This document shows positions 1 through 33,043 of a DNA stretch of 33,043 bases, piece after piece. The DNA comes from Opitutaceae bacterium (lineage in GTDB: Bacteria > Verrucomicrobiota > Verrucomicrobiia > Opitutales > Opitutaceae), in contig PLKS01000272.1 of the NCBI GenBank assembly GCA_003140665.1, positions 1 to 33,043 of the forward strand, given 5' to 3'. The notes under the pieces are model-generated. The model was not told the DNA's origin, did not search any database, and was given only the letters and a program-made list of their open reading frames with translations. The number at the start of each line of letters is the position of its first letter. Within the stretch, counting starts at the first letter, position 1. Made by a program: the position numbers and the translations under genes.

Positions 1-1657
1 CCCCCGCCGTGCCCGCCAGAGTAGTCACGACCCCGGACGGCGTGATCTCGCGGATGTCAAAGTTTCTCTCCTCCGAGACGAATACGTTGCCGCTCCCATC
101 GACCGCGATCCCGGCCGGATAAAAGAACAGCGCGGCGGAGCCCGTCCCGTTGGCGCTGCCTGCGGTCCCCGGGGTGCCAGCGATGGTCGTCACGACCCCG
201 CCCGGCGCGATCTTGCGAATCGCCTGCCCGACCTGGTCGGTGACATACAGGTTGCCGCTTCCGTCCAGGGCGATTCCATAGGGATAGTTGAAATGCGCGG
301 CGGCTCCCGTCCCGTCCACGGTGCCGGCGGCGCCGGGCGTGCCGGCGACGGTGGTGACGACACCGGATGGTGTGATCTTGCGGATCGTGCAATTGGTGTT
401 GTCCACGACATAGAGGTTGCCGCTCGGGTCCAAGGCCATGTCCGTCGGATAATTGAAACGTGCGGAGGAACCCGTCCCGTCGGTGTACCCGGAGCCGGGA
501 GTGCCCGCCAGGGTGGTCACGACGACGCCCGGGGCCATCTTGCGGATCGTGTTGTTGCCGGTGTCCGCAATATAGATGTTGCCGCTGGTATCCGTGCCGA
601 TCCCGAAGGGATAATTGTACTCGGCGGCGGTTCCCGTCCCGTCCACGAAACCCGGGGTCTGCAGAACGCCCGAGATGGTGGTCACCACGCCGCCCGGCGC
701 GATCTTCCGGATCAGGATGTTATCGTAGTCACAGACATACACGTTGCCACTGCCGTCCACCGCCACGCCCTGCGGGGCGTAGAACCGCGCGGCGGCCCCC
801 GTCCCGTCGGTGCTTCCGTTCTTGCCCGCGGTCCCCGCGAGGGTCGTCACCGCGCCCGACGGGGTGATCATGCGGACCGTGCTGTTTCCACCGTCCCCTA
901 TGTAGAGGTTGCCGCTTCCGTCCATCGCTATGGCGGCGGGATAGCGGAAGCGCGCAATAATTCCCTGGCCGTCGATGCTCCCGGGGACCCCCGCTGTGCC
1001 CGCAAAGGTGGTCACGACTCCGGCCGACGTGATCTGGCGGACCGTGTGGTTCACCTGGTCAACGACAAACAGGGTTCCGCTTCCGTTCACCACGACGCCG
1101 ATCGGGTTGTTGAACTGCGCGGCCGCCCCGGTGCCGTCATTGTTGCCGAGGCCCCCCGCGGTCCCCGCGAAGGTGGTCACGACGCCGCCCGGCGTGATCT
1201 TGCGGATCGTGTCGTTGCTCGTGTCCGCGACAAAAACGTTGCCGCTTCCGTCCACGGCGACGCCGAGCGGACTGTTGAACTGCGCGGCCGGTCCCGTCCC
1301 GTCATTGCTTCCGATGACCCCCGGGGTGCCCGCCAGGGTGGTCACGACGCCGGCCGGCGTGACCTTGCGGATCGTGTTGTTCAGCTGGTCCGCGACATAA
1401 ATGTTGCCGCTGGCGTCGGTCGCAACCCCGCCAGGGGCGTAAAATTGCGCGGCGGCCCCCGTCCCGTTCGCTCCGCCGGGCACGTAGGGGGTGCCTGCAA
1501 ACGTGGTGAACGTGTAGGGCGTCGGGTAGACGCTCTGGGCGTGGGCGGCCGGCGCCGGGAGCAGGACCGCGGCGAGGGGCGCAACGAAGCCGACCAGGAA
1601 CCGTGCTGCCGTCTTCAGGGGACGTGAAATGATCATGGGGGTCTGATTGATTGTCAT
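1..1657 (-). CDS. NHL-repeat secreted protein (C-terminal end beyond window start)
   Basis: Reverse-strand frame is open from ATG at 1657 (alternative ATG 1636) to the window edge: MTINQTPMIISRPLKTAARFLVGFVAPLAAVLLPAPAAHAQSVYPTPYTFTTFAGTPYV..., then repeated units of about 55 aa such as GVAVDGSGNVFVADTSNDTIRKITPGGVVTTFAGTAG. Signal peptide-like N-terminus. Not in ORF track because it is truncated. Confidence 0.9.
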   Translation of the reverse strand, partial: MTINQTPMIISRPLKTAARFLVGFVAPLAAVLLPAPAAHAQSVYPTPYTFTTFAGTPYVPGGANGTGAAAQFYAPGGVATDASGNIYVADQLNNTIRKVTPAGVVTTLAGTPGVIGSNDGTGPAAQFNSPLGVAVDGSGNVFVADTSNDTIRKITPGGVVTTFAGTAGGLGNNDGTGAAAQFNNPIGVVVNGSGTLFVVDQVNHTVRQITSAGVVTTFAGTAGVPGSIDGQGIIARFRYPAAIAMDGSGNLYIGDGGNSTVRMITPSGAVTTLAGTAGKNGSTDGTGAAARFYAPQGVAVDGSGNVYVCDYDNILIRKIAPGGVVTTISGVLQTPGFVDGTGTAAEYNYPFGIGTDTSGNIYIADTGNNTIRKMAPGVVVTTLAGTPGSGYTDGTGSSARFNYPTDMALDPSGNLYVVDNTNCTIRKITPSGVVTTVAGTPGAAGTVDGTGAAAHFNYPYGIALDGSGNLYVTDQVGQAIRKIAPGGVVTTIAGTPGTAGSANGTGSAALFFYPAGIAVDGSGNVFVSEERNFDIREITPSGVVTTLAGTAG

Positions 1658-1705
1658 TGGGTAGGGGGTAACGCGGAAATACCTGGGCAAAGGCTAGAGG
1701 GGCGG

Positions 1706-3076
1706 TCAGCCGGCGGCGAGTGGCAAAGTGAGGAGAAATGTCGTGCCGCGGGGTCCCGTGGACTCGAGCAGGAGCGTGGCCCCGATCTGCCGCGCAAGCA
1801 GCTGGCTGATCGCGAGGCCGAGGCCCGTGCCCCCCGGGCGGCCGGTGCGGCCCGGCTCGAAGAGATGCGGCCGCAACTCGTCGGAGATGCCGTGCCCCTC
1901 GTCGGAGACCGAGACGGTGGCGGTCTCGCCGCCGTTGCGGAAGGCGACCGCGACGCCGCTGCCCGCGGAGGTCGCGTCGATGGCATTCTGCACGAGGTTG
2001 CTGGTGATCAGGCAGAGCACCCCTCCCCGGTGGCTTCCGAGGCTGTGCTGGAATCCGCCGCTGACGCTCAGGCAAACGCCCTTTTTCACGGCGGCCGCCT
2101 CGTTGCGCTGGCGGACGATGGCGGCGAGCTCGTGCCCGCTGAGCTCAAACGAGGTGTGCGTGTCCGAATCGCCCAGGAGGGCGACCGCATGCTGGATGAT
2201 CGCCTGCATCCGGTCCGTGTACTCGGCGACGGTCTTCCAGTCGGAAGCCGCCTCGCAGCCCGAATCGCGGCCCGCGACCACTCCGCGAAGGCTGGCGACC
2301 GGTCCCTGAAGCCCGTGGATAAGGTGCGAGGTGATCTGGCCCAAGGCCGAGGCCTTTGCGGCAAGCGTCAGCTCAAAGTTCATCTGAACGAGCCGATCAT
2401 TGCGCTCCAGGATGACGCCCTGCGCGCTCCGGAGGCCGAGATAGGCCGCGGCCACGACGACCGCGATGAGCGCGGCCCCGATGCCGAGCGTGGCGGCGGT
2501 CTGGCGGTTGATGCGCTGGTCGATCAGGCTCAGCTCATCGGCAAGCGACCGGGCATAGATGTAGTACTGCGCGAAGCCGACGATTTTCCCGGGCTCGCGG
2601 CCATGGAGCGGAAGCAGCACCTCGAGCACCGGCGTGGCCTGCTGGGAGGGCGTCGCGGCGACGCCCGCGAAGTAGCGGCTGAGCGGAAACTCCGGGAAAA
2701 AGCGGCTTATCGGCTCGAACTTGAGCAGCCGGAGGTAGTCGTCCATGGGCAGCTCGGCAAAAATCAACGAGTCGGGGGCGTACCGCAGGGTGTGGCCCTT
2801 CTCGTCGAAGATGGCCACGCCGAGCATGTTTTCCTGCTGGGCGCTTTCCAGCACGGCGGCGAGCAGGTCGGACGGCCCGGTCGACGCGGCGTAGCGCTGG
2901 GAGAGCTGCCGCTGGGCCACGGGGAGCAGGACCGTGGCGTCGCGGTTGATGATCGTCTGGCGGATTTCCCCGCGAAGCTTGGAGCGGAAAAGCACGACCA
3001 TGGTGGCGAAGATGGCCACGAGCAGGCCCCCGGTGAGGATTGCCAGGATCGGAGGGCGCCAGAATCGCTGATTCAC
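1706..3076 (-). CDS. Membrane sensor histidine kinase
   Basis: 456 aa from a GTG start (MNQRFW...). N-terminal TM, extracytoplasmic region, second TM, H-box-like SHLIHGLQGPVASL, N box LVQNAIDATSAG, G boxes DEGHGISDEL and GGTGLGLAIS, C-terminal GPRGTTFLLTLPL. Confidence 0.92.
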   Translation of the reverse strand: MNQRFWRPPILAILTGGLLVAIFATMVVLFRSKLRGEIRQTIINRDATVLLPVAQRQLSQRYAASTGPSDLLAAVLESAQQENMLGVAIFDEKGHTLRYAPDSLIFAELPMDDYLRLLKFEPISRFFPEFPLSRYFAGVAATPSQQATPVLEVLLPLHGREPGKIVGFAQYYIYARSLADELSLIDQRINRQTAATLGIGAALIAVVVAAAYLGLRSAQGVILERNDRLVQMNFELTLAAKASALGQITSHLIHGLQGPVASLRGVVAGRDSGCEAASDWKTVAEYTDRMQAIIQHAVALLGDSDTHTSFELSGHELAAIVRQRNEAAAVKKGVCLSVSGGFQHSLGSHRGGVLCLITSNLVQNAIDATSAGSGVAVAFRNGGETATVSVSDEGHGISDELRPHLFEPGRTGRPGGTGLGLAISQLLARQIGATLLLESTGPRGTTFLLTLPLAAG

Positions 3077-3122
3077 TTGGCGGTGGGCTGATTATTGTCT
3101 GGGTCTGCCAAGGCAGGGACCG

Positions 3123-4391
3123 TCAGGGGCGGTGGGTAAACAGGGGCTGTTCTATTTCAATATCCCTCACGCTGTCGTTGAATTGCCGGACAAGGGTCTC
3201 GGCCGACTGGCCGTCCGCCGGCTGGGGGTTTGCGGCGGAGAACTTGGCAAGCTCGCCGCGGATGCTTTCCGCATCCTGGTTGAGAGCCGCTATCTGGGCT
3301 GAATGTTCCATGTTGAAGGCGTCAATGGCCCTGCGCGTCTCGTCGCCCGGCGCCTGCGCCTTGATCTTCGCGGAAAGCTCGTCCTGAAGCGCCGCCCTCT
3401 CCCGCTGGTACTCGGCGATGTGCGCCGCCAGCTTGGGCGGCATCGACGACAGGTCCGGCATGCCGCCGGCAGGCTGGCCCGACAGGAAGCCGGGGGCGGC
3501 GATAAGCGTCGTATCGGAGATCGAATCGTTCCCCCTCGAGTCGACACCGAGGGACTCCGGGGCCCCGACCTCGACGTTCCCCTCGGGAAGCGTCTCGCGG
3601 ATCAGGCGTCCATGGGTCCCCTGGCCGAAATACTGGGATGCATACCTTGAGATCGCCGGGAGCACCTTTTCGAAGTCATTGCCCTGTTCGCGGATGCTGA
3701 AGCGGGTTTCCCATAGCAGCTTGTGTTTCCTCTGCTTCCACAGGACCTGGAAGTCGTAGGCCATCAACACCACGAAATAGCGGTTGTGCTCGATGTCGTC
3801 TACCAGGTCCTCGCGCCTTACGTTGTGGATCAATCCCATGCGGGGCGAATCCACGAGGAGCTCGGGACCGTACCCGAGGATCCCGGCGTTCTCATTGTCT
3901 ATGATGCCACCTTCGAAGCTGACGGGGGCCCAGCTGTCATAGTTGAGGTCCGACCCGTGAGTACCGATTGCCGAGCGGGCGTGGCTGTAGATGCTGAACA
4001 CGAAATTGGCCGAGCCGGGGTCGTTGGTCCCGCTGGTCATCCCCCAGTAGACCATGATCAGCAGCTTCGCCTTGTTGGGGTCCTTGGTCGGCGCGAAGCT
4101 CTGGCCCTTAAGCGGGCCCGCTATGGTCCGCGCGATGTCCATGAAACTCAGCATGTCGATGGTTTCATCGCTGATTGGCGCGCGGTAGTAGCCGCCTTCC
4201 CCGAAGGCGTAGGCCTCGGCCTGGAAGGTGCCGTCCGGGAGCTTTGTCCGGATATAGTCGTCGCTCACCTCCGAGTACACGGCCGTGATCTGGCCAACCG
4301 GTTCCCCGCGGGCGCCTGCTTGGTGGACGAACGGCGCCCCGTAGCCGAGCATGAGGAGCACCGCGGGTTTCAAGGGGCGTGAAAGGCTCAT
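3123..4391 (-). CDS. Secreted paralog 5 of a tandem uncharacterized family, with C-terminal coiled-coil-like extension
   Basis: 422 aa with signal peptide. Shares family motifs TAVYSEVSDDYIRTKLPDGTFQAEAYAFGEGGYY, ISDETIDMLSFMDIARTIAGPL, LLIMVYWGMT, NRYFVVLMAYDFQVLWKQRKHKLLWETRFSI and YASQYFGQ with the four genes upstream. Confidence 0.9.
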   Translation of the reverse strand: MSLSRPLKPAVLLMLGYGAPFVHQAGARGEPVGQITAVYSEVSDDYIRTKLPDGTFQAEAYAFGEGGYYRAPISDETIDMLSFMDIARTIAGPLKGQSFAPTKDPNKAKLLIMVYWGMTSGTNDPGSANFVFSIYSHARSAIGTHGSDLNYDSWAPVSFEGGIIDNENAGILGYGPELLVDSPRMGLIHNVRREDLVDDIEHNRYFVVLMAYDFQVLWKQRKHKLLWETRFSIREQGNDFEKVLPAISRYASQYFGQGTHGRLIRETLPEGNVEVGAPESLGVDSRGNDSISDTTLIAAPGFLSGQPAGGMPDLSSMPPKLAAHIAEYQRERAALQDELSAKIKAQAPGDETRRAIDAFNMEHSAQIAALNQDAESIRGELAKFSAANPQPADGQSAETLVRQFNDSVRDIEIEQPLFTHRP

Positions 4392-4503
4392 TTGGACATG
4401 AATTTGGAAATTGGATCGACTTGGGCCGCATTCCTTCGGGCGGAAAATAGGGGGGCTTCCGCCTGGGGCATCCGGCTCAGTCTTGCACGGGATCCCCCGA
4501 ATG

Positions 4504-4523
4504 ATTGCTCACCGCATGCCAAG
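4504..4523 (-). promoter_or_regulatory. Putative sigma-54 (-24/-12) promoter for gene 3123..4391
   Basis: Minus strand CTTGGCATGCGGTGAGCAAT: TTGGCA at -24 and GG-N10-GC spacing. 18/20 identical to the element at 8593..8612. 113 nt from the start codon. Confidence 0.62.
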
Positions 4524-4650
4524 TCTCCAGACGATAAGGTAATCCATTGATCGTAAGTTGATTAAGCGGGTTGGTTCGGGCAGAAACCCAGCGTACCGAA
4601 GCCCTGCTGGGGTGCTGCAGCAAACTTTGGCGCGCCCGGCCGGGTTCAAT

Positions 4651-4666
4651 TGGGTGTAGGTTCCCA
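4651..4666. promoter_or_regulatory. Candidate activator (UAS) site, imperfect inverted repeat
   Basis: TGGGTGTAGGTTCCCA, with TGGG...CCCA ends. 15/16 identical to 8741..8756 and at the same spacing (128 vs 129 bp) to its promoter element. Confidence 0.5.
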
Positions 4667-4708
4667 CGTCGTTGCCACCATCGCCGGTCCCGAAGGCGCA
4701 GCGGCGCG

Positions 4709-5638
4709 TCATTTTGAAGGTGCCCCGACGACGCCGAGCGAAGTCGGCTCGCCCACCTCGACCTTTCCCTCACGGATCCTCATCCGCGACAACCCATGGC
4801 TGTCCTGGCCGAAGTACTGCGACGCATTCTGGGCCATCACGAGCAGGGCCTTGTCGAATTGATTGCGGCGCTCATCGATGCTGAATCGCGTCTCCCAAAG
4901 CAATTTGTGCTTCTTCTGTTTCCACAGGAGCTGGAAATCATAGGCCATGAGCACCACGAAATACCGGTTCCCCTCGATTTCCGCTATCAACTCATCCCGG
5001 TGGTACTTCATCGGGGTCCTTCGGGCCTCGAGTCCGAAATCGGTCCCGATCACCCCTTCGGAATCGTATCCCAGCATGGCGGCGTTCTTGAAATCGATGA
5101 GGTCGCGTTGGCGGTTCTCCATGTTGAGCTGCACCGTCGCGGCCGAAACCTCCGACATCACGTCATCCTGGATCTGGGGCGGCTCGGGGTTCTGCTTGTT
5201 CATGACTCGGCTGAGATCGGCCTGGGCCATGCTAAAGTTGCTGTACGCGACCGAGTCTGAGGTCGGGCCGGGAACCACGGTTGTCCCCCAATAGAGCATG
5301 ATGAGCAGCCTCGTCTTTTCCGGGTCCCTCGCCGGAAGATATTTCTGGGCCGCCAGCGGGGCCGCGATGACCCGCGCCACGTCCATGAAGCTGAGCTTGT
5401 CGATCGTCGCGTCGCTGATTTCACCCGCCCATCTGCCCCCTTCCCCAAAGCTGTAATACTCCGGCGGGAATGAGCCGTCGGGCAGCTTGGTGCGGACGTA
5501 GTCGCTGCTGACCTTCGAGGACACGGCGGTTATGCCCTCAACGCCTTCGCCCGCCCGGGCGACGGGTAGCGCGCCCAGCAGGATGCCGCAGCCGGCAAGG
5601 AACAAGTCTCTCAGCCGGCGCGCACGTGATGATCTCAT
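4709..5638 (-). CDS. Secreted paralog 4 of tandem uncharacterized family
   Basis: ATG at 5636-5638 (MRSSRARRLRDLFLAGCGILLGALPVARAGEGVEGITAV...), 309 aa. The longer ORF to 5884 is an N-terminal overextension. Overlaps the stop of the upstream gene by 4 nt (ATGA). Confidence 0.9.
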   Translation of the reverse strand: MRSSRARRLRDLFLAGCGILLGALPVARAGEGVEGITAVSSKVSSDYVRTKLPDGSFPPEYYSFGEGGRWAGEISDATIDKLSFMDVARVIAAPLAAQKYLPARDPEKTRLLIMLYWGTTVVPGPTSDSVAYSNFSMAQADLSRVMNKQNPEPPQIQDDVMSEVSAATVQLNMENRQRDLIDFKNAAMLGYDSEGVIGTDFGLEARRTPMKYHRDELIAEIEGNRYFVVLMAYDFQLLWKQKKHKLLWETRFSIDERRNQFDKALLVMAQNASQYFGQDSHGLSRMRIREGKVEVGEPTSLGVVGAPSK

Positions 5639-6561
5639 TTGCTTGGGTTCTCCGTCGTTGGGGCAGCGGCCTTCCCGGGGCCGAACAGGTATTCGACGAG
5701 CGTCGGCTTGCCCACGTCGACCCGCCCCTCGGGCACCCGGATCCTCAGGAGTCCCTTGCTGGGTTGCCCGAAATACCTGGAGGCGTACTCCGCCATCACC
5801 GGCAGCGCCCGGTCGAACTGGTTGCGGCGCTCGTTGATGCTGAAGCGGGTTTCCCAAAGCAGCTTGTGCTTCTTCTGCTTCCACATCAGCTGGAAATCAT
5901 ATGCCATCAGCACGACGAAATACCGGTTTTCCTCGATCTCCTCGATCAGCTCCTGCCTCTTCGCCCCGAACGCGGTTCCACGGATGTTGTTCCCGAAATC
6001 GGTGCCGATCATCCCTTCGGCGTCGTATCCCAGCATGCAGGCGTTCTGGAAATCGAGCCGGTCACGCATCTCGTTGTACATCGCCATGATCGTCAAAGCG
6101 GACGACAGCTCCGCCATCGATGCGTCGCTCCCGCTGATGTTGGCCTGCGCCGCGCTCAGTTCGTTGTAGGCGATCGAGTCGGAAGACGGCCCGGGAACCG
6201 CGGTCGTTCCCCAGTAAAGCATGATGATGAGCTTTGTTCGGCTTGGGTCCGTTGCCGGAAGATAATTCTGCTCCGACAGCGGTGCGGCGACGACCCGCGC
6301 CACGTCCTCGAAGCGGAGCTGGTCGATCGTGGCGTCGCTTATCTCGCCACCCCAATGTCCCCCTTTTCCAAAGGCATAGTATTCCGGCTGGAAGGAGCCG
6401 CCGGGCAGCTTGGTGCGGACGTAGTCGCTGCTCACCCTCGAGACAACGGCGGTGACGCCGTCGACGCCATCCGCAGCGCGGGCGGGCGATAGGGCGGCCA
6501 GCAGCGCGGCGCCGCTGGCAAGGATCAAGGCCTTCCTTCGGAACGCGCGCGATGCCTTCAC
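5635..6561 (-). CDS. Secreted paralog 3 of tandem uncharacterized family
   Basis: GTG at 6559-6561 (MKASRAFRRKALILASGAALLAALSPARAADGVDGVTAV...), 308 aa. Start overlaps the stop of the next upstream gene (GTGA). Confidence 0.9.
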   Translation of the reverse strand: MKASRAFRRKALILASGAALLAALSPARAADGVDGVTAVVSRVSSDYVRTKLPGGSFQPEYYAFGKGGHWGGEISDATIDQLRFEDVARVVAAPLSEQNYLPATDPSRTKLIIMLYWGTTAVPGPSSDSIAYNELSAAQANISGSDASMAELSSALTIMAMYNEMRDRLDFQNACMLGYDAEGMIGTDFGNNIRGTAFGAKRQELIEEIEENRYFVVLMAYDFQLMWKQKKHKLLWETRFSINERRNQFDRALPVMAEYASRYFGQPSKGLLRIRVPEGRVDVGKPTLVEYLFGPGKAAAPTTENPSK

Positions 6562-7541
6562 TTGCTTCCGGTTCCCTTGGCCGGGGCTGCTGAATTCTCG
6601 GTTCCGAACGGGAGCTCGATGACCGTCGGCTCGCCGATGTCGACGCGTCCCTCCGGGAACCGGGTTCTCACCAGTCCATTGGTCGGCTGCCCGAAATACC
6701 TCGAGGCGTATTGCGCCATCGCCGGCAGCGCCTTGTCGAATGCGTTGTGCCTTTCGCTTATGCTGAAACGCGTTTCCCAGAGCAGCCTGTGCTTCTTGTT
6801 CTTCCACATGAGCTGGAAATCGTATGCCATCAGCACCACGAAATACCGGTTCTCCCGGATCTCTGCATATAAGTCGTCCCGGTCCATGCTGAGCGCCGTT
6901 CCCCTGACGTAGTTTCCCCTCTCCGTTCCTATCAGCCCCGGGGAGTCGTAGCCAAGCATCAGGGCATTGGCAAAATCGGTCCGGTCGTTCTGGCGGTTCT
7001 CCATGTTGAGCATCACCGTGGCCGCTGACATTTGATCGATCGCGGCATCGGCAGCCGCGCCGGCGACAACGATTTTCTTGCGTGGGTCGCTGGTGGACGG
7101 AACCAGATACTTGTTGAGGTTGTCTTGCGCCACCTGGAACTGATCGATCGCCACCGAGTCGGAGGTTGGCGCGGGAACCGCGGTGGTCCCCCAGTAGACC
7201 ATTATGAGGAGCCTTGTCTTGTCCGGGTCGGTTGCCGGGAGGTATTTCTGATGAGCAAGTGGCGCGGCTATGACCCGCGCCACGTCGATGAAATGGAGCT
7301 TGTCGATCGTGGCGTCGCTAATTTCGCCAGCCCACCTTCCTCCCTCCCCAAAGGAGTAAGATTCAGCCTGGAACGAGCCGTCGGGCAGCCTGGTGCGAAC
7401 GTAGCCGTCGCTCACCTTCGAGGCCACGGCCGTGATGCCCTCGACGTCTTCGGTCGCGAGGGCGGGAGACGCCGAGCCCAGCAGCACGCCATTGCCGGCG
7501 AGGAGAAGGGCTTTCAGCTGAAACGCACGCGATGCCTTCAT
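6558..7541 (-). CDS. Secreted paralog 2 of tandem uncharacterized family
   Basis: 327 aa, signal peptide MKASRAFQLKALLLAGNGVLLGSASPALA; same conserved N- and C-terminal blocks; ATGA overlap with the upstream paralog. Confidence 0.92.
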   Translation of the reverse strand: MKASRAFQLKALLLAGNGVLLGSASPALATEDVEGITAVASKVSDGYVRTRLPDGSFQAESYSFGEGGRWAGEISDATIDKLHFIDVARVIAAPLAHQKYLPATDPDKTRLLIMVYWGTTAVPAPTSDSVAIDQFQVAQDNLNKYLVPSTSDPRKKIVVAGAAADAAIDQMSAATVMLNMENRQNDRTDFANALMLGYDSPGLIGTERGNYVRGTALSMDRDDLYAEIRENRYFVVLMAYDFQLMWKNKKHRLLWETRFSISERHNAFDKALPAMAQYASRYFGQPTNGLVRTRFPEGRVDIGEPTVIELPFGTENSAAPAKGTGSK

Positions 7542-8482
7542 TTGCCTCCGGCCTCCTTCCCCGGCACTGGCGGCGTGTCGGCCCCGAACAGGAATTCGAC
7601 GAGGGTGGGCTCACCGATGTCGACGCGTCCCTCCGGGAACCGCGTTCTTACCAGCCCATGGGTGGCCTGTCCGAAGTACCGGGACGCGTACTGCGCCATC
7701 GCCGGCAGGGCCTTGTCGAATTGGTTGTGCAGCTCATTGATGCTGAATCGCGTCTCCCAAAGAAGCTTGTGCTTCTTCTGCTTCCACAGGAGCTGGAAGT
7801 CATAGGCCATGATCACGACGAAGTACCGGTTCCCCTCGATCTCGGCGACCTCGTCGTTCGTGCGCCACCCGAGCGCCGTGTGCGAGAGGTACTTCCCATG
7901 GTCCGTCTCGACCAGCCCGTCGTAGTCGTAGCCGATCATCTTCGCGTTCCGGAAATTGAGGAGGTCCCTCTGCCGGTTCGCTATCGCAAGCACGTGGAGC
8001 CCGGCCGTGAGGACGGCGTTGGCTTCATCGGGCTGCCCCTCATCCATGAGCAGCCGGTATTCCTCGAGGGCCTGGTAATATTCCTGGTACAGGGGCGACA
8101 ACTGCGGCGGGTCGGGAACCGCCGTCGTCCCCCAGTAGACCATGATCAGGAGCTTCGTATTGTTTGGGTCCCTCGCGGGCATGTATTTCTGGCCGGCGAG
8201 CGGCTCCGCGATGACCCGGGCCACGTCCATGAAATGAAGCTTGTCGATCGTTGCGTCGCTTATCTGGCCGCCCCAGGTCCCCCCTTCCCCGAACGAATAG
8301 TACTCCGGCTGGAACGAGCCGTCGGGAAGCTTGGTCCGGAAGTAGTCGTCGCTCACCTTTGACGCCACGGCGGTCACGCCCTCGATGCCCTCGATCGCGC
8401 GGACGGGCGACGGGACGCCGAGCACGATGGCGCCGCACGCCAGCAACCCGGCTTTCCTCCGAGGCGTGGGGGATGCCTTCAT
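7538..8482 (-). CDS. Secreted paralog 1 of tandem uncharacterized family
   Basis: 314 aa, signal peptide MKASPTPRRKAGLLACGAIVLGVPSPVRA; conserved blocks as in the other four. First gene of the coupled cluster. Confidence 0.92.
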   Translation of the reverse strand: MKASPTPRRKAGLLACGAIVLGVPSPVRAIEGIEGVTAVASKVSDDYFRTKLPDGSFQPEYYSFGEGGTWGGQISDATIDKLHFMDVARVIAEPLAGQKYMPARDPNNTKLLIMVYWGTTAVPDPPQLSPLYQEYYQALEEYRLLMDEGQPDEANAVLTAGLHVLAIANRQRDLLNFRNAKMIGYDYDGLVETDHGKYLSHTALGWRTNDEVAEIEGNRYFVVIMAYDFQLLWKQKKHKLLWETRFSINELHNQFDKALPAMAQYASRYFGQATHGLVRTRFPEGRVDIGEPTLVEFLFGADTPPVPGKEAGGK

Positions 8483-8592
8483 GGCGCCTTGAGACTGGGA
8501 TGGGGGGTCGACATCGATTCACGGGCTTTCCCGGTTGGGCGCGGGTCCATCTGCAGGGACACACGCGGCGGGAATTCCTTCGTCGCGCACCT

Positions 8593-8612
8593 ATTGCTCG
8601 CCGCGTGCCAAG
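8593..8612 (-). promoter_or_regulatory. Putative sigma-54 (-24/-12) promoter for the coupled paralog cluster
   Basis: Minus strand CTTGGCACGCGGCGAGCAAT: exact TTGGCACG -24 box and GG-N10-GC spacing to a GAGCA -12 box (TTGCA expected). 111 nt from the start codon at 8482. Adjacent to a sigma-54 activator gene. Confidence 0.68.
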
Positions 8613-8740
8613 CCCTCCGGTCCTCCGGCCAATGCACTGATGCCACGTTGGTTGGGTGAACCAAATCGTCAAACCCCGCCATTGCCGGGCGTTGCTTTGG
8701 GTGGCTGCCGCAAATTTCTGGCGTCGGCTGCCGCCCCGTT

Positions 8741-8756
8741 TGGGCGTAGGTTCCCA
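8741..8756. promoter_or_regulatory. Candidate activator (UAS) site, imperfect inverted repeat
   Basis: TGGGCGTAGGTTCCCA, near-identical to 4651..4666, 129 bp upstream of the promoter-like element. Confidence 0.5.
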
Positions 8757-8775
8757 AGTCTTCCCACGCGAGAAG

Positions 8776-10191
8776 CTAGGGGGCCGTTTTCCCGCCGGGG
8801 AGGCGGTAGCGGACAAAATCGCGGGTCACGCCCAGGCGGCGCGCCGCCGCGGAAATGTTGTTGCCCGTCTCGCGCAGCGCCTCGGCAATCAGCTCGTCAA
8901 CCGTGGCATCGAGCGAGAAACCGGACTCGGGCATGCGCCATGCCGGGTTGCGCCAGCCGCCCGAGAGCGGGGTGGCCGGGGCGCCCAGCGCGCCGAAGTC
9001 GAAGGCCGTGCTTCCGCCGAAGATGACGGCCCGCTCGATCTCGTGGGCGAGCTCGCGCACGTTGCCCCGCCAGGGCTGCGCGAGCAGGCGGGCCTCGCCC
9101 TCAGGCGCTATCGTCAGCCCCTTCAGCCTGTGCCGCGCGGCGATCTTCGCGAGCAGGTGGCGGGCGAGCGGCAGGATGTCGGTGCCGCGGTCGCGCAACG
9201 GCGGAAGCGTGATCCGCAGGAGGTTCAGGCGATGGAAAAGGTCCTCGCGAAACACGCCCTGCCGCACGAGGTCATCGAGGGGGCGGTTGCTGGCGGCGAC
9301 CACTCGGACATCCACCGAGATCTCGCGCGTGCCGCCGAGCCTGCGGATGTTGCCCTCCTCGACGGCGGTCAGGACCTTGGCCTGCGTCGCCAGGGCCAGC
9401 GAGCCCACCTCATCGAGGAACAGCGTGCCGCCGTCGGCGGCCTCAAAGAGGCCGATCCTGGCCCGCTTCGCGTCGGTGAACGCCCCGCGCTCGTGCCCGA
9501 AGAGCTCCGCCTCGGCGAGGGCGTCGGGCAGCGCCGCGCAGTTCAGGGTGACGAACGGTTCAGCCTGCCTGGGCCCCTGGCGATGCAGCCAGCGGGCGAG
9601 AACGCTCTTTCCCGTCCCGGTTTCGCCCTCGATGAGGACGGGCGGCAGCCGGTGCTCGAGGCGGCGCTCGGCCGCGACAATGGTGTCGAGCTGCGAGCGC
9701 ACACCCCGGAGGCTCTCTCCGAAAAACACCTGGTCGGCGGCCGCGCCGGTCTCCGCGGCGCGATGCTCGGCGCGGCGAGCGGCGATGCGCTGGCTGCGGC
9801 ACCGGGCGAAGGCGAGCGGCAGTTCCTCGGGTTCGAACGGCTTGGACAGGTAGTCGCCCGCGCCCAGGCGGATGGCCTCGACGGCCTGCTTGATGCCGCC
9901 GAAGGCCGTCATCACGACGACGCCGGTGTTCTCCGAGAACGCGCCCTCGCGCAGCAGGCCCAGCACCTCGCCGTCAGGCAGGTGCAGGTCCACCAGCGCG
10001 AATTCGAACCGAAGGTCGCGCAGCTGCCGCCGGGCGTCCTCGAGGCGGCCCGCCTCGGTCACCTCGGCGCCCAGTTGCCGCAGATACGCGGCGAGGCGCT
10101 TGCGGAACGGCGGATCGTCCTCGAGCAGGAGAATCTCGCAGCCCGGCGATAGCGCCGTTCCATCGAACGATGAACTTGGGGTGACTGACAT
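8776..10191 (-). CDS. NtrC-family sigma-54-dependent response regulator
   Basis: 471 aa. Receiver domain (LLLEDDPPFRKRL, ALVDLHLPDGEVL, SKPF), AAA+ domain (Walker A GETGTGKS, GHERGAFTDA, GGTLFLDEVG, FREDLFHRLN), Fis-type HTH (ALRETGNNISAAARRLGVTRDFVRYRL). Confidence 0.96.
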   Translation of the reverse strand: MSVTPSSSFDGTALSPGCEILLLEDDPPFRKRLAAYLRQLGAEVTEAGRLEDARRQLRDLRFEFALVDLHLPDGEVLGLLREGAFSENTGVVVMTAFGGIKQAVEAIRLGAGDYLSKPFEPEELPLAFARCRSQRIAARRAEHRAAETGAAADQVFFGESLRGVRSQLDTIVAAERRLEHRLPPVLIEGETGTGKSVLARWLHRQGPRQAEPFVTLNCAALPDALAEAELFGHERGAFTDAKRARIGLFEAADGGTLFLDEVGSLALATQAKVLTAVEEGNIRRLGGTREISVDVRVVAASNRPLDDLVRQGVFREDLFHRLNLLRITLPPLRDRGTDILPLARHLLAKIAARHRLKGLTIAPEGEARLLAQPWRGNVRELAHEIERAVIFGGSTAFDFGALGAPATPLSGGWRNPAWRMPESGFSLDATVDELIAEALRETGNNISAAARRLGVTRDFVRYRLPGGKTAP

Positions 10192-10283
10192 CCGATTTTG
10201 GAGTTCGTCGGGCTACCGCCCTTTCGTGGAACCTGCAAGCCTTCGGAGCCGGCTGGGACGGATGGCCACGGCGAAGACCCGCC

Positions 10284-11213
10284 TCAGGAGCCCGTGCCGG
10301 GGCTGCGGAGGAGGCCCAGCGATTCCTCCCAGAGGCGCTCGGCGTTGCCGGGATCGAGGGCATAGGGTGCGACACCTCCCATGTCCCATGTGCGGCGCGG
10401 GACGCAGGCGGCCTCGTTGCAGTCCAGGAAGTAGCGGCCGCCGACGCCAGCGAGCAGCGGCGAGGTCGCGACCAGCACCGATGTCGCCGCGCCCTGCTCC
10501 GGCGTCTTCCGCCGCTCGGGCGGCGTCTTCATGCCCCCGGCGTGGCGCTGGAGGTTGGTTGCGATCGCCCCTGGAGTCAGGGCGTTGGCGGTGATGCCGT
10601 CGCCAGCCCAGCGAGCGGTCGCCCCGACGGCGAACAGCACGTTCGCGGTCTTGGACTGTCCGTAGGCCAGCATCGGATCGTAGGCCCGGAAGGCGAAGTG
10701 GATGTCGTCGAACACAACCGGTGAAAGCTGGTGAGCGCTCGAGCTGACGGACACGATTCGCGCGGCTCCATCCGCCGCCAGGGCGGCCCGGAGGCCGACG
10801 GCCAGGGCAAAGTGGCCCAGGTGGTTGGTCGCGAACTGCATTTCCCAGCCTTCCTGCGTTCGCTGCTCGGGCAGCGCCATGACGCCCGCATTGTTGACCA
10901 GCACGTGAAGCGGCCCGGCCCACCCGGCGGCGAATGCGGCGACCGAAGCGCGGCTCGCCAGGTCGAGGCTCGCGACGTGGATATTCCGGTTGCCGGTCGT
11001 GGCGGCGATGTCGGCGGCGACCCGCTCCCCGGCGCCGGTGTTTCGCACCGCGAGCGTGACGTCGGCGCCGGTCAAGGCCAGCGCCCTCGCCGTCTCGATG
11101 CCGATGCCCGAGGGGGCGCCGGTGACAATCACCCGCCTGCCGGAAAGATCGATTCCGGCCGCCACCTCGGCGGCCGTGGACCGCGTTCCGAACGGTGTCG
11201 TGATGCGTGTCAT
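10284..11213 (-). CDS. SDR family oxidoreductase
   Basis: 309 aa. TGAPSGIGIETARAL (TGxxxGIG), VLVNNAGVM, YGQSKTANVLFA (YxxxK). Confidence 0.93.
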   Translation of the reverse strand: MTRITTPFGTRSTAAEVAAGIDLSGRRVIVTGAPSGIGIETARALALTGADVTLAVRNTGAGERVAADIAATTGNRNIHVASLDLASRASVAAFAAGWAGPLHVLVNNAGVMALPEQRTQEGWEMQFATNHLGHFALAVGLRAALAADGAARIVSVSSSAHQLSPVVFDDIHFAFRAYDPMLAYGQSKTANVLFAVGATARWAGDGITANALTPGAIATNLQRHAGGMKTPPERRKTPEQGAATSVLVATSPLLAGVGGRYFLDCNEAACVPRRTWDMGGVAPYALDPGNAERLWEESLGLLRSPGTGS

Positions 11214-11356
11214 CGTGGGCCTCTACGTCGGAATTGCGGAAATGGCGAATCCTGCGCCGCCCCGTCCCGGCGCGAGCGGCCCCATTTGGAACCCCCAGGG
11301 ATGAACGCACCAATTGACCGCGCGCCCGCAAGCTGGCATTCTTCGTCGCAAACCCC

Positions 11357-12832
11357 ATGCCGAATACCGATGGCCAGGCGCACCGCTCGCAGCTGCAACG
11401 GATAGCCCACCGCGTGATGCTTGAGCGGGGCCTGACGCCGGACTTCACGGCCGCGGCTCTCGCCGAGCTCGAAGCCATCCATGGGCCCGCAGTGGCGAAT
11501 TCCGCGCCGGTCCGCGACCTGCGGAATCTCCAGTGGTGCTCGATCGACAACGATGACTCGCGCGACCTCGACCAGCTCTCGGTGGCCGAGGCCATGGCGG
11601 GCGGCTCGGTCAAGCTGATGGTGGCCATCGCCGAGGTGGGCGCGCTGGTCAGGCAGGGATCGGCCATCGATGACCACGCCAGAACAAACACCACGTCCGT
11701 CTACACCGCCGGCGGGATATTCCCGATGCTTCCCGAGAAGCTCTCCACGGACCTCACCTCGCTCGGCTTCGATTCCGACCGCATCGCCATCGTCATCGAG
11801 ATGGTCTTTGCGGGGGACGGATCGCTGCAGCGCTCGGACATCTATGAGGCGACCGTGAAAAACCGTGCCAAGCTGGCCTACGACGGCGTCGCCGCATGGC
11901 TGGATGGCGCAGGGCCGATGCCCAAGGCGATCGGCGCCGTCGCCGGCCTCGATGAAAACCTCAGGATTCAGCATCGCACGGCCCAGCGGCTCAGGGCGCT
12001 CCGGCACCGGCGCGGCGCCCTGTCGCTCCAGACCGTCCAGGCGCGGCCGGTCTTTGACGGGGACGTGCTGCGGGACCTGAAGGCGGACGAAAGCAACGTG
12101 GCCAAGAACCTCATCGAGGAGCTCATGGTCGCGTCCAATGGCGTGACCGCGCGGTACCTCGAGGCAAAACAATTTCCGGCGGTCCGCCGCGTGGTGCGCA
12201 CGCCCGCCCGCTGGGACCGGATCGTCGCGCTGGCCGCGGAACGGGGGACCACCCTGCCAGGGAAGCCCGATGGCGTCGCCCTGGAGCAGTTCCTGGTCGC
12301 CGCGATGAAGGCGGATCCCGCCTATTTTCCCGACCTGTCCCTCTGCGTCATCAAGCTGCTGGGCAGGGGCGAGTACGTCGTCGAGTTCCCGGGGGGCGAC
12401 ACGCCCGGGCATTTTGGGCTGGCGGTCAAGGATTACGCGCATTCCACGGCCCCGAACCGCCGTTTCCCCGATCTCCTCATCCAGCGCCTGCTCAAGGCGG
12501 CCCTCGCGGGATCCAAGCCCCCCTATGGGAACGACGAGCTGGTGGCGCTCGCCCGGCATTGCACGGAGCAGGAGGACGCCGCCAAGAAGGTCGAGCGGCA
12601 GGTCGTCAAGTCGGCGGCCGCCCTCCTGCTTGCCCCCAGGATCGGGGAGAAGTTCGACGCCACCGTCACGGGCGCCAACGATCGTGGCACGTGGGTGCGC
12701 ATCTACCATCCGCCGGTCGAGGGAAAGCTGGGGAAGGGCTCCGAGGGGAGGCAGGTCGGCGACCGCCTTCGCGTGCAGCTGGTGCACACGGACGTCGAGC
12801 GCGGGTATATCGACTTTGTCCGAGCGGGGTGA
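11357..12832 (+). CDS. RNB-domain (RNase II family) ribonuclease
   Basis: 491 aa. WCSIDNDDSRDLDQLSVAEAM, VAIAEVGALV, HSTAPNRRFPDLLIQRLLKA, C-terminal S1-like segment GEKFDATVTGANDRGTWVRI. Confidence 0.9.
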   Translation: MPNTDGQAHRSQLQRIAHRVMLERGLTPDFTAAALAELEAIHGPAVANSAPVRDLRNLQWCSIDNDDSRDLDQLSVAEAMAGGSVKLMVAIAEVGALVRQGSAIDDHARTNTTSVYTAGGIFPMLPEKLSTDLTSLGFDSDRIAIVIEMVFAGDGSLQRSDIYEATVKNRAKLAYDGVAAWLDGAGPMPKAIGAVAGLDENLRIQHRTAQRLRALRHRRGALSLQTVQARPVFDGDVLRDLKADESNVAKNLIEELMVASNGVTARYLEAKQFPAVRRVVRTPARWDRIVALAAERGTTLPGKPDGVALEQFLVAAMKADPAYFPDLSLCVIKLLGRGEYVVEFPGGDTPGHFGLAVKDYAHSTAPNRRFPDLLIQRLLKAALAGSKPPYGNDELVALARHCTEQEDAAKKVERQVVKSAAALLLAPRIGEKFDATVTGANDRGTWVRIYHPPVEGKLGKGSEGRQVGDRLRVQLVHTDVERGYIDFVRAG

Positions 12833-13102
12833 CGCCGGACGGCATTAGGCGGCGCCCTATCCCGTATCAGAACGCACCGCAGATGTTGCGGTTTTGCCGA
12901 TAGCCTGTCACCTTTTGCCGTGGTTGGCGTCTCCATATCCAGGTGAACGAAGATACGCAAACGGGGCCTTTGAATAGGAGGCATTTGCAGGAGCATTCGC
13001 CCCGGCGCCGCCGGGGGAGTCCCCGTCAATTGTCTGGAACAGCGGGCCGCCATCCCGGGTCCAACATGAATGGGGAATCCGACCTCCAAAGCCTTTAAGA
13101 CC

Positions 13103-13792
13103 ATGAACACAAAAATTCGAATTATCCTGTCGGGAGCGGCGTGCATCGTCGCGGGCTCACTCGCCTGCCTTGCTCCCTCGACCGCATACGCCCAGAACCC
13201 TCCGCCACCCGCCGATAACCAGATGATGGGGGCCGCACCCTCGCCCGCCTATGTCTGGATGTCCGGCCATTGGAACTCAGAAGGCGGCCAATGGAAATGG
13301 ATGGCCGGGCACTGGGACCTGCCGCCGACCCGGAGCGCGATCTGGGTCGCGGGACACTGGATTCAGGGTGGGAGCGGATGGGTGTGGGTGAACGGCGCAT
13401 GGAATGTCGCCGAGGCCCCGCAATCTTCCGCCGTGCCGCCACAGCCCCCGGGCGAACAGACATCCGCGGCAATGCCGGCGCCTTCCACGCCTCCCCCCAA
13501 CGTCGCGGGCCAGTATTCGGCGGGCGGGCAGGTTCCGGCGCTCTATCAGCCGCCGACCGACACCTATTATCCTCCCATTGACTATGGCGCGGCGGATCCC
13601 GGGTACTATTGGACGGGAGACGCCTGGGCCTGGGGAATCTACCCGGCCTTCGGATTCGGCCTCGGCTGGTGGGGCCCGGGATACGTGGGCTGGGGCCGCG
13701 GCTATTACGGACGCGGCTTCGGAGGATATCACCACGCCGGCTTCGCCGGGCACGTTGGAGCCGCCCATTTTGGCGGCGGCCACTGGCGCTGA
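13103..13792 (+). CDS. YXWGXW-repeat-type secreted protein with Gly/Tyr/Trp/His-rich C-terminus
   Basis: MNTKIRIILSGAACIVAGSLACLAPSTAYAQ signal peptide; YVWMSGHWNSEGGQWKWMAGHWDLPP..AIWVAGHWIQGGSGWVWVNGAWN repeats. The track start at 13070 is an upstream alternative. Confidence 0.85.
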   Translation: MNTKIRIILSGAACIVAGSLACLAPSTAYAQNPPPPADNQMMGAAPSPAYVWMSGHWNSEGGQWKWMAGHWDLPPTRSAIWVAGHWIQGGSGWVWVNGAWNVAEAPQSSAVPPQPPGEQTSAAMPAPSTPPPNVAGQYSAGGQVPALYQPPTDTYYPPIDYGAADPGYYWTGDAWAWGIYPAFGFGLGWWGPGYVGWGRGYYGRGFGGYHHAGFAGHVGAAHFGGGHWR

Positions 13793-13810
13793 CCGCAATT
13801 CCAAATTCGG

Positions 13811-13843
13811 CCCGGGTCGTTTCCTGACCCGGGTCTTTTTTTT
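13811..13843 (+). terminator. Rho-independent terminator after the YXWGXW gene
   Basis: CCCGGGTC-GTTTCCT-GACCCGGG followed by TCTTTTTTTT. Confidence 0.9.
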
Positions 13844-13904
13844 GGATCGGGGAGGCCCAGATATGGGATTGAGCTTATCCCCGTCCCGCCGGTGTTATTG
13901 CACG

Positions 13905-14738
13905 ATGCACCGCATCCGCCGCCGTATCCTGCTTGCCGTGTTGGCGGCGCTTTGCCTGCCGCCCTGCGCGCCGGCGCAGGCTCCCAGCGAGCCAGCCATG
14001 CCGGCCACCCCGTCATTGCTGGCAGACGCCTTCAACAAGCTTATGGAAAACCAGGGCCATTGGGCGTTTACGCAGACGCAGGCCTTTGACGGGCTCACGG
14101 CGAAGCTGAAGCGCGAGACGGTGCTGCGGGTCGATCCGTCGATCACCTACGCCGAGCAGATCAAGCCGCTTGTGATCGAGGGCGAGCCCCCCACCCCTGG
14201 GAAACTTGAGGAGTTCCGGCGAATCGGGGAGCGCCTGGCCAGACGAAGGCTTCGGGACGAGCGGGACACCTCTGCGCACCGGGGAGATGAGTTGCGGATC
14301 AGCCTGAACTTCCGGACCGTCACACCCGACCTCGCGCACGCCGCCGTCGTGTCGCAGGACGAGAAAAGCGTGACCTACGAGGTGCCCCTGCGCACGAGCG
14401 ACGAGGGCGGCGGATCCGCCTTCGACGAGTTTCAGGTGACCGCCCGCGTGAACAGGGCTCGCCGTGAGTTCGAGCATGCCACGATCCGGCAGCGCTCGCC
14501 GATGCGGGTCGAGCTCGTCGCCAAGGTCTCCGACGCGGAGATCGACTGCGAGTTCACGTCCGTGGACCCGAAGTTTCCGGCGGTGATCACCAAAGAGACG
14601 CAACAGGCGACGGTCCGCATCCTGTTCGTCAAGCGCGTCCTCAAATTCGCGATGAAACGCAGCGATTTCAAGCGGGTCACGCCCTACGACGAGCGCTTCG
14701 GCGTCAAGCTCGGGCCGATCCGGACGATCCAGTTCTGA
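13905..14738 (+). CDS. Hypothetical secreted protein
   Basis: MHRIRRRILLAVLAALCLPPCAPAQAPSEPAMPATPSLLADAFNKLMENQGHWAFTQTQ... Signal peptide and coherent composition. An upstream in-frame ATG at 13863 is possible; the track start at 13404 runs through the previous gene. Confidence 0.8.
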   Translation: MHRIRRRILLAVLAALCLPPCAPAQAPSEPAMPATPSLLADAFNKLMENQGHWAFTQTQAFDGLTAKLKRETVLRVDPSITYAEQIKPLVIEGEPPTPGKLEEFRRIGERLARRRLRDERDTSAHRGDELRISLNFRTVTPDLAHAAVVSQDEKSVTYEVPLRTSDEGGGSAFDEFQVTARVNRARREFEHATIRQRSPMRVELVAKVSDAEIDCEFTSVDPKFPAVITKETQQATVRILFVKRVLKFAMKRSDFKRVTPYDERFGVKLGPIRTIQF

Positions 14739-14745
14739 GACGGTG

Positions 14746-15297
14746 CTATCGTTCGCTCGGGTTTCCCCGGACGATGCCGAACAGCTCCATGTCATGAAAG
14801 CCGTCATGCCGATGGTGGGACTTCCTCAACACTCCCTCGCTCGACATCCCGGCCTTCATGAGGACAGACCTTGAGGCTGAATTCGCGGGCATGCACGTCG
14901 CCTCAATCCTGTTCAGCAGGAGCCGGTCGAAGCCAAAGGCGACGGCCGCCCGGGCGGCCTCGGTCGCAAGCCCCCGGCCCCACCAGGAGCGGCCGAGATT
15001 GAACGCCATCTCCGCCCTGCGATGGTGCCTGCTCAGCGAGTGAAGGAAGATCATGCCGATCAGCCCGGCGTCCTCCTCGGGGCAGATCGCCCAGCTCAGG
15101 ACCGTGGGGTGGAGCAGAACCGCCAGAAAGTCCCTGGCCTTCTCCTCCGACGCATGCGCCGCCCACAGCGTGAAGCGGGAAACCTCCGGATCCGACGAGT
15201 ACGAGAAGACGCTGGCCGCGTCGGCAAGGGTGAGCGCCCTCAGGCGCAGGCGCTTGGTCTGGAGCGACTCGGCCGCAATATCGAACCGATCGCTCAT
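14746..15297 (-). CDS. GNAT family N-acetyltransferase
   Basis: MSDRFDIAAESLQTKRLRLRALTLADAASVFSYSSDPEVSRF...; LGRSWWGRGLATEAARAAVAFGFDRLLLNRIEATCMPANSASRSVLMKAGM is typical of RimJ/RimL-like GNATs. Confidence 0.92.
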   Translation of the reverse strand: MSDRFDIAAESLQTKRLRLRALTLADAASVFSYSSDPEVSRFTLWAAHASEEKARDFLAVLLHPTVLSWAICPEEDAGLIGMIFLHSLSRHHRRAEMAFNLGRSWWGRGLATEAARAAVAFGFDRLLLNRIEATCMPANSASRSVLMKAGMSSEGVLRKSHHRHDGFHDMELFGIVRGNPSER

Positions 15298-15325
15298 TTG
15301 GCTTCCATGCGGGACGCGTCCAGGG

Positions 15326-16108
15326 CTACGACAGCCGCCCCAGGAAAAGCTCCGTCTTGTAGTCCATTCGGACAAGGCCCCGCTCCTGGCAGCGGTCGTA
15401 CAGCGACCCGAGGGCCTCCATCATCGCGCCGTGCCGGGGATGCCCCTCGTTCGGGGCATAGGACGACGAGAGCAGCCGGCCCTTCAGTCCCTCGTAGTCG
15501 AGGGTCTGGGAAATCTCGAAATTCTCCGCGTTCCACGCGCCGGCGCCGAAGAACGCGTCGAATCGGGCCGACTTCCCGATGTTCTCGTGGCGTATGCGCT
15601 GAAAATCGGTGCCGAACTCATCCTTGATCCGCTCATAGCCGATCGCGAAATCCGTCCCATCCGCGACGGGGGTGTTCCAGATGACGGCGCACCAGCCGCC
15701 GGGAACGAGGATGCGCCTGAATTCCCGGCGGGTCCCGGCGGGTTCGAACCAGTGAAAGGCCTGGGCGCAGGTGACCAGGGAAACGGAACGGTCCCGGAGC
15801 CCGGTCGCCTCCGCGGTCCCCTTGATGCTCGTGAAGTTGGCGCGGCCTCGGAATTCCGCCTCCGCCGCGCCCCGCATCGCGTCATTTGGCTCAACCGCAA
15901 AGACGCTCGCGCCCGTCCCGAGGAGCAGGCGCGTAAAAATGCCGGTTCCCGAGCCCACATCCGCCACCACGCTCGTTTCCGCCAGTCCCGCCTTCGCCAT
16001 TAGCAAGCGGACAGCCGCCTCCGGGTAGCCCGGCCGGTACCGGACGTAGTCGTCAACCCGGTCCGAGAAGCGCCGCAGGGGATCGAGATCTGCCGGCCCC
16101 TGCGTCAT
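15326..16108 (-). CDS. Class I SAM-dependent methyltransferase
   Basis: VADVGSGTGIFTRLLLGTGASVFAVEPNDAMRGAAE; CAQAFHWFEPAGTRREFRRILVPGG. Start ATG 16106-16108 overlaps the OsmC stop (ATGA). Confidence 0.93.
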   Translation of the reverse strand: MTQGPADLDPLRRFSDRVDDYVRYRPGYPEAAVRLLMAKAGLAETSVVADVGSGTGIFTRLLLGTGASVFAVEPNDAMRGAAEAEFRGRANFTSIKGTAEATGLRDRSVSLVTCAQAFHWFEPAGTRREFRRILVPGGWCAVIWNTPVADGTDFAIGYERIKDEFGTDFQRIRHENIGKSARFDAFFGAGAWNAENFEISQTLDYEGLKGRLLSSSYAPNEGHPRHGAMMEALGSLYDRCQERGLVRMDYKTELFLGRLS

Positions 16109-16560
16109 TCGACCGTCACCCGGGTCTTTATCGAGTTGGCGATGAAGCACTGCTCGTGCGCGAGGTGGTGAAGCCGTTCCTTGTCCGAGGCCGTGGGCAG
16201 CGTATCCCCGCTGTAGGCGATCGCGGGATGCAGCGTGACCGCGCTCACCCAGGGCACTCCATGCTCGTTCTTTGTCATGACGCCCACAGCCTCGTCGTCA
16301 TAGCTGTCGACCTGGAAGCCCTGCCGCGATGCCAGGAACAGAAACGTGAGCATGTGGCAGCTCGATATGGCGGCCACAAAGGCCTCCTCCGGGTCGACGT
16401 TCGCGGGATTGGAATAGGGCTCCGGGACCGAGGACGAGGACGGCGAGGCGGGCACGGTCAGCCCCCCGTCGAATTTCCAGCTGTGCTCCCGCGAGTACCT
16501 GCCCTTGAGAAAGTCGGGGCTCGTCCGCCGCCAGGTGATGATGGCCTTGTGGGTCGACAT
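16105..16560 (-). CDS. OsmC family protein
   Basis: MSTHKAIITWRRTSPDFLKGRYSREHSWKFDGGLTVPASPSS...NPANVDPEEAFVAAISSCHMLTFLFLASRQGF; conserved Cys segment AAISSCHML. Confidence 0.9.
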   Translation of the reverse strand: MSTHKAIITWRRTSPDFLKGRYSREHSWKFDGGLTVPASPSSSSVPEPYSNPANVDPEEAFVAAISSCHMLTFLFLASRQGFQVDSYDDEAVGVMTKNEHGVPWVSAVTLHPAIAYSGDTLPTASDKERLHHLAHEQCFIANSIKTRVTVE

Positions 16561-16733
16561 GGTTGGGAAAGGGGACTCTTGGCGCCGCCGGCACCGGGTC
16601 CACAAAAAATGATCCGGGGACGGGATCCGCGGGTGGGCCCTCGGGGCGGCGCTCCGGCCGGACGACGGCGTCCCTTGGCACCCGCTGGCGCGGGCCTCGC
16701 CAATTCACTATTGCGTCGCCCCCGCAAATAATT

Positions 16734-16747
16734 CACGCACGTGCGTG
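16734..16747. promoter_or_regulatory. 14-bp perfect palindrome, possible operator
   Basis: CACGCACGTGCGTG is self-complementary; lies in the OsmC-MFS intergenic region. Confidence 0.35.
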
Positions 16748-16750
16748 CCA

Positions 16751-16858
16751 ATGAGCATCCCCATTGAAGTCAAACAGCCCGCGCGCGTCGGCGCCTGGAA
16801 TCTCATTGCGAAGGACGTCCTCGTTGCGCGAGGCCACGTCGCGATGCATGGCGCGTAA
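16751..16858 (+). CDS. Possible 35-aa small ORF upstream of MFS gene
   Basis: ATG AGC ATC CCC ATT GAA ... GGC GCG TAA = MSIPIEVKQPARVGAWNLIAKDVLVARGHVAMHGA. No homolog recognised. Confidence 0.25.
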   Translation: MSIPIEVKQPARVGAWNLIAKDVLVARGHVAMHGA

Positions 16859-16910
16859 CCGGCAAGCAAATCGTCGAACCTAATCTAGCATAGCCAAACC
16901 AAGAATTTCG

Positions 16911-16943
16911 ACCCTGCTTGCCGAGAGGCAAGCAGGGTTTTTT
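16911..16943 (+). terminator. Intrinsic terminator or attenuator directly upstream of the MFS start codon
   Basis: ACCCTGCTTGCC-GAGA-GGCAAGCAGGGT-TTTTT: perfect 12-bp stem with GNRA tetraloop and U-tract, ending 5 nt before ATG 16949. Confidence 0.85.
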
Positions 16944-16948
16944 CGTCT

Positions 16949-18142
16949 ATGACGACACACACAACCCTGCGGGCGAGCCTTCGCGCGCTTCCACCCGCCG
17001 CGTGGGTCCTCTTTTTCGGAACCTTCCTGAACAAGTTCGGGAGCTTTGTGGTTCCGTTTCTCGCGCTCTACCTCACCCGCCAGGGATATTCGCTCGCGCA
17101 GGCGGGCGCCGCGATCGGCGCCTACGGCGGCGGCAACGTGCTCGCGACGCTCCTTGGCGGCCATTTCGCGGACCACATCGGTCGCCGGAAGACGATTGTC
17201 ATTTCCATGCTCTCGGGCGCGATCGCGATGCTCCTGCTGTCGCAGGCGCGCGGCTTGCCCATGATCCTCGCGCTGGCGGCCCTGGCAGGGCTGACCGGCG
17301 AGCTTTACCGGCCCGCGAGCAGCGCCCTGCTTGCCGACATGGTGCCCGCGTGCCACCGCGTGACCGCGTTTTCCGCCTACAGGATGGCGATCAATGCCGG
17401 ATGGGCCTTCGGGCCTGCGACAGCCGGATTCATCGCCGGACATGGATATTTCTGGCTGTTCGCGGGCGATGCAGGGACCTCGGCATTGTTCGGCCTGGTG
17501 GCGCTCGTGGCGCTGCCCGAGACCGCGCGCCCGTCGGCCGGCGGATGCGGCTGGAAGGAGGCGATGGCCACCCTCCTCCAGGATCGGAAGCTCCATCGCG
17601 TGCTGTTCTCGGCGTTCGGGATAGCGCTGATCTTTTTCCAGATGACGTCGACCTATGGGCTTGCCGTGATGCATCTCGGCTTTTCTGCCGGCATGTACGG
17701 TGCCCTCATCTCCCTGAACGGCGCTCTGATCGTCATGTTCGAGCTCCCGCTGACGACAGTCACACGGCGTTTTCCACCCATGATCGTAATCGCATTCGGC
17801 TACACGTTGATCGGCGCCGGCTTTGCGCTCAATGCCTTCGCGCTCGCAATCCCGGGGTTGGCGGCATGCGTCGTGGTGTTCACCCTCGGCGAAATGTGCG
17901 CGATGCCGGTTGCCGCGGCATACGTTGCCGAGCTTTCGCCGCCGCACATGCGGGGCCGCTACATGGGAACCTATGGACTCACGTGGACGCTGGCGCAGGT
18001 CGTGGGCCCCGGGATCGGCATGCGGTTGTTCGCCGCCCACGCGACGGCATTTTGGTTCACGGGCGGAGCGCTGGGCGTCGGCGCCGCGCTCATCGTTCTC
18101 GGGCAGCGGCGCCCGGACGCGGCCCTTGCGCAGGCGGCCTGA
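16949..18142 (+). CDS. MFS transporter
   Basis: 397 aa, multiple TM segments; GGHFADHIGRRKTIVISML (MFS loop 2-3 motif). Confidence 0.93.
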   Translation: MTTHTTLRASLRALPPAAWVLFFGTFLNKFGSFVVPFLALYLTRQGYSLAQAGAAIGAYGGGNVLATLLGGHFADHIGRRKTIVISMLSGAIAMLLLSQARGLPMILALAALAGLTGELYRPASSALLADMVPACHRVTAFSAYRMAINAGWAFGPATAGFIAGHGYFWLFAGDAGTSALFGLVALVALPETARPSAGGCGWKEAMATLLQDRKLHRVLFSAFGIALIFFQMTSTYGLAVMHLGFSAGMYGALISLNGALIVMFELPLTTVTRRFPPMIVIAFGYTLIGAGFALNAFALAIPGLAACVVVFTLGEMCAMPVAAAYVAELSPPHMRGRYMGTYGLTWTLAQVVGPGIGMRLFAAHATAFWFTGGALGVGAALIVLGQRRPDAALAQAA

Positions 18143-18248
18143 CCAACGTCGGTGCGCGCGGGCCGCCATGAGCCAGGCGTCCGAGAAAAGCGAATGGCCC
18201 TCCACCCCGGCCTCAATTCCCCAGCGGGCCGTTGTCGGCGTTCGCCAC

Positions 18249-20366
18249 CTATTGCCTCCTTGACAAGGCGTCGCGCAGGTTTCTCTGGGCGCCGGCGTTG
18301 CCCGGATCAATCTCCAGGGCCTTCCTGATATGCTCGATGGCCTCGTTCGCCCGGCCCATTTGCAGCAGGCAATACCCGAGGTTGTTGTGGGCCGCCGAGG
18401 AATCCGGGTCGAGCTCGACCGCCCTGCGGTAATGGGCGAACGCTGCCTCCCTGCGGCCCGTCTGGAGGAACGCGTTGCCGAGGTTTGTCTCGGCGATCGC
18501 GAACCTCGGGTTGATTTCCAGGGCCCGCTCGAAATGGGATATGGCCTCCTCCACGCGGCCCTTTTGAATCAGCGCAATGCCAAGGTTGGCGTGGGTTTCG
18601 GCCTCGTCGGGGTCGTTCTCAAGGGCGCTGTTGAAGCGGTCGATGGCGTCATCCACCCTGCCCGATTGCAGCAGCGCGTCGCCGAGGTTTGCGCTCGCGC
18701 TTGCGAAGTCCGGCTTGAGCACGAGGGCCCTTTGGTAGTGGGAAACGGCCTCATCCAGGTGGCCGGCCTGCAGCAGCGCGTCGCCGAGGTTCGTATGGAC
18801 GAGGATGTTGTTCGGCTCGATCTCCAGCGCCCTTCCATACTGCACGATGGCCTCGTCCACCCGGCCCCTCCTGCGCAGCGCGTCGCCAAGGCTGCCGTAG
18901 GCCGCGGCATTGCCGGGCTCCAACTTCAGGGCCATTTGGATGTCCGCCATGGCCTCGTCGACGCGCCCCTTCTCAAGCAACCCGGCGGCAAGATTGTTGT
19001 AGGCCATCCAGCACGCGGGGTTCCTAGCGATCGTCGCCCGCCAGAGGATTTCCGAATCGGCGTAGATCGCGCATTGCCGCCAGCTCAGCACGCCCAGCAG
19101 GGCGGCGATGCCAAAGGCCGCGATCCAAGCGGCCACGCGGGCGGGCGGCGCGAGGAGCCCTGCGCCCAGCGCGAGCGCGGCCGCCGCCGCCGCCAGCATG
19201 ATCGCGGCCGCAAGGTATTGGAAATGGTCGGCGACAAAGGAGTAGACAAAGGGGAAGACATTCACGAACCCCAGGGCTGGAAAGAGCGTGCCCGCAAACA
19301 GGAGGGCGGCGGCCAGCGGCCCGCGATGGCGGCCTCGAAATGCCCACAACGCAGCCAGGACGCCTGCGGCTGCGGCAGGGAACAGGTATTGCCGAAGGTC
19401 GCCGGAGTCGATCGTCCACCGCGGATAGATGAAGGTCAGGCCAACGGGCCAAACGATCTTGCCGAGATAGAACCAAAGGGCCCGCCCCGCCACAAGGAAG
19501 CGGCCCGCAAGTCCGAGGTCATATGCGGCTCCGCTCGCGCCGACAAATGTCCGCTCCATCCACGCCGTCATGGCGCCGGCCCCGGCCCCCAGCGCGAACA
19601 GCGGCACCAGCGGCAGGACGTCGCCCCTCCACGAAAGCCGCCCCCGCTTCCACCAAAAGACGACGAGGAGCGCCGCCGGGAGGGTTGCGGTCACGCTCTT
19701 GGTCAGGACGGCCAGCACGAAGAGTCCCGTGCCCAGGGCATACCACCCGAGCCCGCGCACACGGTCATATCGCAGATACGCAAGTCCAGCGGACAGGTAA
19801 AAGACAGCGGACAGCGTGTTCTTCTGCTCCGAGATCCAAGCGACCGACTCCACGCAGACCGGATGGAGGGCGAAGACCGCAGCGGCGAGGAACGCGCCGG
19901 GGACCGCAAGGCGCCGCAGGATGCGAAAGAGCAGGAGCGTCGTCCCCGCATGCAACGCGACATTGAGCAGGTGATACCAGAACGGCGCATCGCCCCAGAT
20001 GCGGTGCTCCAGCCAGAAGGCGCTCCCCGCCACCGGGTAGTACTGCTGCGTCGCGCCGGGCTCGAACCAGATCCGCCAAAGGCCGTGGAGCGAGCGCAAG
20101 CCGGAGCGCGTGACGTGGGCGTCATCATCCCAGATGAAACCGGCGCGAAGCACGGGCTGGTACGCGATCAGCGTCGCGATCGCCAGCGCAAGGCAGGCCA
20201 ACCCATCGCCCTGCCACCACGATTGCCCCGGCCTCGAAAGGCCAGGGGCCGACCGGCCGGCGTCGCCGGAAGGCCCTGTCGCGGCCTTCGCCCGATGGAA
20301 CTTTTGCTCTGGCCTTCGGCTCATCCGGCTCTCGTTGACCACGCCCCAGCCCATTTTTCGACACAA
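18249..20366 (-). CDS. TPR-repeat multispanning membrane protein (TMTC/glycosyltransferase-like)
   Basis: 705 aa. N-terminal multi-TM region with WDDDAHVT and HPVCVESVAWISEQKNTLSAVFYLSAGLAYLRYD, then about 7 C-terminal 34-aa TPR units (ALLQAGHLDEAVSHYQRALVLKPDFASASANLGD...). Confidence 0.9.
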   Translation of the reverse strand: MCRKMGWGVVNESRMSRRPEQKFHRAKAATGPSGDAGRSAPGLSRPGQSWWQGDGLACLALAIATLIAYQPVLRAGFIWDDDAHVTRSGLRSLHGLWRIWFEPGATQQYYPVAGSAFWLEHRIWGDAPFWYHLLNVALHAGTTLLLFRILRRLAVPGAFLAAAVFALHPVCVESVAWISEQKNTLSAVFYLSAGLAYLRYDRVRGLGWYALGTGLFVLAVLTKSVTATLPAALLVVFWWKRGRLSWRGDVLPLVPLFALGAGAGAMTAWMERTFVGASGAAYDLGLAGRFLVAGRALWFYLGKIVWPVGLTFIYPRWTIDSGDLRQYLFPAAAAGVLAALWAFRGRHRGPLAAALLFAGTLFPALGFVNVFPFVYSFVADHFQYLAAAIMLAAAAAALALGAGLLAPPARVAAWIAAFGIAALLGVLSWRQCAIYADSEILWRATIARNPACWMAYNNLAAGLLEKGRVDEAMADIQMALKLEPGNAAAYGSLGDALRRRGRVDEAIVQYGRALEIEPNNILVHTNLGDALLQAGHLDEAVSHYQRALVLKPDFASASANLGDALLQSGRVDDAIDRFNSALENDPDEAETHANLGIALIQKGRVEEAISHFERALEINPRFAIAETNLGNAFLQTGRREAAFAHYRRAVELDPDSSAAHNNLGYCLLQMGRANEAIEHIRKALEIDPGNAGAQRNLRDALSRRQ

Positions 20367-20479
20367 TTATGTCCAAATTCCGCCGGATCCCGCCTTGGGC
20401 CCGAGGCCGCCCTGCCGGCGAAACCGGCCCTCCGAACGCAAGCCATGCGCCGCCTTAGGCCGGTCGCCGCGGGCCCCTC

Positions 20480-21142
20480 CTACTTGCTCGGCGTGATGCC
20501 GGGCACCGTGATCTTCGTCGAGTCGCCGGACGTCGGCGCAGGCGCGGCCCCTGGGGACCCGGCGGCGGGACGGTCTGCGTTGATCGCCACCATCACCTCG
20601 TCGGTGATGTCGAGCCTCGGGTCAGAATAGAGGATATTCGACACGCCGGCCATGGTCGGCCCCGACTTGTCGAGCAGGAACGTCGCGCCCTTTTTCTTTG
20701 CGATGTCGACCGCGATCTTGGAGATCTCCTCGACCATAAGGGTCTTGAAGGTCTGGGTGCGCTTCCGGAACGAGCCTTGCGTGCTTTGCGCGAATGAGTC
20801 CAGCTCGCTGCGCTTCTGCTGGATCTGGTCGTACATTTTCTGCGCGTCAGCCTGGGCCTTGGCCTTTGCATCGGCGGTCGCCGCCGGGTTCTTGGCCTGC
20901 TCGTTGAGCGCCTTGAACTGCTCCACCAGCGCGTTGCCCTCGCTCTGGATCTGGGCCACCTGCTCCTTGGCCTTGGCCGCGTCCGCCTGGAGCTTTGCGT
21001 TCTGCTCCTGGGTCTTCCAGTGGCTGTCGAATAGCTTGGAGAGATCCACGACGAGGATCGTTGGGGCGGTTTCTGCACGCGTGGCCAGCGTCGTCAAGGC
21101 GATTGCAGCTACGGCCACTAGGGACTGAATGGATTTTTTCAT
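20480..21142 (-). CDS. OmpH/Skp family periplasmic chaperone-like protein
   Basis: 220 aa. Signal peptide, ILVVDLSKLFDSHWKTQEQNAKLQADAAKAKEQ..., coiled coil, VDIAKKKGATFLLDKSGPTMAGVSNILYSDPRLDITDEVM. Confidence 0.88.
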   Translation of the reverse strand: MKKSIQSLVAVAAIALTTLATRAETAPTILVVDLSKLFDSHWKTQEQNAKLQADAAKAKEQVAQIQSEGNALVEQFKALNEQAKNPAATADAKAKAQADAQKMYDQIQQKRSELDSFAQSTQGSFRKRTQTFKTLMVEEISKIAVDIAKKKGATFLLDKSGPTMAGVSNILYSDPRLDITDEVMVAINADRPAAGSPGAAPAPTSGDSTKITVPGITPSK

Positions 21143-21390
21143 GGGTTGTTGGATCGTATACGGGAATGGGGAGTCCCCCCAAGGAGCAAATTGGCAAATC
21201 GGACCTTCGGCGGCGCCCTGGGGATGAGGGGGATTTCCGCTTACTCATTGTCTGCACCTGGCGCAGCTCGAACGAGCTCTGGGATACTGGCTTCCACAAG
21301 AAGGGTGGTGACATGGCCGAATTCGGAGCGTTCCCGCGTACCGCCCGCATCCCCCCGCGCTTTGCCTAGGACGCCCGCAGGCGCGGGGCG

Positions 21391-21864
21391 ATGTCCGGAC
21401 GTAAATTGCTTGCGCCCGGCCAAGAGACGTGGAGGAACAGGTTGCGCGTGAAATCGTACCGTAAGGAACTCTGGTTCGAGGTGCCGCAGCGGCGACAGCT
21501 GATCAACATCACGGGCCAGGTCGAGGACGCCCTGGCCGAAAGCGGGGTCATGGAGGGGCTGTGCCTCGTCAACGCGATGCACATCTCTGCCTCGGTCTTC
21601 ATCAACGACGACGAGACGGGCCTGCATGCGGACTTTGAGAAATGGCTCGAGAAGCTTGCCCCTGAGAACCCGCACGGCCAGTACGCGCACAACCGGGGTG
21701 AGGACAACGCGGACGCCCATCTCAAGCGCACCATCATGGGCCGCGAGGTCGTCGTCGCCGTGACCGGCGGGGAGCTGGATTTTGGGCCCTGGGAGCAGAT
21801 ATTCTACGGCGAATTCGACGGGCGGCGCCGCAAGCGCGTGCTCGTGAAGATTGTCGGGGAATGA
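21391..21864 (+). CDS. YjbQ/UPF0047 family protein
   Basis: [65 protein letters not shown]...; [28 protein letters not shown]. Start uncertain (21391 or near 21442). Confidence 0.93.
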
Positions 21865-21950
21865 GGGCGGCCGGGCCAGGCGGTGGTCGACGGCAAGCCA
21901 GCCGCCCGTAAAAAATCGCGTTTGTCGCGGCTTCCGCCCAGCCTTGCGAG

Positions 21951-22112
21951 GTGAACAAGCTCTGCACCCTCGCCGGCTCGCTGCTCGGGGGATATGTCGG
22001 CTGGTATGTTTGCGAGGGATTCGGGATGACCATCGCCTTCATCGCGAGCGGCGTGGGCAGCGTGGTGGGGGTCTACCTCGGCTGGAAGCTGGCCAGGAAG
22101 ATCGAGGAGTGA
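21951..22112 (+). CDS. Small (53-aa) predicted two-TM membrane protein
   Basis: GTG start: MNKLCTLAGSLLGGYVGWYVCEGFGMTIAFIASGVGSVVGVYLGWKLARKIEE. Below the ORF-track length cutoff. Confidence 0.75.
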   Translation: MNKLCTLAGSLLGGYVGWYVCEGFGMTIAFIASGVGSVVGVYLGWKLARKIEE

Positions 22113-22128
22113 CGGCGGGCGCGGGGAT

Positions 22129-23031
22129 TCACTTGGGCTCGACGTGGACCGTGACGTCGCTGACCCGGAGCCTGGAGGCAAGGAGCGTGTCCTTCACGAC
22201 GTGCGCGATCCCGTGACCATCGCGGACGCTCATGTTGGCGTCGACGCGGATCTGGATGTCAACGAGGTAGCTCAGCCCGCTCTTTCGGACCCGGCACTTG
22301 TCGAGGCCGGCGACGCCCGGGACCGCCGCCGCGATCGCCCGCACGGCATTCTCGAGCTTGTCGGGCACCGCGATGTCCATCACCTCGTCGAGCGCCCGCA
22401 TGAAGATCTTGATCCCGTTGAAGCCGATCACGGCTGCCGCGACGAGCGCCGCCCAGCCATCGGCCGCGGCGTACCCGGGGCCGCCTATCACCGCGATCGA
22501 TATGCCAATGAATGCGGCGGCCGACGTCATCGCGTCCGAGAGATGGTGCCATGCCTCCGCGCCGAGCGCCGTGCTCTCCGTGTCGCGCCCGACCTCGTTC
22601 AGGCGCCATGAAAAGGCGACCTTGGTCGCGACGACGCCGGCCAGGATGAGCAGCGTCCACCATTGCGGGACGCGGCGCGGGTCCCGGATCTCGTTGACCG
22701 CGTGCCACCCTATCCCGACGCCGGCCCCGAGCACCACGAGCGCCGTCAGGAGGCCGGCCACGGCCTCCGCCTTTCCGTGCCCGTAGGGATGATCCCTGTC
22801 GGGCGGCCGGGCCGCCCACTTGAAGCCGGCCCAGATCAGGATCGATATCGCGATGTCGCACAGCGATTCGACGCCGTCGGCGACAAGCGCATAGGCGTTC
22901 CCGAGGACGCCGCCGCCGACCTTTATCAGCGCGAGGACCGCGTTCAGCGCCATGCCGCGCACGATCAGGCGCGCGCCCTTGAGCGCGCGGTCAACCGTGG
23001 CCGCGTGGTGTGCGGGCAGATCGGGGTCCAT
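22129..23031 (-). CDS. Cation diffusion facilitator family transporter
   Basis: ALVADGVESLCDIAISILIWAGFKWAARPPDRDHPYGHGKAEAVAGLL; LGAEAWHHLSDAMTSAAAFIG; C-terminal cytoplasmic domain. Confidence 0.95.
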   Translation of the reverse strand: MDPDLPAHHAATVDRALKGARLIVRGMALNAVLALIKVGGGVLGNAYALVADGVESLCDIAISILIWAGFKWAARPPDRDHPYGHGKAEAVAGLLTALVVLGAGVGIGWHAVNEIRDPRRVPQWWTLLILAGVVATKVAFSWRLNEVGRDTESTALGAEAWHHLSDAMTSAAAFIGISIAVIGGPGYAAADGWAALVAAAVIGFNGIKIFMRALDEVMDIAVPDKLENAVRAIAAAVPGVAGLDKCRVRKSGLSYLVDIQIRVDANMSVRDGHGIAHVVKDTLLASRLRVSDVTVHVEPK

Positions 23032-23119
23032 TGCAGCCGGGAAGCTGGGCACGCCCGCGGGAAATCTCAACACCGCGCCGTTGACCCGAAAGCGGCAGGG
23101 GCCATGATCCAGGAGAGCC

Positions 23120-23575
23120 ATGGCCGCACAGACGAGCACAACGCCGCACGACCCGGTGAAGCAGTTCTCGGTGTTCGCCGAGAACCGCGTCGGCCGCCTC
23201 TATGACCTGACGTCACTGCTCAAGGGCAACAACGTGCACATCATGGCGATAACCGTCCTGGACACGACGGACAGTTCGATCATCCGGGTGGTCGTCGACG
23301 ATCCGGGCAAGGCGCGCGAGTTGATGGTGAGCAATGACTTCCCCTATGGGGAATGCAGCATACTGGCGGTCGAGGTCGGCGACGAATCGGAGCTGAGCAC
23401 CGTGCTGGCCGCGCTCCTGGAGGCCGAGATCAACATCCATTACGTCTACAGCTTCATCAAGCGGCCCCGCGAGCGCTCGGCGCTCGCCATCAGCGCGGAG
23501 GATCCCGACATCGCGTCCCAGGCGCTCGCGAACCGCGGATTCAAGGTGCTTCAGCAGGGCGACATCTCAAGATAG
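23120..23575 (+). CDS. ACT domain-containing protein
   Basis: 151 aa. FSVFAENRVGRLYDLTSLLKGNNVHIMAITVLDTTDSSIIRVVVDDPGKARELM and a second ACT-like unit. Confidence 0.88.
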   Translation: MAAQTSTTPHDPVKQFSVFAENRVGRLYDLTSLLKGNNVHIMAITVLDTTDSSIIRVVVDDPGKARELMVSNDFPYGECSILAVEVGDESELSTVLAALLEAEINIHYVYSFIKRPRERSALAISAEDPDIASQALANRGFKVLQQGDISR

Positions 23576-23600
23576 GGGCCCGCGACCGGCCGCCGGCGCC

Positions 23601-24116
23601 CTACTCCGCGATCTGCCCGGGGCCCTCGGCGTCCAGCTCGTAGATGCCCGTCATGTATCCGCTCTCGAACATGGGGCTCACCTTGAAGGTCCCCCGGAAC
23701 GATATCGGCACGTCCTGGGTTATGGGCACGCCCTTGGGTATCCTCACGATCACCCAGTCGTTCATGTTGGGCACGGTGCCGTAGCAGCACGCCATCTGGT
23801 TGGCCATGAGGAGGAACTCGATCGCCTTGCCGCTGCCGTTCTCGAGCTTGGTCGGGAGCATGAAGCCTGTCACGATGGCCTTCTTGCCGCTCCAGCCCTT
23901 GACGGACGCCGGGATCTGCTCCTCGCCCGTGGGCGGCGCGGCCTTTGGATTGGCGAGGGGATCGTATTCCGGGGCGATGAACTTGAAGTTCGAGAGCAGG
24001 TCGAAGCCGAGCTTGAGATAGCCGCCATCAACCTCGGGGGCCTGGGCCTGCGACGGCGCCGCAGCGCCGTGGGCGGCGAGCGAAAGGGCGGCGAGCGCGA
24101 TGGCGAAGAGCTTCAT
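23601..24116 (-). CDS. DUF3299-like secreted protein
   Basis: MKLFAIALAALSLAAHGAAAPSQAQA signal peptide; VTGFMLPTKLENGSGKAIEFLLMANQMACCYGTVPNMNDWVIVRIPKGV. Confidence 0.78.
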   Translation of the reverse strand: MKLFAIALAALSLAAHGAAAPSQAQAPEVDGGYLKLGFDLLSNFKFIAPEYDPLANPKAAPPTGEEQIPASVKGWSGKKAIVTGFMLPTKLENGSGKAIEFLLMANQMACCYGTVPNMNDWVIVRIPKGVPITQDVPISFRGTFKVSPMFESGYMTGIYELDAEGPGQIAE

Positions 24117-24247
24117 CCCCGCAACGCTACCACAACCGGGGGATTCGTCAAAGGGCCGATTGCGCCGGCTCCGCGGCCCCCGAGCCGCGGGAGATCTCGG
24201 CGCGGGATTGCATCGGAGGTCGAAACTGACACCATGGTGCTCCCTCA

Positions 24248-25576
24248 ATGCCAAATGCCGCGATCGAGCTGCTGATCCTCGGACTCCTCATCGTCGCGAA
24301 CGGGATCCTCACCGCGGCGGAGACCGCGCTCGTCTCGGCGCGCCAGGCGAAGCTCAGGCGCATGGCCGACGCCGGCGGCGAGGGCGCCAGGGCTGCGCTG
24401 GCGATCGCGGAGCACCCGGGCCGCTTCCTCGCGCTCGTCCAGTTCTGGCTCACGCTGAGCACCGTCATCGCGGCCGTCGTCGTTGTGGCATCGGCGGCCG
24501 ACTGGTTCTCGTCGCTATTCTCGCGGTGGCCCGCCGCCGCCCCTTGGGCGGAGACGATCGGGATGGCCGCCGCGACGCTGGCGCTCAGCGCGGTCATGCT
24601 CGTCTTCGGCGAGCTTCTTCCAAAGCGGATCGCCCTCTCGAACCCGGAGCGCGCGGCGGCCGTCCTCGGGCCCGCGATGCGCACCGTCATGCGGGTCATC
24701 GGCCCGTTCTCCTCGGCGCTCGGCGCGATGAGCGACAGGCTCGCGCGCTCGATGGGGTTCAACCCGAGGCCGATCGCCGACACGGTGGGCGACGAGGATG
24801 TGCGCGCGCTCGTCGAGCGGGGACTCCACGCGGGCGTGTTCAAGCGGGCGAAGAAGGAGATGGTCGAGGGGGTGCTTTCGCTCGACAACCTGCCGATCAC
24901 CGCGATCATGACGCCGCGCTCGAAGATCGTGTTCCTCAACATCGACGACAACGAGGAGACGAACTGGCGCAAGATCGTCACCAGCGGGCATTCGTACTTC
25001 CCCGTGTATCAGAAAAACCGCGACCAGGTGGTCGGGATGGTCTCGGTGAAGGCGCTCTGGGCGCACTCGGCGATCGGGCTGCCCACGACCCTCAAGAACC
25101 TGCTCGTGCCCCCGCTCATCGCCCCGGAGTCGATGACCGCGACCCAGCTGCTCGAGCAGTTCAAGAAGACGGGCCGGCACACCGCCGTGATATCGGACGA
25201 GTTCGGCGCGATCCAGGGTCTCGTGACGCTGATCGACGTATTCGAGGCGATCGTCGGCGACCTTCCCGAGCCCGGGCAGCGCAACCAGGACGGGGCGAAG
25301 CGGCGGGAGGACGGCACGTGGGTCGTCGATGCCACGCTCCCGATCGCCGAGTTCAAGTCGGTCCTCGGGATCTCGGCGCCCCTTCCCGACCAGGCCGAGG
25401 CGGAGTACCGGACCGCCGGGGGGTTCGTGGTCACGCAGTTCGGCCGCATCCCGGCCGTCGGCGACCATTTCGAGTGGGGAGGCTGGAGGTTCGAGGTGGC
25501 CGAGATGGACCGGCGCCGCGTCGACAAGGTGCTGGTCGCGAGGACGGCGCCGGATCCCGCGAAGGCGACCGCATAG
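24248..25576 (+). CDS. CNNM/CorC-family (hemolysin-like) transporter with CBS pair
   Basis: 442 aa. LLIVANGILTAAETALVSARQAKLRRMADAG; FGELLPKRIALSNPE; LPITAIMTPRSKIVFLN; C-terminal CorC_HlyC segment. Confidence 0.95.
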   Translation: MPNAAIELLILGLLIVANGILTAAETALVSARQAKLRRMADAGGEGARAALAIAEHPGRFLALVQFWLTLSTVIAAVVVVASAADWFSSLFSRWPAAAPWAETIGMAAATLALSAVMLVFGELLPKRIALSNPERAAAVLGPAMRTVMRVIGPFSSALGAMSDRLARSMGFNPRPIADTVGDEDVRALVERGLHAGVFKRAKKEMVEGVLSLDNLPITAIMTPRSKIVFLNIDDNEETNWRKIVTSGHSYFPVYQKNRDQVVGMVSVKALWAHSAIGLPTTLKNLLVPPLIAPESMTATQLLEQFKKTGRHTAVISDEFGAIQGLVTLIDVFEAIVGDLPEPGQRNQDGAKRREDGTWVVDATLPIAEFKSVLGISAPLPDQAEAEYRTAGGFVVTQFGRIPAVGDHFEWGGWRFEVAEMDRRRVDKVLVARTAPDPAKATA

Positions 25577-25687
25577 CCGCGTGCGGACGCCGGGAAGGCA
25601 TGACGCCTCGCCCCTGCGAATAACTTGTGGGAAAAGGAGCGTTGCGTTTGAGTCCTCCGCCATCGACGTTTCGACCATGCCGGACCC

Positions 25688-26620
25688 ATGCAAGATGCCT
25701 TCACCGGAATCCCGACCCGAATCCGCGGCCGCCACCTCCCGGACGCGGCCGGGCGAGCCGCTCTTCAGGACGATCACGAGCGACGACTGGACGCGCTCGC
25801 TCAACTCGGCGCGGCGGCAGTCCAATGCAATCTCCGAGCAGATACGGACCGTGATCTCGTCCTCCTTGCCGAAGACGAAGTGATCCTACTGGAGGGCGCG
25901 GGCGCCGAGTGGGCCGCTCTGGGGGCGGCCATCCGGGCCTTCCGCGCCCAACTGCCGCTTCGGCCGCTGGCCGACTTCGGGTTCTCAACGACCGAGGGCA
26001 ACCCGCTGGAGGAGCCCAATCCGCGCCTTCGACGGATCGGTGTCGGCGTGGAGGCGTGGGCCTTTGCAGCGGACGGCGACGCCTCGGTGTACAAGTTCTA
26101 CCTCCCCCGCGAGGAGAAGCGCATCGGCAGCGAATTCGGCTTCCAGCGCGGGGACGAGACCCTGGTGCTCGCCGAGGCCCGTCTCGGCGACTACCGCGCG
26201 CTCCTGGAAAAGCTCCTGATCATCCATGCCCTCGGCGGCATGGCGACGGAGGTCGTCGCGGTGACGCCGGAGGGCATCCTCGTCGCGAAACAGGCGCTCG
26301 GCGATCCGCTGCCACAGGGCGATGATATGTCACGCGACCTGCCGCCAAACCTTGTCGAGATCCCGTCGCGCTTCCTGCGGGCGAACCGCGACCATCCCCG
26401 CCTCCTTTTCCTCGGTGGCAGGCCCTACCTCGTCGCCGACCTGCATGCGCGAAACTTCGTCCGCGGGAGCGACGGGGCCCTGCGCGTGATTGACCTGGTG
26501 GCGGGCCCGTGGCCCGGCACCGACTCCCTTGCGGATCCCCTCGCCGCCCAATGGCTTGACCGGGTGCGGGCCGACCCGCTGGCCTCCGCCCTCCCCGCCG
26601 CGCCGGACGAGGAGCTGTGA
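25688..26620 (+). CDS. Hypothetical protein with protein-kinase-like/polyvalent-kinase-like C-terminal motifs
   Basis: 310 aa. VEAWAFAADGDASVYKFYLPRE (beta-strand plus Lys), YLVADLHARNFVRGSDGALRVIDLVAGPWPG (resembling HxDxxxxN and DFG-like elements). Confidence 0.7.
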   Translation: MQDAFTGIPTRIRGRHLPDAAGRAALQDDHERRLDALAQLGAAAVQCNLRADTDRDLVLLAEDEVILLEGAGAEWAALGAAIRAFRAQLPLRPLADFGFSTTEGNPLEEPNPRLRRIGVGVEAWAFAADGDASVYKFYLPREEKRIGSEFGFQRGDETLVLAEARLGDYRALLEKLLIIHALGGMATEVVAVTPEGILVAKQALGDPLPQGDDMSRDLPPNLVEIPSRFLRANRDHPRLLFLGGRPYLVADLHARNFVRGSDGALRVIDLVAGPWPGTDSLADPLAAQWLDRVRADPLASALPAAPDEEL

Positions 26621-26633
26621 GCCGGAGGGCTGC

Positions 26634-27167
26634 TCAACCCTTCTGCTCGGCGATGACCTTGAGGACGTCGTCGGCCTGCTCGGTCGTCTTCGCGCTATAG
26701 TCCGCCCAGACGATCTTGCCGTCCCTGATCAGGAAGGCCTCCCGTTTCGCGAACTTCCCAAAGGTGGGCACGTCCTTCACCGTGACGCCAAAGGCGTCGA
26801 TGACCGTCCTGTCGGGATCGGCCATCAGCGTGAACGGGAAATGATACTTCTCCTTGAACGCCTTCTGGGCGCCCACCTGGTCGAGGCTGACGCCGATCAC
26901 GGCGACACCCTCTTTCGTCAGCTTCTCATAGGCGTCGCGAAGCGAGCAGCCCTGGGCGGTGCAGCCCGGCGTGTCGGCCTTGGGGAAGAAATAGACCAGC
27001 GTGTAGGTCTGCTTGGAATAGACGTCGGCGAGATTGAGCTGCTGACCGGTCTCGGTGATGCCGGTCACCTCCGGGGCCTTGTCGCCCACCTTGAGCTCGG
27101 CTTTTGCGGAATTGGTCATGGCAAGCACGGTTGAAAGGATGATGAGGGGAAGGATCGTCGGTTTCAT
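26634..27167 (-). CDS. Exported peroxiredoxin (AhpC/TSA, Bcp-like)
   Basis: MKPTILPLIILSTVLAMTNSAKAELKVGDKAPEV...FFPKADTPGCTAQGCSLRDAYEKLTKEGVAVIGVSLD. Confidence 0.93.
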   Translation of the reverse strand: MKPTILPLIILSTVLAMTNSAKAELKVGDKAPEVTGITETGQQLNLADVYSKQTYTLVYFFPKADTPGCTAQGCSLRDAYEKLTKEGVAVIGVSLDQVGAQKAFKEKYHFPFTLMADPDRTVIDAFGVTVKDVPTFGKFAKREAFLIRDGKIVWADYSAKTTEQADDVLKVIAEQKG

Positions 27168-27354
27168 GGGGGCGGGAAACCTGATCCCTAAGTGCCGGAT
27201 TTGCAAGCTGCCAAGGGAATCAGGAAATCAGCGGGTCCAGGGCCCCTTTTCCGGAACTTTCTGGGGTCCGCGGACGACTAAAACCGGCTCATAGGATGCG
27301 GCCGCGACCCGGCATTGCATTTGTCCGCTTTCTCTGTAAGCAGCTTTCTTCTTC

Positions 27355-30300
27355 ATGCCATTCCCTTCGTCCCCAAGAACCCGCCTGCGCGGCATTAGAT
27401 TTGCGGGTTTCCTGCTGCTGGCGGCCACGGGCGCGGCTCTCAACGCCCAGAACCCCAACCCCGCCAACGATGGCTTCGATCCCAACGCGAACGGCATCGT
27501 CAACACTCTGGTGGTGCAGCCGGATGGCAAGATCTTGATGGGAGGGTACTTCACCCAACTTCAACCCTTCGGCGAACCGGTCTCGGGCCATGCCTACGTC
27601 GCGCGCCTGAACCACGACGGGTCGGCGGACACGAGCTTCACTCCAAACGCCAACGGCGTCGTCCGCACCCTGGTGCTCCAGGCAAACGGCCAGATCCTCA
27701 TCGGCGGCAATTTCACGACGATCCAGCCCTCGGGGGGCGGGACGGCGGCCGCCCGCATGTACGCGGCCCGGCTCAACGCCGACGGAAGCCTCGATCCGGT
27801 CTTCAACCCGAACACCAACGGCACGGTCTACGCGATCGCGGTCCAGCCGAACGGCCAGGTCGTGATCGGGGGGTCGTTCACGACCGTCCAGGCCGGCGGC
27901 GCGTCGGCCGCGACGACCCGCAACCACATCGCGAGGCTCAACGCGGACGGATCGCTCGACACGAGCTTCGATCCCAACGCCGACCGGACGGTGCTTTCGC
28001 TCGCGGTCGAGGTCAACGGGCAGGTCGTCGTGGGCGGCGGATTCACCAAGCTTCAACCCAACGGGGCGTCCTCCGCGACGACGCGCAACTGCATCGCGCG
28101 GCTCAATTCCGACGGCTCGCTGGACACCAGCTTTGATCCCGAGGCGAGCGGCAGCGTGAACGCGATCCTGGTGCTCCCGAACGGGCAGATCGTGCTGGGC
28201 GGGGAGTTCGTCAGCTTTCAGCCGAACGGCGCGACGGCCCCGTTCCAGACCGACTTTCTCGCCAGGCTCAACGCCGACGGCACGGTCGACGGGACCTACA
28301 TCGTCAATCCGCTGGCCAGCGTCGAGGCCCTCGCCCTCCAGACCGACGGTAAGCTCCTCATCGGAGGCACCTTCACCTCGGTCTACGCCCAGAACAGCCC
28401 CGCCCCCGAGATCCTCAACTATGCCGCGCGGATAAACACCGACGGGTCGGTCGACGGGTCCTTTGACCCGAATCCCGACCAGGCGGTCAACGCAATCGCG
28501 GTTCAGCAGGATGGGAGCGTAATTCTCGGCGGGTTTTTCGAGGCGATCCAGACAAACGAGGTCGGGGCTTCCATCACCCGCAATTTCATCGCGCGCGTGA
28601 GCGGGGAGGGCTCGCTCGACGCAACGATGGCGCCGGATGGCGCCGGGACCATTTTCGCCGCCGTCCCGCTTTCCAACGGGCAGTTCCTCGTCGGGGGAAA
28701 TTTCCAGAGCATCGCGGGGGTCACACGCGCCTATCTCGCCCGCCTGAATGCCGACGGCTCGCTGGACCCGACGTTCGCCCCGACGCTGAACGGCAGCGTG
28801 CTCTCCATCTCGGTGATGACGAACAACCAGATGATCATCGGGGGCGACTTCACGACTATCGATGGGATTCCCCGCGGCTATGTCGCGCGCCTCAACAGCG
28901 ACGGCACGGTCGACGGCCCGTTCAATCCCAATGCAAACGGCGAGGTGACGCTGGTCGTGCAGCAGTCGAACGGCCAGATCCTCATCAGCGGCTTCTTCTC
29001 GGTGCTCACACCCAACGGGGTGACCACCGGGATCGCGATAGGCGGATTTGCACGGCTCAATACCGACGGCTCGATGGACCTCACCTTCAATCCGAACCCC
29101 ACGGGGGGCCGGGTGCTCGCGATCGACATCCAATCGGACGGCAAGATGCTGGTGGCCGGCGAATTCACCCAGATCGGGGGGGTGGTGCGGGGCTACGTGG
29201 CGCGGCTGCTCTCGACGGGGGCGATCGACACGGTGGACTTCGACCCCGAGGCAAACCTGCCGGTGTACGCGATGGCGGTCCAGTCGGACGGAAAGATAGT
29301 GATCGGCGGCCTGTTCACGTCGGTCATCCCCCAGACGGCCACGCCGGGGAACATCAACAATAACACCACGACGACAAACCAGTACGGAGAAACCGTGACG
29401 CTTCCGCCCCCCGGGGACAGCGCGACGACGCCCATCTACATCAACAAGCTGGCTCGCCTCAACACGGACGGCACGCTCGACACGACGTTCTTCCCGGACC
29501 CAAGCGCCACCGTCCAGGCGATCGCCATCCAGTCGGACGGGTCGATCGTGGTGGGTGGCTCGATGACCTCCTTCGCACAGAATGGCAACCCGACCGGGAC
29601 GATCCGAAACTATATCGGCCGGGTCGAGACCGACGGCACCCTTGACCCGGGGTTCGACCCCGACGCGAACGCCCAGGTCAATGTCATAGACCTGCTTTCA
29701 AACGGGCTCATCCTGATCGGCGGGAGCTTCACGACGCTGCAGCCGAACGGGGCCGCGGCGCCGGTGCAGGCGAACCACGTCGCGATCCTCAATGTGGACG
29801 GTTCCATCTCCCCCTCGTTCTCCGAGGGCGCGAACGCGAGCGCGAACGGCCAGCAGGTCAACGCGTCGGCGCTGCTCCCCGGCGGCCAGATGCTGATCGG
29901 CGGCTCATTCAGCCCGATCGGGGGCGCCCCGGCTTCCAACCTGTGCGTGTTCAATCCCGACGGCACGCCGGACACCGCGTACAACTCGGTCTTTGACGGC
30001 CCGGTGAACGCGATCTCGGTCTCGCCGAAGGGCGCCTCCACCCCCACGTCCACGAGCTACGCCGTATGGCTCGAGTCGACCGGGCTGGTCCGGTACCTGT
30101 ACTCGGCGGCGTCCAACGGGGTGGTATCCGCGGTCCTGCAGCAGTCGGATGGAAAGGTCCTCGTGGGGGGGCTCTTCAGCAGTTTCTCGGGCGCCGGTGG
30201 ATTCCAGAACCTGGTGCGCCTCAATACCGACGGGACGCTGGACACCACGTTCAACCCGGCGCCAAACGGTCAGGTCGCCGCCCTGGCGTTGCAGGCGAAC

Positions 30301-33043
30301 GGCCAGATCCTCGTCGGCGGGTCCTTCACCGCCATAGAAAGCGCCTCCGGCACCTCCTATCCCTATGGCTACCTCGCCAGGCTCAATTCCGACGGGAGCG
30401 TGGACACGAGCTTCAACCCGTCCCCCAACCTGCAGGTAAGCAGCCTCGCGGTCCAGTCCAACGGCCAGATCCTCGCCGGCGGGTATTTCACCGCGGTCGA
30501 GACCGTCTCGTCGACGACGCTGGTGCAGCGCAGCTTCATGGCGAGGTTCAACGCGGACGGGACCCTCGACACGAATTTCAACCCGGATTTCAACGGTGTC
30601 CCATTCGCGATCATCGCCCTCGCGAACGGCCAGATACTGGCCGGCGGGGCGTTCACGGAACTCACGCCAAACGAAACGGGGACCGCCATCACGCAGAACG
30701 GCCTGGCCAGGCTCAATTCCGACGGGACGCTGGACACCACCTTCATCCCCAACCCGAGCGGAACCGTGTATGCGATGGCGGTGCAGCCGAACGGCCAAAT
30801 CCTCGTCGGCGGCAACTTCACCGAGTTCCAGCCGAATCCGACCTACACCACGGTCAACGGCATCCAGACCCCCAGCGGCACCATCTATACCGAGTACTAC
30901 CTTGCCCGCCTCAATCCCAACGGCCTCCCCGACACCACGTTCAGCCCGTACCCGAACTCGTCGGTCACGGCGATCGCGCTGCAACCAAACGGGCAGATCA
31001 TCGTCGGCGGAAATTTCAACGGGTTTTCCCCCAATGGGTCCACCATCCTCACCAACCGCAATTTCATCGCGCGCATCAATGCCGACGGCACGGTCGACCC
31101 GGCGTTCGACCCCGAGCTGAACTCCGCCGCGAACGCGGTCGAGGTGCTGTCGGACGGATCGATATTCGCGGGAGGAAACTTCACGGCCGTCCAGACGGGC
31201 GCCGCGATCCTCGTGGGGGGCTCGTTCACCCACGTGGGCGGGTTCGCCGCGCCCTACTTGGTCCGCCTGAACGCCGACAGCACGGTCGACGGGACGTTCA
31301 CCTCGACGCCGGACGGCCCCGTGAATGCGATCACCGCGCAGAGCACCGGCGGGGTGTATGTCGGCGGGTCCTTCGCCAACATCGCCGGGCAGGCGAGGTC
31401 CGATCTCGCGCACCTCAACCCCGACGGGTCGCTGGACACCTCGTTCAGCGCCAACGCAAACGCGGCGGTGAACGCGATCGCCCTGCAGCCGAACGGCGAG
31501 GCCGTCGTCGGCGGGGCGTTCACGTCCATCGGAGGGCAGCCTGCCGCCTATGTCGCGAGGCTGGGGCCGACGGGAACGCCCGACACCTCGTTCGCAGCCT
31601 CGGTCAACGGCACCGTCAATGCGATCGTGGTCCAGCCCAACGGCCAGATCGTCATCGGCGGGGCGTTCACGAGCGTCGGTGGCCAGCCGGAAGGCGGGAT
31701 GGCGAGGCTCAACAGCGACGGATCCCTCGACACGACCTTCAGCCCGAACGCAAACGGAACCGTCCAGGCGGTGACGCAGCAGGTTGACGGCACCTTCTTT
31801 GCGGGCGGCTCCTTCACGACCATCGGGGGGCAGCCCATCGCCTACATCGCGCACATCGAGGCCAGCGGCGCGGTCGACACCACGTTCAATCCCGTCCCCA
31901 ACGGCCCGGTTTACGGCATCCTTGTCCAGCCCGACGGCAAGGTCGTACTCGGCGGGAGCTTCACGACGGTGGGCGGCCAGACCCGCTATCTGCTGGCGCG
32001 CCTTTCCACGCAGAACGCCGTGACGCAATCCCTCCTGGTGAGCGCGGACGAGACGACCATCACGTGGATGCGCGGCGGCGGATCCCCCTCGCTCGCGTCG
32101 GTCGTGTTTGAGGAATCGACGGACGGCACGCACTTCACGACCACGGCCCAGGCGACGTCCCTCGACGGGTCGACATGGCAGGTCACGGGCGTCACCCCGG
32201 AGGGCCCGACGTCCTTCTACGTGCTCGCGATCGGCGTCGCACCCACGTCCCGGTACAGCTCGTCCGGCCTCATCGAGACGACCGCGGCGGTGAATGTCCT
32301 GGCGATCCCGGTCGTCAACTCCGCGGCGCAGGCGTCCGGCAATTCGGGAACGCCCTTCAGCTTCACGGTGACGGCCACCCAGTCGCCGACGTCCTTCGCG
32401 GCCTCGGGCCTTCCGCCCGGGCTCAGCATCAATTCGTCGACCGGCCTGATTTCCGGGACCCCGACGGGGGTCGGAACCTACAACGTCACGGTGACGGTCA
32501 GCAATTCCAGCGGCTATTCGACGTCCAACCTGACGATTGCGATCGGCCCGTCGAGCGGCACCTCGTACGCCCCTTCCCCGTCCTCCTCCAGCGACCGGCT
32601 TCTCAACCTGTCATGCCGCGCCGACCTGAGCGGCAGCAGCGTCCTGATCGCCGGGTTCGTCATCTCGGGAACCGGCCAGAAGACCCTGCTCCTAAGGGCC
32701 GTGGGGCCCGGCCTTTCGGCCTTCGGCGTCCCCGGCGTCATGGCGGCACCGGAACTGCAGCTTTATTCGGGGACGGGCGCGCTGCTCGCGCAGAACAGCC
32801 TATGGGGCGGAAGCGCCAGCCTTTCGGCGACGTTCGCGCAGGTCGGGGCCTTCGCGCTCTCGCCGACCAGCGCCGACGCGGCGACCGTGGTCAGCCTTTC
32901 CCCCGGCCCCTATACGCTCCATGTGTTCGATCCCTCGGGAGCGGGAGGCGTGGTCCTCACCGAGATCTATGACGCGAGCGCGTCCCCGCTCGCGGCCGCG
33001 CAGCGCCTCGTGAACATCTCGGCCAGGGGCTCGGTGAGCCCCG
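27355..33043 (+). CDS. Giant secreted delta-60 repeat protein with He_PIG-like domain (3' end beyond window)
   Basis: Open frame from ATG 27355 (MPFPSSPRTRLRGIRFAGFLLLAATGAALNAQ...) to window end. About 28 units of the type ARLNxDGSLDTSFNPNxNGxVxAIAVQPNGQILVGGSF by eye, then IPVVNSAAQASGNSGTPFSFTVTATQ..GLPPGLSINSSTGLISGTPTGVGTYNVTVTVSN (putative Ig) and a verrucomicrobial-type C-terminal module FVISGTGQKTLLLRAVGPGLSAFGV. Confidence 0.93.
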   Translation, partial: MPFPSSPRTRLRGIRFAGFLLLAATGAALNAQNPNPANDGFDPNANGIVNTLVVQPDGKILMGGYFTQLQPFGEPVSGHAYVARLNHDGSADTSFTPNANGVVRTLVLQANGQILIGGNFTTIQPSGGGTAAARMYAARLNADGSLDPVFNPNTNGTVYAIAVQPNGQVVIGGSFTTVQAGGASAATTRNHIARLNADGSLDTSFDPNADRTVLSLAVEVNGQVVVGGGFTKLQPNGASSATTRNCIARLNSDGSLDTSFDPEASGSVNAILVLPNGQIVLGGEFVSFQPNGATAPFQTDFLARLNADGTVDGTYIVNPLASVEALALQTDGKLLIGGTFTSVYAQNSPAPEILNYAARINTDGSVDGSFDPNPDQAVNAIAVQQDGSVILGGFFEAIQTNEVGASITRNFIARVSGEGSLDATMAPDGAGTIFAAVPLSNGQFLVGGNFQSIAGVTRAYLARLNADGSLDPTFAPTLNGSVLSISVMTNNQMIIGGDFTTIDGIPRGYVARLNSDGTVDGPFNPNANGEVTLVVQQSNGQILISGFFSVLTPNGVTTGIAIGGFARLNTDGSMDLTFNPNPTGGRVLAIDIQSDGKMLVAGEFTQIGGVVRGYVARLLSTGAIDTVDFDPEANLPVYAMAVQSDGKIVIGGLFTSVIPQTATPGNINNNTTTTNQYGETVTLPPPGDSATTPIYINKLARLNTDGTLDTTFFPDPSATVQAIAIQSDGSIVVGGSMTSFAQNGNPTGTIRNYIGRVETDGTLDPGFDPDANAQVNVIDLLSNGLILIGGSFTTLQPNGAAAPVQANHVAILNVDGSISPSFSEGANASANGQQVNASALLPGGQMLIGGSFSPIGGAPASNLCVFNPDGTPDTAYNSVFDGPVNAISVSPKGASTPTSTSYAVWLESTGLVRYLYSAASNGVVSAVLQQSDGKVLVGGLFSSFSGAGGFQNLVRLNTDGTLDTTFNPAPNGQVAALALQANGQILVGGSFTAIESASGTSYPYGYLARLNSDGSVDTSFNPSPNLQVSSLAVQSNGQILAGGYFTAVETVSSTTLVQRSFMARFNADGTLDTNFNPDFNGVPFAIIALANGQILAGGAFTELTPNETGTAITQNGLARLNSDGTLDTTFIPNPSGTVYAMAVQPNGQILVGGNFTEFQPNPTYTTVNGIQTPSGTIYTEYYLARLNPNGLPDTTFSPYPNSSVTAIALQPNGQIIVGGNFNGFSPNGSTILTNRNFIARINADGTVDPAFDPELNSAANAVEVLSDGSIFAGGNFTAVQTGAAILVGGSFTHVGGFAAPYLVRLNADSTVDGTFTSTPDGPVNAITAQSTGGVYVGGSFANIAGQARSDLAHLNPDGSLDTSFSANANAAVNAIALQPNGEAVVGGAFTSIGGQPAAYVARLGPTGTPDTSFAASVNGTVNAIVVQPNGQIVIGGAFTSVGGQPEGGMARLNSDGSLDTTFSPNANGTVQAVTQQVDGTFFAGGSFTTIGGQPIAYIAHIEASGAVDTTFNPVPNGPVYGILVQPDGKVVLGGSFTTVGGQTRYLLARLSTQNAVTQSLLVSADETTITWMRGGGSPSLASVVFEESTDGTHFTTTAQATSLDGSTWQVTGVTPEGPTSFYVLAIGVAPTSRYSSSGLIETTAAVNVLAIPVVNSAAQASGNSGTPFSFTVTATQSPTSFAASGLPPGLSINSSTGLISGTPTGVGTYNVTVTVSNSSGYSTSNLTIAIGPSSGTSYAPSPSSSSDRLLNLSCRADLSGSSVLIAGFVISGTGQKTLLLRAVGPGLSAFGVPGVMAAPELQLYSGTGALLAQNSLWGGSASLSATFAQVGAFALSPTSADAATVVSLSPGPYTLHVFDPSGAGGVVLTEIYDASASPLAAAQRLVNISARGSVSP

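Follow-up and report, generated by a model that had tools for sequence, protein, structure and literature searches.

In an uncultured Opitutaceae bacterium from soil or peat, five tandem genes for secreted paralogues appear to serve as the output of a system for envelope signalling. The reading we favour, to which we give a probability of roughly 0.6, is a sigma-54 two-component system with the array as its output, in which paralogue E perhaps serves as a sensor accessory and the products probably form rings. The window, meaning the whole stretch of DNA analysed (33,043 nucleotides), comes from a fragmented draft genome (G000; 278 contigs, 87% complete, 3.85 Mb). Five consecutive related open reading frames on the minus strand, A to E, fill positions 3123–8482, and a Pfam scan identified a sigma-54 response regulator (8776–10191) and a histidine kinase (1706–3076) flanking them. 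The features are as follows, with start codons of the window's reading frames assigned by script.

1706..3076, minus strand: sensor histidine kinase, starting 46 bases past E
3123..4391, minus strand: paralogue E, 422 aa, array domain plus C-terminal helical domain
4506..4522, minus strand: sigma-54 -24/-12-like promoter of E, TTGGCATGCGGTGAGCA
4607..4624, minus strand: enhancer-like upstream site II of E, TTTGCTGCAGCACCCCAG
4650..4666, minus strand: enhancer-like upstream site I of E, TGGGAACCTACACCCAA
4709..5638, minus strand: paralogue D, 309 aa, ATGA overlap with C
5635..6561, minus strand: paralogue C, 308 aa, GTG start, GTGA overlap with B
6558..7541, minus strand: paralogue B, 327 aa, ATGA overlap with A
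7538..8482, minus strand: paralogue A, 314 aa, first gene of the A–D operon
8595..8611, minus strand: sigma-54 -24/-12-like promoter of A–D, TTGGCACGCGGCGAGCA
8696..8714, minus strand: enhancer-like upstream site II of A, TTTGCGGCAGCCACCCAAA
8740..8756, minus strand: enhancer-like upstream site I of A, TGGGAACCTACGCCCAA
8776..10191, minus strand: sigma-54 response regulator with receiver, AAA+ (GAFTDA) and Fis-type HTH

The original prediction of five consecutive minus-strand secreted paralogues was borne out: the reading frames were confirmed, signal peptides are present, B to E share 61, 60, 58 and 45% protein identity with A, far above chance, and the scaffold quoted as common to all five is right. 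At the sequence level the family is also, as had been claimed, an unrecognised one, with 0 Pfam and 0 NCBIfam families matched by A–E and only chance matches in PDB sequence searches with the array proteins. That account did not include the C-terminal helical extension of E, the flanking kinase and regulator pair or the two promoter-like regions. Owing to the ATGA and GTGA overlaps, A–D are probably translationally coupled, and E is separated from D by a 317-base gap that holds its own promoter-like site. Among the paralogues, pN/pS of 0.41–0.66 and dS of about 0.75–1.2 show A–E, by sequence divergence, to be long-standing copies kept by purifying selection. The family often duplicates in tandem, as would be expected if the array were a recent or neutral amplification with no special function; nevertheless, a recent amplification was rejected by dS, and pN/pS together with the conservation of the promoter-like sites and the locus across genera makes this explanation highly improbable.

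Regulation of the array by the two-component pair is well supported from sequence. The regulator carries receiver, AAA+ and Fis domains and is accompanied by a partner kinase and by rpoN, which was found in the host genome as a partial gene cut by a contig end; this is the composition of an NtrC-type sigma-54 two-component system. Its loop reads GAFTDA, the canonical form being GAFTGA, and GAFTDA is common to 28 of 34 related regulators. Two hydrophobic segments of the kinase (about residues 11–29 and 196–214) enclose a probable periplasmic sensor. Both promoter regions contain a -24/-12 element with upstream activator sites, the sequence signature of a sigma-54 promoter, from which we infer sigma-54 activity at these sites, and TGGGAACCTACRCCCAA stands 144–145 bases upstream of the -24/-12 sites of A and E. 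Transcription from the E promoter probably reads through into the kinase gene.

Subsequently, the -24/-12 pattern, which had been taken from the two sites in the window ahead of any genome search, was compared with the rest of the genome and with related loci. The exact pattern TTGGCAYGNNNNGAGCA has three occurrences in the 3.85 Mb genome, each before a family gene, against an expected count of about 0.2 (a hand estimate by simple counting), and the best three genome matches of the upstream-site pattern fall at the same three places. When one mismatch was allowed in TTGGCAYGNNNNGAGCA, a reversed control matched about as often as the pattern itself. Of 67 family genes, 8 carry a strict -24/-12 motif in their first 150 upstream bases, compared with 0.19 expected from motif density in the loci, and the controls over the same 67 regions gave 0 for the reversed pattern and 0 for the opposite strand; these regions include tandem copies and related sequences, and the counts overstate independence because the pattern was taken from the window first and the tested genes are related. 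The useful confirmation comes from the copy on contig C102 and the four promoters of genome G008. Seven promoters from the two genomes align, each with two upstream sites. A single regulon comprising the whole family was rejected, most copies having no promoter site. Two side observations concern these sites: the near-match TTGGCGCGAATGGAGCA occurs twice on another host contig (G000:C129, 9214 and 11096), 1.9 kb apart, with no family gene in the fetched stretch; and the C102 regulon copy (L110, 5872–8133) lies just upstream of, and on the same strand as, a dipeptidyl peptidase IV-like gene, with which it may be co-transcribed.

The relation of E to the kinase emerges from comparison with related loci. 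In about 20 of these the same regulator/kinase pair encloses a secreted helical protein of two or three repeats, and no array protein lies between regulator and kinase in these ordinary loci. The AlphaFold model of E comprises the array domain, a low-confidence linker and a helical domain (about residues 315–413), and the final 100 residues of E share homology with the last repeat of the helical protein (best 5.7e-23). Moreover, a fusion of array and helical domains stands directly before the kinase in five other loci (L033, L036, L037, L161 and L163); the order regulator, array domain(s), fusion, kinase is preserved whole or in part in these five and the window, and L061 shows the regulator end of an array-type locus only. 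The kinases of the six array loci group together as a single clade (support 95/96), on which basis the arrangement probably arose once. The host also has a second, ordinary locus (L091, 7731–12280, G000:C78) consisting of regulator, helical protein and kinase, with a divergent -24/-12-like site. Distant regulator/kinase pairs around short helical secreted proteins (L102–L109), which served as context only, include several with proteins resembling outer-membrane barrels; most have a -24/-12-like site, and none was found between regulator and kinase in L105.

Since sister loci encode the helical domain as a secreted protein in its own right next to the kinase, E probably couples the array assembly to kinase activity. 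The placement of the array between kinase and regulator, and the fusion of E to a domain that elsewhere adjoins the kinase, would equally suit co-sensors, that is, array proteins that bind a periplasmic signal and present it to the kinase, with array expression tuning sensitivity. We regard this as unlikely, given that about ten more clear host copies lie on other contigs with no regulator pair in the stretches examined and that ordinary loci carry the regulator pair without an intervening array protein.

To place the array proteins among known folds, we modelled A, using a 70-row alignment, and E with AlphaFold. The model of A (pLDDT 86) predicts a two-halved alpha/beta core broken by a helical insert. 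Foldseek searches of the PDB with this model returned TraT (E 3.1e-6, probability 1.00), the DUF4136 structure 4f54 (2.9e-3) and PelC (7.3e-3), and the model of E yielded the same match list (TraT E 3e-5, probability 1.00); the best hits to DUF4136, TraT and PelC each had probabilities of 0.97–1.00 in the models of the two paralogues. TMt to PelC was 0.56 for A and 0.59 for E, and 0.34–0.43 for TraT and DUF4136. Query-normalised TM-scores were low (0.21–0.29) owing to the helical insert and extra parts, and the fold match thus leaves the insert and the ring interface unaccounted for. A viral fold library gave no match for the array model. By these models the array core is predicted to have the TraT/DUF4136/PelC fold. 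TraT is a ring of 10 (PMC11733297), PelC is a periplasmic ring of 12 on an outer-membrane barrel (PMC12141448), and PqiC, a structural homologue of PelC, is an octamer (PMC10897342); by this predicted fold, the array proteins probably form rings as well.

Sequence comparison places the family outside the named ones. Among 70 relatives scanned against Pfam there was no accepted family, one of the 70 touching DUF4136 at E 0.07; a profile-profile comparison of DUF4136 with the array family (hhalign) gave P 0.053, a weak alignment at the same place of the fold. The closest approach was the divergent array protein of L163 (genome G193), which scored E 1.5e-7 and 32.4 bits against PF13590, with a cut-off of 32.8. 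None of the window proteins matched DUF4136 or TraT significantly by sequence, and TraT PF05818 had no match in G000. Membership in DUF4136 was rejected, as neither the window proteins nor the L163 relative reached the Pfam gathering score, and membership in TraT was rejected for want of a PF05818 match and with a lipobox-like signal in only 7 of 65 family members; 60 of the 65 show the A-x-A pattern of signal peptidase I, a crude indicator. As a side observation, the L163 protein (7631–9940) combines two array-domain regions with a helical domain and, being near the DUF4136 cut-off, offers a bridge for profile building.

The PelC matches and weaker ones to LptE raise the question whether the family assists export across the outer membrane or the transport of lipids, under export-related stress control, all the more as PqiC, PelC and LptE are structural homologues (PMC10897342). 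However, no export barrel or polysaccharide genes were found by Pfam in the rest of the window, whose other named genes encode a short-chain dehydrogenase, RNase II, MFS, cation efflux, CNNM/CorC, UPF0047 and ACT domain proteins, and we consider such a role improbable.

Paralogue A consists of a signal peptide followed by a core that is interrupted by a variable helical insert (about residues 124–216). Within the mature protein, variability peaks in the segment that separates the core halves, where mean entropy is 2.83 compared with 1.48 and 1.19 in the halves themselves. This distribution of variation favours a diversified secreted binding set, in which the proteins act separately and each insert binds a different ligand or partner (a surface polymer, a phage, a plasmid or a neighbouring cell), as do the abundance of scattered and tandem copies within single genomes, including a run of nine in G329 without a regulator pair, and the view that TraT specificity also resides in poorly conserved parts (PMC11733297). 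On the other hand, the insert has no recognisable ligand-binding fold, the common regulatory unit suggests a coordinated dose, and the strong conservation of the core suggests a shared interface; we therefore hold separate binding proteins to be a possibility, yet a rather doubtful one. The original prediction had offered an envelope-located assembly or a diversified binding set. Envelope location and some form of assembly gain support from the signal peptides and from a predicted core like those of the TraT decamer, the PelC dodecamer and DUF4136, and diversification is plausible in view of the variable segment between the core halves.

The family extends well beyond the window. Profile searches of the host genome gave 20–22 hits, which reduce to some 15 clear genes, five of them in the window and about ten elsewhere in the assembly on other contigs, and a few distant ones. 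Hits occurred in 31 genomes of a 60-genome sample of relatives, often several in each, and in 21 of 394 genomes of the phylum, all of the same family or order; within this 394-genome sample the family is, by sequence search, confined to Opitutales. An exception is the L055 contig, binned as Acidobacteriaceae, whose family genes may reflect a binning error or transfer. Most positive genomes carry more than one family gene, several of them have tandem copies, and one kinase/regulator setting is common to six array loci, contrary to a mostly single-copy family with unrelated neighbours, which was to have counted against the original prediction. Many copies are solitary, without a nearby kinase or regulator, and tandem arrays also occur without the regulator pair; the longest (L179, 8019–17124, G329:C1) runs to nine family genes, and neither a regulator pair nor a -24/-12 site was found in the fetched stretch. 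We found no description of such a system in the open-licence literature.

In the sigma-54 output reading that we prefer, the kinase would read an envelope or extracellular signal via its probable periplasmic domain and phosphorylate the regulator, which would bind the paired sites about 95–145 bases upstream of the -24/-12 promoters and turn on A–D, E (probably along with the kinase gene) and one or more distant copies, among them that on contig C102. Exported via signal peptidase I, the proteins would fold as TraT/PelC/DUF4136-like domains and probably assemble at the outer membrane into rings, homo- or hetero-oligomeric, in which the variable inserts would determine specificity for a partner or ligand. 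Through its helical domain, E would then feed back from the assembly to the kinase, comparable to the reported feedback of ZraP on ZraSR. More speculatively, and with little expectation that it holds, the paralogues might form mixed rings whose composition the kinase reads through the helical tail of E; one sigma-54 system would then both assemble and sense a variable envelope machine. If the assembly is real, a two-component system controls, and maybe monitors, envelope rings of multiple paralogues. The analysis places an unannotated, expanding Opitutales family in a known fold class, with a testable regulator, promoter and partner domain, among soil bacteria whose regulation is little known.

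Of the known systems, TraT (PF05818), a decameric surface exclusion lipoprotein, is the best Foldseek match of both modelled paralogues, and the resemblance extends to export, to assembly at the outer membrane as proposed here, and to an alpha/beta core combined with a helical part. It differs in that there is no sequence match, TM-scores are low, the array proteins are mostly of the signal peptidase I type and no conjugation genes were seen in the window. DUF4136 (PF13590) is linked by the fold match to 4f54 and by the L163 protein just under the Pfam cut-off, whereas the array proteins have a long extra helical insert and tandem copies inside a two-component locus. PelC, with its relatives PqiC and LptE, shares the predicted fold (TMt 0.56–0.59 to PelC); however, no Pel genes were seen, and the array proteins are larger and differently regulated. 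Both TraT and PelC have a lipobox, unlike most members of the array family. PrsK/PrsR of PEP-CTERM systems likewise place secreted proteins under sigma-54 control, and their NCBIfam models head the kinase ranking (1.2e-19) and come high in that of the regulator, but score far under the curated cut-offs (70 versus 300 and 284 versus 503 bits). ZraS and ZraR models are also among the NCBIfam hits of kinase and regulator, and ZraP is named as a repressor of ZraSR in the title of a cited reference. The array proteins have no ZraPSR counterpart, and membership of the helical domain among the CpxP/ZraP-type accessories (LTXXQ or Metal_resist) was rejected, with no LTXXQ match and just one Metal_resist match, which was below threshold and came from a distant locus (E 0.24; 12 bits, cut-off 29.2). 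The comparison with ZraPSR is therefore an analogy of layout, not of membership: in both, a sigma-54 activator, a kinase and a secreted helical protein are encoded together.

Follow-up and report, generated by a model that had tools for sequence, protein, structure and literature searches.

The stretch of DNA analysed (33,043 nucleotides, henceforth referred to as the window) corresponds to contig 15 in a draft genome assembly of 3.85 Mb (G000). Its minus strand carries, in this order, a regulator gene, the target genes T1 to T4, a further target gene T5, a kinase gene and an NHL-repeat gene. One conserved dyad lies in the gap between the regulator gene and T1 and another in the gap between T4 and T5, each as the distal element (D1) of a module. 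The features are listed below in the order of the minus strand.

8776..10191, minus strand: NtrC-type response regulator, the proposed activator, with receiver, sigma-54 AAA+ (GAFTDA loop) and Fis HTH domains
8740..8757, minus strand: D1, distal dyad of module 1, TTGGGAACCTACGCCCAA; includes 8741-8756
8697..8714, minus strand: D2, degenerate second site of module 1, TTTGCGGCAGCCACCCAA; 43 bp after D1
8630..8652, minus strand: conserved AT-rich element in the spacer of module 1, putatively IHF/HU-like
8595..8611, minus strand: sigma-54-type -24/-12 promoter of module 1, TTGGCACGCGGCGAGCA, first base 8611
7538..8482, minus strand: T1, first target gene, exported product with a TraT/PelC/DUF4136-like predicted fold
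6558..7541, minus strand: T2, paralogue, 4-bp overlap with T1
5635..6561, minus strand: T3, paralogue, 4-bp overlap with T2; presumed start codon
4709..5638, minus strand: T4, paralogue, 4-bp overlap with T3; presumed start codon
4650..4667, minus strand: D1, distal dyad of module 2, GTGGGAACCTACACCCAA; includes 4651-4666
4607..4624, minus strand: D2 of module 2, TTTGCTGCAGCACCCCAG; 43 bp after D1
4541..4563, minus strand: conserved AT-rich element in the spacer of module 2; shares positions with GATCAATGGATTA, which matches the IHF consensus with one mismatch
4506..4522, minus strand: sigma-54-type -24/-12 promoter of module 2, TTGGCATGCGGTGAGCA, first base 4522
3123..4391, minus strand: T5, paralogue extended at the C-terminus, the first gene behind module 2
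1706..3076, minus strand: membrane histidine kinase, the proposed partner of the regulator, kept near the regulator gene in relatives
1..1657, minus strand: exported NHL-repeat protein gene, directly after the kinase gene; runs off the window

Repeat-rich open frames of similar appearance to the NHL-repeat gene were also observed on both strands at about 27300-32100 of the window.

Module anatomy and the AT-rich element

The dyads were initially reported, in a sequence-only reading of the window, as two 16-mers a single base apart, located 128 and 129 bp from the -24/-12 elements. Both are present, TGGGTGTAGGTTCCCA at 4651-4666 and TGGGCGTAGGTTCCCA at 8741-8756, and the distances are as given. 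The same reading had noticed no other copy in the window, and a search allowing up to 3 mismatches returned one extra match only (15762, 3 mismatches); none of 100 shuffles of the window contained 3 matches to the 16-mer at this threshold. An 18-mer describes the conserved dyad better: read on the minus strand it is TTGGGAACCTACRCCCAA, with G in place of the first T at 4650-4667, and the other copy lies at 8740-8757. Only the arms of D1 are symmetric, the palindrome amounting to 5/9 for module 1 and 4/9 for module 2. Further to what had been reported, a second site was identified 43 bp downstream of each dyad, together with another complete copy, the third, outside the window (contig 102, C102) and conservation in other genera. 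The site is larger than first described, and each dyad is read as the stronger half of a putative paired site.

The sequence-only reading had named a background frequency of the motif genome-wide as a refutation of its inference, but the counts obtained leave that inference standing. The bare 16-mer at up to 3 mismatches did occur near background (76 matches vs 66 in the reversed control), so the dyad alone is uninformative at that threshold; the full module, defined as TGGGN8CCCA followed by a -24/-12 core at 115-142 bp, is informative. The full-module pattern was found in exactly 3 places in the genome, all upstream of one gene family, and nowhere (0) in the reversed-pattern control. The third module, unlinked to the window, has its D1 127 bp from the promoter TTGGCATGCCATGAGCA and precedes a paralogue 69% identical to T1, probably in a divergent intergenic region.

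On the minus strand the module runs from D1 (TTGGG-N8-CCCAA) through D2 and the AT-rich spacer element to the -24/-12 promoter. Five modules from two species, three from this genome and two from a relative (G008), were aligned in register. In all five, D2 (TTTGCnGCAnnCACCCA, with one good half) starts exactly 43 bp past the start of D1, and D1 lies 127-128 bp from the promoter. Mean pairwise identity among the five modules was 0.79 for D1, 0.76 for D2 and 0.81 for the promoter, as compared to 0.34, 0.36 and 0.49 in the spacers and 0.27-0.28 outside the module.

The AT-rich element was delineated by aligning 24 modules on the promoter alone, with 500 shuffles serving as control. Conserved columns relative to the promoter were AA at -41/-40 (16/24 and 21/24), TT at -34/-33, A at -25 and TT at -20/-19; single-column information reached up to 1.26 bits, compared to at most 0.88 bits in any column of the 500 shuffles, and columns -12 to -2 of the 24 modules stayed below 0.2 bits. 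The resulting AA-N5-TT-N7-A-N4-TT element is positioned between enhancer and promoter and is kept across genera. The IHF consensus WATCARN4TTR, which resembles part of this element, was matched with at most 1 mismatch in 12 of the 24 spacers vs 4.3 expected, and the AT-rich element may be viewed as a candidate IHF/HU-like bend site.

Conservation across Opitutales

Regulator orthologues were collected from whole genomes and the DNA downstream of their stop codons was examined at 60 loci. A dyad was present within -40..+130 of the regulator stop codon at 26 of the 60 loci, drawn from 17 genera and 6 families, vs a mean of 0.67 and a maximum of 3 expected from 200 dinucleotide shuffles. The shuffles ignore the relatedness of the genomes; control positions share that relatedness and hence correct for it, and these contained a dyad in 0/56 and 1/60 cases. 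The post-stop position of the remaining 34 loci yielded no dyad, several of them having the next gene immediately adjoining or a diverged site.

A second dyad was detected under the same criterion in 12 cases, and its distance to the first one was 42-44 bp in 11 of them and 33 bp in the twelfth. A -24/-12-like sequence follows the dyad in 23 of the 26 loci, at a gap of 75-76 or 81-86 bp for the proximal site and 114-119 or 125-130 bp for the distal site. This geometry is unusually fixed for an NtrC-type enhancer and σ54 promoter. When all distances were examined for helical phasing, a period of 10.5 bp gave R = 0.61. Periods of 8.5-9 and of 11 fitted equally well, and helical phasing is therefore not claimed. 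Autoregulation via a dyad upstream of the regulator gene was considered and discarded, as candidates were seen in 3 of the 60 loci only and formed no pattern.

The letters of the site drift between lineages. Distant relatives carry the near-perfect palindrome TTGGGGAATATTTCCCAA, while closer relatives have different inner bases, e.g. TTGGTTGCCTACAACCAA or TTGGCTGCATTCAGCCAA; the outer TGG...CCA arms are kept. A broader reading, put forward tentatively and less likely to hold than to fail, is that a rigid architecture (dyads 42-44 bp apart, distal and proximal dyads 125-130 bp and 82-85 bp from the promoter, and a positioned IHF/HU-like element) is kept across genera and families while the site itself drifts (TTGGGGAATATTTCCCAA, TTGGTTG...CAACCAA, TTGGCTG...CAGCCAA). 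If true, selection would preserve the spatial layout of the looped complex to a greater degree than the base sequence, unlike in the distance-tolerant textbook NtrC enhancers.

The regulator and its candidate sites

The regulator matches four Pfam models above their cut-offs (PF00072, PF00158, PF25601 and PF02954). Its σ54-contact loop reads GAFTDA, not GAFTGA, and nearly all orthologues are alike in this respect. A Desulfovibrio survey places GAFTDA in the group of variants predicted to retain activity and gives one example from Desulfovibrio (PMC4641369); VfmH, which also carries GAFTDA, failed to pull down sigma-54 (PMC10714721). A sigma-54 gene is present in the genome (PF04552 at contig 130, C130, 106 bits), interrupted by the contig end. 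Most orthologues share the recognition helix R(D/E)(F/Y)(L/V/I)RYR, and the persistence of the outer arms of the site is in line with this conserved helix. No useful relative of the regulator was found on viral contigs.

The sequence-only reading had assigned the dyads to this regulator as its binding sites. As a candidate assignment this gained support from the conservation of the elements, the dyads at orthologue loci, the domains of the regulator, its conserved recognition helix and the sigma-54 gene. With considerable confidence, the dyads are read here as the strong distal halves of tandem upstream activating sequences for the regulator at 8776-10191, which would activate σ54 promoters.

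The main uncertainty over which protein binds is a second regulator encoded in the same genome. A second regulator/kinase pair lies on contig 78 (G000:C78, L154), its regulator 67% identical to that of the window (contig 15, C15) and its kinase related; a different exported protein is encoded between the two genes at that locus. There is a small but real chance that the sites are used by the C78 regulator or are common to both regulators, given that the recognition helices are nearly alike (GVTRDFVRYRL vs GVTREFLRYRL) and that orthologues with a C78-type helix also carry TGG...CCA dyads (L157, L175). Nonetheless, the sites adjoin the C15 regulator, nearly the same site sequences accompany the C15-type regulator of G008 (82% identical), and the DNA after the C78 regulator gene yielded no such dyad. 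Binding by the C15 regulator is preferred on these grounds.

Three other explanations were each judged very improbable. The genes behind the modules are paralogous (46-69% identical), and the dyads might have been kept merely through co-duplication of their upstream regions, without any function. The sequence between and around the elements is only 27-49% identical, whereas D1, D2 and the promoter are 76-81% identical, which argues for a footprint and not merely a duplicated block; moreover, the same type of dyad stands beside orthologous regulators in other families, ahead of unrelated exported proteins. Functionless duplication was rejected on the basis of this spacer divergence. The location of the dyads 18 bp past the regulator stop codon and 42 bp past T4, with arms that could pair as a 4-5 bp stem, would suit a transcription terminator or RNA hairpin, which was hardly credible and was rejected for want of a U-tract or any terminator call within 4380-4720; at C102 the intergenic region around the copy is probably a divergent one, and a terminator would leave both the fixed distance to the σ54 promoter and the second site at 43 bp unexplained. 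Finally, activator binding is deduced from sequence comparison, and a repressor or nucleoid protein could in principle occupy the sites in place of an NtrC-type activator, but such a factor would scarcely be expected to co-occur with a single regulator lineage over 17 genera at promoter distances of 75-130 bp, which are those of sigma-54 enhancers.

Target genes, proposed mechanism and known systems

No Pfam or NCBIfam model scored above its cut-off with any of the five T proteins. The T family gave 25 tblastn matches in G000 (contigs 42, 102, 116, 159, 212, 245 and others) and more in relatives, which are mostly uncultured Opitutaceae (Verrucomicrobiota), several of them from palsa, bog and fen samples. 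An AlphaFold model of the family, built from 35 sequences, had a pLDDT of 81. Foldseek matched it to TraT (E 1e-5, prob 1.00) but with a low TM of ~0.3, and VIA-align gave Z scores of 7-9 to PelC, DUF4136 and TraT. The predicted model most resembles TraT, PelC and DUF4136 proteins, a lead at the level of the fold only.

T-family genes in other Opitutaceae are likewise preceded by modules, in which D1 lies 125-128 bp from a -24/-12 promoter, D2 lies 82-85 bp from it, or both (L256, L259, L261, L262, L272, L280, L286 and L217). D1 lies at 127 bp in L256 and L280 and at 127-128 bp in L259 and L261, the latter two with D2 at 85 bp; L272 has D1 at 127 bp and a second dyad 43 bp on, and L262 a dyad at 84 bp. 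L286 also carries a module, as does L217, a diverged T-like gene in G011. The contig of L280 (PLKR01000254.1) is labelled Acidobacteriaceae; the module of this T-family gene is of the typical Opitutaceae kind, and a binning error or a transfer is possible. Most of the 78 T-family starts scanned had no recognisable module, which restricts the putative regulon to a part of the family.

Which gene follows the module differs by lineage; in every case read it encodes an exported protein. In distant relatives the module precedes exported proteins unrelated to the T family, and the small exported proteins encoded there between regulator and kinase showed no convincing Pfam family. In G008 a related NHL-repeat gene has its own D1-D2-sigma-54 module, which parallels the NHL-repeat gene following the kinase gene of the window. 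These comparisons, spanning an entire order, indicate that the putative modules activate exported envelope proteins of a family specific to the lineage. An earlier proposal linked σ54 in general to the bacterial exterior (PMC3162934).

The distant relative G139 (L236) has a tandem-dyad module ahead of an LTXXQ-family gene. The LTXXQ family is commonly taken to include CpxP, Spy and ZraP, and the gene behind the G139 module hints at a possible control of envelope stress.

From the sequence conservation, geometry, gene context, protein domains and sigma-54 gene observed, a mechanism can be proposed in which binding, phosphorylation, looping, bending, cooperativity, operon extents, the signal and kinase feedback are inferred, as is a role in envelope homeostasis. 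The membrane kinase (1706-3076) would phosphorylate the regulator, which would bind D1 with high affinity and cooperatively recruit a second regulator dimer to the weak D2, 43 bp (~ four helical turns) from D1. With the AT-rich IHF/HU-like bend site as an aid, the bound activator would then assemble and be looped onto the -24/-12 promoter, which lies 127-128 bp from D1, and would there open sigma-54 RNA polymerase at the expense of ATP. Module 1 would drive a T1-T4 operon, and module 2 would drive T5, the kinase gene and probably the NHL-repeat gene; with the kinase under module 2, positive feedback on the sensor is proposed. The unlinked C102 module would drive another paralogue.

Such a regulon would tie a hitherto uncharacterised pair of kinase and regulator, retained in much of a Verrucomicrobiota order, to a defined DNA site and to a definite set of exported proteins, including a family without a Pfam entry. 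The site is short and can be tested in vitro, so that the regulon could be mapped by DAP-seq without culture, and the fixed two-site geometry offers a natural variant set for studying enhancer loops.

The arrangement resembles the NtrC-type enhancers of the glnA, zraP and atoD type in having a conserved dyad-symmetric site ~75-130 bp upstream of a -24/-12 promoter, as expected of an NtrC-type upstream activating sequence, and an activator with receiver, sigma-54 AAA+ and Fis-HTH domains. It differs from them in the site, TTGG(G)...(C)CCAA, in the presence of two sites 42-44 bp apart at near-fixed promoter distances across much of the order, and in its targets, a lineage-specific exported protein family. 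No σ54 activator with its site was described for this group in the literature searched, and one may exist elsewhere.

Closest in logic is PrsK/PrsR of PEP-CTERM genes, likewise an NtrC-type regulator/kinase pair with a conserved, sometimes repeated, upstream motif and a sigma-54 promoter before many exported proteins (Haft et al. 2006, PMC1569441). Unlike the site described here, Motif 1 of PrsK/PrsR ends in TTTACA, lies ~63 bp from the promoter and was reported in Proteobacteria only (PMC1569441). Membership of that system was rejected, the regulator scoring 283.9 bits vs the TIGR02915 (PrsR) cut-off of 502.6, the kinase 70.3 bits vs the TIGR02916 (PrsK) cut-off of 300, and the five T proteins matching no PEP-CTERM model. 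The ZraSR/ZraP envelope-stress system is similar in its sigma-54-dependent response regulator, membrane kinase and adjoining small exported proteins; its gene order and site sequence differ from those described here, the regulator scored 264.8 bits vs the NF007689 equivalog cut-off of 760 for ZraR, and the kinase fell below the cut-off for ZraS. The NtrC-type design, taken together with the failed assignments to PrsR, PrsK, PEP-CTERM and ZraR, points to a σ54 regulon of Opitutales with a site of its own.

Follow-up and report, generated by a model that had tools for sequence, protein, structure and literature searches.

We propose, at a probability of about 0.93 and on comparative sequence grounds, that an array of exported-protein genes in this Opitutaceae bacterium is controlled by the two-component system encoded next to it, acting through sigma-54 promoters. 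The window, which is the whole stretch of DNA that was analyzed, comprises positions 1 to 33,043 of contig PLKS01000272.1 and forms part of a 3.85-Mb assembly (G000). Within it, five paralogous genes (p5 to p1) lie on the minus strand between the genes for an NtrC-family response regulator (RR, 8776-10191, minus strand) and a sensor histidine kinase (1706-3076, minus strand). The original prediction assigned the array a single sigma-54 promoter at its head, next to an NtrC-family activator gene. The comparative anatomy of this and related loci lends strong support to sigma-54 control by the neighboring NtrC-type protein, and the promoter itself (W1) stands, yet a second promoter (W2), two upstream elements (A and B) and the kinase had been overlooked.

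Promoter W1 reads CTTGGCACGCGGCGAGCAAT on the minus strand at 8593-8612, a sigma-54-like 20-mer at the place first proposed. Its -24 element is exactly TTGGCACG, the GG at -24 and the GC at -12 are separated by exactly 10 nt, and the -12 box is GAGCA, giving a site of the form TTGGCACG-N4-GAGCA with a predicted transcription start near 8585. The site is positioned 111 nt ahead of the ATG at 8480-8482; its description as immediately downstream of the NtrC-family gene is roughly right, as it lies ~165 nt past the stop codon of the RR gene. Taken singly, such motifs occur at chance frequency. In the window, TGGCACGN6GC is found once against 0.61 expected (47 of 100 shuffles contain at least one), while the 17-mer sigma-54 consensus with up to three mismatches is found 8 times against 8.18 expected. 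Genome-wide counts resemble those of the reversed-pattern controls: YTGGCAYN5GAGCA occurs 4 times in G000 versus 4 times for the reversed pattern, and the canonical YTGGCAYGN5TGCW occurs 4 times versus 3. Because these counts are at chance in both the window and the genome, they were excluded as support. They would also suit an explanation in which the W1 20-mer is a chance resemblance and transcription of the array either starts at a different promoter, weak ones being hard to spot in a GC-rich genome, or reads through from the RR gene; a sigma-70-like promoter was sought in the W1 and W2 regions and found in neither.

W1 becomes significant only in combination with a partner site at 4504-4523 and the upstream elements that the two share. 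The loose scan (17-mer, up to three mismatches) gave TTGGCATGCGGTGAGCA at 4506-4522 on the minus strand, 115 nt ahead of p1, and the full site, W2, reads CTTGGCATGCGGTGAGCAAT (4504-4523, minus strand). W1 and W2 are the sole matches to TTGGCAYGCGGYGAGCA, with at most one mismatch, in the whole assembly, and alignment of their upstream regions reveals GACKTGGGAACCTACRCCCAA in both. Based on this second site and the common upstream sequence, the array appears to have two promoters, W1 for p5-p4-p3-p2 and W2 for p1 and then the kinase. Specifically, p5 (7538-8482), whose N terminus is signal-peptide-like, is the first gene after W1, and it is followed by p4 (6558-7541), p3 (5635-6561, with a GTG start) and p2 (4709-5638), which are translationally coupled to it, as each start overlaps the preceding stop (ATGA, GTGA and ATGA, respectively). 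The first gene after W2 is p1 (3123-4391), and the kinase gene, located 46 nt past p1, is presumably on the same transcript.

Each promoter is preceded by two candidate RR sites on the same strand. At W1, element A (dyad TTGGGAACCTACGCCCAA, 8740-8757) is 146 nt and element B (TTTGCGGCAGCCACCCAA, 8697-8714) is 103 nt upstream of the core, a spacing of 43 nt, whereas at W2 the corresponding distances are 145 nt for A (GTGGGAACCTACACCCAA, 4650-4667) and 102 nt for B (TTTGCTGCAGCACCCCAG, 4607-4624). We aligned nine of the twelve core matches from G000 and a second genome of the genus (G008); the three omitted matches (C15:24238, C155 and C348) were scored afterwards and all lack A and B. In the nine aligned sites, the core is preceded by A (TTGGGAACCTACACCCAA-like) at 145-146 nt and by B (TTTGCNGCANNCACCCA-like) at 102-103 nt, and the two elements are 43 nt apart in eight sites and 42 nt apart in one. 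Mean pairwise identity is 0.50 for A, 0.49 for B and 0.46 for a zone containing IHF-like bases, as compared to 0.32, 0.28 and 0.30 in the gaps and 0.27 downstream. The core itself has identities of 0.89 and 1.0, and its GG, GC and 10-nt spacing are invariant, but these values are inflated by the way in which the sites were chosen, namely by the core pattern. Since 43 nt corresponds to about four helical turns, both elements would face the same side of the DNA. IHF binds a WATCARN4TTR-like consensus, and IHF-like stretches are present between the activator sites and the core of W1 (CATCAGTGCATTG, 8630-8642, minus strand) and in the upstream region of W2 (GATCAATGGATTA, 4540-4552, minus strand). 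The score for this consensus is 7.6 versus 6.1 in shuffled sequences (0 of 2000 reach it), but the register varies. The genome contains two HU/IHF-family genes. The stretches are suggestive, and an IHF/HU bend between the activator sites and the core is possible. The predicted sites A and B are at the distance of 100 bp or more that PMC4641369 describes for activator sites, whose loop is aided by IHF or HU.

Because the A/B consensus was derived from the nine aligned sites, only two sites constitute independent tests of it, G011:C179 and G126:C44. A pattern combining the dyad, spacer and site matched 7 times in 252 family genomes versus 0 times for reversed controls, and six of the seven matches are located at an RR orthologue or a regulon gene. 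Five of these are at regulon genes, and the sixth, G126:C44, is from another genus and falls between an RR that is 68-70% identical and an outer-membrane-barrel-like gene, with the RR, the A element and the site retained in the same geometry. The seventh (G112:C10) has no RR or paralogue nearby and is probably a chance match. Among 13 genomes of the genus there are 25 core matches; when A and B were scored at their set spacing from the core, 10 matches had both and 15 did not. The 10 complete sites (3 in G000, 6 in G008 and 1 in G011) come from exactly those members of the genus in which the best match to the RR reaches 74% or more (100, 82 and 74%, respectively). The G011:C179 site, which is outside the consensus set, has both elements (0 of 1000 shuffles) and precedes a divergent member of the array protein family (profile E 6e-23). 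The presence of A and B at a fixed distance at W1, at W2 and in trans, their co-occurrence with the closest RR, and the conserved position of the site at 19 of 23 RR loci largely refute a chance origin of W1, which we regard as very improbable.

The same distribution bears on which activator is involved. A genuine sigma-54 site could be served by a different enhancer-binding protein in place of the adjacent RR, as G000 encodes further sigma-54 activators (11 Pfam matches) and a second RR/kinase pair on contig C78, whose RR is one candidate. However, within the 13 genus genomes the A+B sites are confined to those with a close RR, and G002, G003, G006 and G009, which have only the C78-type RR, contain no A+B site, making this substitution unlikely. 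The second pair (G000:C78:15805-20276, locus L179) is 67% and 53% identical to the RR and kinase of the window, respectively, and surrounds the frame of a 573-aa helical protein.

Seven of the 10 complete sites precede array-family genes (p5, p1, C102, C40c of G008, C178, C338 and G011:C179), and the other three precede the RR gene itself (C40b), a 131-aa frame with no Pfam match (C122) and a gene whose product has NHL repeats (C40a). The sequence comparison supports a regulon that reaches further loci in trans, but not one that includes every member of the paralogue family. Control of the whole family by W1-type sites was rejected: at least 73 family upstream regions exist, and among the 73 examined, which come from the family matches listed, only 5 contain the core (3 of 15 in G000, 2 of 5 in G008 and 0 of 53 elsewhere), leaving 12 of the 15 listed regions of G000 without a site. 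The C40b site places the same promoter layout ahead of the RR gene in G008 (L190, 2274-2290), so this gene may be autoregulated there; the core pattern has no match upstream of the window's own RR gene. A further core match in the window, TTGGCATTGAGGGAGCA at 24238-24254 on the minus strand, lacks A and B and was rejected from the regulon as probably due to chance; the frame that begins 138 nt after it encodes 171 aa, and its N terminus resembles a signal peptide.

Across related loci, the site recurs at the equivalent place. A sigma-54-like site, defined by a score of at least 14 of 17 (a threshold chosen after the scores were known), is found in the 300 nt that follow the RR stop codon at 19 of 23 loci whose RR is ~50% identical or more, versus 14 of 69 distant RR loci. 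In this comparison L197 is nearly a copy of L202, L195 was removed as a duplicate of L185, and the control loci L242, L259 and L270 are too short. The four RR loci without a site are L179 (the second RR of G000), L186 (where the kinase directly follows), L191 and L192. Over the first 200 nt, 13 of the 23 RR loci contain a GGG-N8-CCC dyad versus 6 of 69, with some of the 13 positioned off the A or B distance. Separately, L191 (G061:C156), L188 and L189, from family- and order-level relatives, have pairs of dyads just past the RR stop codon that are highly regular, such as TTGGGGAATAATCCCCAA and TTGGGAAATAATTCCCAG.

An unusual feature of W1 is its -12 box, in which GA replaces the TT of the TTGCW consensus at -15/-14. 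We did not take TTGCW as defining, as PMC12316311, a sigma-54 survey that covers Opitutia, includes E. coli promoters that have been validated despite a departure from the consensus in this box, and the box of orthologous sites is NTGCA. Distant Opitutaceae have textbook sites after the RR gene (TTGGCACG-N5-TGCA), and textbook cores are found at the equivalent place in orthologous loci (TTGGCACGACCGATGCA, TTGGCACGGGCGATGCA and TTGGCATGAGGGCTGCA). In the window and in L190, L275, L184 and L185, position -15 is G and position -14 is occupied by A or C but in no case by T, and this pattern in the window and its closest relatives suggests that the deviant -12 box is characteristic of the clade.

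The RR contains a receiver, a sigma-54 AAA+ domain and a Fis-type HTH (PF00072, PF00158 and PF02954, all above cut-off), with the Walker A sequence GETGTGKS, and its GAFTGA-type loop reads as the variant GAFTDA, which is present in 21 of 23 orthologous sequences, the other two having GSFTDA. A genome without rpoN would have spoken against the original prediction; G000 has the gene, whose C terminus (PF04552, E 5.5e-30) is preserved in a 92-aa fragment, with a readable RpoN box, where contig C130 ends and cuts the gene short. Conceivably, the elements are real and a different sigma factor reads the core, or the core is one more regulator site, the third, with the GAFTDA RR working independently of sigma-54. 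GAGCA differs from TTGCW and is invariant at the A+B sites, and in PMC10714721 the GAFTDA protein VfmH recovered no sigma-54 in a pull-down, the cause of which its authors leave open. Nevertheless, the core is textbook at the equivalent place in orthologous loci, the GG-N10-GC arrangement is retained, rpoN is present, and PMC4641369 lists GAFTDA and GAYTDA among the variants thought to stay active in D. vulgaris; we consider this the least probable of the alternatives. The points that count against sigma-54 control are accordingly the GAGCA box without the consensus TT, a single site that is not above chance, an rpoN represented only by a fragment, the GAFTDA loop, the RR loci that lack a site, and the lack of one in most listed family members of G000.

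The genes past the sites differ between lineages, and the first of them have signal-peptide-like starts, as judged by eye. They are barrel-like in L184 and L275 (both under the Pfam cut-off), BamE/SHOCT lipoprotein-like in L185, and encode small helical proteins in L187 and L196-L202. When the C-terminal 137 residues of p1 (residues 286-422, 3126-3536) were used to query the reading frames of the searched loci, the best matches were to the coiled-coil-like, kinase-adjacent gene between the RR and kinase in L179-L185, L195 (on the same contig as L185) and L275 (E 9e-23 to 3e-4, a score that may be partly compositional). In the converse search, a profile built from the small proteins next to the kinase missed the p1 tail. 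The tail matches give p1 the appearance of a fusion between an array protein and the helical protein found beside the kinase. Tentatively, and with somewhat more doubt than confidence, these observations can be read together as one inherited sensing module of the Opitutaceae, in which the RR gene is followed by a sigma-54 promoter, one or more exported genes, a coiled-coil-like protein that is also exported, and the kinase. Lineages would have exchanged the contents of its output slot: outer-membrane barrels in some, a BamE-like lipoprotein or small helical proteins in others and, here, the PelC/TraT-like array. The coiled-coil-like protein would be a sensed or feedback partner that has become, in this genome, the tail of p1, and the clade with the closest RR would have acquired a -12 box of its own, GAGCA or GCGCA, in which -15 is G and -14 is not T.

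The array proteins likely have an envelope or surface role. The predicted structure of p5 (mean pLDDT 86) combines an alpha-beta core resembling that of PelC, DUF4136 and TraT with a helical insertion. It resembles PelC with a Z of 10.5 (3.2 A over 124 residues) and TraT with a Foldseek E of 1.2e-5 but a TM of only 0.25-0.35. The array product differs from these families in its 6-12% identity and its long inserted helices (130-183), and a Pfam search with p5 returned 0 families up to E 0.5. DUF4136 was matched by 1 of 49 array-family members, at E 0.07, and neither Pfam nor NCBIfam assigns the array proteins a function; as the resemblance is one of fold only, we do not file them as members. 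Elsewhere in the window, the long open frames with internal repeats at 293-1627 (+), 18330-20630 (+) and 27289-29133 (-) look like mirror frames of opposite-strand tandem-repeat genes, and local AT skew is strong around 17-20 kb (-0.25 to +0.38).

Two-component sigma-54 promoters of the NtrC/ZraR/AtoC type, such as glnAp2, are well known, and the system described here shares their receiver-AAA+-Fis activator, their -24/-12 core and, as predicted here, two dyad-like sites more than 100 bp upstream, and it may have an IHF bend as well. It differs in that its targets are exported proteins, its -12 box is GAGCA and its A and B elements are 43 nt apart. Moreover, the RR scores far under the NCBIfam equivalog cut-offs for AtoC (306.6 vs 714) and NtrC (300 vs 558.6). 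The NCBIfam models of PEP-CTERM PrsK/PrsR match the kinase with 70 bits and the RR with 284 bits, far under the cut-offs of 300 and 502.6. In the proposed scheme, the kinase would phosphorylate the RR, and phosphorylated RR oligomers would bind A and B, placed by conservation ~145 and ~102 nt upstream. The DNA would then loop, perhaps bent by IHF or HU, and sigma-54 polymerase at W1 would be opened by the AAA+ domain to yield a single p5-p4-p3-p2 transcript. W2, as an equal promoter, would drive p1 and probably the kinase, the latter giving positive feedback, and the RR would act in trans on other loci encoding exported proteins of the array family.

This enhancer-dependent mechanism is itself of a known kind; what appears to be new is the regulon, the module with a swappable output and the clade-specific -12 box. 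A literature search for the phylum yielded broad sigma-54 surveys or unrelated systems and found no account of this regulon, which does not prove that none exists. The system offers a concrete, testable set of regulator, promoters and targets for the Verrucomicrobiota, and its invariant non-consensus GAGCA would serve as a natural test of the role of positions -15/-14 at sigma-54 promoters. It would also provide a handle on when the members of a large, unnamed family of exported proteins are produced.
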